Positions 1-64,000 of a stretch of 64,000 bases of DNA are shown in pieces. How positions within the stretch are numbered: the first letter of the stretch is position 1; every line of letters begins with the position of its first letter. The stretch is taken from positions 248,001-312,000 of the forward strand of contig NZ_JAUSUH010000005.1 in NCBI RefSeq assembly GCF_030813595.1. The letters run 5' to 3'. A program made the position numbers and the translations under genes. Under the pieces are notes generated by a model. That model searched no databases and had not been told where the DNA came from. It was given only the letters and a program-made list of their open reading frames with translations. This DNA comes from Ancylobacter vacuolatus (lineage in GTDB: Bacteria; Pseudomonadota; Alphaproteobacteria; Rhizobiales; Xanthobacteraceae).

Positions 1-1015
1 GATAATGAACGTCAAGCCGGCGGCGCAGATTGGCGAGACCGAGCCCATGCCCGGCGCGCAGGCGATGGGCGGGCTCCAGACGGCCGGTATTGAGGATATC
101 GACGCGCAGGGCCTCGCCCTCCAGCGCGACATGGACGGCAAGCTCCAGCACCTGCGAGCGGTCGCCATGTTCCACCGCGTTCTCGGCGAGCGGCTGGAGC
201 AGGCTGTTGGGAATGCGCCGGCCGGCAACGGCCGGCTCCATCTCCACCCGCACGCGCAGCCGACCGCCGAACCTCGCCTGCTGGATCCTGAGATAGGCCA
301 GCAGCGCCGCCACCTCCTCCTCCACCGGCACGACCGGCGTGCGGATGCCGGCGAGGACATGGCGGAGATAATCGGTGAGATCGCGCAGCATCGCCAGCGC
401 CGCCTCTGGATGCTCGGGCACTTCCTCGGCAATGCCGTTCAGCGCGTTGAACAGGAAATGCGGGTTGATCTGCAGGCGCAGTTGCTGGATCTCGGCGGCC
501 AGCGCCTCGGCCTTCGCCGCGAGCATCTGCGTTTCGGCGGTGAGCGCGGCGCCATGCGCGGCCTGGCGCTGGCGGTCGGCGCGCAACCAGAAGAACAGCA
601 GGCTCCAGCCGGTCAGCGCCACCGCGTAATGGGTGAAGGGCAGCGCGATTTCCTCCAGCGCCCCCCAGTCCGGAATGGCCCAGTCGAAGAGCTGGCGCGC
701 CAGCATGGTGGCCGCGACCACCAGCGCCGAGGCGGCGCTGGAGAACAGCACCAGCACCCCGAAAATGCGCGGGCCGAGCACCGCGCCGGCGAAAGCGCCG
801 TCATAGATGCGGCCGAGCACGGTCGAGAGGCCCACGAGCAGGAGAAAGGCCAGCCCGCTCATCGCCAGCGCGGCGGTGATGTCCTGATAGGTGATCTGAC
901 GGTTCACCAGATCGACAAGGGTGAACAGGCCCCAGCCCGCGATCTGGATCCGCGCGAAGGACCCCGGGTACCACCACGCGCCGGACGCAGTGATCGGCAT
1001 GGGCGGGATGCTCAC
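1..1015 (-). CDS. LytS/YehU-type sensor histidine kinase (3' end beyond window)
   Basis: Integral-membrane sensor kinase of the His_kinase (PF06580) type, whose usual partner is a LytTR response regulator. Reading the complement, about four hydrophobic segments occupy residues 20-150. A short coiled linker follows, then the phospho-acceptor box INPHFLFNALNG with His at residue 186. Near the window edge an N-box (LLQPLAENAVEHG) and a G-box (GHGLGLANLRRRL) are visible. I chose GTG at 1015 because GGAG lies 8 bases upstream; ATG at 1000 is the alternative. The last few codons and any regulator gene lie outside the window. It is divergent from the type I secretion genes, which suggests that it controls them. 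The family call is firm; the signal sensed is unknown. Confidence 0.88.
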   Translation of the reverse strand, partial: MSIPPMPITASGAWWYPGSFARIQIAGWGLFTLVDLVNRQITYQDITAALAMSGLAFLLLVGLSTVLGRIYDGAFAGAVLGPRIFGVLVLFSSAASALVVAATMLARQLFDWAIPDWGALEEIALPFTHYAVALTGWSLLFFWLRADRQRQAAHGAALTAETQMLAAKAEALAAEIQQLRLQINPHFLFNALNGIAEEVPEHPEAALAMLRDLTDYLRHVLAGIRTPVVPVEEEVAALLAYLRIQQARFGGRLRVRVEMEPAVAGRRIPNSLLQPLAENAVEHGDRSQVLELAVHVALEGEALRVDILNTGRLEPAHRLRAGHGLGLANLRRRLDVHY

Positions 1016-1079
1016 CTGAAAGGCTCCGGGGTCGGCAGGATGATGGGGCAGGGAGGGCGGGGCGGGACCGCCGGCAGGC

Positions 1080-1160
1080 TCGTCGATTTCTGCGCCCCGT
1101 TCATCGAGTCGCAGGCGCCGTGGCGGTGCCGGAGTGCTTAGCCCATGGCATCTTTCCCGC
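1080..1160 (+). promoter_or_regulatory. Shared operator/promoter element, copy 1 (kinase / T1SS intergenic region)
   Basis: Two 7-base direct repeats, TCGTCGA (1080-1086) and TCATCGA (1101-1107), are offset by 21 bp, two helical turns. This matches the geometry of LytTR-type binding sites (two imperfect half-sites about 21-22 bp apart). A second box, CATGGCATCTTTCCCGC, starts at 1144, 64 bp from the first repeat. The same arrangement recurs upstream of the exoprotein gene at 4343-4424. The sequence match is seen directly; binding by a LytTR regulator is inferred. Confidence 0.6.
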
Positions 1161-1276
1161 GCGGTGCCTAGAGCACGCGCCGACCGGATCGTGCGGCGGC
1201 CCTTCGCTGGCGTGGCGGGTCGCGCGGGTCGCAGGCCGGCGGTTTCCCGGCGGCTCACCGCTCACAGGACTTGCGA

Positions 1277-2998
1277 ATGGCCGTTCTGCCCGTTGCCCGT
1301 GCCCTGTCCTCCTGCCGGCCAGCCTTCCTTGCGGTCGGGGCGTTCTCGGCCGTCATCAACCTGTTGATGCTCGCCGGCTCGCTCTACATGCTGCAGGTCT
1401 ATGACCGGGTGCTGAGCGCGCGCAGCGTGCCGACGCTGGTCGGCCTGTCGCTGCTGCTGCTCGCCGCCTATGCTCTGCAGGGCTTTCTCGACTCGGTGCG
1501 GGTGAAGATGCTGGCCCGCATCGGCGCGCGCTTCGACGAGCAAATCTCCCCGCTCGCCTTCGCCGCCGCCCGCCGGCTGTCGCTGGCCGGACGGCGTGCC
1601 GACGAGGCGCTGCAGCCGATCCGCGACCTCGACCACATCCGGGGATTTCTGGCCTCGCTCGGCCCCACCGCCCTGTTCGACATGCCGTGGATGCCGCTGT
1701 TCTTCGCCGGCTGCTTCCTGCTGCATCCCTGGCTCGGCCTGCTGGCCCTGGGCGGAGGCGCCCTCATCGTCGCGCTGACGCTGGCGACCGAGCGGGCCAG
1801 CCGTTCGGCCCTGAAAGCCCAGATGGCCAGCCGCGCCGCGCGCGAGGCGCTGGCCGAGGCGTGCCGGCGCAATGCCGAGGCGGTCACGGCGATGGGCATG
1901 GGCGGGGCGTTCGGCGGTAAGTGGCTGGAGGCCAACCGGCGCCATGTCGGCGACTGGCTGGCCGCCGCCGATATCACCGGGGCCAGCGGCGCCTTCGCCA
2001 AGATTTTTCGCATGGTGCTGCAATCGGCGGTGCTGGGGCTCGGCGCCTATCTCGCCATCCACGATCAGATTTCCGGCGGGGCGATGATCGCCGCGTCGAT
2101 CATGACCTCGCGGGCGCTGGCGCCGATCGAGATCGCGGTGGCCAACTGGAAGGGCTTCATCGCCGCCCGGCTCGGCCGGCGCCGGCTGGCCGAACTGCTG
2201 GACACGCCTTCCATGGCCGCGCGCGAACCCACCCCGCTGCCGGCGCCGGCCGCCACGCTCACGGCGGACGCGCTCGTGGTGACCGCTCCCGGCCGCGCCG
2301 CGCCGATCGTTACCGGCGTTTCGTTGCGGCTGGAGGCGGGGCAGGGGCTCGGCATTATCGGCCCCAGCGCCTCCGGCAAGTCGACGCTGGTGCGGGCGCT
2401 GGTCGGCGTCTGGCCAGCGCTCAAGGGCGAGGTGCGGCTCGACGGCGCGCGGCTCGACCAATGGGCGCCTGATGCGCTGGGCCGCCATGTCGGTTACCTC
2501 CCGCAGGATGTGGAACTGTTCGACGGCACGGTGGCGGAGAACATCGCCCGCTTCGCCGCCAATGCCACGGGCGACGCCATCCTCGCGGCGGCGCGGGCGG
2601 CGGGGGCACATGAGCTGATCCTGCGGCTGGAACAGGGCTACGACACCCGCATCGGCGAAGGCGGCATGGCGCTTTCCGGCGGGCAGCGCCAGCGCATCGG
2701 GCTGGCCCGCGCGCTCTATGGATCGCCCTTTCTCGTCGTTCTCGACGAGCCCAATTCCAACCTCGACACCCAGGGCGACGCCGCGCTGACCCAGGCGGTG
2801 CAGGGCGTGCGCGCCCGCGGCGGCATCGTGATCGTCGTCACCCATCGCCAGAGCGCCATTGCCGGGCTCGACCGGCTCGCGTTGATGGCCGAGGGCCGGC
2901 TTCAGGCCTTCGGCCCGGCGGAGGAGGTGCTGGCAAAGCTCGCCCGGGAGTCCCGCGTTGCCGGCCTGCCCGGCCTCAAGCCGGCGGTCGCCTCATGA
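1277..2998 (+). CDS. Type I secretion ABC transporter (PrtD/HlyB-like permease-ATPase)
   Basis: Inner-membrane ABC half-transporter of the PrtD family, 573 aa, which energises one-step export of unfolded proteins with a C-terminal signal. An ABC_membrane domain spans residues 15-300. The ATPase has Walker A GPSASGKST near 362, signature LSGGQ at 466-470 and Walker B LVVLDEP near 486. There is no N-terminal C39 peptidase or C39-like domain, as is usual for protease and glycanase exporters. ATG 1277 is preceded by AGGA at a 7-base spacing; an in-frame TTG at 1271 lacks a suitable site. The stop overlaps the start of the membrane-fusion protein by 4 bases (ATGA), so the two are translationally coupled. 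The likely cargo is the 1,705-aa exoprotein downstream. Confidence 0.93.
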   Translation: MAVLPVARALSSCRPAFLAVGAFSAVINLLMLAGSLYMLQVYDRVLSARSVPTLVGLSLLLLAAYALQGFLDSVRVKMLARIGARFDEQISPLAFAAARRLSLAGRRADEALQPIRDLDHIRGFLASLGPTALFDMPWMPLFFAGCFLLHPWLGLLALGGGALIVALTLATERASRSALKAQMASRAAREALAEACRRNAEAVTAMGMGGAFGGKWLEANRRHVGDWLAAADITGASGAFAKIFRMVLQSAVLGLGAYLAIHDQISGGAMIAASIMTSRALAPIEIAVANWKGFIAARLGRRRLAELLDTPSMAAREPTPLPAPAATLTADALVVTAPGRAAPIVTGVSLRLEAGQGLGIIGPSASGKSTLVRALVGVWPALKGEVRLDGARLDQWAPDALGRHVGYLPQDVELFDGTVAENIARFAANATGDAILAAARAAGAHELILRLEQGYDTRIGEGGMALSGGQRQRIGLARALYGSPFLVVLDEPNSNLDTQGDAALTQAVQGVRARGGIVIVVTHRQSAIAGLDRLALMAEGRLQAFGPAEEVLAKLARESRVAGLPGLKPAVAS

Positions 2999-4305
2999 CA
3001 AACGCCTCCGCCTCGGACCATGGCGCCGCGCTTCGCCGGCTGACGCTTCTCGGCGGGGCAGGCGTGCTGCTTTTCGCCGGCACGATCGGCGTCTGGGCGG
3101 TAACGTCGACGCTGACCGGCGCGGTGGTGGCGTCCGGCCAGTTCGTCGTCGACGGCAATGTGAAGAAGGTGCAGCACGCCACCGGCGGCATTGTCGGCGC
3201 GCTCAACGTGCGGGAGGGCGACCGGGTCGAGGAGGGGGCGGTGCTGATCCGGCTCGACGACACCATCACCCGCGCCAATCTCCAGCTGGTCACGCAGCAG
3301 CTCGATGAATTCGCCGCGCGGCGGGCCCGCCTGCAGGCCGAGCGCGACGGGCTCAGCGCGAGCGCTGTCGCGCCGGAACTGGCCGCGCGCGGCGGCGAGC
3401 CAATGATTGCGGCGCTGATCGCCTCCGAGCAGAACCAGTTCGCCGCCCGCCGCGCCGCGCGCGCGGGACGCCAGGCGCAGCTGGCCCGCCGCATCGCGCA
3501 GCTGGAGGACGAGATCGCCGGGCTGCGGGCGCAGCAGGCGGCGCGCGACCGGCAGGCGGTGCTGATCGCCGAGGAACTGGCGGGCGTGCGCGAACTCTAC
3601 GCCAAGAATCTGGTGGCGCTCAGCCGCAAGGCGGCGCTGGAGCGGGAGGCGGCCGAACTCGACGGCGAGAGCGGCCGCCTTGTCGCGGCGGTGGCGCAGG
3701 CCGAGGGCCGGATCGCCGAGACGCGGCTGCAGGTGATCGAGATCGACGACGTGCTGCGCGAAGAGGTGATGAAGGAGCTGGGCGAGATCCAGGCCAAGGC
3801 GGCCGAACTCACCGAGCGTCGCATCGCCGCCGAGGACCAGCTGAAGCGGGTCGACATAAGGGCGCCGAGCGCCGGCTTCGTGCACCAGCTCGCCGTGCAC
3901 ACGGTGGGCGGCGTCATCAGCCCGGCCGAACCGGCGATGCTGATCGTGCCGGCCCGCGAGGCGCTGCAGGTGGAGGCGCGGGTGAACCCGCCTGACATCG
4001 ACCAGATCGTGCCCGGCCAGCCGGCGCAGATCCGCATCCACGCCTTCAACCAGCGCACCACGCCGCAGCTGGCCGGCACGGTGGCCCGCATCTCCGCCGA
4101 TACCAGCCGCGACCCGCAGAGCGGGGCGGTGTTCTACACGCTGCGTGTGGCGATTCCCGCCGGGGAACTGGCGCGGCTCGCGCCGCAGGCGGTGAGCCCG
4201 GGAATGCAGGCGGAGGTGTTCGTCGAGACGCAGGACCGCACGCCGCTGCACTACCTCGTCAAGCCGCTGCAGGACCAGATCGCCCGCGCCTTTCGCGAGC
4301 GCTGA
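2995..4305 (+). CDS. HlyD/PrtE-family periplasmic adaptor of the type I secretion system
   Basis: Membrane-fusion protein (436 aa) linking the ABC transporter to a TolC-type outer-membrane channel. A short cytoplasmic N-terminus and one membrane helix (residues 17-40) are followed by a lipoyl/barrel-sandwich half-motif (VQHATGGIVGALNVREGDRV). Long Ala/Glu/Arg-rich coiled coils cover about residues 95-285, then come the second lipoyl half (DIRAPSAGFVHQLAVHTVGG) and a beta-barrel domain. The sequence ends in a typical PrtE-like tail (PLQDQIARAFRER). The ATG overlaps the stop of the ABC gene. No TolC gene is visible, so a genomic TolC elsewhere is presumably shared. Confidence 0.92.
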   Translation: MTNASASDHGAALRRLTLLGGAGVLLFAGTIGVWAVTSTLTGAVVASGQFVVDGNVKKVQHATGGIVGALNVREGDRVEEGAVLIRLDDTITRANLQLVTQQLDEFAARRARLQAERDGLSASAVAPELAARGGEPMIAALIASEQNQFAARRAARAGRQAQLARRIAQLEDEIAGLRAQQAARDRQAVLIAEELAGVRELYAKNLVALSRKAALEREAAELDGESGRLVAAVAQAEGRIAETRLQVIEIDDVLREEVMKELGEIQAKAAELTERRIAAEDQLKRVDIRAPSAGFVHQLAVHTVGGVISPAEPAMLIVPAREALQVEARVNPPDIDQIVPGQPAQIRIHAFNQRTTPQLAGTVARISADTSRDPQSGAVFYTLRVAIPAGELARLAPQAVSPGMQAEVFVETQDRTPLHYLVKPLQDQIARAFRER

Positions 4306-4342
4306 CCCGGCGGGAGGGCGAGACCCGGCGGGGCGGGCGGAC

Positions 4343-4424
4343 TCGTCGATTTCTGCGCCGCCTTCATCGAGTGGCCGGGAGTGCCCCGGTGATGATGACG
4401 GCGGCTCATGCATTCTTTTGCCGC
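4343..4424 (+). promoter_or_regulatory. Shared operator/promoter element, copy 2 (upstream of the exoprotein)
   Basis: TCGTCGA at 4343-4349 and TCATCGA at 4364-4370 again lie 21 bp apart, with an almost identical spacer (TTTCTGCGCC shared). The second box, CATGCATTCTTTTGCCGC, starts at 4407, exactly 64 bp from the first repeat, as in copy 1. This gives the exoprotein gene its own promoter although it lies only 156 bp behind the membrane-fusion gene. Co-regulation with the transporter genes is inferred from the match. Confidence 0.6.
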
Positions 4425-4461
4425 TCCGGTGAGAGCGGTGACCTGACGAGGAGAGCACAGA

Positions 4462-7400
4462 ATGGCCGGTATCCTTTATTCCGCGGAACTGCCTGAATCC
4501 GGCCAGCGGCGCATCGAGAGCTTCGATCCCGCCAGCGACAAGCTCGATCTCGGCACCAATTCGGTGCATGCCTTCATCGTCGTCGACACGCCGGAAGGCG
4601 TCGCCTTCATGGACCCGTGGAGCGGCAAGCAGACGCTGATCGTCGGCGTCTCGCTCGGCCAGCTCACCGTGAACAGCTTCGTGCCTGTTGAGAACGACCA
4701 TCTGCGGCAGGATCTCAGCGGCGCCCTGGCCTGGGAGCACGGCATCACACGCGCGCCGCACACGGTCTATGCCCGCTCGCATGAGGTCGGCCAGATCGAC
4801 CGTGTCGCCTTCAATGCCGAAACGGATGTGGTCGACTTCCGCTATTATGGCACGCGCGAGCAGATCTACATGGTGGACGGCGCTGAGGGCGTGGTCATCG
4901 GCAACTACACCACCGGGCAGACGCTGATCCTGCTCGACACCACCGTGGCCGAGCTGTCCGTGGAGAATTTCCTGTTCCACACCGCGCAGGTGCGGGAAGA
5001 CCGGCTCTTCCTGCAGCTTGGCTTCGCCTCGGTGCCGGAGACGCAGGTGATCGGCCGGGCCGACATTCCCACCGTCGGCAGCGATGCGTGGCCGACCGCC
5101 GCCGGCCCCGGCACGCCGCCGAGCGGCGTCACCGGCACCACCTATCTGATCGACTGGGATTACGGCACCAAGGCCGTGCTCGACTTCGACCCGGCGGTGG
5201 ACCGGCTGGATTTCAAATATTTCCGCCCGGCCGAATTCACCGTGGCGGAGGTGAACGGCTCCACGGTCATCACGATTGTCGGGCAGAACCAGACCTACAC
5301 GCTCACCGGCGTCTCGCTGGCGGAGCTCGACTACAACAACATCGTCGCGGTGGAGGACGCCACCTACCAGAAATGGCGCGGCCTGATCGAGGCGGCGAAT
5401 GCCGGGGGCGACACGCCGACGCTGCGGGTGGCGGATGCCCAGATCACCGAGGGCCAGAGCGGCACGAGCGTGATGAGCTTCACCGTCACGCTGTCCAAGG
5501 CGGCGGCGGGCGTGGTGAGCGTCGATTATTCCACCCTCAACGGCACGGCGCTGGCGGGTTCCGACTACCAGGCCGCCCTCGGCCGGCTGACCTTCCAGCC
5601 CGGCGAGACCAGCAAAACGGTGCAGGTCAATGTGATCGGCGACGCGACGTTCGAGCTCAATGAGGCGTTCGATCTCGTCCTGTCCTCGCCTTCAGGCGCG
5701 ACGCTGGCGGATGAGCGGGCGACCGGCACCCTCGTCAACGACGATGCGCAGGCGCCGAACGTGCTGCCGGCCCTTTCCATCGCCGATCTCTCCGTCGCCG
5801 AGGGCGACGGGGCGCATGTGCATTTCATGTTCATGGTGACGCTGGACAAGGCCTCCACCAGCCCGGTGAGTGTGCAGTACCGCACCGGCAACGGCACCGC
5901 GCTGGCCGGCACGGACTATGAGGCGACCACCGGCACGCTCACCTTCGCGCCGGGCGAGACCGCTAAGCAGATCCATGTCGACGTGATCGGCGACACGCTG
6001 GCGGAAGCCGATGAGCGCTTCACCGTGACCCTGCTCACCCCGACCGGGGCCACCATCGCCGATGGCGAGGCGACCGGAACGCTGCTGAACGACGATGCCG
6101 CCGGGCCGGTGCCAAGCGGCGACAGCCTCGCCTTCGCGGTGGCGAGCAATTGGGGCGCCGGCTTCACCGGGGCGATGACGCTGAAGCCCGTCGCCACGCT
6201 GAATGGCTGGACGGTGGAATTCGACGCCTCCTTCGACATCAGCAACATCTGGAACGCCGAGATCGTCAGCCATGTCGGCGACCACTATGTGATCCGCAAC
6301 GCCAGCTGGAACGGCAAGGTGGCGGCCGGCGGCACGGTGAGCTTCGGCTTTCAGGCCTCGCCCGGCGGGGCGGCGATTGTGGCGGAGGATTTCGTCGTCA
6401 ATGGCAGCCCGGCGGGCGGCGGGACCGACCCGGTGCCTGTGCTGCCGACGCTGGCCATCGCCGATGCGAGCGTGACCGAGGGCAATGACGGCACCGCCTA
6501 TCTCTCCTTCACCGTCACCCTCTCCAAGGCCGCGACCGGCGCGGTCAGCGTCGCCTATGCCAGCGCCAATGGCACGGCGGTGGCGGGGCAGGACTATCAG
6601 GCGGTGTCCGGCACGCTGACCTTCGCCGCCGGCGAGACCTCCAAGGTCATCCGCGTGCCGGTGACGGGCGACACGGTGGTGGAGGCCAATGAGGCGCTGA
6701 CCATCACTCTCTCCAGCCCCTCCGGCGCCACGCTGGCGGATGGGAGCGCGACCGGCACCATCCTCAATGACGATGTGGCGCCTGTTCTGCCGACGCTGGC
6801 CATCGCCGATGCGAGCGTGACCGAGGGCAATGACGGCACCGCCTATCTCTCCTTCACCGTCACCCTGTCCAAGGCCGCGACCAGCGCGGTCAGCGTCGCC
6901 TATGCCAGCGCCAATGGCACGGCGGTGGCGGGGCAGGATTATCAGGCGGTGTCGGGCACGCTGACCTTTGCCGCCGGAGAGACCTCCAAGGTCATCCGCG
7001 TGCCGGTGACGGGCGACACGGTGGTCGAGGCCAATGAGGCGCTGACCATCACTCTCTCCAGCCCCTCCGGCGCCACGCTGGCGGACGGCACCGCGACCGG
7101 TACCATCCTCAATGACGATGTGGCGCCGCCGCCCACCGTCTCGGTATCAGGCACGACCGTGGCGGAAGGCGATGCGGGCGGCGGTGGCGTGGCGGAGGGC
7201 TGGTTCTCCACCTCCGGCAACCAGATCGTCGATTCCGCCGGCCATGCGGTGAAGATCGCCGGGGTGAACTGGTTCGGCTTCGAATCCACCAATGCCTCGC
7301 CGCATGGCGTCTGGACCCGGCCCTACACCGACATGATGGACCAGATGAAGGAGCTGGGCTTCAACACCATTCGCCTGCCCTTCGCCAGCGCCACCCTGCA

Positions 7401-9579
7401 TGCCAGCAGCGCCAGCGGCATCGACTACAACCAGAACCCGGATCTGAAGGGGCTGACGCCGCTTGAGATCATGGACAAGATCGTCGCCTATGCCGAGGAG
7501 ATCGGGCTCAAGATCATTCTCGACCATCACCGCTCCTCCTTCGGCGCCGGCACCTCGGAGAACGGGCTCTGGTACGAAGGCACCTTCACGGAAGCGGCGT
7601 GGATCGACGACTGGCAGATGCTGGCCGAACGCTACGCCGACAGCACCGCCGTCATCGGCGCCGACCTGCACAATGAGCCCCACGCGGGCACCTGGGGCGG
7701 CGGCGGGGCGAACGATTGGGCGGCGGCGGCCGAGCGCGCCGGCAACGCCATTGGCGAGGTCAACGCGAACTGGCTGATCTTCGTCGAGGGCGTCGCTTCC
7801 TATGAGGGCGACAATTACTGGTGGGGCGGCAATCTCCAGGGCGTGCGCGACCGGCCGATCGAGCTCGATGTGCCGAACAAGCTGGTCTATTCGGCGCATG
7901 ACTACGGCAATTCGGTCTATGAGCAGCCCTGGTTCAGCGATCCGGACTTCGCCGCGCAGCTGCCGGAAAAGTTCGACGCGATGTGGGGCTATATCTACCG
8001 CGAGAACATCGCCCCCGTGCTGATCGGCGAGTTCGGCACCAAGCTGCAGGACCCGAAGGACGCGCCCTGGCTGGAGGCGCTGACCTCCTACATGGCCGGC
8101 GATTTCGACAATGACGGCACGCTCGACATCCCCGCTGGGCAGGAAGGCATCAGCTGGACCTATTGGTCGTGGAACCCCAATTCCACCGATACGGGCGGCA
8201 TTCTCGCCGATGACTGGCGCACGGTGAACACGGCCAAGCTCGCCTATCTCGAACCCATCCAGTTCGATCTTGAGGATGATGGCGGCAGCGGTGCCGGCAC
8301 CACTGCGGTGTTCACCGTCACCCTCTCGGCGGCGGCGGCGCAGGCGGTGACGGTCAGCTACCAGACACTGGCGGGCAGCGCCGGGGCCGACGATTTCACG
8401 GCCGCCAGCGGCACGCTGAGCTTCGCGCCGGGCGAGACCAGCAAGACGGTGCGGATCGCCATAACAGGCGACAGCCTCGCCGAGGCCAATGAAAGCTTCA
8501 CGCTCCTGCTGCGCGATGCGCAGGGGGCGGTGATCGGCATCGGGCAGGCGAGCGCTGTCATCGAGGACGACGACGCGGCGGCGCCGGCTTTGCCGTCCTT
8601 CAGCATCAGCGATGCGACGGCGGCGGAGGGCAGCGCCGGCGCGCCCGGCACGCTCACCTTCACAATCAGCCTGTCGCAGGCGGCCGAGGGGCCGGTGAGC
8701 GTGCGCTACGCCACGGCCAATGGCGCGGCGGTGGCGGGGCAGGATTATCAGGCGGTGTCCGGCACGCTGACCTTCGCGGCGGGCGAGACCAGCAAGACGG
8801 TCACGGTCGCCGTGCTCGGCGATGGCGTCCTGGAGGGCCATGAGACGTTCAACCTCGTGCTCTCCAGCCCCGTCGGCGCCACGCTGGCCGATGGCACGGG
8901 ACGCGGCACGATCGAGAATGACGACGCCGCCCCGCCGGCCGGGGGCGACATGGTCGCCTTCTCCGTCGCCAGCAACTGGGGCAGCGGCTTCACCGGCGCG
9001 ATGACGCTGAAGCCGGAGGCGGCGCTGAACGGTTGGACGGTCGAATTCGATGCGCCGTTCGACATCAGCAACATCTGGAACGCCCAGATCGTCAGCCATG
9101 TCGGCGACCATTATGTGGTGCGCAACGCCTCCTGGAACGGCAAGGTGGCGGCGGGAGGCGAGGTGAGCTTCGGCTTCCAGGCCTCACCGGGCGGCGCCGG
9201 CGTGGCGGCGGAGGATTTCGTCGTCAACGGAAAGTCCGTGGGCGAGGCCGAGGCCCCGGCGCTGCGCCTTGCCGCCGTGCCGCTCAGCGACGATGTGATC
9301 GATGCCTCGATCGCGCTGGTGGAGGCGCGCGCCTTCGACTTCACCGCCGAGGTGACGCTGCACACTGACAGCGTCGCGCTCGACGGCTGGACGCTGGACA
9401 TCGCCACGCCCTATGAGATCGCCGCGCTTCAGGGCGCGGAGATCGTCGCGCGGGATGAGGACGGCTATGTCGTGCACGGCCTTGCCGCCACCGGGGCGGT
9501 GGATGCGGGCGCCGATATCCGCTTCCAGCTTGTCGGCCACGGCACGTTCGACAGCGCGCAGTTCGATTTCCTGATCTAA
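4462..9579 (+). CDS. Giant secreted GH5 glycanase with Calx-beta and CBM2 modules
   Basis: 1,705-aa modular exoprotein, predicted cargo of the adjacent type I system. Residues 1-310 hold three repeats of about 60 aa with the pattern FDPxxDxLDF. Calx-beta modules lie at about 318-430, 433-547, 658-772, 776-887 and 1377-1492. CBM2 modules (NGWTVEFD, ISNIWNA, FGFQASPGG) lie at 553-650 and 1494-1592. A GH5 domain (910-1267) has acid/base Glu1072 in HNEPHAG and nucleophile Glu1190 in LIGEFGT. It splits a further Calx-beta module, whose first strand is at about 891-908 and remainder at 1268-1375. A degenerate CBM2-like domain ends the protein. There is no Sec signal and no RTX nonapeptides; the acidic-hydrophobic end (DFLI) resembles type I signals. 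GAGGAG precedes ATG 4462. Cellulose or another beta-glucan is the likely substrate. Confidence 0.9.
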   Translation: MAGILYSAELPESGQRRIESFDPASDKLDLGTNSVHAFIVVDTPEGVAFMDPWSGKQTLIVGVSLGQLTVNSFVPVENDHLRQDLSGALAWEHGITRAPHTVYARSHEVGQIDRVAFNAETDVVDFRYYGTREQIYMVDGAEGVVIGNYTTGQTLILLDTTVAELSVENFLFHTAQVREDRLFLQLGFASVPETQVIGRADIPTVGSDAWPTAAGPGTPPSGVTGTTYLIDWDYGTKAVLDFDPAVDRLDFKYFRPAEFTVAEVNGSTVITIVGQNQTYTLTGVSLAELDYNNIVAVEDATYQKWRGLIEAANAGGDTPTLRVADAQITEGQSGTSVMSFTVTLSKAAAGVVSVDYSTLNGTALAGSDYQAALGRLTFQPGETSKTVQVNVIGDATFELNEAFDLVLSSPSGATLADERATGTLVNDDAQAPNVLPALSIADLSVAEGDGAHVHFMFMVTLDKASTSPVSVQYRTGNGTALAGTDYEATTGTLTFAPGETAKQIHVDVIGDTLAEADERFTVTLLTPTGATIADGEATGTLLNDDAAGPVPSGDSLAFAVASNWGAGFTGAMTLKPVATLNGWTVEFDASFDISNIWNAEIVSHVGDHYVIRNASWNGKVAAGGTVSFGFQASPGGAAIVAEDFVVNGSPAGGGTDPVPVLPTLAIADASVTEGNDGTAYLSFTVTLSKAATGAVSVAYASANGTAVAGQDYQAVSGTLTFAAGETSKVIRVPVTGDTVVEANEALTITLSSPSGATLADGSATGTILNDDVAPVLPTLAIADASVTEGNDGTAYLSFTVTLSKAATSAVSVAYASANGTAVAGQDYQAVSGTLTFAAGETSKVIRVPVTGDTVVEANEALTITLSSPSGATLADGTATGTILNDDVAPPPTVSVSGTTVAEGDAGGGGVAEGWFSTSGNQIVDSAGHAVKIAGVNWFGFESTNASPHGVWTRPYTDMMDQMKELGFNTIRLPFASATLHASSASGIDYNQNPDLKGLTPLEIMDKIVAYAEEIGLKIILDHHRSSFGAGTSENGLWYEGTFTEAAWIDDWQMLAERYADSTAVIGADLHNEPHAGTWGGGGANDWAAAAERAGNAIGEVNANWLIFVEGVASYEGDNYWWGGNLQGVRDRPIELDVPNKLVYSAHDYGNSVYEQPWFSDPDFAAQLPEKFDAMWGYIYRENIAPVLIGEFGTKLQDPKDAPWLEALTSYMAGDFDNDGTLDIPAGQEGISWTYWSWNPNSTDTGGILADDWRTVNTAKLAYLEPIQFDLEDDGGSGAGTTAVFTVTLSAAAAQAVTVSYQTLAGSAGADDFTAASGTLSFAPGETSKTVRIAITGDSLAEANESFTLLLRDAQGAVIGIGQASAVIEDDDAAAPALPSFSISDATAAEGSAGAPGTLTFTISLSQAAEGPVSVRYATANGAAVAGQDYQAVSGTLTFAAGETSKTVTVAVLGDGVLEGHETFNLVLSSPVGATLADGTGRGTIENDDAAPPAGGDMVAFSVASNWGSGFTGAMTLKPEAALNGWTVEFDAPFDISNIWNAQIVSHVGDHYVVRNASWNGKVAAGGEVSFGFQASPGGAGVAAEDFVVNGKSVGEAEAPALRLAAVPLSDDVIDASIALVEARAFDFTAEVTLHTDSVALDGWTLDIATPYEIAALQGAEIVARDEDGYVVHGLAATGAVDAGADIRFQLVGHGTFDSAQFDFLI
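6442..7131 (+). repeat. Near-identical 345-bp tandem duplication inside the exoprotein gene
   Basis: Two copies of a 345-bp (115-codon) unit, 6442-6786 and 6787-7131, encode the third and fourth Calx-beta modules and differ at only a few bases. The two CBM2-coding stretches (about 6145-6375 and 8965-9195) are also very alike. Such identity between neighbouring modules points to recent duplication or gene conversion. Confidence 0.85.
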
Positions 9580-9621
9580 ATCAGGGGGTGGGACCGGCGC
9601 CCGCGCCTCATGCCCGGGGCG

Positions 9622-10515
9622 TCACGGCCACTTCACCACCGGCGGCATGGAGGAGAGGATCGAATCCACATTGCCGCCGGTCTTCAGGCCGAACAGCGTG
9701 CCGCGGTCATAGAGCAGGTTGAACTCGACATAGCGGCCGCGGCGGATGAGCTGTTCCTCGCGCGCCGCCGCGTCCCACGGCGTTTCCATGTTCGCCCGCA
9801 CGAGGCGGGGATAGACGTCGAGAAAGGCGAGGCCCACCGCCTTGGTGAAGTGGAGATCGGCGTTCCAGTCGCCCGAGTCCAGCCAGTCATAGAAAATGCC
9901 GCCAATGCCGCGCATCTCCTTGCGGTGCGGTAGGTAGAAATATTCGTCGCACCACTGTTTGTAGCGAGGATAGTCGATATGCGGGCGGCCCTCGCAGGCG
10001 CCGCGCATCGCGGCGTGGAAGGCGAGCGAATCCGGGTCTTCCTGGGTGCGGCGGGCGTCCAGCACCGGGGTGAGGTCCGCCCCGCCGCCGAACCACGCCT
10101 TGGTGGTGGTGACGAAGCGGGTGTTCATGTGCACTGCCGGCACATGCGGGTTCGCCATATGGGCGATGAGCGAGATGCCGGTGGCGTGGAAGCGCGGGTC
10201 TTCCTCGGCGCCGGGAATCTGCTTGCGAAACTCGGGCGCGAACTCGCCATGCACGGTCGAGCAGTGGACGCCGACCTTCTCGAACAAACGTCCGCGCATC
10301 AGCGACATCACGCCGCCGCCGCCCGGCGCGCCGGAATGGTCGGTGCGCTCCCACGGCGTGCGCTCGAACCGGCCCGGCGCGCCGGGATAGAGCGAATCGG
10401 GCGCCTCGTCCTCCAGCCGCTCGAAAGCCGCGCAGATGCGGTCGCGCAGCTCCTCGAACCAGGCGCGGGCGGCGGCCTGGCGGCTCAGCGTGTCGGCGGC
10501 GATGTCGGTGGCCAT
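9622..10515 (-). CDS. hemF: Oxygen-dependent coproporphyrinogen III oxidase
   Basis: 297-aa cytoplasmic enzyme that decarboxylates coproporphyrinogen III to protoporphyrinogen IX with O2, in haem and bacteriochlorophyll synthesis. Family signatures are present: [12 protein letters not shown], the substrate-binding stretch [21 protein letters not shown], and the C-terminal [15 protein letters not shown] followed by [17 protein letters not shown]. Length and end match the HemF family. The ATG at 10515 has AGGAG upstream. It converges on the exoprotein gene, 42 bp away, and appears to be monocistronic. Confidence 0.97.
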
Positions 10516-10583
10516 GGCGGCTTCTCCTGCACGGGGGCGCAGGGCGCTTCTAGCCGCTTGCGGACCGGCCCGGAAGGGCGAGG

Positions 10584-11279
10584 CTACAGCATCGTGCCCG
10601 ACACGGAGCCGATGGCGGCGGTGGCCGCCATGGCCAGCGCGCCCCAGAAGGTGACGCGCAGCGCCGCCTTGACCGGGTCGGCCCCGCCCGCCTTCGCCCC
10701 GGCCACGCCGAGAAGGGCGAGGAACACCAGCGCGGCGGCCGAGACAATCAGCGGCAGCCCGGAGAGCGGCATAAGCAGCGCGGTGGCGAGCGGCAGCGCC
10801 GCGCCGGCGGCAAAGCTCGCGGCGGAGGCCAGCGCCGCCTGCACCGGGCGGGCGGCGGTGATCTCGTTCATGCCGAGTTCGTCGCGGGCATGGGCGCCGA
10901 GCGCGTCCTTGGCCATCAGCTGGCGGGCGACCTCGCCGGCCAGCACCGGGTCGAGGCCGCGCTCCACATAGATCTGCCGCAGCTCCTCCTGCTCGCCGAC
11001 CGGGTCGGTGGCGAGTTCGGCGGTCTCGCGGGCGAGGTCGGCGCGCTCGGTGTCGGATTGCGAGGAGACCGAGACATATTCACCCGCCGCCATCGACATG
11101 GCGCCCGCCACCAGCCCGGCAATGCCGGCCAGCAGCACGGCGTCGCGCTCCGCGCTCGCGGCGGCGACGCCGACGATGAGGCTGGCGGTGGACAGGATGC
11201 CGTCATTGGCACCGAGAACGGCGGCGCGCAGCCAGCCGGCGCGGTCAACATAATGATTTTCGTCGTGGCGCGAGCGCAT
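10584..11279 (-). CDS. VIT1/CCC1-family membrane transporter
   Basis: 231-aa membrane protein of the VIT1/CCC1 family, whose members move Fe2+ or Mn2+ and help metal detoxification or storage. It begins [33 protein letters not shown], whose second half is the conserved first helix. About five membrane segments are visible, with a soluble charged loop rich in Glu (residues 80-130). ATG 11279 follows GGGGAG; a longer reading frame from 11309 lacks a ribosome site. It is a single gene between hemF and a divergent ABC exporter. The metal specificity cannot be read from the sequence. Confidence 0.9.
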
Positions 11280-11422
11280 GGTGTTCTCCCCGGTCAAGGC
11301 GCGGGACACTGCGCTGGAACCGTTACAATCTCATGATACCGCCGCGCGGCGTGCGGGCTAGAGCGTAGTTCCACACAGCAAGCGACACAAAGGTGCCGCA
11401 TCGGCGGCGCAAAAGGCGGGCC

Positions 11423-13285
<1,863 letters not shown>

Positions 13286-13306
13286 GGGGGCACCCTCATT
13301 CCCGGG

Positions 13307-13804
13307 TCACGCCCGGGGAGCAGGGCGATCTGTTATCAAGCCGCCCCCGAATCCCCCCGTCTGCCGCAGCGCCTCGCCGAGAATCATCGCCCCCGCCAGC
13401 GCCACGTTGAGCGAGCGGGCGCCCTCCGCCAGCGGGATGGCGATTCGCGCATCGGCCACCGCATGCACCGGCTCCGGCACCCCCGCGCTCTCGCGGCCGA
13501 GCAGCAGCACATCGTCGGGCAAATAGGCGAGGGCGGTGTAGGCCACCGCGCCGCGCGTCGTGCACAGGACGAGGCGCCGCCGCTCGTGCACGCGCCACGC
13601 CTCGAAGGCGGTGAAGCTGGCATGGCGGGTGATCGCGGCGCGGTCGAGATAGTCCATTCCCGCCCGCCGGAAGCCGGCATCGCCCACCGGAAAGCCCGCC
13701 GGCTCGATGATGTGCAGCGACAGACCGAAGCAGGCGCTGGTGCGCGCCAGCGTGCCGGCATTCTGGGCGATATCGGGCTGGTAGAGCGCCAGTGCCAGCG
13801 TCAT
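13307..13804 (-). CDS. trmL: tRNA (cytidine/uridine-2'-O-)-methyltransferase TrmL
   Basis: 165-aa SPOUT-class methyltransferase that 2'-O-methylates the wobble base 34 of tRNA-Leu isoacceptors. The three SPOUT motifs are present: NAGTLARTSACFG, the SAM-binding knot LLLGRESAGVPEPV, and RSLNVALAGAMILGEALRQ. I chose ATG 13804 since the family starts directly at the first beta strand (MTLALALYQPDIAQNAG); the open frame upstream to 14185 has no homology I recognise. It is divergent from petA. Confidence 0.94.
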   Translation of the reverse strand: MTLALALYQPDIAQNAGTLARTSACFGLSLHIIEPAGFPVGDAGFRRAGMDYLDRAAITRHASFTAFEAWRVHERRRLVLCTTRGAVAYTALAYLPDDVLLLGRESAGVPEPVHAVADARIAIPLAEGARSLNVALAGAMILGEALRQTGGFGGGLITDRPAPRA

Positions 13805-14097
13805 GCGGTGTCCTTCCTTGATCGGCGCGCTGCCGCGCGCAACGCCTTCCCTAACGACAGTGGCCCCCTCGGGGAAGGACGCGGACGCTGCGAGGCGCTC
13901 CGCCGCCGGGGGCAGGACGGGTTGCCGCACTGCCTTCATCTGGACAAGGAGCGGCCCGGATGCAATTAGAGGCAATCGAAGGTAGGGTCGACCGCGTGCC
14001 ACGCGGACGCCTGCCCGTTTCGCGCGAGCGCTCGACGCCGCGCCGGGACGGTCTGGCCGAGGCAGCGGTGACGGGTTCGAGGGGAAAGGAAACCATC

Positions 14098-14658
14098 GTG
14101 GCAGCAACTGAGACGGCGGGTACCACGCGCCGCGACTTTCTCTACATCGCCACCGGCGCCATGGGCGCGGTCGGCGCCGCCGCACTCGTGTGGCCCTTCG
14201 TCTCCCAGCTCCAGCCCGACGCCTCGGTCCTCGCCATGTCCACCACCGAGGTGGACCTGTCGCAGGTCGCCGAGGGCCAGATGGTCACGGTGAAGTGGCG
14301 CGGCAAGCCGGTCTTCGTATGGAACCGCACGGAGAAGGACATCGCCGAGGCGAAGGAAACCCAGCTCTCGGCGCTGCTCGACCCGATCGCCCGCAACGCC
14401 AACCTGGCGGCGGACGCCCCGGCGACCGACGCGAACCGGGCCGGCGAAGGACATGAGAAGTGGCTGGTCGTCATCGGCATCTGCACCCATCTGGGCTGCG
14501 TGCCGATCGGCCATTCGGGCGAATATGATGGCTGGTTCTGCCCGTGCCATGGTTCGGAATACGACACGGCCGGCCGGGTCCGTCGCGGGCCGGCGCCGAC
14601 CAACCTCGAAGTTCCGCCCTATCAGTTCGTGTCCGACACGAAGATCTCCATCGGCTGA
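14098..14658 (+). CDS. petA: Ubiquinol-cytochrome c reductase, Rieske iron-sulfur subunit
   Basis: 186-aa Rieske subunit of the cytochrome bc1 complex, which takes electrons from ubiquinol. The N-terminus carries a twin-arginine anchor ([20 protein letters not shown]) that serves as both Tat signal and membrane helix. The [2Fe-2S] ligands sit in CTHLGC (Cys129-Cys134) and CPCHGS (Cys148-Cys150-His151). GTG 14098 is chosen because AAGGA lies 8 bases upstream and the length fits; ATG 13960 would add 46 residues unlike the family. It is the first gene of petABC. The 293 bp before it probably hold the promoter, but I saw no clear box there. Confidence 0.96.
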
Positions 14659-14682
14659 GCCGGCGTTCAGGGATATTCACAG

Positions 14683-15957
14683 ATGAGCGGACACTCCACG
14701 TTCGAGCCGAAGCACCCGGCGCTCAAGTGGTTCGAGAGCCGGCTGCCGCTGGTTGGCCTGATCCATTCCTCCTTCGTCGCCTATCCGACGCCGCGCAACC
14801 TGAACTACTGGTGGACCTTCGGCGGCATCCTGTCGCTGATGCTGGTCTGCCAGATCGTCTCGGGCGTGGTGCTGGCGATGCACTACACGCCGCACATCAC
14901 GCTGGCGTTCGATTCGGTCGAACACATCATGCGCGATGTCAGCTTTGGCTGGCTGATCCGCTACATCCATGCGAACGGCGCCTCGATGTTCTTCATCGCG
15001 GTGTACATCCACATGTTCCGCGGCCTCTATTACGGGTCCTACAAGGCCCCGCGCGAGGTGCTGTGGATCCTCGGCTGCATCATCTACCTCCTGATGATGG
15101 CCACCGCCTTCATGGGCTACGTGCTGCCGTGGGGCCAGATGAGCTTCTGGGGCGCCACCGTCATCACCAACCTGTTCTCGGCCTTCCCGGTCGTCGGCCC
15201 GACCATCGTGGAATGGCTGTGGGGCGGCTTCTCGGTCGATAACGCGACGCTCAACCGCTTCTTCTCGCTGCATTACCTGCTGCCCTTCATGATCGCCGGC
15301 GTCGTCGTGCTGCATGTCTGGGCGCTGCATGTGGTGGGGCAGAACAACCCGACCGGCGTCGAGCCGAAGAGCCCGAAGGACACCGTGCCGTTCACGCCCT
15401 ACGCGACCATCAAGGACGGGTTCGGCATGGTGTGCTTCCTGATCTTCTTCGCGTGGTTCCTGTTCTACATCCCGAACTATCTCGGCCATGCCGACAACTA
15501 CATCCCGGCCAACCCGCTGGTGACGCCGGCGCACATCGTGCCCGAATGGTACTACCTGCCGTTCTACGCCATGCTGCGCGCGGTGCCGGACAAGCTCGGC
15601 GGCGTGCTGACGATGTTCGGCGCCATCATCGTGCTGTTTTTCGTCCCGTGGCTGGATACGTCGAAGGTGCGCTCGGGCGTCTACCGCCCGCTGTTCAAGC
15701 AGTTCTTCTGGATCTGGGTGGCGGTGTGCGTCGGCCTCGGCTGGCTCGGCGCCAAGCCGGCGGAAGGCGGCTATGTCATCGCCGGCCGCATCCTGACGAT
15801 CTACTACTTCGCCCATTTCCTGATCATCCTTCCGCTGCTCGGCCTGTTCGAGAAGCCGAAGGCGGTGCCGGCCTCGATCACCGAGGCCGTGCTGGGCAAG
15901 AACAAGGGCGCGGCACCGGCCTCGGCAGGCGTCTCGGCGCCACAGACCAAGGGTTGA
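14683..15957 (+). CDS. petB: Cytochrome b subunit of the bc1 complex
   Basis: 424-aa polytopic membrane protein carrying both b haems and the Qo/Qi sites. Visible hallmarks are the [15 protein letters not shown] start region, [10 protein letters not shown], the Qo motif [19 protein letters not shown], the HYLLPF...HVWALHVVG haem-ligand helix and [14 protein letters not shown] (PEWY motif). The C-terminal tail ([12 protein letters not shown]) is low complexity. It lies 24 bp after petA and 10 bp before petC. Confidence 0.97.
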
Positions 15958-15967
15958 GCGGATCATC

Positions 15968-16825
15968 ATGAGCACCACCATGTCCTTCCGTTCCAGCCTT
16001 CTCCGTCCGCTCGCCGTCGCCGCGCTGGCGTTCGGCCTCGCCGCCCCGGCGCTCGCCGCCGACGGGCACGGCACGCCGAAGCCCCCGCGCGAGGAGTGGA
16101 GCTTCGCCGGTCCGTTCGGCACGTTCGACCAGGCGCAGGTTCAGCGCGGCTTCCAGGTGTTCAAGGAAGTCTGCGCCTCCTGCCACGCCGCCCACCTGTT
16201 CTCGTTCCGCAACCTCGCCCAGCCGGGCGGGCCCTCCTTCAGCGAGGCGCAGGCCAAGGCGGTGGCCGAGAGCTATCAGGTTCAGGATGGGCCGAACGAT
16301 GCGGGCGACATGTTCGACCGCCCCGGCCGGCTGTCCGACCGCTGGCCCTCGCCCTTCCCGAACGAGCAGGCGGCGCGCGCTTCCAATGGCGGCGCCTATC
16401 CGCCTGATTTCTCGACGCTGGCCAAGGCGCGCACCTATGAGGTCGGCTTCCCCGGCTTCCTGATCGACATCTTCACCCAGTACCAGGAGAACGGCGTGGA
16501 CTATATCCACGCCCTGCTGGTGGGCTATGAGGAGCCGCCGGAAGGGTTCGTCCTGCCGGAAGGCGCGCATTACAACAAGTACTTCCCCGGCCACGCCATC
16601 AAGATGCCGCAGCCGCTCACCGACGGGCAGGTGACGTACACGGATGGCACGCCCGAGACGCTCGACCAGTACTCGCGCGACGTGACCGCCTTCATGATGT
16701 GGATGGCCGAGCCGCATCTCGAAGCGCGCAAGCGCATCGGCTTCCAGGTGATGATCTTCCTCATCATCTTCGCCGGCCTGCTCTACTTCACCAAGAAGAA
16801 GGTGTGGAAGAGCGTCGGCCACTGA
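15968..16825 (+). CDS. petC: Cytochrome c1 subunit of the bc1 complex
   Basis: 285-aa periplasmic c-type cytochrome anchored by a C-terminal helix. It has a Sec signal (PLAVAALAFGLAAPALAAD), a haem-binding CASCH at Cys69-His73, and a terminal membrane segment (FQVMIFLIIFAGLLYFTKKK). The fused fbcBC form found in Bradyrhizobium is absent: cytochromes b and c1 are separate genes here. It closes the petABC operon and is followed by an intrinsic terminator. Confidence 0.96.
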   Translation: MSTTMSFRSSLLRPLAVAALAFGLAAPALAADGHGTPKPPREEWSFAGPFGTFDQAQVQRGFQVFKEVCASCHAAHLFSFRNLAQPGGPSFSEAQAKAVAESYQVQDGPNDAGDMFDRPGRLSDRWPSPFPNEQAARASNGGAYPPDFSTLAKARTYEVGFPGFLIDIFTQYQENGVDYIHALLVGYEEPPEGFVLPEGAHYNKYFPGHAIKMPQPLTDGQVTYTDGTPETLDQYSRDVTAFMMWMAEPHLEARKRIGFQVMIFLIIFAGLLYFTKKKVWKSVGH

Positions 16826-16856
16826 GCCGCCGCTTCTCCTGCCGCATGATTGAGCG

Positions 16857-16880
16857 AAGGGCCCCGAAAGGGGCCCTTTT
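16857..16880 (+). terminator. Intrinsic terminator of petABC
   Basis: GGGCCCC and GGGGCCC pair around a GAAA tetraloop and are followed by TTTT. It starts 32 bp after the petC stop. The rest of the gap to 16967 holds nothing I recognise. Confidence 0.85.
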
Positions 16881-16967
16881 GCTTTGGGGGCACGGTTCTG
16901 CGCGCGATGCCGGCTCCACACCCTTGCGGGCTTCCGCCGGGATCATGGCGGGGTTAATGCCCCTCGC

Positions 16968-17444
16968 TCACGCTTCCAGCCTTTCCACGAAGACGCAGTT
17001 GGTGAACTCCAGCACGAGCTCCCCGGTGGGGTCGGTGGCGGTCTCATGGGTGAAGACGAGGCCCCATTCCGGGCGGCTGGCGCTGGGCTTCTTCGCCGTC
17101 ACCTCGCTGAAAAAGGCCAGCGTGTCGCCCGGGCGCACCGGGCGCAGCCAGCGCAAATTCTTGAAGCCGGGGGAGGGGCCGAGGCGCGGCACGGGCTTGC
17201 CCTCGCGGCGCAGCGCCTCGTGCTGGCGGGCGCAGGCCTGCGCTCGCAGCCGGGCCGAAATCGCCACCGCCTGCCAGCCCGAGGCGACCAGCCCGCCGAA
17301 ATGGGTGCGCGCACCCGCCGCCGCGTCGAGATGAAACGGCTGCGGGTCGAAGGCGCGGGCGAAGGCGATGATCTCGGCGTCGTTGAAGCGGTGCGAGCCG
17401 AGCCGCGTGAGCGCGCCGATCTCGATATCCTCAAAGAACAGCAT
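16968..17444 (-). CDS. MaoC-like hot-dog dehydratase (second of a pair)
   Basis: 158-aa MaoC-family protein, likely an (R)-specific enoyl-CoA hydratase-like hot-dog fold. The hydratase-2 motif is visible as DPQPFHLDAAAGARTHFGG (catalytic Asp/His), followed by VASGWQAVAISARL. ATG 17444 has GAGAGG in front. It starts 8 bp after the stop of a paralogue of similar size, so the two probably form a heteromer or act on related acyl-CoAs. The substrate is not predictable. Confidence 0.87.
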   Translation of the reverse strand: MLFFEDIEIGALTRLGSHRFNDAEIIAFARAFDPQPFHLDAAAGARTHFGGLVASGWQAVAISARLRAQACARQHEALRREGKPVPRLGPSPGFKNLRWLRPVRPGDTLAFFSEVTAKKPSASRPEWGLVFTHETATDPTGELVLEFTNCVFVERLEA

Positions 17445-17452
17445 GGGTCCTC

Positions 17453-17911
17453 TCAGGCTGGCCGGAAGCCGGGATTGCGCCGGCCGAACAGGATTGTGCC
17501 GACAAGGTCGGTCCTCACCTCACCGGCGGTGTCGAGGAGTTCAAAGCGGAATTTCACCAGCCCCATTTCCGGCCGGCTTTTGGACGAGCGGGTTTCCAGC
17601 ACATGGCGGCGCAGGCTCAGCACCGTGCCGGGATGGACCGGCTTCAGGAACCGCACCTCCTCCAGCCCCGGCGAGCCCAGGCAATCGCTGCCGATGAGAA
17701 AGCCGTCGGCGGCAAGGCGCATGAAGATGCAGCACAAATGCCAGCCGGAGGCGGAAAGCCCGCCCAGCCGCGTCGCCTCGGCGGCGGAATCGTCGAGATG
17801 GATGGGCAGGGGGTCATAGTCGCGGGCGAAGGCGACGATTTCCTCGCGCCCAACCACATAGCGGCCGCAGGTCGCGACATGGCCTTCGTGGAAGTCTTCC
17901 CAGAACAGCAT
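17453..17911 (-). CDS. MaoC-like hot-dog dehydratase (first of a pair)
   Basis: 152-aa paralogue of the following gene, with the equivalent motif DPLPIHLDDSAAEATRLGG then SASGWHLCCIFMRL. ATG 17911 (MLFWEDFHEG) aligns with the start of its partner (MLFFEDIEIG) and has GGGGG upstream; the longer frame to 17989 is rejected. The tandem arrangement and retained Asp/His suggest that both copies are catalytic. The 138 bp upstream hold no recognisable feature. Confidence 0.87.
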   Translation of the reverse strand: MLFWEDFHEGHVATCGRYVVGREEIVAFARDYDPLPIHLDDSAAEATRLGGLSASGWHLCCIFMRLAADGFLIGSDCLGSPGLEEVRFLKPVHPGTVLSLRRHVLETRSSKSRPEMGLVKFRFELLDTAGEVRTDLVGTILFGRRNPGFRPA

Positions 17912-18049
17912 CACACCCCCGTCAGGCGCGCGCTCTCGCGGCGCGCCTCTTCCGGGTGCGATCACAGGCGACGATGCCCGCGAGGTCAAGGGCGGCGTTT
18001 GACGGGCGAAAGCGGCGGGGTCATCGCGCGGTGGGGCGACTGCGGCCGC

Positions 18050-18523
18050 TCACAGCTCCATCAGCACGATCGCGATCGGATCGCCGCCGATGCCGTGGGA
18101 GAACGTGCCGGTCCCGACCCTGCGGAAGCCGTGGCGCCGGTAGAAGCCCTCGGCGTTCATCGTGGCCTCGACCTTGATCGGCCCGGCGTGCCCCACGCGG
18201 GCCTGGCCGATGCCGATCTCCAGCAGCCGTGCGCCCAGGCCCGCGCCAGCGGCATCCGGCACGAGGAACAGCCGTGTTACCTCGCCGGGCTCGGCATCGA
18301 CGAAGCCCACTATAAGTCCGTCGCGCTCGGCAACGGTTACACCGCCCTTGGCGATCAGGCCCTCATAGGTGGCGGGGGTGCGGGCACCCATCCAGCCCTC
18401 GATCTGCGCCGGCGAGTAGGCGCCCTTGGCGAGGCCGGCGACGGAGAGCCGCGTGACCTCGAACAGGGCGGCGCCGTCCCCGGCGCGGGCGGGTCGCAGC
18501 TCGAAACCATCGGCGCCGCTCAT
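18050..18523 (-). CDS. GNAT-family N-acetyltransferase
   Basis: 157-aa acetyltransferase. The acetyl-CoA binding motif A is present as RLFLVPDAAGAGLGARLLEIG, followed by the common end FYRRHGFRRVGTG. ATG 18523 gives the family-size protein (MSGADGFELRPA); the frame extends upstream only as an overlap with ychF. It sits 22 bp downstream of ychF and may be co-transcribed. The substrate is unknown. Confidence 0.85.
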   Translation of the reverse strand: MSGADGFELRPARAGDGAALFEVTRLSVAGLAKGAYSPAQIEGWMGARTPATYEGLIAKGGVTVAERDGLIVGFVDAEPGEVTRLFLVPDAAGAGLGARLLEIGIGQARVGHAGPIKVEATMNAEGFYRRHGFRRVGTGTFSHGIGGDPIAIVLMEL

Positions 18524-18545
18524 GTCAGGCTCCGTCCGGCTTGGC

Positions 18546-19643
18546 TCAGGTGTTGAAGCGGAAATGCAGCACGTCGCCATCGGCGACGACATATTCCTTG
18601 CCTTCCAGCCGCAGCCGGCCGGCATCGCGGGCGCCGGCCTCACCATTGCCCTTGACGTAGTCGTCGAAGGCGATGGTCTCGGAGCGGATGAAGCCCTTCT
18701 CGAAGTCCGAATGGATGACGCCGGCCGCGCCGGGGGCCTTGGTGCCCGCGGTGATGGTCCAGGCGCGGGCTTCCTTTGGGCCGACGGTGAAATAGGTGAC
18801 GAGCTTCAAGAGCTCGTAGCCGGTGCGGATGATGCGGTTGAGGCCGGGCTCCTCAAGGTCGATCGCCTCGAGATAGTCCTTCTGTTCGTCCGCCGGCAGC
18901 ACCGCGATCTCGCTCTCGATCTTGGCCGAGACCACCACCGCCTTGGCGCCTTCCTTCTTCGCCAGCGCGAACACCTCGGCGGAAAGGGCGTTGCCCGCCT
19001 TGGCCGAGGCTTCCTCGACATTGCAGACATAGAGCACGGGCTTGGAGGAGAGCAGGCCGAGCATGCGGAAGGCCTTTTCCTCCTCGGGCTTCACCTCGAC
19101 GAGCCGCGCCGGCTTGCCTTCGCGCAGCAGCACGAGGGCGCGGGTCATCAGGTCGAGCAGTTCCTTGGCGTCCTTGTCGCCGCCCTTGGCCTTCTTCTCC
19201 AGCGCGCCGGCGCGCTTCTCAAGGCTTTCGAGATCGGCCAGCATCAGCTCGGTTTCGATGGTCTCGATGTCCGAGATCGGCGCCAGCTTGCCCTCGACAT
19301 GGGTGACGTCGGAATCCTCGAAGCAGCGCACCACATGGGCGATGGCGTCGCATTCGCGGATATTGGCGAGGAACTGGTTGCCGAGGCCCTCGCCCTTGGA
19401 GGCGCCGCGCACCAGGCCGGCAATGTCGACGAAGGTGAGGCGGGTGGGGATGATCTGCTGCGAGCCGGCGATCTTCGCCAGCGTCTCCAGCCGCGGATCA
19501 GGCACCGCCACATCGCCGACATTCGGCTCGATGGTGCAGAACGGGTAGTTCGCCGCCTGTGCCGCCGCCGTCTGCGTCAGCGCGTTGAAGAGGGTCGACT
19601 TGCCGACGTTGGGCAGGCCGACAATGCCGCATTTGAAGCCCAT
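18546..19643 (-). CDS. ychF: Redox-regulated ATPase YchF (Obg-like)
   Basis: 365-aa P-loop NTPase of the Obg/OLA1 group that binds ribosomes and prefers ATP. Motifs are G1 GLPNVGKST, G3 DIAGLVRGASKGEGLGN and an altered G4 CNVEE in place of NKxD, which is the known reason for ATP use in this family. A coiled-coil insert (residues 130-170) and a TGS domain near the C-terminus (YFTVGPKEARAWTITAGTKA) follow. It lies downstream of pth, in the usual rplY-pth-ychF order. Confidence 0.97.
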   Translation of the reverse strand: MGFKCGIVGLPNVGKSTLFNALTQTAAAQAANYPFCTIEPNVGDVAVPDPRLETLAKIAGSQQIIPTRLTFVDIAGLVRGASKGEGLGNQFLANIRECDAIAHVVRCFEDSDVTHVEGKLAPISDIETIETELMLADLESLEKRAGALEKKAKGGDKDAKELLDLMTRALVLLREGKPARLVEVKPEEEKAFRMLGLLSSKPVLYVCNVEEASAKAGNALSAEVFALAKKEGAKAVVVSAKIESEIAVLPADEQKDYLEAIDLEEPGLNRIIRTGYELLKLVTYFTVGPKEARAWTITAGTKAPGAAGVIHSDFEKGFIRSETIAFDDYVKGNGEAGARDAGRLRLEGKEYVVADGDVLHFRFNT

Positions 19644-19730
19644 GATGCGATGCTCGGTCGAGAGGAACGGTTGCCGCCGTGGTTAGGCAGAATGGCGGGC
19701 GAGTGCAAGTGATGGCGCGCTGTCCGGGGT

Positions 19731-20342
19731 TCAGCCCGGCTTCTTGCCGGGCTTATCAGGCGGCCCGAAGCCGCGCGCTTCGAGAAACAGGTGCATCCGG
19801 TTCTGGAACTCGTCCAGCCGGTGGGTGGCGAGCAGGCCGGCGAGATCGGCGCAGCCCTCGCACACCGCCTCCACCCAGTCGCGCTCGGCCTTGGCGAAGT
19901 CGCTCAGCACATAATGATGCACCAGCGCCTTGTCGCCGGGATGGCCGATGCCGAGGCGGATGCGGGCATAGTCATTGCCGCAATGGGCGGTGATGGAGCG
20001 CAGGCCATTATGCCCGGCATTGCCGCCGCCGACCTTGTAGCGGATCTTGGCCGGGGGCAGGTCGAGCTCGTCATGAAAGGCGAACACGTCGCGCAGCTCG
20101 ATCTTGTAGAAGAGCTGGGCTTCCGCCACCGCGCGGCCGCTCTCGTTCATGAAGGTTTCGGGCAGCAGGGCGATCACCTTCTGCCCCTCGATCTCGCCCT
20201 CGCAGGCCGCGCCCTGGAACCGCCGGCGCCACGGCGTGAAACGGTGCCGGCGGGCGATGGCATCCACCGCCATGAAGCCGATATTGTGCCGGTTGCCGGC
20301 ATATTTCGAGCCGGGATTGCCGAGCCCGGTGAACAGCAGCAC
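19731..20342 (-). CDS. pth: Peptidyl-tRNA hydrolase
   Basis: 203-aa enzyme that releases tRNA from peptidyl-tRNA dropped off ribosomes. It has [18 protein letters not shown] with the catalytic His, NESGRAV, and [18 protein letters not shown] followed by GHNGLRSI. The tail ([15 protein letters not shown]) adds a few residues to the usual ~190. It sits between rplY upstream and ychF downstream, all on the same strand. Confidence 0.97.
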
Positions 20343-20391
20343 CGCGTGCCTCCATTGCGCCGAAAGCGCGCCGATGCCGGCGCCGAAACGG

Positions 20392-20421
20392 CGAGAGCCG
20401 GAAGCGGGCTTCCGGCTCTCG
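20392..20421 (-). terminator. Hairpin between rplY and pth
   Basis: CGAGAGCCGGAAG and CTTCCGGCTCTCG form a perfect 13-bp stem with a 4-base loop, 52 bp after the rplY stop. No strong U-tract follows on the minus strand, so it may act as a partial terminator or as a 3'-end stabiliser. Confidence 0.5.
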
Positions 20422-20472
20422 ATTCACAGATCGTCCGGGCCAATGGCCCGATCGCGATCAGGCCTGTCGTGA

Positions 20473-21096
20473 TCAGGCCTTGGCAGCGTCGGCGGCAGCG
20501 GCCGCAGCCTCGTCTTCCTCGGCTTCCTTGAGGCCCGACGGGGCCGCAATGGTGGCCAGCGTGTCGTCGCCATGGCCGGCCCAGGTCACGCCCGCCGGCA
20601 GCTTGACCGCCGAGAGATGGATCGAATCGCCGAAGGCGTAGTCGGCAATATCGACCTCGATGGCGGTCGGGATGGCGTCGGCCGGAACGTTCAGCGCCAC
20701 GGTGTGGCTGACGATGTTCAGCGAGCCGCCTTCCTTGATCGCCGGCGCGCTGTCGGCGTTGAGGAAGTGCACCGGCACGTCGACGGCGAGGGTGGCGCCA
20801 ACGGCCACGCGCAGGAAGTCGATGTGCAGCGGGAAGTCCTTGACCACGTCGAGCTGGTAGTCGCGCGGGATCACCCGGTGCTTCTGGCCGTCAACCTCGA
20901 CGTTGAACAGCGTGGTCAGGAAGTGACCGGCATAGATGATCTTGTTGATCTCGACATGTTCGAGCGTGATGCCGATGGGGGCCTTGCCGTCGCCGTAAAT
21001 CACGGCGGGTACGCGACCGGCGCGGCGTTCAGCACGAGCGGCCCCCTTGCCGACCTTCGTGCGGGCCTGCGCCTTCAGTTCCTTGATGGCGGTCAT
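20473..21096 (-). CDS. rplY: 50S ribosomal protein L25 (CTC form)
   Basis: 207-aa 5S rRNA-binding protein with the N-terminal L25 domain (RAGRVPAVIYGDG, VIPRDYQLDVVKDFPLHIDFLRV) and the C-terminal TL5/CTC beta domain. An acidic, Ala-rich tail (EEDEAAAAAADAAKA) ends it, as in other alphaproteobacteria. ATG 21096 has GAGGA upstream; the frame extends 7 codons further without support. It is the first gene of rplY-pth-ychF. Confidence 0.96.
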   Translation of the reverse strand: MTAIKELKAQARTKVGKGAARAERRAGRVPAVIYGDGKAPIGITLEHVEINKIIYAGHFLTTLFNVEVDGQKHRVIPRDYQLDVVKDFPLHIDFLRVAVGATLAVDVPVHFLNADSAPAIKEGGSLNIVSHTVALNVPADAIPTAIEVDIADYAFGDSIHLSAVKLPAGVTWAGHGDDTLATIAAPSGLKEAEEDEAAAAAADAAKA

Positions 21097-21263
21097 GGTT
21101 GTCCTCAATGGTTGCAAATGGACAAGGCCGCTTGCGCGGCCCGTTCCTTCAGGCGTGGTAGGTTGAATCCACGGCGCGCCTCCAGGGGTGCGGAAAGGCC
21201 GGGACCGGGCGCGCTCATAGCAGCAAAAGCCTTGGCGGGCAATGTTTGCCCGCTGCTGCGGCC

Positions 21264-22172
21264 TCAGAACTTGCCCAGCACGCCCGCCTTGACGATGCCG
21301 CTGGCCTGCGAGCCGGGGCTCTGCGAGCGCTGCACCGAGATGAATCGCTCGGCGGTGCCGGCCGGGGCGCGCAACTCGACCCCGGTGGTCACGGTCTGGC
21401 TCTTGTTGACCTCGACGCTGGCGCCGAGCTTTTCCGGCCCGAGCCCGAGCGGGGCGAGCGGCACGGAATAGGTGCTGCCGACGGCCATGTTGTCATACAC
21501 CGTGGCCGAGCCGGGGCTGGCGGAGGCGCCCACCGCGCCAGCGCTGTAGACGGTGAGGTTGTCCTGCTCCAGCCCGACGCGACCCTTGATCTCGCCCGAG
21601 CCGCTGGTGGCGGTGGTGGAGAGCGCGCCGGAGGCCGGGGCGGTGGCGCTGGCGCTGGAGGAGACGGAAACCATCGCCGCACCCTGGCGCAGTTCCATCT
21701 GGGTCGGCAGCGTGGCACGTGCCCGCTCGACCGGCGCCGTGCGCGGCTGGAGTTGCTGATAGGGCTTGGGTGGCTCCGGCGCGGGCTCTTCCGGGGCGCC
21801 GCCGAGCCCGAGCTCGATGGTTTCCCACAGCGAGGGCATGGTCGCCGTCTCCTTCTCAGGATCGAACGGCTCCAGCGGAACCTGCGGCGCGTCGGCTGCC
21901 TCGGTGGGGGCGGGCGCCGCCCCCACGGTCTGCGCCGCCTCCGCCGCGCGCTGGGCGGCCTCGTAGGGCGAGTCCTCGTCGACCGGCGTGATGATGATGA
22001 CGCCGTACCACGGGTCTGGCAGGCCCGGCTTCGTCACCGTGCCGATGGACTGCGCCGCCGCCGGAAGGGATAGACTCAAGCCGATGCCCATACCCGCCAC
22101 GAGCATCGGCAGGCGTGCGAAGGGCGTGGCAAGGCGAATCCGCTGGGGGCGCGGCAAAAGGGTGCGCAGCAT
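21264..22172 (-). CDS. Hypothetical exported protein
   Basis: 302-aa protein I do not recognise. An N-terminal basic region and hydrophobic stretch (AGMGIGLSLSLPAAAQS) look like a Sec signal. The mature part begins TVTKPGLPDPWYGVIIITPVDED, then is rich in Ala, Pro and Glu up to about residue 150. A Ser/Ala/Gly/Val C-terminal half follows with alternating polar residues suggestive of beta strands (LTVYSAGAVGASASPGSATV). Cysteines are absent after the signal. ATG 22172 is chosen because it places the signal at the N-terminus. It lies alone between rplY and prs. Confidence 0.7.
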   Translation of the reverse strand: MLRTLLPRPQRIRLATPFARLPMLVAGMGIGLSLSLPAAAQSIGTVTKPGLPDPWYGVIIITPVDEDSPYEAAQRAAEAAQTVGAAPAPTEAADAPQVPLEPFDPEKETATMPSLWETIELGLGGAPEEPAPEPPKPYQQLQPRTAPVERARATLPTQMELRQGAAMVSVSSSASATAPASGALSTTATSGSGEIKGRVGLEQDNLTVYSAGAVGASASPGSATVYDNMAVGSTYSVPLAPLGLGPEKLGASVEVNKSQTVTTGVELRAPAGTAERFISVQRSQSPGSQASGIVKAGVLGKF

Positions 22173-22306
22173 GGTCTCGTCCGCATCGTTGAGCGAGCGG
22201 ACAGGCTGGGACCAAACTGTGGAGCGATGATGGCGCAGCGCACAATTTTGCCGAGGCGCCTTTGTTTTCAATGATTTAGGTAGAGGTTGGCCATGCTCGC
22301 GCGCGC

Positions 22307-23260
22307 TCAGTCGAACAGGCTGGAGACGCTTTCCTCATGCGCCGTGCGGCCGATGGCCTCGGCGAGCAGGCTGGCGATGGAGACCACGCGGATGTTGCGC
22401 GCCACCCGCACCGCCTCGGTCGGCTGGATCGAATCGGTGATCACCAGTTCCTTGAGATTCGAGGCGGTGACGCGCGAGACCGCGCCGCCCGAGAGCACGC
22501 CATGGGTGATGTAGGCGTGAACTTCGGTGGCGCCGCGCGCCAGCAGCGCGTCGGCCGCATTCACCAGCGTGCCGCCGGAATCGATAATGTCGTCGACCAG
22601 GATGCAGCGCTTGCCCTCGACATCGCCGATGACGTTCATCACCTCGCTCTCGCCGGGGCGCTCGCGGCGCTTGTCGACGATGGCGAGCTGGGCGTCGATG
22701 CGCTTGGCCAGCGCGCGGGCGCGTACCACGCCGCCGACATCCGGCGAGACGACGGTGATGTCGGAAAGATCAAAACGCGACTTGATGTCCGCCACCATGA
22801 CCGGGGCCGAAAATAGATTGTCAGTCGGGATATCGAAGAAGCCCTGGATCTGCCCGGCATGCAGGTCGACGGTGAGCACGCGGTCGGCGCCGGCATGGGT
22901 GATGAGATTGGCCACCAGCTTGGCGGAGATCGGCGTGCGGCCGGAGGAGCGGCGGTCCTGTCGGGCATAGCCGAAATAAGGCAGCACGGCGGTGATGCGG
23001 CGGGCGGAGGAGCGGCGCAGCGCATCGGTGATGATGAGCAACTCCATCAGATGGTCATTGGTCGGGAAGGAGGTGGACTGCAGGACGAAGACGTCCTTGC
23101 CGCGCACATTCTCCTGGATCTCGACGAAGATCTCCATGTCGGCGAAGCGGCGCACAACGGCGTTGGTCAGCGGCGTGCGCAAATAGGCTCCGATGGCCTC
23201 TGCCAGCGGACGGTTTGCATTGCCGGCGACGATTTTGATCGAACCGTTATTGTCGGACAT
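22307..23260 (-). CDS. prs: Ribose-phosphate pyrophosphokinase
   Basis: 317-aa class I PRPP synthase, which makes phosphoribosyl pyrophosphate from ribose 5-phosphate and ATP for nucleotide, His and Trp synthesis. Visible motifs are [58 protein letters not shown] and the PRPP loop [18 protein letters not shown]. The start ([20 protein letters not shown]) is canonical. It is apparently monocistronic. Confidence 0.97.
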
Positions 23261-23408
23261 TCCGGCGCGCTCCCAGCCGTCACTCTTCCGCCGGCCGTCT
23301 TATAGCCGTCGCGCAGCCCTGATAGGCGGGCCGGCCCGGCCTGTAAAGCTTCCAAAGGCCCGCATTGCCGGCTTGTCCCTATGCACAGCTGCATAGGTGC
23401 GATGCCGG

Positions 23409-24083
23409 TTAGGGATGGGCGGCAAAGGTGAGGGCGCGCGAGGGCTCGTCGGCGACCGCAGCTTCCGCAACGGTATCCGCCGGTATGTCGTCCGGCGTCG
23501 CATCGGCGACGGCGGGGCCATCGCCCGGCACCACGGGCGGCGCATCCGCCGGGTCGAGCTCCGGGGTCGCCGATGTCGGCGCGCTGGAAGAGGGGGCGCC
23601 GCCGGACAGGCGGGCGGAAATCTCGTCGAGGCTCTGGGCGGCGATGCGCTGCACGGTGGCGTCGTCGAGCTTGGCCCAGACATCCTTGCCGGGGCCGAGC
23701 TTCTCGCGGCCCGCGACGCGCAGCACGCGGTCGCTGTCGGCATCGAACACGTCCCACACCCAGTCGACCTCGCCCTTGCCGTTGGCGACGCTGGCGGCGA
23801 GATAGCCGCGCACGCGATAGGCGGCGGGCGATTCGCGCGAGACGATGGGAATTTGCCGGGCCTTGGCCTGATCGGACAGGTCCGCCACCAGCCGGTCGAA
23901 CACCGGCTCAGGCGCGCCGTCGATGGATTCAAAGGCGATCGTCTTGCTGCCCGAGGAAATCGAGGTCGCCGCCACCGGCTTGTTGCCGCCGCCATTGGTC
24001 TGGCAGGCGCCGAGGGCGAGGGCGGCAAGCAGAACCGCGGTCGTCGTGAGGCGTCGGCCGAGAGGGCGAAGGCAAGCGCGCAT
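23409..24083 (-). CDS. Hypothetical lipoprotein
   Basis: 224-aa predicted lipoprotein: a basic start, a hydrophobic stretch and lipobox LALGAC place the lipidated Cys near residue 27. The mature part (FDRLVADLSDQAKARQIPIVSRESPAAYRVRGYL) reads like a periplasmic domain found in other Rhizobiales lipoproteins of unknown function. The C-terminal 70 residues are Pro/Ala/Asp-rich and probably disordered. ATG 24083 fits the signal better than the 10-codon longer frame. Confidence 0.75.
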   Translation of the reverse strand: MRACLRPLGRRLTTTAVLLAALALGACQTNGGGNKPVAATSISSGSKTIAFESIDGAPEPVFDRLVADLSDQAKARQIPIVSRESPAAYRVRGYLAASVANGKGEVDWVWDVFDADSDRVLRVAGREKLGPGKDVWAKLDDATVQRIAAQSLDEISARLSGGAPSSSAPTSATPELDPADAPPVVPGDGPAVADATPDDIPADTVAEAAVADEPSRALTFAAHP

Positions 24084-24169
24084 GAACCATTCCCTGTGAG
24101 CCGGTCGCGCCACGTATCCCTGCCGAAGCAGGTTCGCGGCTGTCGCCAGCGGACGGGGAATGGTTAAGA

Positions 24170-25321
24170 CTAATTAACGATCAGGTCCAGTGGGGCGGGC
24201 GTTAAGCCCTCGTTACCGTTAACGCCGACAAGGTAGGTCCGCCCCAGGCACATCGCCGTGCCGGTATCGCTGTCCATCAGGATCATGTGCGCGAACAGCA
24301 CCATGCCGGCCTCCAGCACCCAGGAATTACCGGCATAGAACATTGGCGGGTCCATCCAGGAGGGGGTGAACTTGGCGCCGAGCGAATAGCCGCAGGCCGC
24401 CAACCGGTGCTTTTCCAGCCCGTGACCATCCATCACATGGGCGTGGGCGGCGAACACATCGCCGGCGGTCTTGCCCGGCACCATGGCGTGGGCGCAGGCT
24501 TCCAGCGCCTGCTTCGCCGCCGCGAACAGCTCCAGATGCCGGTCGCGCGGCGGGCCGATCACCACCGTCTCCATCATCGCCGCATGGTAGTGGCGATAGG
24601 CGCCGGCCCATTCCAGGGTGAGCTGGTCTTCCTCATCAAGCACCCGCCGGCCGCTCTTGTAGCGGCAGAGGAGCGCGTCCGCGCCCGAGCCGATGATGAA
24701 CTCATTGGCGGGATAATCGCCGCCGCCGCGGAAGATGGCGCCCTGCATCGCCGCCAGCACCTCGCCCTCGTCGACGCCCGGCGCGATGGTGGCGAGCGCC
24801 GCCTCGCGCGCCGCCAGTGCCAATTTGCCGGCCTGCCGGACATACAGGATCTCCGCCGCCGACTTCACCGCCCGCAGCGCGTCGACGAGGCGCGAGGCGT
24901 CGATGAGCGTGGCGAAGCCGTCAAAGGCGGCGTCGAGCTTCTTTCCATTGGCGGCGGTGAGGCCGTAGCTCTCATATTCCACGCCGATCCTTCCTCCCGC
25001 GCCGCCCAGCTCCGACACCATGTCGCGCAGCTGCTGCTGCGGCGTGGCGTCGGCGCGGTCGGTCCAGACGCGGATGTCTTGGATCAGCGAGGTGTGCTGC
25101 GCCTGCCGCAGATCGGCCGAGCGGGTGAGCAGAGCGAGCCGCCCGTCGGCGCCGAGCCAGAGCGCCTGAAAGAAGCAGAAGCCGAACGTGTCGTAGCCGG
25201 TCAGCCAGTACATGGACTCCTGCTGGAACATCAGCAGCCCGTCGAGCCGCTGCTCCGCCATCACGGCCAGCAGGCGCTGGCGGCGGCGCTCGAATTCCGG
25301 TCCGGTGAAGTGCAGCGTCAT
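24170..25321 (-). CDS. M24 (pita-bread fold) hydrolase-like protein lacking metal ligands
   Basis: 383-aa protein with an N-terminal creatinase_N domain (RRRQRLLAVMAEQRLDGLLMF, YWLTGYDTFGFCFF) and a C-terminal M24 domain. The five metal ligands of M24 peptidases seem to be replaced: LTLEWAGAYRHYHAAM where Asp-Gly and Asp are expected, CGYSLG for GHGIG, and MVLFAHMILM for the EPG region. This resembles the metal-free creatinase and ectoine-hydrolase branches more than true Xaa-Pro peptidases. It is the last gene of a lgt-midA-pgeF-M24 run, 9 bp after pgeF. The substrate is unknown; a small amide is more likely than a peptide. Confidence 0.82.
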   Translation of the reverse strand: MTLHFTGPEFERRRQRLLAVMAEQRLDGLLMFQQESMYWLTGYDTFGFCFFQALWLGADGRLALLTRSADLRQAQHTSLIQDIRVWTDRADATPQQQLRDMVSELGGAGGRIGVEYESYGLTAANGKKLDAAFDGFATLIDASRLVDALRAVKSAAEILYVRQAGKLALAAREAALATIAPGVDEGEVLAAMQGAIFRGGGDYPANEFIIGSGADALLCRYKSGRRVLDEEDQLTLEWAGAYRHYHAAMMETVVIGPPRDRHLELFAAAKQALEACAHAMVPGKTAGDVFAAHAHVMDGHGLEKHRLAACGYSLGAKFTPSWMDPPMFYAGNSWVLEAGMVLFAHMILMDSDTGTAMCLGRTYLVGVNGNEGLTPAPLDLIVN

Positions 25322-25330
25322 GAGGTGGCC

Positions 25331-26092
25331 TCACACCAGGGTGATGGCGGCGATCAGCCGGCCATAATCGGGCTCATTGCGATGGGTGGCGCGGCGATAG
25401 GAGAAGAAGCGGGCCTCGTCGCCATAGGTGTCGAGGCCGAGATCGTCGATCGTGCCGACGCCGAGCGCCCTGAGCCGGGCGGCGATGTAGCCGGGCAGGT
25501 CGAACAGCGCATGGTCCGGCCGCGTGGCGGGAATGAGGAAGCGCTCATTGCCGGCGGCGAGGCCGGTGAGGGTGGCGATGAAGTCCGGCCCGACCTCATA
25601 GCTCTGCTGCCGGATCAGCGGGCCGATGGCGGCGACGATGTTTTCGCGCCGGGCGCCGAGCTGTTCCATGCGGGCGAGCGTGGCGTCCAGCACCCCGCCA
25701 ACCGCGCCCTTCCAGCCGGCATGGGCGGCGCCGACGACGCGGGCCTCAGGATCGGCGAACAGCACCGGGCCGCAATCGGCGATGGTGACGGCGGCGGCGA
25801 TGCCTGTCGTGGCGGTGGCCACCGCATCCGCCTTCGGCCGCTCGTCCCACAGCCGGTCGACGATGACGCAATCGGGGGAGTGCACCTGCCAGGCGGTGAG
25901 CAGATGGCCGGCCGGCACGGCGAGCGCGGCTTCCATGCGGGCGCGGTTCTCCGCCACATGGGCGGGGTCGTCGCGCGAGCCGGTGCCGCCATTCAGCCCG
26001 GCATAAATGCCCTGCGACACGCCGCCCTCGCGGGTGAAGAAGGCGTGGCGGATGCCGGGCAGGGCGCTCAAGGCGGGGGATTCGACCTTCAT
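25331..26092 (-). CDS. pgeF: Peptidoglycan editing factor / purine nucleoside phosphorylase YfiH family
   Basis: 253-aa multicopper-oxidase-like (COG1496) protein, known as PgeF/YfiH (LACC1-related), acting on purine nucleosides or misincorporated peptidoglycan residues. Conserved Zn/active-site segments are HAFFTREGGVSQGIYAGLN, ADCGPVLFADPEARVVGAAH and AGWKGAVGGVL. The start overlaps the stop of the methyltransferase upstream by 4 bases (ATGA), so translation is coupled. Confidence 0.93.
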   Translation of the reverse strand: MKVESPALSALPGIRHAFFTREGGVSQGIYAGLNGGTGSRDDPAHVAENRARMEAALAVPAGHLLTAWQVHSPDCVIVDRLWDERPKADAVATATTGIAAAVTIADCGPVLFADPEARVVGAAHAGWKGAVGGVLDATLARMEQLGARRENIVAAIGPLIRQQSYEVGPDFIATLTGLAAGNERFLIPATRPDHALFDLPGYIAARLRALGVGTIDDLGLDTYGDEARFFSYRRATHRNEPDYGRLIAAITLV

Positions 26093-27198
26093 GCCTGGGT
26101 GTCCTCGAATGCCTCGCCGGGGGCGAACCCGGCCACCATGTCCAGTGCAGGATGCACCAGGGCGAGCGCCTTGAAGAGAGTGCCCATCTGGCCTTCGTCC
26201 GGCCCGGCGAGGCGCAGGCGTGCGGCCTCGATCATCTCCCGGTCGGCCTCGCTCGCGGCGCGCTTCAGCCGGAAGGCGCGGTCGTCAAGGCCGAGCCGCT
26301 CCAGCAGCAGGCCCTGTCCGATCGGGCCGAAGGCGCGGGCGCCGGCCGCCGATGCGGCGCTGGCGAGGGCCGCGAAGTCGACATGGGCGGTGAGATCGGC
26401 TTGCCCGGGATGGGCCAGCACGTCGTCAAAAGCCTGGCGATGCAGCGCCTGCAGCGTGTCGCCGAAACCGCCGGCATGACCGTAATCGACCAACAGCGCG
26501 GCGCCGCCAGTGGCGGCGATGCGGGCGCCGAGATGTGCCGCGACGGACAGGCCGAGCGGGCAGATTTCCAGCACCGCGCCGAGCGGGGCGGCGGCAAGGC
26601 GGGCCTCGGCACGGGCATCGAGGCGGGCGCCGGGGCGCAGGCCGAAGGCGAGCTTCCCCTCCGGGCCGAGGCCGACCATGCGCTCGGCGATGCCGTCCGG
26701 CGTGCGGACGAACTGGCGGATCGGCAGCGCGTCGATGAACTCATTGGCAAGCAGGACGAGAGGGCCGTGCGGCAGGGCGTCGATGCGGTCCACCCATTCC
26801 ACGGGATGGCCGGGCAGGGTCTCGGCCTGCCGGGCCCGCAGGCGCGGCGAGGCTTCCACCAGCACCACGCGGGCCGCCTCAAGGAATCCCGGCACGCGGG
26901 CGGTGGCGCGCAGCATGTCGGCCATCATCGTGCCGCGCCCGGGGCCGAGCTCGGCAAGGACGAAAGGCGCGGGCGAACCCAGCCGCAGCCAGGTCTCCGC
27001 CGCCCACAAGCCGAGCAACTCGCCGAACATCTGGCTGATCTCGGGCGCGGTGATGAAATCGCCGGACGCGCCGAAGGGCTCGCGCGTGGTGTAGTAGCCG
27101 AGCGTGGGATGGAACAGGCACTGTTCCATATAGTCGGCGACGGTGATCGGCCCGGTGAGGGCGATCTGCCGGGCGAGATGTTCCGCCAATGCCGTCAT
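26089..27198 (-). CDS. Class I SAM-dependent methyltransferase, MidA/NDUFAF7 family
   Basis: 369-aa protein of the COG1565 family, whose eukaryotic member NDUFAF7 dimethylates an Arg of a complex I subunit. Typical segments are YYTTREPFGASGDFITAPEI, SQMFGELLGLWAAE, the SAM loop LAELGPGRGTMMADMLRA and LLVDYGHAG. It is coupled to lgt upstream and pgeF downstream through ATGA overlaps; lgt-midA-pgeF is a common alphaproteobacterial order. A role in complex I assembly is inferred from homologues. Confidence 0.92.
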   Translation of the reverse strand: MTALAEHLARQIALTGPITVADYMEQCLFHPTLGYYTTREPFGASGDFITAPEISQMFGELLGLWAAETWLRLGSPAPFVLAELGPGRGTMMADMLRATARVPGFLEAARVVLVEASPRLRARQAETLPGHPVEWVDRIDALPHGPLVLLANEFIDALPIRQFVRTPDGIAERMVGLGPEGKLAFGLRPGARLDARAEARLAAAPLGAVLEICPLGLSVAAHLGARIAATGGAALLVDYGHAGGFGDTLQALHRQAFDDVLAHPGQADLTAHVDFAALASAASAAGARAFGPIGQGLLLERLGLDDRAFRLKRAASEADREMIEAARLRLAGPDEGQMGTLFKALALVHPALDMVAGFAPGEAFEDTQA

Positions 27199-28043
27199 GC
27201 GGCACCCGCGCTGAGCGCCGGGCGGCGGCGGGCGCGCCAGACGAGCCAGCTTCCCAGCGCCAGCATCGGCAGCGAGAGCAGCATGCCCATGGTCAGCCAG
27301 CCGCCGAGGAGATAGCCGATCTGCGGGTCCGGCTCGCGGAAGAACTCGACGAAGATGCGGGCGCAGCCATAGAGGAAGACGAACATCCCCGCGACCGTGC
27401 CCGGCCGCGCCAGCGCCCCGGCCCGGATGGCGATCTGCAGGATGAGGAAGATCGCCAGCCCTTCCAGCCCCGCCTCATAGAGCTGGCTGGGATGGCGCGG
27501 CTCCGGCCCGCCATGCGGGAAGACGAAGGCCCAGGCGACATCGGTCGGCCGGCCCCACAATTCACCGTTCACGAAATTAGCCAGCCGGCCGAGGAACAGG
27601 CCGACCGGCACCACGCTGGCGGCGATGTCGAGCATGGAGACGAAGGGCAGAGCTCGCCGCCGGCAGAACAGGTACATCGCCAGGATGGAGCCGAGGAACC
27701 CGCCATGGAAGGCCATGCCGCCATGCCAGAGGGTGAAGGCTTGCCACGGGTTCGCGGCATAGAAGGGCAGATTGTAGAACAGCACATAGCCGATGCGCCC
27801 GCCGAGGATGACGCCGACCGCGATCCACACCACCGCGTCGTCGAACTCCTCCGGCTTGATCGGGGCGTGGCCGCCCCACAGCGCCGGGCTCGAACAGAGC
27901 CGCTTGGCCATCCACCAGCCGAACAGCAGCCCGCCAATATAGGCGAGGGCGTACCAGCGTATGGCGAAGGGGCCGAGCTCGATCAGCACCGGGTCGATGT
28001 TCGGGAAGGGCAGGGCGAGGAGCGGCGGGGCGAGCATGAGCAT
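27195..28043 (-). CDS. lgt: Phosphatidylglycerol-prolipoprotein diacylglyceryl transferase
   Basis: 282-aa polytopic inner-membrane enzyme that attaches diacylglycerol to the lipobox Cys of prolipoproteins. The Lgt signature is visible as GRLANFVNGELWGRPTDVAW, with PRHPSQLYEAGLEG and GGRIGYVLFYN. ATG 28043 (or ATG 28037) starts the conserved part; the frame runs upstream to 28502 only as a shadow of the divergent ubiK region. It is first in the lgt-midA-pgeF-M24 operon. The 220 bp to ubiK hold divergent promoters that I cannot pinpoint. Confidence 0.95.
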   Translation of the reverse strand: MLMLAPPLLALPFPNIDPVLIELGPFAIRWYALAYIGGLLFGWWMAKRLCSSPALWGGHAPIKPEEFDDAVVWIAVGVILGGRIGYVLFYNLPFYAANPWQAFTLWHGGMAFHGGFLGSILAMYLFCRRRALPFVSMLDIAASVVPVGLFLGRLANFVNGELWGRPTDVAWAFVFPHGGPEPRHPSQLYEAGLEGLAIFLILQIAIRAGALARPGTVAGMFVFLYGCARIFVEFFREPDPQIGYLLGGWLTMGMLLSLPMLALGSWLVWRARRRPALSAGAA

Positions 28044-28263
28044 CCCATATCTCGGCGGAAGGCGGGCGGACGCGGGTGCGGTGCAGACGAAGTCCGCACC
28101 TTTCGCTTTGCCCCCGTTGCGTGACGGGATCAAGGCGCCTTGTGCCGGCCGCGTGGCTTCCGGGGCGGTTGCCCTTGCGATCCCCGCGCCGCCGCCCCAT
28201 TGTTTCCGCACAGGCACGACAGAGTGTGGGCCCGATCGCAGGGGCCCAAGTCGGGAGATGACA

Positions 28264-28542
28264 ATGACCCAGACCACCGGCCGAATCTTCGACGATTTCG
28301 CCAAGCTGATGAACGACGCGGCCGGCGTCGCCACCGGCGTGCGCCGCGAGGCGGAAGGCGTGATGCGCGCCCAGGCCGAGCGCATCCTGCGCGAGCTTGA
28401 CGTCGTCACCCGCGAGGAATTCGAGACGGTGAAGGAACTCGCCGCCGCCGCCCGCGAGGAGAATGAGCGCCTCGCCGCCCGTCTCGCCGCGCTGGAGGCC
28501 AAGCTTGAGGCGACGATCGATCCGCCCGATTCGCTTGGCTGA
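28264..28542 (+). CDS. ubiK: Ubiquinone biosynthesis accessory factor UbiK (BMFP domain)
   Basis: 92-aa protein of the BMFP/YqiC family that assists the Ubi complex with polyprenyl intermediates. It has the membrane-fusogenic amphipathic N-terminal helix (RIFDDFAKLMNDAAGVATG) and a C-terminal coiled coil (VVTREEFETVKELAAAA then ENERLAARLAALEAKL) that trimerises in homologues. ATG 28264 has GGGAG upstream. A longer frame reaches 27961 but overlaps lgt and lacks homology. Confidence 0.92.
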   Translation: MTQTTGRIFDDFAKLMNDAAGVATGVRREAEGVMRAQAERILRELDVVTREEFETVKELAAAAREENERLAARLAALEAKLEATIDPPDSLG

Positions 28543-28712
28543 GGCGTTGGCCTGCAAGGCGCCGCCGCTCCACCTTCCGCACGTCAGGCTTGTGGACGTT
28601 TCGCCTTGGCGCTTGCCGCGCCGGGGCGAATCCCCCGACAAGTCAATTGCGCCAATTTTCGCCAGGGTCCGTTTTTCCACGGACCATGGTACAACGGTCG
28701 TAGCGAGGTACG

Positions 28713-28756
28713 GATTCAGCGCGATATAGTTGGGACGACGGCGATTCGTTTGATTC
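28713..28756 (+). promoter_or_regulatory. Cluster of three GANTC (CcrM) sites upstream of the YbjN gene
   Basis: GATTC occurs at 28713, 28743 and 28752, all within 44 bp and 75-120 bp before the YbjN start. GANTC is the CcrM methylation site in alphaproteobacteria, and clusters can mark cell-cycle-regulated promoters. The sites are seen directly; any regulation is inferred. The rest of 28543-28829 holds no clear feature. Confidence 0.35.
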
Positions 28757-28829
28757 TCGAACGGCTTGCCGGGAACCGTCGCGTTGCGTGCGTTCGACCC
28801 CCTCCGCGTCCACCCTCGCGAGGTCGAGC

Positions 28830-29330
28830 ATGACCTATACTAGTGACTTCGAAGCCGACACCAGCCTGAACCCTCTCGACCTGGTCGAGCGCATGGCCGC
28901 GCTCAACGAATGGGCGTTCGAGCGCTCGGCCGAGGACGAGATCACCATCTCCCTCGAAGGGCGCTGGACGGACTGCCATGTCTCGTTCCAGTGGATGGAC
29001 GAGGTCGAGGCGCTGCACATCGCCTGCGCCTTCGACCTGAAGGTGCCGGAGAAGCGCAAGACCGAAGTGCTGCGCCTGCTTTCCCTCATCAACGAACAGA
29101 TGTGGGTGGGCCATTTCGACCTGTGGTCGAAGGAGGGTGTCATCATGTTCCGCCACGCCTTGCTGCTGGCCGGGGCGGAAGCCACCGACCGCCAGTGCGA
29201 AGTGCTGATGGAATGCGCCATCGAGGCGGTGGAGCGCTATTTCCCCGCCTTCCAATTCGTCGTCTGGGCCGGCAAGACCGCCCGCGAGGCGATGGACGCC
29301 ACCCTGTTCGAGACCGTCGGCGAAGCCTGA
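28830..29330 (+). CDS. YbjN domain-containing protein
   Basis: 166-aa cytoplasmic protein with a YbjN (PF10722) domain over most of its length: LNEWAFERSAEDEITISLEG, VSFQWMDEVEALHIACAFDL and the conserved INEQMWVGHFDLW. The fold is related to type III secretion chaperones and the role is unknown, although YbjN in enterobacteria affects motility and stress. ATG 28830 has GAGG upstream. proC follows after 101 bp and may be co-transcribed. Confidence 0.92.
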   Translation: MTYTSDFEADTSLNPLDLVERMAALNEWAFERSAEDEITISLEGRWTDCHVSFQWMDEVEALHIACAFDLKVPEKRKTEVLRLLSLINEQMWVGHFDLWSKEGVIMFRHALLLAGAEATDRQCEVLMECAIEAVERYFPAFQFVVWAGKTAREAMDATLFETVGEA

Positions 29331-29431
29331 GCGCGTCGCCGGCGCACGTCCCGCCATTGCCAAAGACGCGCGCGAGCGGCAGTAAGGCCCTGTGACGGCG
29401 CGCGGGGTCGCGCGGGCAGGGGAGTTCAGTC

Positions 29432-30256
29432 ATGGCCACACTTTCCGACATTCCCGGCCGGGTGCTGCTTGTCGGCGCCGGCAAGATGGGCGGCGCCATG
29501 CTGGAAGGCTGGCTCGATCTCGGGCTCGATCCGGCGCTGGCGGCGGTGATCGATCCCGCCCCGCCGGCGGAGATCGCCGCCCTCATCGAGGCGCGCGGCG
29601 TGGCGCTCAACCCGCTCAATGGCGGCCCGCCCGCCGTGATGCTGCTGGCGGTGAAGCCGCAGGTCGCCCCGGAGGTTCTGGCCCGGGTGGCGCCGCTGGC
29701 CGATGCCGGCACGCTCATCGTCTCGGTCATGGCGGGGCGCACGCTCGGCTTCCTTCAATCCTACTTCCCCGCCGGCACGGCGGTGGTGCGCTCCATTCCC
29801 AACACCCCTGCGGCGATCGGGCGCGGTGTGACGGTGGCGGTGCCGAACGGTGCCGTCACCTCGGACCAGATGACCATCGCCGACGCGCTGCTGCGCGCCA
29901 CTGGCGGGGTGGAATGGGTGGAGGACGAGGCGCTGATCGACGTCGCCACCGCCGTCTCCGGCTCCGGGCCGGCCTATGTGTTCCTGCTGGCCGAGGCGCT
30001 GGCGGCGGCCGGCGTCGAGGCCGGGCTGCCGGCCGACATGGCCGACCGGCTGGCGCGGGCGACCGTGGCGGGGGCGGGCGAGCTGATGGTGCGCACCGGC
30101 ATCGACCCGGCGCAGCTGCGGCGCAACGTCACCTCGCCCAACGGCACGACGGCGGCAGCGCTCGCTGTGCTGATGGACGAGGAGAAGGGCTTCGGCCCGC
30201 TGCTGACTGACGCGGTGGCGGCGGCGGCGAAGCGCTCGCGTGAACTCGCCGGCTGA
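29432..30256 (+). CDS. proC: Pyrroline-5-carboxylate reductase
   Basis: 274-aa enzyme for the last step of proline synthesis, reducing P5C with NAD(P)H. The Rossmann motif is VLLVGAGKMGGAMLEGW. AVKPQV and the C-terminal dimerisation domain with SGSGPAYVFLLAEALAAAGV, then NVTSPNGTTAAALAVL, are all present. The YbjN-proC pairing recurs in Rhizobiales. The length is normal. Confidence 0.97.
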   Translation: MATLSDIPGRVLLVGAGKMGGAMLEGWLDLGLDPALAAVIDPAPPAEIAALIEARGVALNPLNGGPPAVMLLAVKPQVAPEVLARVAPLADAGTLIVSVMAGRTLGFLQSYFPAGTAVVRSIPNTPAAIGRGVTVAVPNGAVTSDQMTIADALLRATGGVEWVEDEALIDVATAVSGSGPAYVFLLAEALAAAGVEAGLPADMADRLARATVAGAGELMVRTGIDPAQLRRNVTSPNGTTAAALAVLMDEEKGFGPLLTDAVAAAAKRSRELAG

Positions 30257-30384
30257 CGCTTCCGCATTCCTGACGCTCCCGCAAACGTGCGGCACGAGCG
30301 GGCGCGGGGGCGCGCCGGGGTCTTCTCCTTGGCCGGGGCACGCCTTACATAGAGGTGAGGCAACGTTCAGGACAGGAGGTCTTC

Positions 30385-31086
30385 ATGGCACGCTCCCCGG
30401 GAACGAAAGCGATCGCCGACAAACCGAGCGAGGCGCGCGCCCTCGCCCTCGACAGTTTCATGCGACTGCTGGCGCGCATGCCGTTCGAGCGCATCAGCCT
30501 CGGCGCGGTGGCGGACGAGGCGAAGATTCCCCTCGCCGAACTGCGGGCCTCCTTCGGCTCCACCTTCGACATGCTGGCCGGCTTCCTGCGCGAGGTCGAT
30601 TCCAAGGTGCTCGCGCCTTCCAGCGAGGACATGGCGGACGAGCCGGCCCGTGACCGGGTGTTCGACGTGCTGATGCGCCGGCTAGACGTGCTGGCGCCGC
30701 ACAAGCCGGCGCTGCGCTCGCTGATGGACTCGGCCCGGCGCAACCCGTTCTTCGCCCTGGCGCTGAACAAGCTTTCCGTCCGCTCGCAGCAATGGATGCT
30801 GGCGGCGGCGCGGATCGACACCGCCGGCCTCAAGGGCGCGGTGCGGGCGCAGGGGCTGGCGCTGGTGTTCGGCCGGGTGCTGCAGACCTTCCTCACCGAT
30901 GACGACCCGGCACTGGCCCGCACCATGGCGGCGCTGGACCGCGAACTGGCGCGCGGCGAGCGGGCGCTCGGCCTGATCGAGGGCGCTGTGTGCCTGGCCA
31001 CCGGTGGACGACGCGGGCGCGGTGGCAAGGCCGCGTCGCCCGAGGCGACGCCCGCCGCCCCGCCGGACGCGCCCGTGGTGGCGTGA
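30385..31086 (+). CDS. TetR/AcrR-family transcriptional regulator
   Basis: 233-aa predicted DNA-binding protein with an N-terminal helix-turn-helix (ALALDSFMRLLARMPFERIS then LGAVADEAKIPLAELRASFG). The helices match the TetR pattern loosely and the family tyrosine (YYHF) is replaced by FGSTF. The C-terminal domain is helical and its last 30 residues are Gly/Ala/Pro-rich. ATG 30385 is set by a perfect AGGAGGT Shine-Dalgarno. No obvious target gene or palindromic operator lies next to it. Confidence 0.8.
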   Translation: MARSPGTKAIADKPSEARALALDSFMRLLARMPFERISLGAVADEAKIPLAELRASFGSTFDMLAGFLREVDSKVLAPSSEDMADEPARDRVFDVLMRRLDVLAPHKPALRSLMDSARRNPFFALALNKLSVRSQQWMLAAARIDTAGLKGAVRAQGLALVFGRVLQTFLTDDDPALARTMAALDRELARGERALGLIEGAVCLATGGRRGRGGKAASPEATPAAPPDAPVVA

Positions 31087-31176
31087 GAGCGCCCCGGGCT
31101 GGGCTTTCGCGTATATTCCAGTGAGGAATCAGCCGTCAGCACCGATACTGAGGCGGCCAGCGTGAGGAACCCCATC

Positions 31177-31530
31177 GTGAGTCTCGCCCCCCTCGAACAG
31201 ATCACCTTCGCCGATTTCCTGAAAGTCGATATCCGCGTCGGCACCATCATCCAGGCCGAGCCTTTCCCCGAGGCGCGCAAGCCGGCGCTCAGGCTGGTGA
31301 TCGATTTCGGCCCGCATATCGGCTGCAAGAAGTCCTCGGCCCAGATCACCGTGCATTACGCGGCGGAGGATCTGATCGGGCGGCAGGTGGCGGCGGTGGT
31401 GAATTTCCCCTCCCGCCAGATCGGCCCGATCATGTCCGAGGTGCTGACCCTCGGCTTCCCGGACGAGGACGGCGCCGTGGTTCTGTTCAAGCCCGACCAG
31501 GACGTGCCCAACGGCGCGCGGCTGTTCTAA
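31177..31530 (+). CDS. csaA: tRNA-binding domain chaperone CsaA
   Basis: 117-aa homodimeric OB-fold (EMAP/tRNA-binding) protein related to the CsaA export chaperone and the MetRS C-terminal domain. Family motifs are [37 protein letters not shown] and [21 protein letters not shown] 31177 has AGGAA 7-8 bases upstream; GTG 31162 would add five residues and is less well supported. It is close behind the TetR gene. Confidence 0.92.
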
Positions 31531-31541
31531 AGCGGCATTGT

Positions 31542-32945
31542 TCAGACCGGAATCCGGATCGCCGCGCGGAGGCCGCCCAGCGCGCTTTCGCCGAGGATGA
31601 CGTCGCCGCCATGGGCGCGTGCGGCGTCGCGGGCGATGGTGAGGCCGAGGCCGGAGCCGCCGGCATCCTGGTTGCGCGCCTCATCGAGCCGGAAGAAGGG
31701 ACGGAAAACGTCTTCGCGCAGCGCGGGGGCGATGCCGGGCCCGTCATCGTCGACGGCGATGGTGAGCCAGCGCTCGTCGCGCGTGCCCGTGATCTCGATG
31801 CGCGCGGCGTGCCGGCCGGCATTGCCGACCAGATTGGCGAGGCAGCGGCGGAAGGCGTCGACCCGCACCATCACCATCGGGTCGCCGCTGTAGCTGGCGC
31901 TCACCTTCGCGCCCTGGCGCTCGGCATTGATCCGCGCCTCCTCGATCAGCCGCGCCATGTCGGCCAGCGCCGGCGCCTCGGCGACATCCTCGCGGGCGAA
32001 GGCGAGATAGGCTTCCAGCATGCTCTGGAGATCGTCCACATCCTTGCGCAGCGCCTCGGTGTCGGCGCTGTCGCCCAGCAGGGCCAGTTCCAGCTTGAAG
32101 CGGGTGAGGATGGTGCGCATGTCGTGGCTGACGCCGGCGAGCATGGTGGTGCGCTGCTCGATCTGCCGCTCGATCCGCCGCTTCATCTCCAGGAAGGCCA
32201 GCGCCGCGCCGCGCACCTCGCGCGCGCCGCGCGGGCGGAAGCCGGCGACGTCGCGACCCTTGCCGAAGGCGATGGCGGCATCGGCCAGCGCCTCGATCGG
32301 CTTGATCTGGTTGCGCAGGAACAGGATGGCCACCGCCATCAGCACCAGCGCGGTGCCCACCATCCACAACAGGAAGATGTGGGAGTTGGAGAGATAGGCC
32401 TGGCTGCGGCGTGCAAAGACCCGCAGCACCATGCCGTCCATCTGCACCCGCACCTCGATCAGGTTGGAATTGCCCACAGTATCGGTCCAGAACGGCCGGT
32501 GCAGCCGCTTGGCCAGTTCGCCGGTGAAGGCGGAATCGAGGGTGGAGAAGAACGGCTTGGGGCCGGGCGGCGGCAGGCGCTCGCCGGGCATGAAGTCCAC
32601 CGTCAGGCCCATGGTGATCTGGGCGATCCGCTTGATCCGCTCCTGGTCCTCCTCCGTGGGGAAGGCGAGGGCGAGCTGGGTGACGGCGGTGATGTCCTGC
32701 GAGACCGCCGCCGAGAGCCGGCGGGTGACGGTGTTGTAGTGGCGCTCCATGAAGACGAAGGCCAGCACCGATTGCAGGATCACCACCGGGGTGACGATGA
32801 TGATCAGCGAGCGGGCGAACAGCCCCTTCGGCATGATGCGGTTGAACCACGCGCCGAAGCGGGCATTGTTCTCGCGCATGCGGCGCTGGGTCAGGCGAAG
32901 GCGGGCGCGGGCGGCGCCGACGACGCTGGTGTCGCGGGCGCTCAA
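31542..32945 (-). CDS. EnvZ-like sensor histidine kinase
   Basis: 467-aa inner-membrane kinase. TM1 (LFARSLIIIVTPVVILQSV), a periplasmic domain to about residue 175, TM2 (LLWMVGTALVLMAVAILFL), HAMP, and H-box VSHDMRTILTRFKLELALL can be seen. The N-box (NLVGNAGRHA), G1 DDGPGIAP and G2 GSGLGLTIA follow. The H-box reads HDMRTIL rather than HDLRTPL, replacing the conserved Pro. The start overlaps the response-regulator stop by 4 bases (ATGA). The last gene of MarR-RR-HK, it probably responds to envelope or osmotic conditions. Confidence 0.93.
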   Translation of the reverse strand: MSARDTSVVGAARARLRLTQRRMRENNARFGAWFNRIMPKGLFARSLIIIVTPVVILQSVLAFVFMERHYNTVTRRLSAAVSQDITAVTQLALAFPTEEDQERIKRIAQITMGLTVDFMPGERLPPPGPKPFFSTLDSAFTGELAKRLHRPFWTDTVGNSNLIEVRVQMDGMVLRVFARRSQAYLSNSHIFLLWMVGTALVLMAVAILFLRNQIKPIEALADAAIAFGKGRDVAGFRPRGAREVRGAALAFLEMKRRIERQIEQRTTMLAGVSHDMRTILTRFKLELALLGDSADTEALRKDVDDLQSMLEAYLAFAREDVAEAPALADMARLIEEARINAERQGAKVSASYSGDPMVMVRVDAFRRCLANLVGNAGRHAARIEITGTRDERWLTIAVDDDGPGIAPALREDVFRPFFRLDEARNQDAGGSGLGLTIARDAARAHGGDVILGESALGGLRAAIRIPV

Positions 32946-33682
32946 GGAGCGACGACCAGCCGGTAGCCGACGCCGCGCACCGTCTGCACATAGGCGGGAT
33001 TGGCCGGGTCGCGCTCGATCTTGCGGCGCAGCCGGTTCACCTGCACGTCCACCGCCCGGTCGCCGGCGGCGACGCCGGGGGCGACGAGGTCCTGGCGCGG
33101 CACGGTCTGGCCTGGCGCCTCGCCCAGCACCCGGAGCATGTCGCGCTCGCGGTCGGTGAGGCGCACCATCTCGCCCTCGCGGGTGAGTTCGCCGCGCGCC
33201 AGATGGAAGCTGAATGGGCCGAAGCGCACCGTCTCGATCGCCTGCGCCGGCGGGGTGGCCGAGCGCTTGATGATGTTGCCGATCCGCAGCAGCAATTCGC
33301 GCGGCTCGAACGGCTTGGCGAGGTAGTCGTCGGCGCCGATCTCCAGCCCCTGGATGCGGTCGCCCGGCTCGGAGCGGGCGGTGAGCATGAGGATCGGCAC
33401 GGAAGAGGTTTCGCGCACCCCGCGGGCGAGGTCGAAGCCGGTCTCGCCGGGCATCATCACGTCCAGAATCAGCAGGTCGAAGGTGAGGCCGGCGAGCCGG
33501 GCGCGGGCATCGGCGCCCGATTCCGCCGTGGTGACGCGGTAGCCATGCTCGCTGAGGAAGCGCGAGAGCAGATCGCGGATGCGGCGGTCGTCATCGACGA
33601 TGAGCAGGTGGAAGGCGTCGTCGGCAGGCATGGTGCGGGCTTCCCTTGCCGCCGCGACCGGGCTGTGGCGGGCGTCGAGCAT
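32942..33682 (-). CDS. OmpR-family response regulator
   Basis: 246-aa regulator with a receiver domain (LLIVDDDRRIRDLLSRFL acidic pocket, phospho-acceptor Asp in LLILDVMMPGETG, KPFEPRELLLRI) and an OmpR/PhoB winged helix ending in TVRGVGYRLV. ATG 33682 is chosen for GGGGAGG upstream; ATG 33631 would remove a non-conserved 17-residue leader and has poorer spacing. It lies 14 bp after the MarR gene and is coupled to the kinase gene. Confidence 0.94.
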   Translation of the reverse strand: MLDARHSPVAAAREARTMPADDAFHLLIVDDDRRIRDLLSRFLSEHGYRVTTAESGADARARLAGLTFDLLILDVMMPGETGFDLARGVRETSSVPILMLTARSEPGDRIQGLEIGADDYLAKPFEPRELLLRIGNIIKRSATPPAQAIETVRFGPFSFHLARGELTREGEMVRLTDRERDMLRVLGEAPGQTVPRQDLVAPGVAAGDRAVDVQVNRLRRKIERDPANPAYVQTVRGVGYRLVVAP

Positions 33683-33696
33683 GGCGATCCTCCCCG

Positions 33697-34281
33697 TCAG
33701 CCGGCTGGCCGGCTGCGGGCGGCGCTGCGCGCCTCCACGGCCTGGTCGGCGCGGGCGATCAGCTTCTCGGTCGGGCTGCGATCTTCCGGGTCGATCATGG
33801 CGACAAGAAAGCGGCGCACGACATCGCGTGCATCGCCACCGCTCTCCTCCAGCGCCCGGCGCAGGCGGCGCGACTGGATGGCGACGAATTCCTGGGTCAG
33901 CGCCTCGCCCTTCGGCGTGAGGTAAAGCAGACGCTGGCGGCGGTCGGAGGCGCCGGCGCGGCTGTCGATGAAGCCCTGGTCCACCAGCTCGCGCAGCACC
34001 CGGCCGAGGCTCTGCTTGGTGATGCGCAGAATGTCGAGCAGGTCGGTGACGCGCATGCCGGGATGGCGATTGACGAAATGCAGCACCCGGTGATGCGCCC
34101 GGCCGAAGCCGAAGCCGTGCAGGATCTCGTCGGGATCGCTGACGAAATTGCGATAGGCGAAGAACAGAAGCTCGATCAGGTCGAGCATCGGTTCGCCTTC
34201 CGGGGCGGGGGACAGACGCGGGGCAGCCCCCGGCTCGCTCTTGCCGGTGCGCGCTGTCAGCGAGACATTTATGTCAGCCAT
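33697..34281 (-). CDS. MarR-family transcriptional regulator
   Basis: 194-aa winged-helix regulator: LHFVNRHPGMRVTDLLDILR, the recognition region ITKQSLGRVLRELVDQGFID and the wing SDRRQRLLYLTPKGEAL. Residues 1-30 are a disordered leader. It is the first gene of the MarR-OmpR-kinase operon and divergent from ilvE. The AT-rich 34284-34330 stretch in front, with TTCGTTATGATCG and AACGAAAGGATCG arms, may be its own operator. Confidence 0.92.
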   Translation of the reverse strand: MADINVSLTARTGKSEPGAAPRLSPAPEGEPMLDLIELLFFAYRNFVSDPDEILHGFGFGRAHHRVLHFVNRHPGMRVTDLLDILRITKQSLGRVLRELVDQGFIDSRAGASDRRQRLLYLTPKGEALTQEFVAIQSRRLRRALEESGGDARDVVRRFLVAMIDPEDRSPTEKLIARADQAVEARSAARSRPAG

Positions 34282-34295
34282 GTTGACTTTTTTCG

Positions 34296-34325
34296 TTATG
34301 ATCGTTACCCAGATGTCCCGTTCAA
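34296..34325 (-). promoter_or_regulatory. Putative promoter of the MarR-OmpR-kinase operon
   Basis: On the minus strand TTGAAC (34320-34325) and TCATAA (34296-34301) are separated by 18 bp, 15 bp before the MarR start. The stretch is AT-rich compared with its surroundings. The leader after such a -10 would be very short. This is a weak call from consensus only. Confidence 0.35.
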
Positions 34326-34532
34326 CGAAAGGATCGTTCGGCTAGCCGCCCGATCCGCCTCGGAACAGGATAGAGTCGCGCTCGCTCTTACTGAGCCGCG
34401 ACGATAACGGGACTTCGGCCGCGAGGCAAAGCGTTGCGCTCTCGCCTGACGGGCCGTAGCCACCATGCCGAAGGAACAGAAGGGCTCCGGCGCCTCCCAT
34501 GGCGCGCTGGCGCCCCGGTTGGGAGACTTACC

Positions 34533-35423
34533 ATGGCGAGCGAACCTTTCGACAAACGCAGCGGCTGGATCTGGTATGACGGCGCCTTCGTGCCCTGGCA
34601 GGACGCGCAGGTCCATGTACTGACCCACGGGCTGCACTATGGCAGCTGCGTCTTCGAGGGCGAGCGCGCCTATGGCGGCGAGATCTTCAAGCTGGACGAG
34701 CACACGGCGCGGCTGAAGCACAGCGCCGAACTGCTCGACTTCGAGATCCCCTATGGCACGGACGAGATCAACGCCGCCTGCCGCGAGCTGCTGGTGCGGC
34801 AGAAGCTGAATGACGCCTATCTGCGTCCCGTCGCCTGGCGCGGCTCGGACATGATGGGCGTCTCGGCCCAGCACAACCAGATCCACCTCGCCATCGCGGC
34901 GTGGGAATGGCCGAGCTATTTCGATCCGGCCCAGCGGCTCAAGGGCATCCGCATCGGCATGGCGAAGTACCGCCGCCCCGACCCGATGACCGCGCCCTCG
35001 ACCTCCAAGGCCGCCGGGCTCTATATGATCTGCACAATCTCCAAGCACGCCGCCGAGCGCGAGGGCTTCGCCGACGCGCTGATGCTGGACTGGCGCGGGC
35101 GCGTCGCCGAATGCACCGGCGCCAATGTGTTCTTCGCCAAGGACGGCGTGATCCACACGCCTGAAGCCGACGCCTTCCTGAACGGCATCACCCGCCAGAC
35201 GGTGATCGCGCTGGCCAAGCGGCGCGGCATTGAGGTGGTGGAACGGGCGATCATGCCGGAGGAACTGGCGAGCTTCGACGAGTGCTTCATCACCGGCACC
35301 GCCGCCGAGGTGACGCCGGTCGCCGAGATCGCCGGCCAGCACTTCCAGCCCGGCCCGGTCACCAAGACGCTGCTGGAGGACTACATGTCCGAAGTGCAGC
35401 CGAAGAAGGCCGAGGCGGCCTGA
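34533..35423 (+). CDS. ilvE: Branched-chain amino acid aminotransferase
   Basis: 296-aa fold-type IV PLP enzyme that interconverts Val, Leu and Ile with their 2-oxo acids. It has the start FDKRSGWIWYDGAFVPWQDA, LTHGLHYGSCVFEGERAY, the catalytic Lys in STSKAAGLYM, and the class IV signature region ECTGANVFFAKDGVIHTP. ATG 34533 has GGGAG at 7 bases; the 33-codon upstream extension is not conserved. It is transcribed away from the MarR operon. Confidence 0.95.
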   Translation: MASEPFDKRSGWIWYDGAFVPWQDAQVHVLTHGLHYGSCVFEGERAYGGEIFKLDEHTARLKHSAELLDFEIPYGTDEINAACRELLVRQKLNDAYLRPVAWRGSDMMGVSAQHNQIHLAIAAWEWPSYFDPAQRLKGIRIGMAKYRRPDPMTAPSTSKAAGLYMICTISKHAAEREGFADALMLDWRGRVAECTGANVFFAKDGVIHTPEADAFLNGITRQTVIALAKRRGIEVVERAIMPEELASFDECFITGTAAEVTPVAEIAGQHFQPGPVTKTLLEDYMSEVQPKKAEAA

Positions 35424-35451
35424 GCCCGTTCGCCGATCCGCTTTTCAGATG

Positions 35452-35490
35452 AACGTTATGCCCGGCCTCGTGCCGGGCATTGACGTTTTT
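35452..35490 (+). terminator. Palindrome after ilvE, likely terminator
   Basis: ATGCCCGGC and GCCGGGCAT (35458-35466, 35472-35480) form a 9-bp stem around CTCGT. Flanking AACGT/ACGTT extends the stem, and TTTTT follows at 35486-35490. ATGCCCGGC...GCCGGGCAT palindromes are widespread between genes in Rhizobiales, so this may be a repeat family member acting as a terminator. Confidence 0.65.
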
Positions 35491-35527
35491 GGATGCGCGC
35501 AGCGCCGTTGTCGGGTTGGACGCCTGC

Positions 35528-35693
35528 GGCGGAGCGCTGCGCTGGGTCCCGGCGCAGCGCTCCGCCTTCAGCTCCGCTGGGCCAGGACAGGAAACTGTTC
35601 CGTCATCTCGGCCGCAGGGCGGAGAGCCGGGATCGCCTCCCGCTATCGGCCAACGCTCCCGGATCGGCCTGCGGCCGTCCGGGATGACGGCGG
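35528..35693. repeat. Mosaic of intergenic palindromes
   Basis: A 15-bp perfect stem (GGCGGAGCGCTGCGC at 35528-35542 with its complement at 35552-35566, 9-base loop) is followed by further GC-rich inverted pieces. It ends in TCCGGATCG-hairpin-GTCCGGGATGACGGCGG (to 35693). That last unit recurs at 62709-62746 with a different hairpin between the same flanks. It fills the gap between ilvE and moaE. Confidence 0.6.
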
Positions 35694-35712
35694 CTGGCGG
35701 TCGGCCTCGGTG

Positions 35713-36171
35713 TCAGGCCCAGCGTTCCGCCGCCGTGTCGTCTTCGTCCTTGGCGGCGACCCAGCCTTTGCCGTCGTCGCGCTCTTCCATTTTCCAGAAC
35801 GGCGCGCGTGTCTTCAGCCAGTCCATCAGGAATTCGGCCGCCTCGAAGGCGGCGGCGCGGTGGGCGGAGGCGGTGACGACGAGCACGATGTTGTCGCCCG
35901 GGACCATGCGGCCATAGCGGTGGATGACGGTGGCGCCGACCAGCGGCCAGCGGGCGCGGGCCTGTTCCACCAGCCGGCCGATCTCCTCTTCCGCCATGCC
36001 GGGATAATGCTCCAGCGTCAGGGCGATGAGCGGCGCGCCGCCGGGCGCGTCCTGCGCGCGGCACAGGCCGGCGAAGGTGACGAGCGCGCCGATGTCGGTG
36101 CGCCCGCGCGCGAGGGCGGCGGCCTCGGCGGCGGCGTCGAAATCCTGCGCCTGTATGCGGACGGTGAACAT
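35713..36171 (-). CDS. moaE: Molybdopterin synthase catalytic subunit
   Basis: 152-aa large subunit of molybdopterin synthase, which converts cPMP to molybdopterin using MoaD-thiocarboxylate sulfur. Motifs are GALVTFAGLCR, LTLEHYPGMAEEEI, HRYGRMVPGDNIVLV and SAHRAAAFEAAEFLMDWLK with the active-site FWKMEE. It is last in uvrC-pgsA-moaD-moaE, 15 bp after moaD. Confidence 0.96.
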   Translation of the reverse strand: MFTVRIQAQDFDAAAEAAALARGRTDIGALVTFAGLCRAQDAPGGAPLIALTLEHYPGMAEEEIGRLVEQARARWPLVGATVIHRYGRMVPGDNIVLVVTASAHRAAAFEAAEFLMDWLKTRAPFWKMEERDDGKGWVAAKDEDDTAAERWA

Positions 36172-36186
36172 CTCCGCCCTCCCGGT

Positions 36187-36438
36187 TCAGCCGCCCGTCA
36201 TGGGCGGGAAGAAGGCAATCTCGCGCGCGGCACCGAGCGGCGTGTCCGGCTTGGCGTGCCGCCGGTCGAGCGCCGCCCGCACGATACGCGGATTCTCGAA
36301 GGCGTGGGCATAGCCCTCGCCGCGCGTGCCGAGGAAGGCGGCAAGCTCGGCTACGGTGGCGACGCCCTGCGGCAGTTCGATCTCCTCCGCCTCGATCCCG
36401 ATACGCTCGCGCACCCAGGCGAAATACAGCACCTTCAC
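36187..36438 (-). CDS. moaD: Molybdopterin synthase sulfur-carrier subunit
   Basis: 83-aa ubiquitin-like protein ending in Gly-Gly (FFPPMTGG), the residue pair that is adenylated and thiocarboxylated. The start (MKVLYFAWVRERIGIEAEEI) is typical. Its ATG overlaps the pgsA stop by 4 bases, so it is translationally coupled to lipid synthesis rather than to other moa genes. Confidence 0.96.
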   Translation of the reverse strand: MKVLYFAWVRERIGIEAEEIELPQGVATVAELAAFLGTRGEGYAHAFENPRIVRAALDRRHAKPDTPLGAAREIAFFPPMTGG

Positions 36439-37076
36439 GCGTCATCCCCGATCAGATGGCGGGCGCCGGCGCGGAAATAGTCCCAGCCGGTATAGAGCGT
36501 CAGCAGCGCCGCGATCCACAACAGGCCGATGCCGAACAGCGTGATGCCCGGTACCAGAAGATCGGCCGCCGGCCCGGCCAGCAGCACGCCCACGGCGACG
36601 AGCTGGGCGGTGGTCTTCCATTTGGCGAGGCGGGTGACGGGGACGCTGACCCGCAGCTCGGCGAGAAATTCACGCAGGCCGGAAACGAGGATCTCGCGGC
36701 ACAGAATCACCAGCGCCGCCCAGAGCGACCAGCCGCGAATGGTGCCGTCCGAGGCCAGCATCAGTAGCGAGGCGGACACCAGCAGCTTGTCGGCGATCGG
36801 GTCCAGCATGCGGCCGATGGCCGATTGCTGCTGCCAGGCGCGGGCGAGGTAGCCGTCGAAGAAATCGGTGACGGCGGCGACGACATAGATGACCACCGCC
36901 ACCCAGCGCAGCCAGACGCCGCCTTCCAATATGTCGGACCAGAACAGGCAGGCCGCCACCAGCGGCACCGCCACGCAGCGGCCATAGGTGAGCAGATTGG
37001 GCAAAGACAAGGCGTGACCGCGAGTCACCTTGGTCGGCTCCCGTGCTGTCTGCGGGTTTGATGCAACATCGACCAT
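36435..37076 (-). CDS. pgsA: CDP-diacylglycerol-glycerol-3-phosphate 3-phosphatidyltransferase
   Basis: 213-aa inner-membrane enzyme making phosphatidylglycerol phosphate. The CDP-alcohol phosphotransferase motif DGx2ARx8Gx3Dx3D is visible in FFDGYLARAWQQQSAIGRML followed by DPIADKLL. Four or five membrane segments are present. A 25-residue polar leader precedes SLPNLLTYGR. It lies between uvrC and moaD on the same strand; the 143 bp before it hold nothing clear. Confidence 0.95.
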   Translation of the reverse strand: MVDVASNPQTAREPTKVTRGHALSLPNLLTYGRCVAVPLVAACLFWSDILEGGVWLRWVAVVIYVVAAVTDFFDGYLARAWQQQSAIGRMLDPIADKLLVSASLLMLASDGTIRGWSLWAALVILCREILVSGLREFLAELRVSVPVTRLAKWKTTAQLVAVGVLLAGPAADLLVPGITLFGIGLLWIAALLTLYTGWDYFRAGARHLIGDDA

Positions 37077-37219
37077 AGTGCGCCGGCTCCCTCACAGGCA
37101 GGTAAACACGCGAGCCGGCTACGTCAATTGCGTGGCGGCCATTGCTTTGCCTGCCGTGGCGCTTTCACGATGCGGCAGGGCTGTGGCCATCGCATGACGG
37201 GAATGGCCGGACAGGCGCT

Positions 37220-39325
37220 TCATGTGGCTTTCGCATGAAAGAAGTCATAAACCGCCCGCGCCATCGCCGCGTTCACCCCCGGCACACCCTCAAGATCGGC
37301 GAGCGAGGCACGCTCGATCGCCTTCAATGTACCGAAATGGTGCAGCAGCGCGCGTTTACGAGTGGGGCCGATGCCGGGAATTTCCTGCAGGCCGGCCTGG
37401 GTGATGTCCTTCTTGCGGCGGGCGCGGTGCGAGCCGATGGCGAAGCGGTGCGCCTCGTCGCGCAGGCGCTGCACGAAGTAGAGCACCGGGTCGCGCGGCT
37501 CCAGCCGGAAGGGCTCGCGGCCATCGGCATAGAAGGTCTCGCGGCCGGCATCGCGGTCCGGGCCCTTGGCGACGCCGACCATCGGCACGTCGGTGACTCC
37601 AAGCCCGGCCAGGGTTTCGCGCGCGGCCTTCAGCTGGCCGGGGCCACCATCGATCAGCAGCAGGTCCGGCCAGGCCGAGGAGGCGGCGGAGGCTTCCTCG
37701 CCCTCGCCCGGTTGGGGGGAGGGGGCAATGACCAAAGCCTGCTCCTCACCCGATGCCTGCCCCTCAGCCGATAGCTGCGCCGTCGACGTCTCCCCGTCGG
37801 TGACTGGTGAGGCGCCGGCCCGTGGATTCTCCTTCAGCAGGCGGGAGAAGCGGCGGGTCAGCACCTCGCGCATCATGCCGTAATCGTCGCCGGGAGTGAG
37901 TTCGGTCGAGCGGATGTTGAACTTGCGGTACTGGCTCTTGGCGAAGCCCTCGGGCCCGGCCACGATCATGCCGCCCACCGCATTGCTGCCCATGATGTGG
38001 CTGTTGTCATAGACCTCGATCCGCCGGGGCGGCGCCTTGAGGGCGAAGGCGCGGGCGAGTTCTTCCAGCAGCCGGGCCTGGCTGGCACTCTCGGCCAGCT
38101 TGCGGCCCAGCGCCTCGCGGGCGTTCTGCAAGGCGTGCTCGACCAGTTCGCGCTTCTCGCCGCGCTTGGGTGCCGCGACCTCCACCCGGTGGCCGGCGCG
38201 GGTGGAGAGCGCTTCCTCCAGCAGTTCGCGCTCGGCAATGTCGTGGCTGATCAGCACGAGGCGCGGGCAGGGCTTGTCCTCGTAGAACTGGGCCAAGAAC
38301 GATTCCAGCACCTCGCCGATCTCCAGCGTGCGGTCGGCGCGGGGATAGAGCGCGTGGTTGCCCCAGTTCTGGCCGGTGCGGAAGAAGAACACCTGCACGC
38401 AGGTCGCGCCCCCCTCCTGGTGGATGGCGAACACATCCGCCTCTTCCACCGAGCGCGGATTTATACCCTGCGTGCCCTGCACGGCGGAAAGCGCGGCGAG
38501 GCGGTCGCGCAGGGCGGCGGCGCGCTCGAATTCCAGCTCGTGCGAGGCGATCTCCATCTCGCGCGCCAGCTGTTCCTTCACCGCCTTGCTGCGGCCGGAG
38601 AGGAAGTCGCGCGCCTCGCTCACATATTCGGCATAGTCGGTGTGGTTCACCTCGCCGGTGCAGGGGCCGGCGCAGCGCTTGATCTGGAACAGCAGGCAGG
38701 GGCGGGTGCGGGCCTCGTAGAAGCTGTCGGAGCAGGAGCGCACCAGGAACGCCTTCTGCAGCGCGTTGATCGTGCGGTTCACCGCCCAGACCGAGGCGAA
38801 GGGGCCGTAATAATCGCCCGGCCGGTTGCGGGCGCCGCGGTGCTTGGTGATCTGCGGCGACACATGATCCTTGGTGATGAGGATATAGGGAAACGACTTG
38901 TCGTCGCGCAGCAGCACGTTGAAGCGCGGGCGCAGCTGCTTGATGAAGTTGGCCTCCAGCAGCAGTGCTTCGGTCTCGGTGCCGGTGGAGACGAACTCCA
39001 TCTCCATGGTGGCCGCCACCATCCGCATGATGCGGGCGGTCAGCCCCGTGGGGCGGGTATAGGCGACGATGCGGCGCTTGATGCTCTTGGCCTTGCCGAC
39101 ATAGAGCACCGCCCCGTCCGCGCCGATCATGCGGTAAACGCCGGGCCCGTTCGGCGCGTGCTTGAGGGCGCGCGCGATGGCGGCGCGGCCCATGGCGACG
39201 GAGCCCGGCGCGGGCTCGGCCTCCTCGGCAAGGTCGGCAATGAGGGCCTCGTCCTGGTCAAGCTCGGCGATGTCGGCATCGTCGGCGTCGAGGTCGGGCA
39301 TGTCGCGGGTCGGTCGGGCAATCAT
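37220..39325 (-). CDS. uvrC: Excinuclease ABC subunit C
   Basis: 701-aa nuclease of nucleotide excision repair, which cuts both sides of a lesion with UvrB. The GIY-YIG domain ([20 protein letters not shown]), a UVR motif ([20 protein letters not shown]), the UvrC RNase H-like domain ([31 protein letters not shown]) and HhH repeats ([18 protein letters not shown]) are in order. Residues about 495-550 are a Ser/Glu/Pro/Ala-rich insert inside the RNase H-like domain. The first 45 residues are an acidic leader. First gene of uvrC-pgsA-moaD-moaE. Confidence 0.96.
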
Positions 39326-39487
39326 GAGTCCCTAGATACGTATTTGCGCCCCCGGCGAACAGGGGGCGGAGCGTTTCGAGGCGCGTCTTCCCGCTACGGC
39401 ACAGGGCACGAAAATGCATCGGGCGTCGGAAGGCCATGCGCCCGCAGCCGGTGTCAGCGGCGGCAAAAGGGTCTAAGGGAGCCCATC

Positions 39488-40423
39488 ATGACCCGTTCCG
39501 GCGATGCCGTTTCCCACCCGCCCTTTCCCCTGGCCGGCTACGCCTTCGGCGCCGCCGGGGCGATGTTGTTCGCCTCCAAGGGCATCATCATCAAGCTCGC
39601 CTATGCCGAGGGCATCGACCCGGAGACGCTTCTGGCGCTGCGCATGGCGTTCTCGCTGCCGTTCTATCTCGCGGTCGGCGCCTTCGCGCTGCTGCGGCTG
39701 CGCGGCATGGGTGAGCCTTTGCCGAGCGGCCGGCTGGTGGTGCAGTCCATGCTGGTGGGCGCGCTGGGCTACTGGTTGGCCAGCTATCTCGATTTCGCCG
39801 GGCTGCAATACACATCCGCCTCGTTCAGTCGGCTGATCCTCTTCACCTATCCGATCTATGTCGCGCTGTTCGGCGCGCTGCTGTTCGGCCAGCCGATCCG
39901 GCCGAAGGCGATGCTGGCCTTCGCGCTCGCCTATGGCGGGCTGGCGCTGATCTTCCTGCAGAATGTCACCGCCATGGGCTCGGACGTGGTGAAGGGTTCC
40001 GTGCTGGTGACGCTGGCGGCGATCTCCTTCGCGCTCTACCAGCTCTGCGCCCGCTCGCTGCTGCAGCGGGTCGGCTCGGCCCTGTTCACCTGCATCGCCA
40101 TGATCTCGGCCTCGATCATGGCGATCGGCCAGTTCGCGGTGTTGCGGCCGGTCGAGGCGCTGATGGTGTCGCCGCATGGGCTGATGCTGGCGGTCAGCGT
40201 GGCGATCGGCGCCACCGTGCTGCCGACCTTCCTGATGAACGCAGCGCTCAAGCGCATTTCGGCGCAGGCCAATTCGATGATCAGCACGGTGAGCCCGGTG
40301 GCCACCATGGTGCTGGCGGTGATTTTTCTCGGCGAGAGCGCCAGCCCGGCCGAGCTCGCCGGCGCGGTGCTGGTCATGGCCAGTATCGGCTGGTTCACGC
40401 TGAGCGACGCAAGACGCCGCTGA
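39488..40423 (+). CDS. DMT-superfamily (EamA) transporter
   Basis: 311-aa inner-membrane permease with ten hydrophobic segments and two EamA repeats (GAAGAMLFASKGIIIKLAYA; VTLAAISFALYQLCARSLL). Members export amino acids, drugs or metabolites; the substrate is not predictable. ATG 39488 has AAGGGAG upstream. The frame stays open for 1.5 kb upstream, but that part is the antisense of uvrC. Confidence 0.9.
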   Translation: MTRSGDAVSHPPFPLAGYAFGAAGAMLFASKGIIIKLAYAEGIDPETLLALRMAFSLPFYLAVGAFALLRLRGMGEPLPSGRLVVQSMLVGALGYWLASYLDFAGLQYTSASFSRLILFTYPIYVALFGALLFGQPIRPKAMLAFALAYGGLALIFLQNVTAMGSDVVKGSVLVTLAAISFALYQLCARSLLQRVGSALFTCIAMISASIMAIGQFAVLRPVEALMVSPHGLMLAVSVAIGATVLPTFLMNAALKRISAQANSMISTVSPVATMVLAVIFLGESASPAELAGAVLVMASIGWFTLSDARRR

Positions 40424-40458
40424 GCGCTGCCGCCGCTGAGTGCCGCCGGCGCGCAGGT

Positions 40459-41268
40459 TCAGTCGTCTTCCACGTCCGGCGTGCGCCAGGCGAGGTGCTG
40501 CCCGCCATCGACCGCGATCATCTGCCCGGTGACGCTGGCGGCGCGGGCGAGATAGGCGACCGTGTCGGCGATCTCCTCCGGGCTCGGGCCGCGCCCGAGC
40601 AGCACCGAGGCGGACTGGCGGGCGAAGGCGCCGTCATCCTGCCGGCCATTGGCCAGCGTCGGGCCCGGGCCGACCGCATTGACCCGCACGCGCGGCGCCA
40701 GCGCCTGCGCCAGCATCCTTGTGGCGGCCCACAGCGCCTCCTTGGTCACACTGTAGGAGAAATAGGCCGGGGTCGGCTTCAGCACGCGCTGGTCGATGAG
40801 GTTGACGATCGCCCCCGGCACGCCCTCCGGCAGCTGCGCGGCGAAGGCGCGGGCGAGCTGCACCGGCGCACGCAGATTGACCGCCATGTGCCGCTCCCAC
40901 ACGCCGAGATCGAGCGCTGCCACGCTGTCGGGATGGAATTCCGAGGCGTTGTTGACCAGCAGGGCAAGCGGCCCCAGCGCCGCCACGGCGGCCGGGACGA
41001 CGCCGTCCACCGCCTCGGCCTCGGCGAGCTCGGCGACGATGATGGCCGCGCGTGCTCCCGCCTCCCGGATCGCCGCGGCGGTCTCCTTCGCCGCGGGGCC
41101 GGGCCGGCGCACATGCAGGGCGATGTCGTATCCCTCACGGGCGAGGCGCAGGCTGATGGCGCGGCCGATCCGCACCGCGCCACCGGTGACGAGGGCGACG
41201 GGGCGGGTGACAGCGGGCGTGAGCGTGCGGGACGTGTCGGGGCCGGGCGGCGAGGGGGGAGGGGTCAT
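40459..41268 (-). CDS. SDR-family oxidoreductase (pteridine reductase-like)
   Basis: 269-aa short-chain dehydrogenase. The cofactor motif TGGAVRIGRAISLRLA resembles the TGxxxRIG form of PTR1/FolM pteridine reductases. LLVNNASEF, the catalytic YFSYSVTKEAL and NAVGPGPTL follow. A 28-residue Pro/Thr-rich leader precedes the fold, so the true start may be further inside. It converges on the DMT gene. A role in reducing dihydromonapterin or dihydrofolate is only suggested. Confidence 0.85.
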   Translation of the reverse strand: MTPPPSPPGPDTSRTLTPAVTRPVALVTGGAVRIGRAISLRLAREGYDIALHVRRPGPAAKETAAAIREAGARAAIIVAELAEAEAVDGVVPAAVAALGPLALLVNNASEFHPDSVAALDLGVWERHMAVNLRAPVQLARAFAAQLPEGVPGAIVNLIDQRVLKPTPAYFSYSVTKEALWAATRMLAQALAPRVRVNAVGPGPTLANGRQDDGAFARQSASVLLGRGPSPEEIADTVAYLARAASVTGQMIAVDGGQHLAWRTPDVEDD

Positions 41269-41630
41269 CAGATTTGAGGCGCTGCATTGGAAGGGCGGCG
41301 GGCAAGGGACGGCTTCGCCGCCCGGCTGACAATACGCTGCGCAACGGTGCGCGGATGAGGATGCCGGCGCGGATCGGGTAATTTCGTGCCGGCGTTCACG
41401 GCCACCTTTTTAGCGGGGCAATGGCCGGCGGGCCATCTCTGCCTGATGTGCCGCCGGATCTGTGATCGGTATTCAAGTATACATGAAGGTTACGTTTCAT
41501 TAAGTATAATATAGCCTTTCGGCATTCGACATTATTTCGGCCGCACCTTTCTGGAATCGTCGGACTTATCTCAGCGACGGCGATGTCTTTTCGCCGGCTG
41601 GCAGGCTGAGCCAGGATCCAGGAGACGATC
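41269..41630 (+). promoter_or_regulatory. AT-rich promoter region of the first outer-membrane barrel gene
   Basis: This 362-bp gap has no gene. From about 41457 to 41525 it is far more AT-rich than the surroundings and contains a perfect TATAAT (41505-41510). No good -35 sits 17 bp upstream. One GANTC site (GAATC near 41553) and a strong CAGGAG before ATG 41631 are visible. It is probably a strong promoter with a long leader. Confidence 0.5.
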
Positions 41631-42272
41631 ATGAAGAACAGCATCCGCGCAGGCCGCATTCGTGCAGGTCGCATTCTCGGCGGTCTCGGGCTTGTGGCCC
41701 TGATGGCCGTTCCCGCCGCTGCGGCGGATATGTCCTACCCGGCCCCGGCGGGGGGCGCCTATGCGCCGGCGCCGGCGTTCACCTGGACCGGCTTCTATCT
41801 CGGCGCCAATGCCGGCTATGGCTGGGGCACGGCGGATGGCTCGCCTGATATTGACGGTTTCCTCGGCGGCCTGCAGGCCGGCTACAACTGGCAGGGCAGC
41901 GGCCCGCTGGTGCTCGGCGTCGAGACCGACATCCAATATGCAGACCTGTCGAGCTCGGCCTTCACGCTGGACTATTTCGGCACGGTGCGGGCGCGCCTCG
42001 GCTTCGCCTTCGACCAGTTCCTGGTCTATGGCACCGGCGGCCTGGCCTATGGCGGCGGCAGCTATGAGCTGCTCGGCCTTTCCAATGACCGCAACCATAT
42101 CGGCTGGACCATCGGCGCCGGCGCCGAATACGCCATCGGCGGCAATTGGAGCGTCAAGGGCGAGTATCTCTATATCGACCTCGGCGAGGAGACTTATGCG
42201 AGCTATTTCGGCCCGCGCGATGTCGGCATGAGCGCGAATGTGGTGCGCGCCGGCGTGAATTACCGCTTCTGA
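41631..42272 (+). CDS. Outer-membrane beta-barrel protein (Omp31/Omp25-like)
   Basis: 213-aa predicted eight-stranded outer-membrane barrel. A Sec signal (residues 1-31, ending AAAADMSYPAP) precedes a proline-rich linker, then FTWTGFYLGANAGYGWG, the hallmark of the 31-kDa immunogenic OMP family. The C-terminus ends in NVVRAGVNYRF with the terminal aromatic needed for BAM. A paralogue follows 355 bp downstream. The likely role is structural or porin-like. Confidence 0.92.
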   Translation: MKNSIRAGRIRAGRILGGLGLVALMAVPAAAADMSYPAPAGGAYAPAPAFTWTGFYLGANAGYGWGTADGSPDIDGFLGGLQAGYNWQGSGPLVLGVETDIQYADLSSSAFTLDYFGTVRARLGFAFDQFLVYGTGGLAYGGGSYELLGLSNDRNHIGWTIGAGAEYAIGGNWSVKGEYLYIDLGEETYASYFGPRDVGMSANVVRAGVNYRF

Positions 42273-42627
42273 TCGGCGTGCGGCGGGCATTGACGCCGAA
42301 TCCGGCGCGCCCGCCCCCGTCTTCGGGCGGTGAAGTCGCGCAATTTGTGACATCGAAAACACACATGCCGACGATCTGTGGCTGATCATGGCGAAATTGT
42401 TGCGCGTTTCGCGGTTCTATGGATGCGGTATTTCTAGCGCAGGTTCAGTGCTGCGAAGGCTTTGCGGGCCCTCAGACCTCATTCGGTGGAAGGTGCGGGC
42501 GGCAAATGCGGCGGTGTTGCCCCAATCCAGCCCTTGGCCTGCCCATCTGGGCTTCTACTTCACACTCCGAGACGCAGGCCTTTCCTGGATGCCTTTCCTG
42601 GTGCCGGGATTCTTTCGGAGAATACCA
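42273..42627 (+). other. Gap between the two barrel genes; probable second promoter
   Basis: 355 bp with no credible gene. The first 140 bp include an AT-richer patch (AATTTGTGACATCGAAAACAC at about 42343), which may hold a promoter. The open frame that runs into the second barrel gene from 42388 is a non-conserved extension: the signal peptide starts at 42628 behind CGGAG. Confidence 0.4.
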
Positions 42628-43278
42628 ATGAAGAAGATCCTCTGCTCGGGCGTCGCCGCGGTCGCCCTTCTCGCCGCTGCCCCCGCCTTCGCGGCCGACC
42701 TGGCGCAGCAGCAGTCCTACCCCACCAAGGCCGCGCCGATGTATGTCGAGCCGGTGTTCACCTGGACGGGCTTCTATATCGGCGCCAATGCCGGCTATGC
42801 CTGGGGCCAGGGTGAGGGCGGCGCGGGCGTCGTCAATCTCGACCCGACGGGCTTCCTCGGCGGTGGCCAGATCGGCGTCAACTACCAGTTCGACAACAAC
42901 ATCGTGCTGGGCGCCGAAGCCGACTTCCAGGGCTCGGACATCAAGGACACCTATGCCGGTTATGAGTCCAAGATGGACTATTTCGGCACGGTCCGTGCCC
43001 GCCTCGGTTATGCCTTCGGCAATGTGATGCCCTATGTGACCGGCGGTCTCGCTTGGGGTCACACCGAGGTAAACGACAACCTGTTCGGCCTGTCCTCGGA
43101 CAAGACCCAGGTGGGCTGGACGGTTGGCGGCGGCGTGGAATACGCCCTCACCAACAACTGGACCATCAAGGGCGAGTATCTCTACATGGATCTCGGCGAG
43201 GACTACTACGACAGCATCGGCTACAAGACCGGCCTGACGGCCAACATTGTCCGCGCTGGCGTGAACTACAAGTTCTGA
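42628..43278 (+). CDS. Outer-membrane beta-barrel protein (Omp31/Omp25-like), paralogue
   Basis: 216-aa paralogue of the preceding barrel: signal KKILCSGVAAVALLAAAPAF, linker with PTKAAPMYVEP, then FTWTGFYIGANAGYAWG and a C-terminal ANIVRAGVNYKF. A short acidic loop (LGEDYYDSIGYKTG) near the end matches the loop LGEETYASYFGP of its neighbour. ATG 42628 follows CGGAG. A strong terminator ends the unit. Confidence 0.92.
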   Translation: MKKILCSGVAAVALLAAAPAFAADLAQQQSYPTKAAPMYVEPVFTWTGFYIGANAGYAWGQGEGGAGVVNLDPTGFLGGGQIGVNYQFDNNIVLGAEADFQGSDIKDTYAGYESKMDYFGTVRARLGYAFGNVMPYVTGGLAWGHTEVNDNLFGLSSDKTQVGWTVGGGVEYALTNNWTIKGEYLYMDLGEDYYDSIGYKTGLTANIVRAGVNYKF

Positions 43279-43305
43279 CGCGAGCCTGACGGCTTCTCGA
43301 CCACA

Positions 43306-43338
43306 AGGGCCCCGGATCGGCGATCCGGGGCCCTTTTT
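43306..43338 (+). terminator. Intrinsic terminator after the second barrel gene
   Basis: AGGGCCCCGGATCG and CGATCCGGGGCCCT form a 14-bp palindrome (43306-43334) followed by a run of T to 43338. It lies 28 bp after the stop. Confidence 0.85.
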
Positions 43339-43389
43339 GCGTTGCCGGGGTCGTCGGCGGGATGAGACCTGTGGTCTCAGACCTGTGCG

Positions 43390-43998
43390 TCAGACTTGCG
43401 GGGTCGTTGCCTCGAAAGCGGGCACACGCTCTGAAAAAGCGTCGAGCCAGGCGACCAGTGCCGGATGGCCGGCGCGCCAGGCGCCGGCAAAGCGCAGGTC
43501 GAGATAGCCGAGCGCGCAGGCCACCGCGATCTCGCCGACGTGGGCGGCGCCGCTGACCGGCAGGGTCTGCGGCGGCGCGGCTTCCAGCGCCGCCAGCCCG
43601 CGCGCCACCTTGCCCGCCTGATGGTCGAGCCAGCGGGCGCTGTGGGTTTCCGGTTCGCGGAACCGGCTCTCATACATCTGCAGCAGCGCCGCGTCGGCAA
43701 TGCCGTCGCCGAGTGCCAGCATGGTCAGCGCCGCGATACGATCCTCGCCGCTGGCCGGGATCAGCACGCCGCCTCCCGCCGCCATGTCGAGATACTCGAC
43801 GATGACGCGCGAATCATAGATCGCCGGCCCGTCGTCGCGCAGCAGCACGGGGATCTTGCCGAGCGGATTCTGCTCCCGCAGCGAATCGGTGGGATCGGTG
43901 GTGTCGGCCGGCAGGACATCGAGATGGATGTCGCACAGAATGGCGCCGATCTTGACCTTACGCCCGAACGGGGACAGCGGGGAGGAACGAAGCTTCAT
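43390..43998 (-). CDS. Glutathione S-transferase family protein
   Basis: 202-aa protein with a thioredoxin-like N-domain (SSPLSPFGRKVKIGAILC, KIPVLLRDDGPAIYDSRVI with the glutathione cis-Pro and Asp-Ser contacts) and an all-helical C-domain (GEIAVACALGYLDLRFAG). ATG 43998 was taken; GTG 44010 is possible. The first-strand Ser may replace the catalytic Tyr/Ser. The substrate is unknown. Confidence 0.88.
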   Translation of the reverse strand: MKLRSSPLSPFGRKVKIGAILCDIHLDVLPADTTDPTDSLREQNPLGKIPVLLRDDGPAIYDSRVIVEYLDMAAGGGVLIPASGEDRIAALTMLALGDGIADAALLQMYESRFREPETHSARWLDHQAGKVARGLAALEAAPPQTLPVSGAAHVGEIAVACALGYLDLRFAGAWRAGHPALVAWLDAFSERVPAFEATTPQV

Positions 43999-44097
43999 CG
44001 GGTTCGACACCTGTTGGGGGCCAGCCGCCCCCTGCCGGATGCCCGGCGGCGCCTGCGCCCGGCCGCGGCGGAGCCGCAGCTTCGGCCGGCAGGCTTA

Positions 44098-44313
44098 TCA
44101 GTCGGCCGGCTGCAGGTCGATCGCCTTCGGGCCCTTGCCGCGCTTGTCCGGCTCGATCTCGAAGCTCACGCGCTGCCCCTCCATCAGCGTGCCCAGCCCG
44201 GAGCGGGTGACGGCCGAGACATGCACGAACACGTCGCGCCCGCCATCGTCCGGTCGGATGAAGCCATAGCCCTTTTCGGTGTTGAAGAATTTGACGGTGC
44301 CCATCGTCGCCAT
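44098..44313 (-). CDS. cspA: Cold-shock domain protein
   Basis: 71-aa single-stranded nucleic-acid binding protein with RNP1 (KGYGFIRP) and RNP2 (DVFVHVSAV). AGGAG lies 7 bases before ATG 44313. Its C-terminal 20 residues ([16 protein letters not shown]) follow the alphaproteobacterial CspA pattern. It stands alone with 87 bp downstream to the GST gene. Confidence 0.95.
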
Positions 44314-44427
44314 GCGCCTGCTCCTGACCCTCGGATGGCCGCACCCATCCGCCGCTTGACTCTACCCGGGCAGGGTGAAGCAAGACCGATGCCGATTGAT
44401 GACGCGGGGGAGGTGCGGCGGGCGGGG

Positions 44428-45303
44428 TCAGCGTTCCGGCGTCAGCCAGCCGAGGCGCACGCGCCCTGTGCCGTCGGTGGCGAGCACCGGCGCGAGGGCG
44501 CCCAGCACCGTGCGCAGTTCCTCGGCGAGGGTGAAGGGCGGGTTGACCACGATCAGGCCGCAGCCGGTCATCGTGTCCGCCTGCCGCACGCTGCGCAGGT
44601 CGAACTGAATGTTCAGCGTCTTGGGGATTCCCGCGCGTTCAATCTCGCGGCGGAAGCCGTCCACCGCGCGCACATCCTTGATTGGGTACCAGAGCAGGTA
44701 GATGCCGCCGGACCAGCGCCGGTGCGCCTCGGCGAGGCCATGGGCGAGGCGGTGGAACTCGCCCTGTTCCTCGAAAGGCGGGTCGACCAGCACCACGCCG
44801 CGCCGCTCCTTGGGGGGCACATAGGCGCTGAGCGCCTGCCAGCCATCGGTGGCCAGCACCTTGGCGCGGACATCATGGCCGATCGATTCCTCCAGCGCCG
44901 CCCGCACGCCCGGCTGGGTCTCGCATAGCAGCAGGCGGTCCTGGGCGCGGGTGAGCGCCTGGGCGATGAGTGGCGAGCCGGGATAGCGCGCGAGCGTCGC
45001 CGCCAGCGCGGCATCGTCCGCCGCCGGCGGGTTCACCGCCCGCACGGCGTCGAGCCAGGGAGCGAGCAGTTCGGCCACAGTGGGGGCGAACTGGGCGCGC
45101 AGCACGGCGCCAATGCCGCCCTCCCACTCGCCGGTGCGGCGGGCCTCGTCGCCCGTGAGGTCATAGAGCCCGGCGCCGGCATGGGTGTCGATGACGCGAT
45201 AGGCGGCATCCTTGCGCCCGAGATAGGCAAGAATGCGCGCGAGCACGACATGCTTGACGACATCGGCGAAATTGCCGGCATGGAAGGCGTGGCGGTAGTT
45301 CAT
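44428..45303 (-). CDS. rlmJ: 23S rRNA (adenine(2030)-N6)-methyltransferase RlmJ
   Basis: 291-aa N6-adenine methyltransferase of 23S rRNA. The typical start MNYRHAFHAGNFADVVKHVV, the SAM region VIDTHAGAGLYDL, the catalytic VLVDPPFE and NIQFDLRS are all present. ATG 45303 has GAGGA upstream; the 30-codon longer frame overlaps the RNase T2 gene. It lies 8 bp behind that gene and is probably in one operon with it. Confidence 0.95.
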   Translation of the reverse strand: MNYRHAFHAGNFADVVKHVVLARILAYLGRKDAAYRVIDTHAGAGLYDLTGDEARRTGEWEGGIGAVLRAQFAPTVAELLAPWLDAVRAVNPPAADDAALAATLARYPGSPLIAQALTRAQDRLLLCETQPGVRAALEESIGHDVRAKVLATDGWQALSAYVPPKERRGVVLVDPPFEEQGEFHRLAHGLAEAHRRWSGGIYLLWYPIKDVRAVDGFRREIERAGIPKTLNIQFDLRSVRQADTMTGCGLIVVNPPFTLAEELRTVLGALAPVLATDGTGRVRLGWLTPER

Positions 45304-45311
45304 CGCGTCCT

Positions 45312-45983
45312 CTATTTCGCGCCGGCGCTCTCGCGCAGCGGCGGCATCACCACGCGGCCCGCCCGGCAGGCGCGGCGGTCCACCTCCTCGCAAGGGGTGA
45401 AGCCGAGCGCGCGGTCCATGCAGATACGGACCTCGGTCAGCCGGCGGCCATCGCAGGCGACGGCGATCATATCAGGCGCCAGCCCGGGATTGGCGGCGCG
45501 AAAGGCGTCCTCGACCTCGCCGGGCGACACCATGCGGTAGTCGTCCAGCCGGCGGAAGCCTTCCGGGATCGTCACCCGCTCATAGGCCCGGCGCACCTTC
45601 GCGAAATAGGCGGCGGCATCGGCGCCGTCGCAGGTGCCGTGCTTGCGCCACTGGTGCAGCACCAGCCGGCGGCTCGGCATGATATCGAGCATGCCGCGCA
45701 GCACCGGCTCGGGGACGAACGGGGCGGGGGCGACGCAGTTTTCCGGCCAGCCGCGCTTATGTTGCGGCCAGAGCCCGTGCGCGACGAAGGCGAAGGGACG
45801 TGTGCCCGCGCATTGCGCCGGCTCGGCGCGATCACCCATCGACTCGCAATAGGAGGGCGACCAGGACAGAGCGAGCACATAGTGGTCGAAGCGGCCCGGC
45901 TCGCCCTTCTGCTGGGCGAGCGCCATTGCCGGCCAGAGCAGCAGCGCGGCGAGGGCGAGCCCCGCCGTGCGCGCCTGCTTCAC
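45312..45983 (-). CDS. Secreted ribonuclease T2 family protein
   Basis: 223-aa periplasmic or secreted RNase T2, which cuts RNA via 2',3'-cyclic phosphates. The signal peptide (KQARTAGLALAALLLWPAMA) is followed by catalytic CAS I HGLWPQ (His69) and CAS II HQWRKHGTC (His110, Lys114, His115). The even number of Cys fits disulfide bonding. I chose GTG 45983 because it overlaps the upstream stop as GTGA; the longer TTG 46001 frame is less likely. It is coupled to an exported protein gene upstream and rlmJ downstream. Confidence 0.92.
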   Translation of the reverse strand: MKQARTAGLALAALLLWPAMALAQQKGEPGRFDHYVLALSWSPSYCESMGDRAEPAQCAGTRPFAFVAHGLWPQHKRGWPENCVAPAPFVPEPVLRGMLDIMPSRRLVLHQWRKHGTCDGADAAAYFAKVRRAYERVTIPEGFRRLDDYRMVSPGEVEDAFRAANPGLAPDMIAVACDGRRLTEVRICMDRALGFTPCEEVDRRACRAGRVVMPPLRESAGAK

Positions 45984-46600
45984 GGACGGGCCATGCGGCA
46001 ATTCGGGGCGTAGGTCCAGGAACGGTCGAAGCCCTCGACGCAGAAATCGACGCCCCAGGAGGCGCCGAGGAAGCCGCCATCCTCGATGATCGAGTACCAG
46101 ACGGTGTGATAGAGCGGGGCGCCATGGGCCTTGCCGACGACCTTCCCCACCGGCCTGCCGGTCGCCTGGCCCTCATAGGGGCTGCTGCCATAGGCACCGC
46201 TGCCATAGGCGCCCTCGGTCTGGAAGCTGGGCGTGCCCTCAATGCCGGAGACGATGACCTCGGCGCGGCAATAGCGGCGGGGCATGTATTCCTCGCCCCA
46301 GGGCCGGAACGCGACCTCGCGGACATGCTCGATGCGGTCGATGGTGAGCTTGGAATTCCAGAAGCGTGATTCGGTGGTGGAGAAATCCCGCTGGATCTTC
46401 GACAGCGCCGAGGGCGTGTCGCAGGCCGGCACGTTGCCGCTGTAATTGGGGCCCGACATCCAGAAGTTCTTTTCGAAGAAATTGGCAGCCTGCGCGCCGC
46501 CGAGCGAGCCGGCCAGCATGCCAATGACGGCGAGGCCGGTGGCGGCCCGCGCCTTGGCCCGCTTCGCCCGCCCTGTCGCGCCCTTCATGTCGGCCAGCAT
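45980..46600 (-). CDS. Hypothetical exported protein (Rhizobiales-type)
   Basis: 206-aa secreted protein of unknown function. A Sec signal (GLAVIGMLAGSLGGAQA) is followed by NFFEKNFWMSGPNYSGNVPACD, a start I associate with a conserved Rhizobiales family without a known role. Three or four Cys suggest disulfides, and a Gly/Ser/Tyr-rich loop (GAYGSGAYGSSPYEG) lies in the middle. ATG 46600 has AGGAG upstream. It is the first gene of the operon with RNase T2 and rlmJ. Confidence 0.8.
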   Translation of the reverse strand: MLADMKGATGRAKRAKARAATGLAVIGMLAGSLGGAQAANFFEKNFWMSGPNYSGNVPACDTPSALSKIQRDFSTTESRFWNSKLTIDRIEHVREVAFRPWGEEYMPRRYCRAEVIVSGIEGTPSFQTEGAYGSGAYGSSPYEGQATGRPVGKVVGKAHGAPLYHTVWYSIIEDGGFLGASWGVDFCVEGFDRSWTYAPNCRMARP

Positions 46601-46696
46601 CGCACATCTCCTGCATCATCTGCGGCGAAGATGCGTCGCGCCTGCCGCGCGGTCAATGACGGCAAGGCCACACCCGGCCGGATTCGGGCACCGTTC

Positions 46697-47050
46697 TCAG
46701 ATGAGGCGGATGACATAGTGCTTGCGGGTGGTCTCGATGACTTCCCACACGCCCTTGAAGCCTGGCCGCAGGGCGAAGCTGTCACCGGCCTTCACCGTCA
46801 CCGGTGCCTCGCCATCCTCGTGCAGGACGGAGACGCCTTCGAGAATCGAGCAGAATTCCCATTCCTCATAATCCACCCGCCAGGCGCCGGGCGAGGATTG
46901 CCAGATGCCGGCGAACAGGGCGCCGTCCGGCAGGGTCTCGATGTTCCAGGTGAGGTGGCGGGGGTCGCCGGCGACAAGGCGCTCGGCCGGCGGCGCGGTT
47001 TCCTCCGGTTCGCCAAGAGTGGCCGGATCGAAGGAAAGCAGGAACGACAT
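46697..47050 (-). CDS. Cupin-domain protein (EutQ-like)
   Basis: 117-aa single cupin with GEWE-type metal motif (DYEEWEFCSILEG, HEDGEAPVTVKAGDSFAL). It resembles the DUF861 group that includes ureidoglycine aminohydrolase-like cupins and EutQ. Only one His is present where two are common, so metal binding may be altered. ATG 47050 has GAGG upstream. It lies downstream of the NCS2 permease and hydrolase genes and may be part of the same unit. Confidence 0.82.
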   Translation of the reverse strand: MSFLLSFDPATLGEPEETAPPAERLVAGDPRHLTWNIETLPDGALFAGIWQSSPGAWRVDYEEWEFCSILEGVSVLHEDGEAPVTVKAGDSFALRPGFKGVWEVIETTRKHYVIRLI

Positions 47051-47183
47051 GGAAAACCTCGCAGGCGGGGCAGGGCGGGAGCCGTCCGGCGGTTGGCCGG
47101 AAACAAGAGCGGCGCGGCCATCCTGAAGGATGAGCCGCGCCGTCTCAAGCTGCTTCGACACCCCCCAGCATCGAAGCAAAAAC

Positions 47184-48800
47184 TCATTCCGCCGGTGCCG
47201 GCTGCGGCCCGTCCGCGCTCGCCGCGGCGGGCGATTCCTCTCGAGCGGTGTATTTCGCGCAGCCGAAGAGGAAGCCGGCTACCAGAAGGTAAGCAAATGC
47301 TACCGTCGGTGTCACGCCAATTCCGACGCTTTCCCCGTGCATGAAGCCGAAAAAGGTGAGCACCGCGCCGGCAAGGGCGAAGGCGGCGGCGTTGACGAAC
47401 TGCCGTTCGACCACGAAGACGCCGATGGCACCGAGCACCAGCCCCACCAGGATGGCGCCGCCGCCCATCACTTCCAGCCCGTGATAGAGCACGCCGACCG
47501 CGCCCAGCTTCTCCAGTCCGAGCGCGGCGGCCGAGGTGCCGGCGACGGCCAGCGAATTGTCGATCAGCAGCTTGGCCCAGGCGGCCAGATGCGGGGTGAG
47601 CGCCAGCACCACGGCCGGCGCGTGCTTGGAGGGCGTGGTCTGGAACGCCTGCGCCCCGATCAGCATGCCGATGTACAGAAGGATCGGCGAGATGGCGACG
47701 ACCGGGATCAGCGCCAGCAGCAGCGCGATGATGCCGAACCAGGACAGGACGATGACCATCAGCCCGGTCGCGGCGGAATAGCCGATGCGCCCGCCCATCG
47801 ATTTCCAGCCGGGATGGCCGATATAGACGGCGTTGATGAAGGGGTTGCCCATCAGGCAGCCGATGAGGCTCACCACGCCGTCGGCGGTGAGCACGCGGGT
47901 GGTGGGGTAATGGTCGCCCGCCGCCTCGGCGCTCTCCACATTGTCCATCGCCTCGACGAGATCATAGATGCCGAAGGGAATGGCGGTGACGAGGATGATG
48001 CCGAGATAGTCGAAGCCGTGGAATACATGGTCGAAGGCCGGCAGCGGCACGGAGAAGCCGAAAGTGGTGAAGGCGGCGCCGACATTGTCGAGGCTCATGC
48101 CGCCATAGTTCAGCCCGAACAGGTTCGAGCCCCAGGCGATGATCATGCCGACCGCGATGGCGATGAGGCCGGCGGGAATGCCACGCGGGTATTTCACCCC
48201 GCCGAACCAGCTGACCATGATGATGGCGAAGCAGGTGAGGCCGATCACCGGGGTGGCGAAGATCTCGAAGGCCGGGCGCATGGAGATGAAGGCGATGGAC
48301 ACGCCCGCCAGCGTGCCGAGCAGCGCGGCGCGCGGGGTGATCCTGCGGATATAGGGCGCGACGAAGCCGCCGATCATCAGGATGAAGCTCTGGAAGAACA
48401 CCCAGACAAGGCCGGCCTCCCAGCCCTGTACGGGATCGCCGGTGGCGGCGCCGATCGGCAGCATGATGACGAAGGTGACGACGAACATGTGCGGGACGGA
48501 GATGCCCGAGGGCAGGGCGCAGACATCGTCGCGGCCGGTCTTCTTCGCCAGCTGGTAGCCGAGAAAGGCGTAATAGACGGTGGAGAGAAACATCATCAGC
48601 CCCACCGCCGGTAGGATGCGGCCGAAGACGATCTCGGGCGGCATTTTCAGCACGAATTGCAGCAGGCCGGTCAGCACCAGCATGTTGACCAGTATGTTGG
48701 TGCCGAAGCCGAACAGGGCATTCCAGTCGCCGCGCGTCCAAAGGGTCGGGCGCATGCCGGTGCGGGCGGGCGAGATCGGGGTCATTTCAGTCGCGGACAT
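47184..48800 (-). CDS. NCS2/AzgA-like nucleobase:cation symporter
   Basis: 538-aa inner-membrane permease of the xanthine/uracil permease family, with 12-14 hydrophobic segments. Family-like stretches include FGFGTNILVNMLVLTGLL, LPSGISVPHMFVVTFVI, FGIYDLVEAMDNVESAEAAG and the discontinuous-helix region NPFINAVYIGHPGWK. The last 25 residues are Ala/Pro-rich. It lies 75 bp behind a biuretase-like hydrolase gene and 133 bp before the cupin. The context suggests uptake of a purine breakdown product, ureide or similar N-compound, but the substrate is unproven. Confidence 0.87.
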   Translation of the reverse strand: MSATEMTPISPARTGMRPTLWTRGDWNALFGFGTNILVNMLVLTGLLQFVLKMPPEIVFGRILPAVGLMMFLSTVYYAFLGYQLAKKTGRDDVCALPSGISVPHMFVVTFVIMLPIGAATGDPVQGWEAGLVWVFFQSFILMIGGFVAPYIRRITPRAALLGTLAGVSIAFISMRPAFEIFATPVIGLTCFAIIMVSWFGGVKYPRGIPAGLIAIAVGMIIAWGSNLFGLNYGGMSLDNVGAAFTTFGFSVPLPAFDHVFHGFDYLGIILVTAIPFGIYDLVEAMDNVESAEAAGDHYPTTRVLTADGVVSLIGCLMGNPFINAVYIGHPGWKSMGGRIGYSAATGLMVIVLSWFGIIALLLALIPVVAISPILLYIGMLIGAQAFQTTPSKHAPAVVLALTPHLAAWAKLLIDNSLAVAGTSAAALGLEKLGAVGVLYHGLEVMGGGAILVGLVLGAIGVFVVERQFVNAAAFALAGAVLTFFGFMHGESVGIGVTPTVAFAYLLVAGFLFGCAKYTAREESPAAASADGPQPAPAE

Positions 48801-48875
48801 GCTCGGTATCCCTCAAGGGCGAATGACGGGACGCGGTGAAAGGCGGCGCCGGGCGCCGGACGCGGCAGGCGAAAA

Positions 48876-49595
48876 TCAGGCGGCGCTGGCAGGCGCGGCG
48901 TGGGTGGCGGTGCCGGCGAGTGCGGCGAGAAGGGCGGCGGAATCGGATACCCAGCCGAAGATGCCGCCCTGCGCCTTGATCATCTCCAGGCCGACGCGAT
49001 GGAATTCGGGGATGTAGGAGGCGCAGCAATCGGCCAGCGCCACGCAGCGATAGCCCCGATCATTGCCCTCGCGGATGGTGGTGTGGACGCAGACCTCGGT
49101 GGTGACGCCGGCGACCAGCAGCGTGTCGATGCCCCGGTTCTTCAGCATCAATTCGAGGTCGGTCTGGTAGAAGGCGCCCTTGCCGGGCTTGTCGAGCACC
49201 GGCTCGCCGGGCGCGGGGGCTAGGGCAGCGATGATGTCGTGGCCGGGCTCGCCGCGAATGAGGATGCGGCCCATCGGCCCCGCGCAGCCGATCCGCGCGG
49301 TGGGTGCGCCGCGCTCGACCTTGGCCGGGGGCGCGTCCATCATGTCCGGGCGGTGGCCCTCGCGGGTGTGGATGACCATGAGCCCGGCGGCACGGGCGGC
49401 GGCGAGCACGGCCTGGCAGGGAGCGACAGCCGCCTGGAGCCGCGAGACATCATTGCCCAGCGTCTCGCCGAAGCCCCCCGGCTCCAGGAAATCGCGCTGC
49501 ATGTCGATAATGACCAGCGCGGCGCGGGCGGGCTGGAAGGCGAGGGGCGCGGGTTCGGCGGCGAGCAGGGGTGCGGGCAGTGCGGGCATGGGCAT
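48876..49595 (-). CDS. Isochorismatase-family cysteine hydrolase, biuretase-like
   Basis: 239-aa cysteine hydrolase with the Asp-Lys-Cys triad: Asp31 in IIDMQRDF, Lys139 in DKPGKGAF and Cys169 in GVTTEVCVHTTIREGNDRGY. These segments match biuret hydrolase (BiuH) and related ureide amidohydrolases better than nicotinamidase. It is the first gene before an NCS2 permease and a cupin. A perfect palindrome just upstream suggests GntR-type control. The exact substrate (biuret, ureidoacrylate or a related amide) is inferred. Confidence 0.85.
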   Translation of the reverse strand: MPMPALPAPLLAAEPAPLAFQPARAALVIIDMQRDFLEPGGFGETLGNDVSRLQAAVAPCQAVLAAARAAGLMVIHTREGHRPDMMDAPPAKVERGAPTARIGCAGPMGRILIRGEPGHDIIAALAPAPGEPVLDKPGKGAFYQTDLELMLKNRGIDTLLVAGVTTEVCVHTTIREGNDRGYRCVALADCCASYIPEFHRVGLEMIKAQGGIFGWVSDSAALLAALAGTATHAAPASAA

Positions 49596-49635
49596 CCACC
49601 ATCTGGAGCGGGTCGTGTGGCCGGACTCGGCTGAT

Positions 49636-49669
49636 ATGCATACAATGGTGTATGCATCAGGTATGCCAA
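49636..49669 (-). promoter_or_regulatory. Palindromic operator in the hydrolase/permease promoter
   Basis: ATGCATACA (49636-49644) and TGTATGCAT (49649-49657) are perfect 9-bp inverted repeats around ATGG, about 41 bp before the hydrolase start. On the minus strand, TTGGCA (49664-49669) could be the -35 box, so the operator would overlap the promoter. The symmetry suits a GntR-family repressor. No regulator gene lies nearby. The remaining bases to 49874 hold no clear gene. Confidence 0.6.
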
Positions 49670-49874
49670 TGACTTAAATTTGTGCAAAATTGAGCTAACC
49701 CGCTGATTTAGCGACATAAACGTTGCAGGGCGTGTCCGCGCCGTCACGGCTTGCCTGCCTATCCGATCGCCAGCTGATGCCCTTACTGGCACTTGCCCTG
49801 CGCGTGAGGCCGCCAGCTGCACAAGCGGCGCGGACGGCCTTTGCGCCGACCGAATCTGACCCCATATTGCCGCC

Positions 49875-52481
49875 ATGGCCAAAGCAGCACGTCCCGGCGG
49901 GTTCTCCGAGCGCTCCCAGCGCGCTTTCGAGCCCGCGCAATCCGCCACGCTCGATCCCGCCCTCGCCGAGAAGCTCGGCGTGGCGCCGACCTCGGGCGCC
50001 TCCGCCACCGTCGCCGCGCTGTCGGCGCTGATCGAGGGCGGCCGTCCGGAAGTGGACGGCCAGCTCTGGGCGCCGCATCGCCCGGCGCGGCCGGAGAAGT
50101 CCGAAGGCGGCGTGCGCTTCGTGCTGAAGTCCGACTACACGCCCAATGGCGACCAGCCGGAGGCGATCAAGGAACTGGTGGCGGCGGCCAATGAGGGCGA
50201 GCGCGACCAGGTGCTGCTCGGCGTCACCGGCTCGGGCAAGACCTTCACCATGGCCAATGTCATCGAGCGGGTGCAGCGCCCGGCGCTGATCCTGGCGCCG
50301 AACAAGACGCTGGCGGCGCAGCTTTATGGCGAGTTCAAGAGCTTCTTCCCCGACAATGCGGTGGAGTATTTCGTCTCCTATTACGACTACTACCAGCCCG
50401 AGGCCTATGTGCCGCGCACCGACACCTTCATCGAGAAGGAATCGTCGATCAACGAGCAGATCGACCGCATGCGCCACTCCGCCACGCGCTCGCTGCTGGA
50501 GCGTGACGATGTGATCATCGTCGCCTCGGTGTCCTGCATCTACGGCATCGGCTCGGTCGAGACCTATGCCTCGATGACCTTCAAGATCGAAGTGGGCGAG
50601 CGCATCGACCAGCGCCAGATGCTCGCTGATCTCGTGGCGCTGCAGTACAAGCGCACCCAGGGCGATTTCGGCCGCGGCACCTTCCGGGTGCGGGGCGACG
50701 TGATCGAGATTTTCCCGGCGCATTATGAGGATCGGGCCTGGCGCGTCTCGCTGTTCGGCGACGAGGTGGAGAGCATCCAGGAATTCGACCCGCTGACCGG
50801 GCAGAAGTCGCAGGACCTGAAATTCGTCAAGCTCTACGCCAATTCGCATTATGTGACGCCGCGCCCGACGCTGATCCAGGCGATCCAGGGCATCAAGGCC
50901 GAACTGAAGCACCGTCTCGACGAACTGCACGCCATGGGCCGTCTGCTGGAGGCGCAGCGGCTGGAACAGCGCTGTACTTTCGATATCGAGATGATGGAGG
51001 CGACGGGAAGCTGCGCCGGCATCGAGAACTATTCGCGCTGGCTCACCGGGCGGCTCCCCGGCGAGCCGCCGCCGACGCTGTTTGAGTACATCCCCGACAA
51101 TGCGCTGATCTTCTGCGACGAGAGCCATGTCACGGTTCCGCAGATCGGCGCGATGTATCGCGGCGACTTTCGCCGCAAGGCGACGCTGGCGGAATATGGC
51201 TTCCGCCTGCCGAGCTGCATGGACAACCGGCCGCTGCGCTTCGAGGAATGGGAAGCGATGCGCCCGCAGACGGTGCATGTCTCCGCGACCCCCGGCAAAT
51301 GGGAAATGGAGAAGACGGGCGGCGTCTTCGTCGAGCAGGTGATCCGCCCCACCGGGCTCGTCGACCCCGAGGTCGAAGTGCGCCCGGCCCGCACCCAGGT
51401 CGACGACCTGCTGGGCGAGGTGCGCGCCACGGCGGCGAAGGGCTACCGCACGCTGGTGACGGTGCTCACCAAGCGCATGGCCGAGGACCTGACCGAATAT
51501 CTGCACGAGAACGGCATCCGCGTGCGCTACATGCATTCGGACATCGACACGATCGAACGCATCGAGATCCTGCGCGATTTGCGCCTCGGCGCCTTCGACG
51601 TGCTGATCGGCATCAACCTGCTGCGCGAAGGGCTCGACATTCCCGAATGCGGGCTGGTGGCGATCCTCGATGCCGACAAGGAAGGTTTCCTGCGCTCGGA
51701 GACCTCGCTGATCCAGACCATCGGCCGCGCCGCGCGCAATGTCGACGGGCGGGTGGTGCTCTATGCCGACAGCATCACCGGCTCGATGGAGCGGGCGATG
51801 GCGGAGACCGAGCGCCGCCGCACCAAGCAGGTGGCGTGGAATGTCGAGCACGGCATCACCCCCGAGAGCGTGAAGAAGGCGATCGGCGACATTCTCAACA
51901 GCGTCTATGAGCGCGACCATGTGACGGTGGATGCGGGCCTCGCCGAGGGCGCGAGCACCTATGGCAACAACCTCGCCACCGTGATCGCCGACCTGGAAAA
52001 GCGCATGCGCAAGGCGGCGGCCGATCTCGATTTCGAGCAGGCGGCGCGGCTGCGCGACGAGGTCAAGCGGCTGCAGGCGACCGAACTCGTGCTGTCGGAC
52101 GATCCGCTGGCGCGGCAGGACAGCGTCGACGACCGCACCGGCGGCTATCGCGGCGAGCGCAAATATGGCCGCTCCGCCAACATGCCGGAGAAGAAACAGA
52201 AGGGTGGCGGCCGGGCCGGCACCGGGCGCTCCTCCCCGGGCCATGTCTCTTCCGGCGCGGAGGCGCGGGCGGACGAGGCGCAGGCGAGCTATGAGCCGGG
52301 CGAGCCGTCCATGTTCGCGCCGCGCGCGGCCTCCCGCATCGTCAAGCCGTCGCTCGACGATATGGGCCCCGGCACCGACCGGGTGGAGCCGCTGCGGGTG
52401 GAGGACTGGGTGCGTCCGGAGCGGCCGGACCCCATGACCAAGGGCTATCGCAAGGGCGGAAGGCGGGCGCCGAAGCGGTGA
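49875..52481 (+). CDS. uvrB: Excinuclease ABC subunit B
   Basis: 868-aa DNA-damage helicase, longer than the usual 670. A 75-residue non-conserved N-terminal leader (Ser/Ala-rich) precedes [11 protein letters not shown]. Walker [12 protein letters not shown], the beta-hairpin [20 protein letters not shown], Walker B ([11 protein letters not shown]) and [15 protein letters not shown] follow. The UVR motif is [16 protein letters not shown] basic, low-complexity tail of about 120 residues ends in [10 protein letters not shown]. It is transcribed away from the hydrolase operon. Confidence 0.96.
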
Positions 52482-52489
52482 GGGCTGCG

Positions 52490-52600
52490 CTCTAGAGCAC
52501 GTCCGGTGAAAACCGGTTCACCTGATGTGCTCTAGGTTTTTGTTTTTACGCATTTTCTTTACGCGAACCGGCACCCACTTCGCTCGAAAATGCTCTAGAG
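52490..52600. repeat. Rhizobiales-type intergenic element with 10-bp terminal inverted repeats
   Basis: CTCTAGAGCA (52490-52499) and TGCTCTAGAG (52591-52600) are perfect terminal inverted repeats. Inside are ACCGGTT palindromic pieces (GGTGAAAACCGGTTCACC). It resembles the CTCTAGAGCA-type elements common between genes in this order. Its right end supplies the stop codon of the neighbouring acetyltransferase gene. Confidence 0.7.
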
Positions 52601-53008
52601 CCGCTTCTTCAGCCAGATGCAGGAATGGCCGGGCGGGTAGTCGTCGATCTGGCCGAAGCGCTGGTAGCCGTGCTTCTCGTAAAAGTCCGGCGCCTGGAAG
52701 CTGTAGGTTTCGAGATGGGCGCCGCTGCAGCCGCGTTCGCGGGCCTGCGCCTCGGCAATGTTCAGCAGGGCGCTGCCCACGCCGCTGCCGCGTGCCTCGG
52801 GTGACACCCACAGCCAGTCTATGTGCATCCAGCCGAAATAGGTGCGTGCCTTCAGGCCTGCCTTTGCGGTCCCTTCGTCGTCGCGGGCGATGACCCACAG
52901 CTCCGAGGCCTGCAGCGGGCCGGCCTTGCTTTCATTGAAGATGTCGAGGCCCTGGTCGATCAGGTCGCGTACCTGCGCACCAGGGTCGTCTTCCACGGCA
53001 ATCTGCAT
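52595..53008 (-). CDS. GNAT-family N-acetyltransferase
   Basis: 137-aa acetyltransferase: DWLWVSPEARGSGVGSALLNIAEA holds the acetyl-CoA loop, followed by FQAPDFYEKHGYQRFGQI. ATG 53008 (MQIAVEDDPG) has AGGAG upstream; the reading frame to 53596 is a shadow of the divergent DUF805 gene. The stop TAG lies within the repeat element, so the last residues (LKKRL) may be recent. The substrate is unknown. Confidence 0.87.
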   Translation of the reverse strand: MQIAVEDDPGAQVRDLIDQGLDIFNESKAGPLQASELWVIARDDEGTAKAGLKARTYFGWMHIDWLWVSPEARGSGVGSALLNIAEAQARERGCSGAHLETYSFQAPDFYEKHGYQRFGQIDDYPPGHSCIWLKKRL

Positions 53009-53113
53009 AGGCACTCTCCTGCAACCCGCTGCCCGTGCCCGATGCAGGGGCTGGCGCTGCGTGTCTTTCGTGCCAAGAATAGCGCGCACCGCCAATGGGG
53101 CACGGGGGAAGAC

Positions 53114-53503
53114 ATGACCTTCACGCAGGCGATTTCGAGCGTTCTCGGTAAATACGCCACCTTTTCCGGACGCGCGCCGCGCTCGGAATATTGGTGGTTC
53201 GTCGTGTTCTCGATCTTGGCGAGCATCGCTGCCGGCGTCATCGACACCGCCCTCTTCGGCGCGTTCTCGCTGCTCACTTTCGGCGAAATCGATGCCTTCA
53301 CGCCCATCAGCACGCTGGTCGGTCTCGGGCTGCTGATCCCCTCTATCGCCGTCGGCGTGCGTCGCTTCCACGACATGGATTACGCCGGCTGGTGGCTGCT
53401 GCTGATCATCACCGGCATCGGCGCCCTCGTCGTTTTCTTCTGGTTCATGGTGCGGGGCACGCGCGGGCCGAATCGCTTCGGGCCGGACCCTCTGGAGTTC
53501 TGA
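53114..53503 (+). CDS. DUF805 membrane protein
   Basis: 129-aa inner-membrane protein with four hydrophobic segments. The DUF805 start (SSVLGKYATFSGRAPRSEYWW), the loop VGVRRFHDMDYAGWWLLL and the end GPNRFGPDPLE are typical. The function of the family is unknown. ATG 53114 has GGGGGAA upstream. It is divergent from the acetyltransferase gene and convergent with a Tim44-domain gene. Confidence 0.93.
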   Translation: MTFTQAISSVLGKYATFSGRAPRSEYWWFVVFSILASIAAGVIDTALFGAFSLLTFGEIDAFTPISTLVGLGLLIPSIAVGVRRFHDMDYAGWWLLLIITGIGALVVFFWFMVRGTRGPNRFGPDPLEF

Positions 53504-53513
53504 CTCGCACGAA

Positions 53514-53538
53514 AAAGGGCGGCCCGAGGCCGCCCTTT
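53514..53538. terminator. Bidirectional terminator
   Basis: AAAGGGCGGCC and GGCCGCCCTTT pair around CGA. A- and T-runs on both flanks would serve the convergent DUF805 (+) and Tim44-domain (-) genes. Confidence 0.85.
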
Positions 53539-53565
53539 CAACTGCTGAAAAAGATGACGTGCCGC

Positions 53566-54570
53566 TCAGCCCTGCTGGATGGCGCTGAGCTTCCACGCGC
53601 CGCGCGGCGGGCGGGCGAAGGTCCAGAATTCAACCGCCTGCTCAAGCCGGTCCGGGTCGCCCTGGACGACGCGGCCGGTGGCCTTGTCGAGAGTGACGTC
53701 CTTCAGCTCGTAGCGCATGGCGACGGTGGCGTATTCGGTGTCGCCTTCTGACCAGGCTTCCGACAGGTCGCCCTGTAGCAGCTTCACATCGGTGATGCGG
53801 TTCTCCAGCCCGTCGCGGGCCATCTCGTCGAGTTCCTCGCCCATGTAGCCGGCCATCTCAGGCGTAAGCAGGGCGGCGAGGGCAGGCTTGTCAGCGCGGC
53901 CATAGGCGGACTGAACCTCGGTGAGGGTGCGCTCAAAGGCGTCGAAATCCGAGCCTTCCAACTTGATCGGCTTGCCGCGCGGGGCAGTGCCGAAGCCCGC
54001 GCGGGGTGCCGCTGCACCGGCAGCGGTGCCCATGGAGCCGCCCCCCTGGGGAGCCGAACCCGCACCGTTCAGCGCGTCACGGTTGAGTGGGTCGGGACGG
54101 GCGCCGCCGGCATAGGAAGGCTGATTGCGCGAGCGCATCCAGCCCATCACCAGCCGCACGACGATGAAGATGAGGCCGATCTGCAGCAGCAGGCCGAGAA
54201 TGCCGGACAGGCTACCGAGGCCGGAGAAGAAGCCCGAACCCATCAGCAGGCCGAAAATGCCGGCGCCGAGCAGGCCACCCATCAGCCCGCCCATGAAGCC
54301 GCCGCGCATGAAGCCGCCAGGCTGCGCGCCGGCGGCGCGGGCCGGGGAGGCGGACTGGGTCGGGGCCGCGGAGCGCTGCAGCGGCTGGGCGGTGGGGGCG
54401 GTTGGCGTCGGGGCAGGGGTCGACCAGCTGCGCGTGCCGCGACTGCCGAAGCTGCCGCTGCGGCCGGCGCGGGCCTCGGCGAAGTCGACGGCCACCAGAA
54501 CGCCGGCGGCAACGAACAGGGCGCCAATGACAAGACGCAGGGCGACGGGACGCAGACGCAGGAATCGCAA
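53566..54570 (-). CDS. Tim44/TimA-like membrane protein
   Basis: 334-aa protein with a Tim44-like (PF04280) C-terminal domain (LEGSDFDAFERTLTEVQSAY, RADKPALAALLTPEMAGYMG, ending FWTFARPPRGAWKLSAIQ). An N-terminal hydrophobic segment (VALRLVIGALFVAAGVLVAV) is followed by a Pro/Thr/Ser-rich linker, a Gly/Met/Phe-rich stretch and a membrane helix near the middle. TTG 54570 is chosen for AGAGAGG 8 bases upstream; ATG 54621 would add 17 residues. Homologues are thought to act at the membrane or in lipid/protein transfer, but the role is unknown. Confidence 0.88.
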   Translation of the reverse strand: MRFLRLRPVALRLVIGALFVAAGVLVAVDFAEARAGRSGSFGSRGTRSWSTPAPTPTAPTAQPLQRSAAPTQSASPARAAGAQPGGFMRGGFMGGLMGGLLGAGIFGLLMGSGFFSGLGSLSGILGLLLQIGLIFIVVRLVMGWMRSRNQPSYAGGARPDPLNRDALNGAGSAPQGGGSMGTAAGAAAPRAGFGTAPRGKPIKLEGSDFDAFERTLTEVQSAYGRADKPALAALLTPEMAGYMGEELDEMARDGLENRITDVKLLQGDLSEAWSEGDTEYATVAMRYELKDVTLDKATGRVVQGDPDRLEQAVEFWTFARPPRGAWKLSAIQQG

Positions 54571-54851
54571 GGGCTTGGCCTCTCTAGGACGGTTTTCGGG
54601 CGACAGATGCCGCAACGTCATCCATATGGGAAGAGCCGGCCCGGAATCCAGCCCCTTGCGCGTCAATCGGGGCGCGGAGTCGTGCCGACCGGGGGGGCGG
54701 GCCGGCACGAAACGGCGCTTTGCGCGCGGCACACAATCCCGTGAAGACGGGTGCGCAGCCGTGACGGTTTCACTGCGGGAGCTGCTGCATCGGCAAGCGG
54801 CGGAACGGCGCGCACTGCTGCGGCGTCGCCCCGGCTGCAGCCGCTGCGGCG

Positions 54852-55025
54852 TCAGAAGCCGAGCTGCGATTCGATGGCGGCGATGGAGCCGACCGGGACA
54901 TTCGCCAGCTTCTTCTCGCGGGCATCGGTGGGACGCAGCGGCGAGAGGGCTCCGGTGTACGACGTCTTGGGCTGGGAGCCGGCGAGGGGGGCCTGAACCT
55001 CATTGCGGTTCATGACGGGGGGCAT
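54852..55025 (-). CDS. Small hypothetical protein (57 aa)
   Basis: 57-codon reading frame with an excellent ribosome site (AGGAAGGA, about 7 bases before ATG 55025). It reads MPPVMNRNEVQAPLAGSQPK and ends VPVGSIAAIESQLGF. It is polar, with no signal, membrane helix or Cys, and I do not recognise a family. It stands alone between the Tim44-domain gene and the ppc upstream region, with paired palindromes just upstream. The strong initiation signal, more than the composition, argues that it is real. Confidence 0.6.
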   Translation of the reverse strand: MPPVMNRNEVQAPLAGSQPKTSYTGALSPLRPTDAREKKLANVPVGSIAAIESQLGF

Positions 55026-55065
55026 CTCGAATTCCTTCCTGATACGCTTACGCTGACTTTGACCA

Positions 55066-55113
55066 ACGGCCTTTCGGCCGGCTTATTCATTCCCACGGCC
55101 TTTCGGCCGGCTT
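55066..55113. repeat. Two tandem copies of a 19-bp hairpin sequence
   Basis: ACGGCCTTTCGGCCGGCTT occurs at 55066-55084 and again at 55095-55113, a 29-bp period. Each copy contains the inverted repeat CGGCC-TTTC-GGCCG. They lie 40-90 bp upstream of the 57-aa gene. The rest of the 406 bp from 55026 to 55431 has no gene; the ppc promoter must lie within it. Confidence 0.7.
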
Positions 55114-55431
55114 TTCCAAAAGGCACCGCCCGAGAACGACGCCCTGCATACTCACTTCTCTACAGCCTCAACCCTGAAGCTTTCCTGAGCATGGTGTTCA
55201 TGCTGGCGGGGGATTCGTTCACAATCGCGGCGGCTCTGCGGCATTTCGTAAGAAACGTGGCCGCTGTGGCCCGGCGGCCTCACCTGATCCACTGACCGAG
55301 CGGTGGGCGGTATCCCTGTGGCGACAGGGCCGGCGCGGGGCGGGGACAGGGCCGGGGATAAGGCCACCCGCATGGGTGTCATCGACGGCATGCTAATTGC
55401 TAAGTTGGTCTACGCCTTAAGGAGTATCGCC

Positions 55432-58224
55432 ATGTCCGTTGCCCTGACCATCTCGCTCTCCGATGCCGAGCCCGAAGCCGATGGCGAGCTCGATCTTTCC
55501 CTGCGCGAGGACATCCGGATGCTCGGCAGGGTGCTGGGCGACACGCTGCGCGACCAGGAAGGCGAGGCGATCTATGAGCTGGTGGAGCATATACGCCGCG
55601 TCTCCACCCGCTTTCACCGCGAGGAAGACGAGGGCGCCCGGCACGAGCTGGAGGCCATTCTGAGCGATCTCGGGCCGGACCAGACGATCTCCATCGTCCG
55701 CGCCTTCTCCTATTTCTCGCACCTTGCCAACATCGCCGAGGACCAGAACGTCATCCGCCGCATGCGCGCGGCGGCGGCGAATGGGCGGGCCGCCGGCCCG
55801 GCGACGGTGGCGCGGGCGCTGGAGCGGGCCCGCGAGGCGGGTATTTCCACCGCCGATCTGCGCGCTTTCTTTACCACCGCGCTGGCGAGCCCGGTGTTGA
55901 CCGCGCATCCCACCGAGGTGCGCCGCCGCTCCACCCTGACCCATGAAATGAAGGTGGCGGAGCTGCTCGCCGACCGCGCCCGCCGCGACCCGACGCCGGA
56001 AGAGCTGGAACTGGCGACCGCCGAGCTGCGCCGGCGGGTGCTGATGCTCTGGCAGACCAATCTGCTGCGGCGAACCAAGCTGACCGTGCTGGACGAGGTG
56101 GCGAACGGCCTCGCCTATTACGACTACACCTTCCTGCGCCAGTTGCCCTCGCTCTATGCGGCGCTGGAGGACCGGCTGGCTGATATGGAGGGGCTGGAGG
56201 GCGAGGCGCCGGAAATCGCCTCCTTCGTGCGGATGGGCAGCTGGATCGGTGGGGATCGCGACGGCAACCCCTTCGTCACCGCCGAGGTGACGCGCGAGAC
56301 CATGCGGATGCAAAGCGCGCAGGCGGTGCGCTTCTATCTCGAAGAACTGGACAGCCTTGGCGCCGAGCTTTCCATCAGCACCATCCGGGTGAGCGTGTCG
56401 AGCGACCTGCTGGCGCTGGTGGACGCCTCGCCCGATCTTTCGCCACACCGGCGGGGCGAGCCCTACCGGCTCGCCGTCACCTGCATCGCCTCGCGCCTGC
56501 GCGCCACCGCCTTCCGGCTGGAGATTGCCGACCTTCTAGGCATTACCCAGATGCCGGCCGCCCGGCCCTATGGCTCGGCCGCCGAGCTGCGGGCCGATCT
56601 CGATATCATCGATGCTTCGCTCAAGGCGCATAAGTCAGGCGTCATCGCCGGCGGCAAGCTGCGGGCGCTGCGGCGGGCGGTGGATGCGTTCGGCTTCCAC
56701 CTCGCCGTGCTGGATTCGCGGCAGAATTCCGACGTGCACGAGCGCTGCGTCGCCGAACTGTTCGAGATCGCCGCGCCGGGCACGCACTACACCGCGCTGC
56801 CCGAGGGCACACGCGTCGCCCTGCTGCTGCGCGAGCTGACCACCGCCCGGCCGCTGACCTCCCCCTTCGCCGCCTATTCCGACGAGACGGTGGGCGAACT
56901 CGCCATGCTGCGCACCTGCGCCCGCATCCACCAGATCTACGGGAAGGAGGCGATCCAGACCTGCATCATTTCCAAGGCCGAGAGCGTCTCTGACATGCTG
57001 GAGCTGGCGCTGCTGCTGAAGGAGGTCGGCCTCGTCGATCCCGCCGGCGCGGCGGCGGTGAATATCGTGCCGCTGTTCGAGACCATCGGCGACCTGCGCA
57101 ACGCCGCCAAGGTGATGGAGCAGATGTTCCGCCTGCCGGAATACCGCAAGCTGGTTGACAGCCGGGGCAGCGTGCAGGAAGTGATGCTCGGCTATTCCGA
57201 CAGCAACAAGGATGGCGGCTTCCTCACCTCCGGCTGGGAACTCTACAAGGCCGAGATCGAGCTGATCGAGGTGTTCAAGCGCCATGGCGTGCGGCTGCGC
57301 CTGTTCCACGGCCGCGGCGGCTCGGTCGGGCGCGGCGGCGGGCCGAGCTATGACGCCATTCTCGCCCAGCCGGGCGGGGCGGTGCAGGGGCAGATCCGCA
57401 TTACCGAGCAGGGCGAGATCATCTCGTCGAAATATTCCAACCCGGCGGTGGGGCGCGGCAACCTCGAAATCCTCGCCGCCGCGACGCTGGAGGCGACGCT
57501 GCTTTCCGGCGACGCCATGGCGCCGCGCGCGGAATATCTCACCGTGATGGAGGCGCTGTCCGATGCGGCCTTCGCCGCCTATCGGGCGCTGGTCTATGAG
57601 ACCCCGCGCTTCGAGGATTATTTCTGGGAATCCACCGTCATCAACGAAATCGCGACGCTGAACATCGGCTCGCGTCCGGCCTCGCGCAAGAAGACGCGGC
57701 GGATCGAGGATCTGCGCGCCATTCCCTGGGTGTTCTCCTGGGCGCAGTGCCGGCTGATGCTGCCGGGCTGGTACGGCTTCGGCACGGCGGTGCGGGCCTG
57801 GCTGGAGGCCAATCCCGACGGGCTGCCGCTGCTGCAGGAAATGTACCGGGAATGGCCGTTCTTCCGCACCCAGCTTTCCAACATGGACATGGTGCTCTCC
57901 AAGAGCTCCATCGCCATCGCCTCGCGCTATGCCGCGCTGGTGGAGGATACGGAGCTGCGCGAGAGCATTTTCGGCCGCATCCGCGCCGAGCACCACGACT
58001 CCATCGAGGCGCTGCTGACGATTTCCCAACAGCCGGCGCTGCTGGCCTCAAACCCGCTGCTTGAGCGCTCGATCCGCGCCCGCTTCCCCTATATCGACCC
58101 GCTCAACCATGTGCAGGTCGGCCTGCTGCGGAAATACCGCGCCAGCGACACCGACGAGAAGGTGCTGCAGGGCATCCAGCTCACCATTAACGGCATTTCC
58201 GCCGGTCTGCGGAACTCGGGGTAA
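55432..58224 (+). CDS. ppc: Phosphoenolpyruvate carboxylase
   Basis: 930-aa cytoplasmic enzyme that carboxylates PEP to oxaloacetate to refill the TCA cycle. Catalytic elements are visible: [11 protein letters not shown] (His), [58 protein letters not shown] and [15 protein letters not shown]. The C-terminus [11 protein letters not shown] replaces the usual MRNTG. ATG 55432 has AAGGAG upstream. It is followed after 6 bp by a small cupin gene, probably co-transcribed. Confidence 0.97.
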
Positions 58225-58230
58225 CTCATC

Positions 58231-58524
58231 ATGGCGTTTGCCTGCACCATACCGGCCGTGCCCACCCAGCTGGCGGACGATGCGCGCGTGCGCATCACCC
58301 GCTGGGATTTCGCGCCCGGCGCCACCACGGGCTGGCACGAGCACGCGATGGACTATGCCATCGTCTTCATCACCGAGGGGCTGATGGAGATCGACATCGA
58401 CGGCGCGGTGACGCAGGTCGCCATGGCGGCCGGCGCCGCCTATTCCCGTCCCGCCGGCATCCGCCACGATGTGCGCAATGCCGGCGCCGCGCCGATGAGC
58501 TTTGTCGAGGTGGAGATGAAATAG
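58231..58524 (+). CDS. Small cupin-domain protein
   Basis: 97-aa single cupin: WDFAPGATTGWHEHAMDYAI carries a G(X)5HxH-like metal motif, then SRPAGIRHDVRNAG carries the second His. The function is unknown; similar short cupins bind metal and may be isomerases or sensors. It starts 6 bp after ppc, so it should be made together with PEP carboxylase. Confidence 0.88.
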   Translation: MAFACTIPAVPTQLADDARVRITRWDFAPGATTGWHEHAMDYAIVFITEGLMEIDIDGAVTQVAMAAGAAYSRPAGIRHDVRNAGAAPMSFVEVEMK

Positions 58525-58613
58525 GCGCGGGTGGCGCCCGCGCGTTGGCGGGTTTATCGCCGCTCGCCTTCGTCTATGCTGGCGTGACGTGCCCTCTCTC
58601 GTTCCGATCCGCC

Positions 58614-59246
58614 ATGTACACGCCCCCGGCCTTCCGCGAAGACGACCCCGTTCTCCTGCGCCAGATCATGCGCGAGGCGCGGCTGGCGACGCTCGTCACC
58701 GCCACCAGCGAGGGATTGATAGCGACGCCGCTGCCCCTGTTTCTCGACGAGAGCGAAGGCGAGCATGGCGTGCTCTATGGCCATCTCGCCCGGGCGAACC
58801 CGCAGTGGAAGACGCCGCCGACAGGGGAGGCGCTGGTGCTGTTCTCCGGCGCCGACGCCTATATCACGCCGAGCTGGTACGCGGCGAAGGCCGAGCACGG
58901 CAAGGTGGTGCCGACCTGGAACTATGAGGCGGTGCACGCCTATGGAGCGGTGGAATTCTTCGACGACCCGGCGCGCCTGCGCGCGGCAGTGACGCGACTT
59001 ACCGCGCTCTATGAGCAGCCGCGCGCCGAGCCCTGGGCGGTGGATGACGCGCCGGAGGCCTTTGTCGCGGCGCAGCTGCGGGGCATTGTCGGCGTGCGGC
59101 TGCCGATTGCCCGCATCGAGGGCAAGCGCAAGCTGAGCCAGAACCGTTCCGAAGCCGACCGCCAGGGCGTCGCTGCCGGGCTGGCGCAGAGCACGCGCCC
59201 GAGCGACCAGCGTGTGGCCGCGATGATCCCCACCCGGCGGGAGTAG
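58614..59246 (+). CDS. FMN-binding negative transcriptional regulator, PaiB-like
   Basis: 210-aa split-barrel flavin-binding protein of the PaiB/PF04299 family. Conserved parts are MYTPPAFREDDPVLLRQIMR, HLARANPQWK, SWYAAKAEHGKVVPTWNYEA and the end RIEGKRKLSQNRSEADRQGV. PaiB in Bacillus represses sporulation and protease genes; most homologues have no known target. ATG 58614 starts the conserved part. It is transcribed convergent to the BKACE gene. Confidence 0.93.
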   Translation: MYTPPAFREDDPVLLRQIMREARLATLVTATSEGLIATPLPLFLDESEGEHGVLYGHLARANPQWKTPPTGEALVLFSGADAYITPSWYAAKAEHGKVVPTWNYEAVHAYGAVEFFDDPARLRAAVTRLTALYEQPRAEPWAVDDAPEAFVAAQLRGIVGVRLPIARIEGKRKLSQNRSEADRQGVAAGLAQSTRPSDQRVAAMIPTRRE

Positions 59247-59265
59247 GCGTGAAGCGCCGGCGGGG

Positions 59266-60027
59266 TCAATTCCCCGCGATCGGCGGCACCGTCTCCGGCG
59301 GCAGGTTGGGCGGCACGCGGGCGAGGCGGAAGGCGGCTTTGATGAGGGCGGCATTGTCCTGCGCCTCGCTGCCATCGGGCAGATGCTTGCCGTCCTCCAG
59401 CCCGATGCGGCCATCGAGCCCGCGCATCAGCGCGTCCTGGTAGAGCGGCCAGACGCTGGCATCCAGCCCGTGTTGCAGCACCGGGACATCGAGGCTGGCG
59501 CGGGCCAGCACCTTGCGGATGGCGGCGGCGACGGCGAGCCCTTCCTCGATATCCTGCTCGTTGATCTCGATCAGGATGCGCAGGCACTGCTTGGCGTCGG
59601 GCAGTGCGGTGAAACGCTCGGCATCGGCCACCGACCACAGCCCCGCCTCCACGCCAATGCCGCGCGACAGAGCGAGGGCGATCACCTCTGGCGCGTCGTC
59701 CTCGATCAAATTGACCGACACATAATCCGGCAGCACCTGCCACGCCTTCATCGCCTTGAGCCGGCCCGTCCCGCCCGGGGCGATGCCGGCATGGGTGGAG
59801 AGGCCGATGGGCACGCCGGGCACACGGGCGCGGATCGCCTCGATGGCGTCGGCGACATGGGCGGCCTCCAGCGTCTCCGTGCCGGAGGGATCGCGCGGGT
59901 GCAGATGCAGTTCACTGGCCCCGGCAGCGATCACCGCCGCCGCATCCGCCGCCAGGCGTGCGGGCGTGAGAGGGGTGTAGGCATGGAAGGCGCTGTCGCG
60001 CGATCCGTTGAGGCAGGCTTGCAGCAT
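59266..60027 (-). CDS. BKACE-family beta-keto acid cleavage enzyme
   Basis: 253-aa TIM-barrel enzyme of the DUF849/Kce family, which cleaves beta-keto acids with acetyl-CoA. The Zn-binding HLHPRDPSG motif, ADAIEAIRARVPGVPIGLST and NLIEDDAPEV are recognisable. Characterised members act on 3-keto-5-aminohexanoate in lysine fermentation, but most BKACEs have other substrates, and no lysine pathway is visible here. It is 19 bp from the PaiB stop and 25 bp downstream of the YaiI-family gene on the same strand. Confidence 0.9.
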   Translation of the reverse strand: MLQACLNGSRDSAFHAYTPLTPARLAADAAAVIAAGASELHLHPRDPSGTETLEAAHVADAIEAIRARVPGVPIGLSTHAGIAPGGTGRLKAMKAWQVLPDYVSVNLIEDDAPEVIALALSRGIGVEAGLWSVADAERFTALPDAKQCLRILIEINEQDIEEGLAVAAAIRKVLARASLDVPVLQHGLDASVWPLYQDALMRGLDGRIGLEDGKHLPDGSEAQDNAALIKAAFRLARVPPNLPPETVPPIAGN

Positions 60028-60052
60028 TGCGGTCTCCCTTTTCCTTGCCTCT

Positions 60053-60526
60053 TCAACCCGCCAGAAAGCCCTTTCGTTTCAGGCGTTGTACGGAGCGCTC
60101 CAGCGCCTGCAGAAATTCCGAGCGGTCGCGGGGCGAGAAGGGGCGGGGGCCGCGTGTGATCTCGCCCGCTTCGCGCAGATCCGCCATCAAATTGCGGGTC
60201 GCCAGCTGCATGCCGATGGAGGCGGCGGTGAAGGGCTTTCCCGTGGGGCCGATGGCCTCGGCCCCCTTCGCCACTACCCGCGCCGCCAGCGGCACATCGG
60301 CGGTGATGACGAGGTCGCCCTCTTCCACCCGCTCGACGATCCAGTCATCGGCGACATCCGGTCCGGCGGCGACGACGACGCGCTCCACCTCGGCCTCGCG
60401 CGGCACCGCGATCCAGGAATTGGCGACGAGGAACACCTTGATCCGGTGGCGGGCGGCGACGCGATAGGTCTCGTCCTTCACCGGACAGGCGTCGGCGTCG
60501 ATATAGATGAGGATCGGCTTCGGCAA
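60053..60526 (-). CDS. YaiI/YqxD-family (DUF188) protein
   Basis: 157-aa PIN-like nuclease-fold protein of unknown role. It starts [20 protein letters not shown] with the acidic DADACPV cluster, and carries [20 protein letters not shown] and [20 protein letters not shown] chose TTG 60526, which has AGGA upstream. It sits downstream of a leader peptide and terminator-like hairpin and may be controlled by them. Confidence 0.88.
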
Positions 60527-60562
60527 AGTAATCCTGGAGGTAAGGGGCTGATGCCCAAGAAA

Positions 60563-60590
60563 GAAGGGCTGCCCGCGAGGACAGCCCTTC
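60563..60590 (-). terminator. Intrinsic terminator between leader peptide and YaiI gene
   Basis: GAAGGGCTG and CAGCCCTTC form a 9-bp stem with a 10-base loop. On the minus strand it is followed by TTTCTT. It lies 60 bp after the leader-peptide stop and 37 bp before the YaiI start, an attenuator position. Confidence 0.75.
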
Positions 60591-60618
60591 CCATGTCAGA
60601 CCGCGGTCCGGTCCGGTA

Positions 60619-60649
60619 ACTGCCTAAAGGGGCAGTGCGACGTATCGCA
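60619..60649 (-). promoter_or_regulatory. Two back-to-back hairpins after the leader peptide
   Basis: TGCGA-CGTA-TCGCA (60636-60649) begins at the base after the leader stop codon. ACTGCC-TAAAGG-GGCAGT (60619-60636) follows directly. They are well placed to respond to ribosome stalling in the leader. This reading rests on position and pairing only. Confidence 0.5.
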
Positions 60650-60727
60650 TCACGCGGAACGGGCCTCGCAAGAGGCAAGCGTCCAGGTCACGGATACCGA
60701 CGACCGCGGATCAAGACGATCAGACAC
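60650..60727 (-). CDS. Putative leader peptide (25 aa)
   Basis: A 25-codon frame starts at GTG 60727 behind a very strong AAAGGAGGTGATCC Shine-Dalgarno (the complement of the 16S 3' end). It begins MSDRLDPRSSVSVTWTLASC and stops at 60650, immediately before paired hairpins and a terminator. The single Trp and Cys near the end might be the sensed residues. I do not recognise it. The ribosome site and following hairpins make a translated regulatory leader the best reading; a free micropeptide is the alternative. Confidence 0.6.
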   Translation of the reverse strand: MSDRLDPRSSVSVTWTLASCEARSA

Positions 60728-60762
60728 TGGATCACCTCCTTTCGATTGTTGAAGACAACTGG

Positions 60763-60790
60763 AGCTTAGACCGATTCGTCGAAAGGTCAC
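60763..60790 (-). promoter_or_regulatory. Putative promoter of the leader-YaiI unit
   Basis: GTGACC (60785-60790) and TAAGCT (60763-60768) are spaced 16 bp apart on the minus strand, 36 bp before the leader start. Each matches four of six consensus bases. It is divergent from ggt, whose start lies 90 bp away. Confidence 0.4.
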
Positions 60791-60879
60791 GCGCTTGTTG
60801 CGGTGCGATGGCGAAATCCGCTGTTCACTTCGCGTTACGGCGCGCAATCTTGAGTGCGCGTGCACAGGAAAGGGACGAG

Positions 60880-62631
60880 ATGAGGCGAGGCGGCTGGTTG
60901 TTCGCGCTGGTGCTGGCGGCAACGCCGCTGCAGGCCCAGCAATTCTCCGACGGCCACGCGCCGGAAGCGGCGAGCGCGCTGGCCACCGGCCAGAAGACCG
61001 CCGCCGGCCGGGACTGGATGGTAACGGCGGCCAACCCGCTGGCGGCGGAAGCCGGCGTGGCGATGCTGCGCGCGGGCGGCAACGCCATCGACGCCATGGT
61101 CGCGGTGCAGCTCGTGCTGGGACTGGTGGAGCCGCAATCCTCCGGTCTCGGCGGTGGGGCTTTCCTGGTCTATTGGGACGCCGCCGCCGGCACGCTCACC
61201 ACCTTTGACGGGCGCGAGACGGCGCCGCGCGCGGCGACGCCAACCCTGTTCCAGAATGCGCAGGGCGAGCCGCTCGCCTTCATGGAAGCGGTGATCGGCG
61301 GGCGCTCGGTCGGCACGCCCGGCACGCCGGCGCTGCTGGAGACGGTGCACAAACGCTATGGCCGGCTCGGCTGGGACGCGCCGTTCGCCCCCGCGCTGGA
61401 GCTGGCGGAGAACGGTTTCGCCGTCTCTCCCCGCCTGGCCGGGCTGATCGCCAGCGACGTGGCGACGCTGGCGCGCGACCCGGCGACACGGGCCTATTTC
61501 CTCGACCCGGCCGGTGCGCCGCTGGCCGAGGGCACGCGGCTGAAGAACCCGGCCTATGCCAACACGCTCCGGGCGCTGCGGGAGAAGGGGGCGGGCGCGT
61601 TCTATGAGGGGGCGCTGGCGCAGGGAATCGTTGCGGCGGTGCGCGGTTCGGCCAATCCGGGCGGGCTGTCGCTGGATGATCTGCGCGACTACGCGGTGAA
61701 GGAGCGCCCTCCCGTGTGCGGCGCCTATCGCGGCCTCAATGTCTGCGGCATGGGGCCGCCGAGTTCCGGCGCGCTCACCTTGGGCCAGATTCTGGGCCTG
61801 CTGGAGCCCTATGACCTCAAGGCGCTCGGCCCCGCTTCCCCCGAGGCGTGGCGGCTGATCGCCGACGCCTCGCGCCTCGCCTTCGCCGATCGCGAGCGCT
61901 ACATCGCCGATACCGATTTCGTGCCGGTACCGACAAAGGGGCTGCTGGCGCCCGATTATCTCGGTGCGCGGGCGAAGCTGCTGGCGGGCGATGATGCGCT
62001 GCCCGAGGTGGTGGCGGGCATGCCGAGATGGGATCACGCGATGGCTCCCCCGGCGCGGGCGGATGGCGCGGCGCCGGAACTGCCCTCCACCACCCAGATC
62101 ACCATCGTTGATGACGATGGCAATGTGGTTTCCATGACCTCCACCATTGAGGCAGGCTTCGGGTCGCGGCTGATGGTGGGCGGCTTCCTGCTCAATAATG
62201 AGCTGACCGACTTCTCCTTCCGCTCGCACCGGGACGGTGTGCCGGTGGCCAACCGGGTGGAACCGGGCAAGCGCCCGCGCTCCTCGATGGCGCCGACCAT
62301 CGTGCTGAAGGATGGGCGCCCGGTGCTGGCGCTCGGCTCGCCCGGCGGCAGCCAGATCATCGGCTATGTCGCCAAGACGCTGATCGCCCATCTCGACTGG
62401 GGAATGAGCCTGCGCGACGCCATCGCCGCGCCAAATGTTCTCGCGCGCTTCGACGCGGTGGAGATCGAGGCGGGAACGACGGCGGAAGCGCTGGCGCCGG
62501 GGTTGAGCGAACTGGGCTTCACCGTGAAGACCGGGCCGATGACCTCGGGCGTGCAGGCGGTGGCGATCACGCCGCAAGGGCTCGTCGGCGCCGCCGATCC
62601 GCGCCGCGAGGGCGTGGCGATCGGGGAGTGA
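60880..62631 (+). CDS. ggt: Periplasmic gamma-glutamyltransferase
   Basis: 583-aa Ntn-hydrolase that transfers or hydrolyses the gamma-glutamyl group of glutathione. The signal peptide (RRGGWLFALVLAATPLQAQ) is followed by the large subunit with AANPLAAEAGVAMLRAGGNA. Autocleavage is expected before Thr404 in LPSTTQITIVDDDGN, which starts the small subunit, then SMTSTIEAGFGSRL and KRPRSSMAPTIV. ATG 60880 follows AGGAAAGGG; the longer frame to 60808 is not supported. It probably helps salvage extracellular glutathione. Confidence 0.95.
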   Translation: MRRGGWLFALVLAATPLQAQQFSDGHAPEAASALATGQKTAAGRDWMVTAANPLAAEAGVAMLRAGGNAIDAMVAVQLVLGLVEPQSSGLGGGAFLVYWDAAAGTLTTFDGRETAPRAATPTLFQNAQGEPLAFMEAVIGGRSVGTPGTPALLETVHKRYGRLGWDAPFAPALELAENGFAVSPRLAGLIASDVATLARDPATRAYFLDPAGAPLAEGTRLKNPAYANTLRALREKGAGAFYEGALAQGIVAAVRGSANPGGLSLDDLRDYAVKERPPVCGAYRGLNVCGMGPPSSGALTLGQILGLLEPYDLKALGPASPEAWRLIADASRLAFADRERYIADTDFVPVPTKGLLAPDYLGARAKLLAGDDALPEVVAGMPRWDHAMAPPARADGAAPELPSTTQITIVDDDGNVVSMTSTIEAGFGSRLMVGGFLLNNELTDFSFRSHRDGVPVANRVEPGKRPRSSMAPTIVLKDGRPVLALGSPGGSQIIGYVAKTLIAHLDWGMSLRDAIAAPNVLARFDAVEIEAGTTAEALAPGLSELGFTVKTGPMTSGVQAVAITPQGLVGAADPRREGVAIGE

Positions 62632-62650
62632 GGGGCGCGCGTCGCGACGG

Positions 62651-62746
62651 CATCCTTCGAGGCTCGCCTGCGGCTCGCACCTCAGGATGACGTTGCTCGG
62701 AAAGCGTTCCGGATCGCGCCTTTGGCGCGTCCGGGATGACGGCGGT
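62651..62746. repeat. Two intergenic palindromic repeats after ggt
   Basis: CATCCTTCGAGG...CCTCAGGATGAC (62651-62692) is the widespread Rhizobiales palindrome built on CATCCT/AGGATG. GTTCCGGATCG-hairpin-GTCCGGGATGACGGCGG (62706-62746) matches the unit at 35658-35693 in both flanks but carries a different hairpin. They fill the gap between ggt and fmdB. Confidence 0.65.
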
Positions 62747-62769
62747 TCGGGTGGGGTGACAGCCTCACC

Positions 62770-63126
62770 TCAGTGGCTGATCATCCATGGCCGGGCGGAG
62801 GGGAAGCTCTTGGCGCCGCTGGCGGCAGTGGCGGTCTTGGATTTCCTGGTCCGGCTCTTCATGCCGCCGGAGCAGCAGGAGCAGCTCGACGGGTGCTTCT
62901 TCGCCGCGTATTCGCCCGTGGTCATCGGCGCGTGGCTTGCCCGCTCATTGGTGGCGTGGGCTTGGAGGCTGTCGCGCGACATGCCGGAGAAATGCGGTGC
63001 CGTCAGCATCACGCGCGGGGCCATCGCGCCACAATCCGGGCAGGGCTGGGGCGCCTGATACTCGCTCATCGGCCGCATGGCGGTGAAATCGCCGCAGCTT
63101 TCGCATTCATATTCATAGACGGGCAT
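62770..63126 (-). CDS. fmdB: FmdB-type zinc-ribbon protein
   Basis: 118-aa protein with the FmdB zinc ribbon (PVYEYECESCGDFTAMRPMS, then CPDCGAMAPRVMLTAPHF), four Cys in two CxxC pairs. A second Cys-rich patch (SSCSCCSGG) near residue 95 is unusual and may bind metal. ATG 63126 has GAAGGA upstream; the 30-codon longer frame is rejected. It follows the formamidase gene, the usual fmdA-fmdB order, and is thought to regulate it. Confidence 0.92.
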   Translation of the reverse strand: MPVYEYECESCGDFTAMRPMSEYQAPQPCPDCGAMAPRVMLTAPHFSGMSRDSLQAHATNERASHAPMTTGEYAAKKHPSSCSCCSGGMKSRTRKSKTATAASGAKSFPSARPWMISH

Positions 63127-63248
63127 GAGCGTGTCCTTCACTCGGCATGGCGTTCGGGCGGGCCTTTGCTGCGGCCTTATCGTGCCCCTTGGGCGTTTCC
63201 TCGAAGGCAAGGGCAATGCCAGGCATGGCCCCGGAATCGTAGAGAAGG

Positions 63249-63275
63249 GCGGGGCGACGCATTGCGTCGCCCCGC
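63249..63275 (-). terminator. Hairpin between fmdA and fmdB
   Basis: GCGGGGCGACGC and GCGTCGCCCCGC form a 12-bp stem with an ATT loop, 22 bp after the fmdA stop. The flanking minus-strand bases (CCTTCTC) are only moderately U-rich, so it may be a partial terminator that lowers fmdB expression. Confidence 0.6.
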
Positions 63276-63296
63276 ATGCACCGGACTAAGAGGGGG

Positions 63297-64000
63297 TCAA
63301 AGGTCCGGTGAAAGCGGCATGTCGATCGAGCCGTCGATGAACTTGGTCGGGCCGGCGGCGGTCGGGTTGATGTCGAAGTCGAAGATCTCGGTCGGCAGCC
63401 ACAGCGTGGCGCAGGCGTTCGGGATGTCGACCACGCCCGAGATATGGCCCTGCACCGGCGCGGTGCCGAGGATCGAATAGGCCTGGGCGCCGGAATAGCC
63501 GAACTTCTTCAGGTACTCGATGGCGTTGAGGCAGGCCTGGCGATAGGCGATGTGCACGTCGAGATAGTGCTGGCCGCCATATTCATCGACCGAGATGCCC
63601 TCGAAGATCAGGTAGTCCTTATAGTTCGGCGTCACCGGCGAGGGCTTGAAGATCGGGTTCTTGATCCCGTACTTGGCCATGCCGCCCTTCAGCACCTCGA
63701 CCTTGAGGTGCACCCAGCCGGCCATTTCGATGGCGCCGCAGAAGGTGATCTCGCCGTCGCCCTGGCTGAAATGCAGGTCGCCCATGGAGAGGCCGCCGCC
63801 TTCGACATAGACCGGGAAATAGATCTTGGAGCCGCGCGACAGGTCCTTGATGTCGCAATTGCCGCCATGTTCGCGCGGGGGAACGGTGCGCGCGCCGGTG
63901 GCGGCGGCGGCGGCCCGCGCGTCGCCGGTCAGCCGGCCCATATGGGCGGTGGCGGCGAAGGGCGGGACGGCGAGGGCAGGAACGCGGGTCGGGTTGGTGT
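63297..64000 (-). CDS. fmdA: Acetamidase/formamidase, C-terminal part (5' end beyond window)
   Basis: At least 234 residues of a FmdA_AmdA amidohydrolase that releases ammonia from formamide or acetamide. Recognisable stretches are GNCDIKDLSRGSKIYFPVYV, GGLSMGDLHFSQGDGEITFC, GAIEMAGWVHLKVEVLKGG, GQHYLDVHIAYRQACLNAIEYL and ILGTAPVQGHISGVVDIPN. The frame stays open to 64000, so roughly 170 N-terminal residues are missing. fmdB lies downstream. Confidence 0.95.
   Translation of the reverse strand, partial: TNPTRVPALAVPPFAATAHMGRLTGDARAAAAATGARTVPPREHGGNCDIKDLSRGSKIYFPVYVEGGGLSMGDLHFSQGDGEITFCGAIEMAGWVHLKVEVLKGGMAKYGIKNPIFKPSPVTPNYKDYLIFEGISVDEYGGQHYLDVHIAYRQACLNAIEYLKKFGYSGAQAYSILGTAPVQGHISGVVDIPNACATLWLPTEIFDFDINPTAAGPTKFIDGSIDMPLSPDL

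Follow-up and report, generated by a model that had tools for sequence, protein, structure and literature searches.

Rhizobial type I secretion systems of the PrsDE type export glycan-degrading exoproteins by means of a PrtD-type ABC protein and an HlyD adaptor. Among regulators with a LytTR domain, AgrA has a peptide-sensing partner kinase of another type than the one described here, RcoM is a haem sensor, and CoxC comes from Afipia, also an alphaproteobacterium. The agr P2 and P3 promoters of Staphylococcus aureus carry paired direct repeats for AgrA, the nearer one centred near -60 (PMC4227749); AlgR of Pseudomonas aeruginosa has sites at many promoters, which are not always paired (PMC4064291); YpdB of Escherichia coli binds a 10-bp direct repeat at one direct target, a pyruvate-induced transporter (PMC4847170); and for CoxC and RcoM the LytTR repeats run in the same direction at a spacing of roughly two helical turns, CoxC, which has three of them, being a repressor that senses CO as a one-component membrane protein (PMC11347149). 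LytTR-class binding sites are said to lack a common consensus (PMC4847170).

Here we describe a locus of Ancylobacter vacuolatus (Pseudomonadota; Alphaproteobacteria; Rhizobiales; Xanthobacteraceae in GTDB) where two putative sites of this class precede an exporter and its putative cargo. The window, that is, the whole stretch of DNA analysed, comprises 64,000 nt (GCF_030813595.1, contig NZ_JAUSUH010000005.1, 248,001-312,000, forward strand). The genome searched has 5.02 Mb, and the comparison set consisted of 101 genomes, Ancylobacter vacuolatus itself among them. The features are as follows.

C5:247223-247924, just outside the window, minus strand: LytTR response regulator of 233 aa, with receiver and LytTR domains
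1-1015, continuing beyond the left window edge, minus strand: sensor kinase (PF06580), probable start GTG 1015 or ATG 1000
1079-1109, plus strand: site copy 1, CTCGTCGATTTCTGCGCC-CCG-TTCATCGAGT, direct repeats at 1080-1086 and 1101-1107 (21-bp offset), separated by a conserved spacer
1126-1131, plus strand: predicted -35 element of copy 1, GTGCCG, weak
1144-1155, plus strand: second box of copy 1, CATGGCATCTTT; predicted extended -10 of TGG 1146-1148 and CATCTT 1149-1154, putative RNA start near 1161
1277-2998, plus strand: type I secretion permease/ATPase, PrtD type (TIGR01842, 698.1 bits, cut-off 510.15)
2995-4305, plus strand: HlyD-type periplasmic adaptor (TIGR01843, 380.1 bits, cut-off 208.65), its start overlapping the end of the permease gene
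4342-4372, plus strand: site copy 2, CTCGTCGATTTCTGCGCC-GCC-TTCATCGAGT, direct repeats 4343-4349 and 4364-4370, offset 21 bp
4389-4394, plus strand: predicted -35 element of copy 2, GTGATG
4407-4418, plus strand: second box of copy 2, CATGCATTCTTT; predicted extended -10 region, putative RNA start near 4424
4462-9579, plus strand: exoprotein (cargo) of 1705 aa, with six Calx-beta stretches, a GH5 cellulase domain at residues 934-1241 and two CBM2 stretches

The initial annotation had reported TCGTCGA/TCATCGA repeats with a 21-bp offset before the transporter and exoprotein genes. Direct reading confirmed both copies, which are 3263 bp apart and identical at 29 of 31 bases, copy 1 preceding the exporter genes and copy 2 the cargo gene. 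The best 31-mer identity between the two intergenic gaps was 29, against a maximum of 24 in 2000 dinucleotide shuffles. The claim that this conservation is unlikely by chance held for the 31-mer; for the second box by itself, 9 of 12 bases agree in register (p ~0.03), weak evidence as far as this one genome goes. When the genome was searched for the 31-bp pattern, allowing 3 mismatches, exactly two matches were found (reversed control, 0); the pattern is not scattered over many unrelated places, an outcome that would have refuted the initial reading. A looser pattern, also at up to 3 mismatches, gave 24 matches (reversed control, 2), only copies 1 and 2 having fewer than 2 mismatches, and the bare pair TCGTCGA-N14-TCATCGA at up to 2 mismatches gave 646, 3 of them exact (reversed control, 45). 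The bare repeat pair is therefore unspecific, and the uniqueness of the site is due to its spacer and flanks. These searches of its own genome, with two good sites only, speak against a many-site regulon.

The 21-bp offset had been taken as LytTR geometry, in agreement with published LytTR sites. In both copies the repeats lie about two helical turns apart, as for CoxC and RcoM, and upstream of the predicted -35, and the profile found the 21-bp offset in relatives too. In contrast to the three repeats of CoxC there are two per site, and whereas AlgR sites need not be paired and serve many promoters, those here are paired, at 21 bp, and occupy two places in the genome. Moreover, the 9-base half-site CCGTTCATC inside copy 1 is identical to the AlgR site at rhlI given in PMC4064291, a match spotted post hoc; the remaining half-sites fit less well. 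No Rfam match (RNA element) was found in the window at the gathering threshold.

Reading the gene left of position 1, a test set beforehand, identified a receiver-LytTR regulator (PF00072, 76.5 bits; PF04397, 41.8 bits; both above cut-off), the sole LytTR match in the genome. It lies side by side with the sole PF06580 match, the kinase, whose gene overlaps it by 16 bases at the 3' end and whose open frame reaches 1258, past the probable starts. The kinase scored 74.6 bits with PF06580 (cut-off 25.2), carries H-box and ATP-binding motifs (NPHFLFN, ENAV and GLGLAN), resembles AlgZ in its H-box and N-box, and showed two strong membrane stretches in a hydropathy scan (a crude estimate). LytS proper has a 5TM sensor domain. 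A LytS-type kinase had been proposed beside copy 1; a minus-strand PF06580 kinase is indeed there, but no LytS-type sensor domain was matched, Pfam at E <= 0.001 giving PF06580 alone. The protein is classed here with PF06580 kinases such as AlgZ, BtsS and YpdA, and it lacks the sensor domain of LytS. The best NCBIfam match of the regulator was BtsR of Escherichia coli (NF008677), at 114.8 bits far under the equivalog cut-off of 246, and BtsR targets likewise differ from the protein exporter and cargo found here. The regulator's motif FLRAGRS at residue 181 is of the conserved FhRhHRS type, shared with AgrA, and in a search of solved structures the 60 of 177 matches listed aligned chiefly over the receiver domain. 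As a kinase-LytTR pair with a seemingly tiny regulon, the circuit is like YpdA/YpdB and BtsS/BtsR of Escherichia coli; from YpdA/YpdB it differs in its output, a protein exporter and cargo instead of a pyruvate-induced transporter.

A second box starting 64 bp after the first repeat, described earlier for both copies, was found by direct reading (CATGGCATCTTT from 1144, CATGCATTCTTT from 4407). Its conservation becomes convincing once related genomes are included. At loci outside the two-copy set, TG stood at +17 in 11 of 18 and at +36 in 13 of 18, with at most 3 at any one other offset, a count that omitted the sites of L048, L050, L081, L083, L196 (contig ends), L202 and L203. The two peaks are 19 bp apart and thus fit a 17-bp spacer with an extended -10. 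Most likely, the second box is an extended -10 with a weak -35 lying 17 bp upstream, and a further regulator site is disfavoured; the -10 fit of copy 2 is poor (ATTCTT; alternatively CATTCT, which shortens the spacer to 16 bp). The -35/-10 spacers of agr P2 and P3 are 18 and 20 nt, compared with the predicted 17 here, and the extended -10 reading would place the nearer repeat at about -57, much as for AgrA.

Across the comparison set, a regulator match was found in 19 of 101 genomes and the 31-mer in 9 of 101, all nine bearing the regulator, as against 0 of the 82 without it (Fisher p 4e-8, uncorrected for relatedness). All 16 matches of the 31-mer lay within 5 kb of the regulator. The 31-mer was absent at 3 mismatches from 10 of the 19 regulator genomes, among them G070 and G087, which matched the receiver part only and were not fetched. 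Five genomes with weak regulator matches in a separate search (G105, G114, G118, G146 and G166) were likewise left out. The profile search recovered both copies in 9/9 two-copy genomes, whose regulators are as little as 67% identical to that of Ancylobacter vacuolatus; mean pairwise identity was 94% for copy 1 and 89% for copy 2, compared with 42% and 43% in the 60 bp upstream. Strong matches to the cargo N-terminus (E <= 1e-100) occurred in 14 of 101 genomes, 14/14 with the regulator. Cargo was present at 15 of the first 19 regulator loci, with the site in 15/15, nine of which had supplied the profile and so match by construction. At the later 16 loci, mostly from genera that supplied the profile, the kinase gene had the site at its 5' end in 12, including 8/8 showing cargo; other genera contributed n=7, with the site in 4. 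Above 10 bits the profile gave 16 forward matches in 359,524 positions of the later loci, 13 of them regulator-linked, and none when reversed. Counts across loci carry no correction for shared ancestry.

Some relatives gave fainter or different patterns. Profile scores of G047, G042 and G033 (15.1-16.6 bits) barely exceeded the best listed background (14.8), G046 and the Reyranella MAG L081 had weak sites only, and the profile scan found no site in the expected place for G008b, G272, G137a and G161. A further 80 loci were all compared with genes, the site scan covering L080-L083 and L086 only. In G027 the cargo gene lies upstream of the exporter genes, with one site, before the cargo, and the cargo gene carries the site in other genera and in Reyranella as well. 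Moreover, the gene faced by the kinase-regulator-site module is an autotransporter in three loci; in three more it is of the LuxR quorum-sensing type, two of these near conjugation-type genes.

The reported glycanase beside a type I exporter proved to be the GH5-CBM2-Calx-beta protein next to the PrtD/HlyD-type genes. The ABC protein and the HlyD adaptor both exceed their cut-offs, and a TolC-type protein is encoded elsewhere in the genome (TIGR01844, C1:98007-99263, 321.9 bits, cut-off 225.15), indicating type I secretion of the PrtD type. Judging by gene order, the cargo is most likely the substrate of the adjacent exporter; in several other genera (G047, G035, G042 and G030 contig C4) the cargo is present and an exporter relative was not seen beside it in the fetched stretch. 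The domains of the cargo are those of a GH5 cellulase-type protein, which would be enzymatically active. In contrast to PrsDE-type systems, a dedicated LytTR switch appears to span exporter and cargo.

We propose, at a probability of roughly 85%, that the LytTR regulator, once activated by the kinase, would bind both sites and jointly turn on the exporter and the GH5-CBM2-Calx-beta cargo. Upon a signal, the membrane kinase would phosphorylate its neighbouring regulator, and two regulator subunits would occupy the two direct repeats on one DNA face, the farther spanning about -81 to -75 and the nearer about -60 to -54. The bound regulator would then bring RNA polymerase to a promoter that is weak in itself, its imperfect -35 lying 17 bp from an extended -10. 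Both sites would act at once, the type I exporter (ABC and HlyD) being switched on together with the cargo from its own promoter, and the exporter would secrete the large exoprotein. The regulon of this two-component system would be very small, and its kinase operon may also be autoregulated. Of the sense-and-secrete system suggested in the initial annotation, the kinase, regulator, exporter and cargo genes are all present, and binding, activation and secretion are its probable functions.

The same regulator might instead repress both promoters, the kinase signal lifting repression. There is precedent, CoxC of Afipia being a LytTR repressor (PMC11347149) and AlgR repressing rhlI (PMC4064291). 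However, the CoxC operator overlaps the -35, whereas both repeats here lie upstream of the predicted -35, the place used by most LytTR activators according to PMC11347149, and we consider repression unlikely. That a regulator other than the LytTR one binds the 31-bp site is very improbable. The pairing of regulator and site is a prediction from sequence, and the conserved spacer exceeds the strict need of two LytTR half-sites; yet in 101 genomes the 31-mer occurs only alongside the regulator, never more than 5 kb away, published LytTR sites agree with the 21-bp offset and with the AlgR-like half-site, and kinase, regulator and site remain together at loci whose neighbouring target is an autotransporter or a LuxR-type gene.

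Joint activation by the LytTR regulator also has to be weighed against different views of the DNA elements. The sigma-54 consensus is GG-N10-GC at -24/-12, and in copy 1 of the window TGGCA is followed by GC at a spacing that suits sigma-54, so that the second box could be a sigma-54 promoter (TGGCA ... GC) and not an extended -10. As judged by eye with no formal test, relatives nevertheless differ in the GG-GC distance, which in copy 1 is 9 or 10 bp, and in copy 2 of the window no GG stands where it would be needed. LytTR regulators are not known to have a sigma-54 activator domain; a sigma-54 promoter thus seems a poor candidate. It is hardly credible that copy 2 is a functionless recent duplicate of copy 1. 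The near-identity of the copies within the genome would suit such an event, but both are retained in 9 genomes with diverged regulators and upstream sequence, and the cargo gene carries the site in other genera too.

Among the matches listed from the openly licensed literature (LytTR, type I secretion, Ancylobacter, Starkeya, Calx-beta), none described a LytTR-controlled exporter and cellulase circuit. The switch type is already known, and the circuit is a further LytTR case, undescribed among those matches. Tentatively, and at slightly less than even odds, the kinase and the regulator may form, together with the 31-bp site and a promoter at a rigid spacing from it, a portable alphaproteobacterial switch for varied outputs (a type I secreted glycanase in Ancylobacter, related genera and Reyranella; an autotransporter; a LuxR-type gene), with a common signal of the surface contact or crowding sort. 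The circuit is complete and testable, comprising a kinase, a regulator, two sites, an exporter and a cargo, and from the 36 aligned site instances, many of them alike, one can directly read off both the binding code and the spacing of the promoter. The swap of outputs between loci (type I cargo, autotransporter or LuxR-type gene) would offer a route to what such kinases sense.

The initial annotation had proposed that an unseen LytTR regulator lies to the left of the window and acts on two matched sites, and both the regulator and the sites were located.

Regulator: L012:7223-7924 (the locus reaching left of the window), minus strand, 233 residues, receiver and LytTR domains
Site copy 1: 1079-1109, before the exporter genes, by direct reading of the sequence
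Site copy 2: 4342-4372, before the cargo gene, by direct reading of the sequence

The window's left edge falls within the kinase gene, which overlaps the regulator gene by 16 bases. The kinase matched PF06580 only. Because it is the genome's sole PF06580 match, and the regulator the sole LytTR match, it is hardly in doubt that the two adjoining genes work as a pair. The exporter genes scored over the cut-offs for TIGR01842 and TIGR01843, and a TolC-type protein above cut-off is encoded elsewhere, away from them. The presumed cargo, of 1705 residues, carries six Calx-beta stretches, one GH5 domain and two CBM2 stretches.

The two 31-bp sites are identical at 29 of 31 bases; each has its repeats offset by 21 bp and its second box 64 bp away from the first repeat, just as described. 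When the two gaps were compared, this top 31-mer match of 29 exceeded the maximum of 24 from 2000 dinucleotide shuffles. In the genome search, the bare repeat pair was frequent (646 matches at ≤2 mismatches, 3 of them exact; reversed control 45), and a looser pattern gave 24 matches at ≤3 mismatches (reversed control 2), among which only copies 1 and 2 had fewer than two mismatches. The full pattern matched just twice in the 5.02-Mb genome at ≤3 mismatches, while the reversed control gave 0. Thus, of the two observations named beforehand as contrary to the proposal, a left-hand gene that is not LytTR and a pattern scattered at unrelated places, neither was made. Another open frame, of 775 aa (G000, contig C1:488265-490418), has a repeat unit in common with the N-terminal portion of the cargo, and none of the 24 looser-pattern matches is located there.

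The sites resemble published LytTR targets. Copy 1 contains CCGTTCATC, which is the AlgR site reported at rhlI (PMC4064291). LytTR sites are described as repeats of 9-11 bases separated by 11-13 bases (PMC4847170), and the 21-bp distance found here falls within the 18-21 bp given for CoxC repeats (PMC11347149).

We compared 101 genomes, own included, and found a regulator match (E ≤ 1e-20) in 19, two of which (G070 and G087) match the receiver part only. The 31-mer occurred at ≤3 mismatches in nine genomes, all among these 19; all 16 matches lay within 5 kb of the regulator, and the reversed control was 0 in every genome. The profile scan identified both copies in 9/9 of these genomes, the spacer of the second copy being altered in G001 and G011. 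Strong matches to the cargo N-terminus (E ≤ 1e-100) were found in 14 of the 101 genomes, every one with the regulator, and weak partial matches in three without a regulator match (G009, G016, G075). Gene order varied: G027 has kinase, cargo and exporter with a single site upstream of the cargo, and in G047, G035, G033, G042 and G030 (contig C4) the cargo is directly opposite the kinase with one site in between, the scores of G047, G042 and G033 (15.1-16.6 bits) being near the best listed background match (14.8). Cargo was absent from 4 of the 19 loci (G008a, G008b, G030a, G046). At the G046 locus (L050, oriented 4853-4904), three tandem TTC-type boxes at 21-bp steps were seen, not two.

The regulator profile was then run on 296 genomes of the family and matched 36, of which 17 were already covered, 14 contributed 16 further loci and five weak ones were left out. 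When the 16 later loci were scanned with a profile built solely from earlier sites, 12 had the site at the kinase gene's 5′ end, including 8/8 with cargo in view; in a few of the 12 the kinase's longest open frame covers the site, as in the window. In G119b the site is located 3′ of the regulator gene, and no site was in place in G272, G137a and G161. Across 359,524 positions, 16 forward matches exceeded 10 bits, 13 at regulator-linked places, and no reversed match did. Most later loci belong to genera that supplied the profile, and the site was found in four of the seven from other genera (G259, G121, G272, G318, G137a, G137b, G161). Reyranella aquatilis (L080) has a site of 37.9 bits between kinase and cargo; scores were weak in a Reyranella MAG (L081, 17.6 bits) and 12.8 in L083, and the profile scan gave no site in L086. 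L203 (G116) and L082, apparently one contig judging by length and match, were counted once. In G259 (L199), contig C30:121256-122971 holds two genes for LytTR regulators, one on each strand, with ~0.3 kb between them.

In 18 loci outside the nine two-copy genomes, TG stood at +17 after the site in 11 and at +36 in 13, and at any other offset in ≤3; CA stood at +39 in nine (≤6 elsewhere). The two preferred TGs are 19 bp apart. With a 17-bp spacer, the second and third bases of a -35 hexamer lie 19 bp from the TG of an extended -10. Since the TG-TG distance fits this spacing, the second box is probably an extended -10 with a -35 upstream; the fit is good in copy 1 (TGG-CATCTT) and poorer in copy 2. 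With this promoter, predicted from sequence, the two repeats would fall at about -81 to -75 and -60 to -54, and transcription would begin around 1161 (copy 1) and 4424 (copy 2). The nearer repeat would thus lie much as in AgrA targets, whose nearer repeats are centred near -60 (PMC4227749). At 1134-1171, TGCYTAG-like boxes GTGCTTAG and GTGCCTAG, 30 bp apart, stand either side of the copy 1 second box. Such boxes, as variants in some, occur at copy 1 in the two-copy genomes, and none was seen at copy 2 there; they may belong to a promoter that serves the kinase operon itself, on the opposite strand. In L047 (G033, oriented 5040), an extended -10-like box lies 10 bp (about one helical turn) nearer the site than usual.

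Other genes also face the kinase or lie past the regulator. On the far side of the site, the gene for a large autotransporter (PF03797) diverges from the kinase gene in L204 (G121), L206 (G318) and L208 (G137b), where cargo is absent. LuxR-type genes follow a site in L044 (G008a) and, past the regulator, weaker ones in L048 (G030a; 14.6 bits) and L202 (G119b; 16.2 bits). Pfam confirmed the autoinducer-binding domain in the first two; the third gene, cut by the locus end, was assigned by eye, as were conjugation-type genes near L044 and L202.

No description of this regulon was found in the openly licensed literature searched; the circuit's kind is already known. Taken together, the comparative evidence indicates that the circuit of kinase, regulator, two sites, exporter and presumed cargo is real. 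The LytTR pair very likely controls it through the sites, and the regulator likely activates the two promoters.
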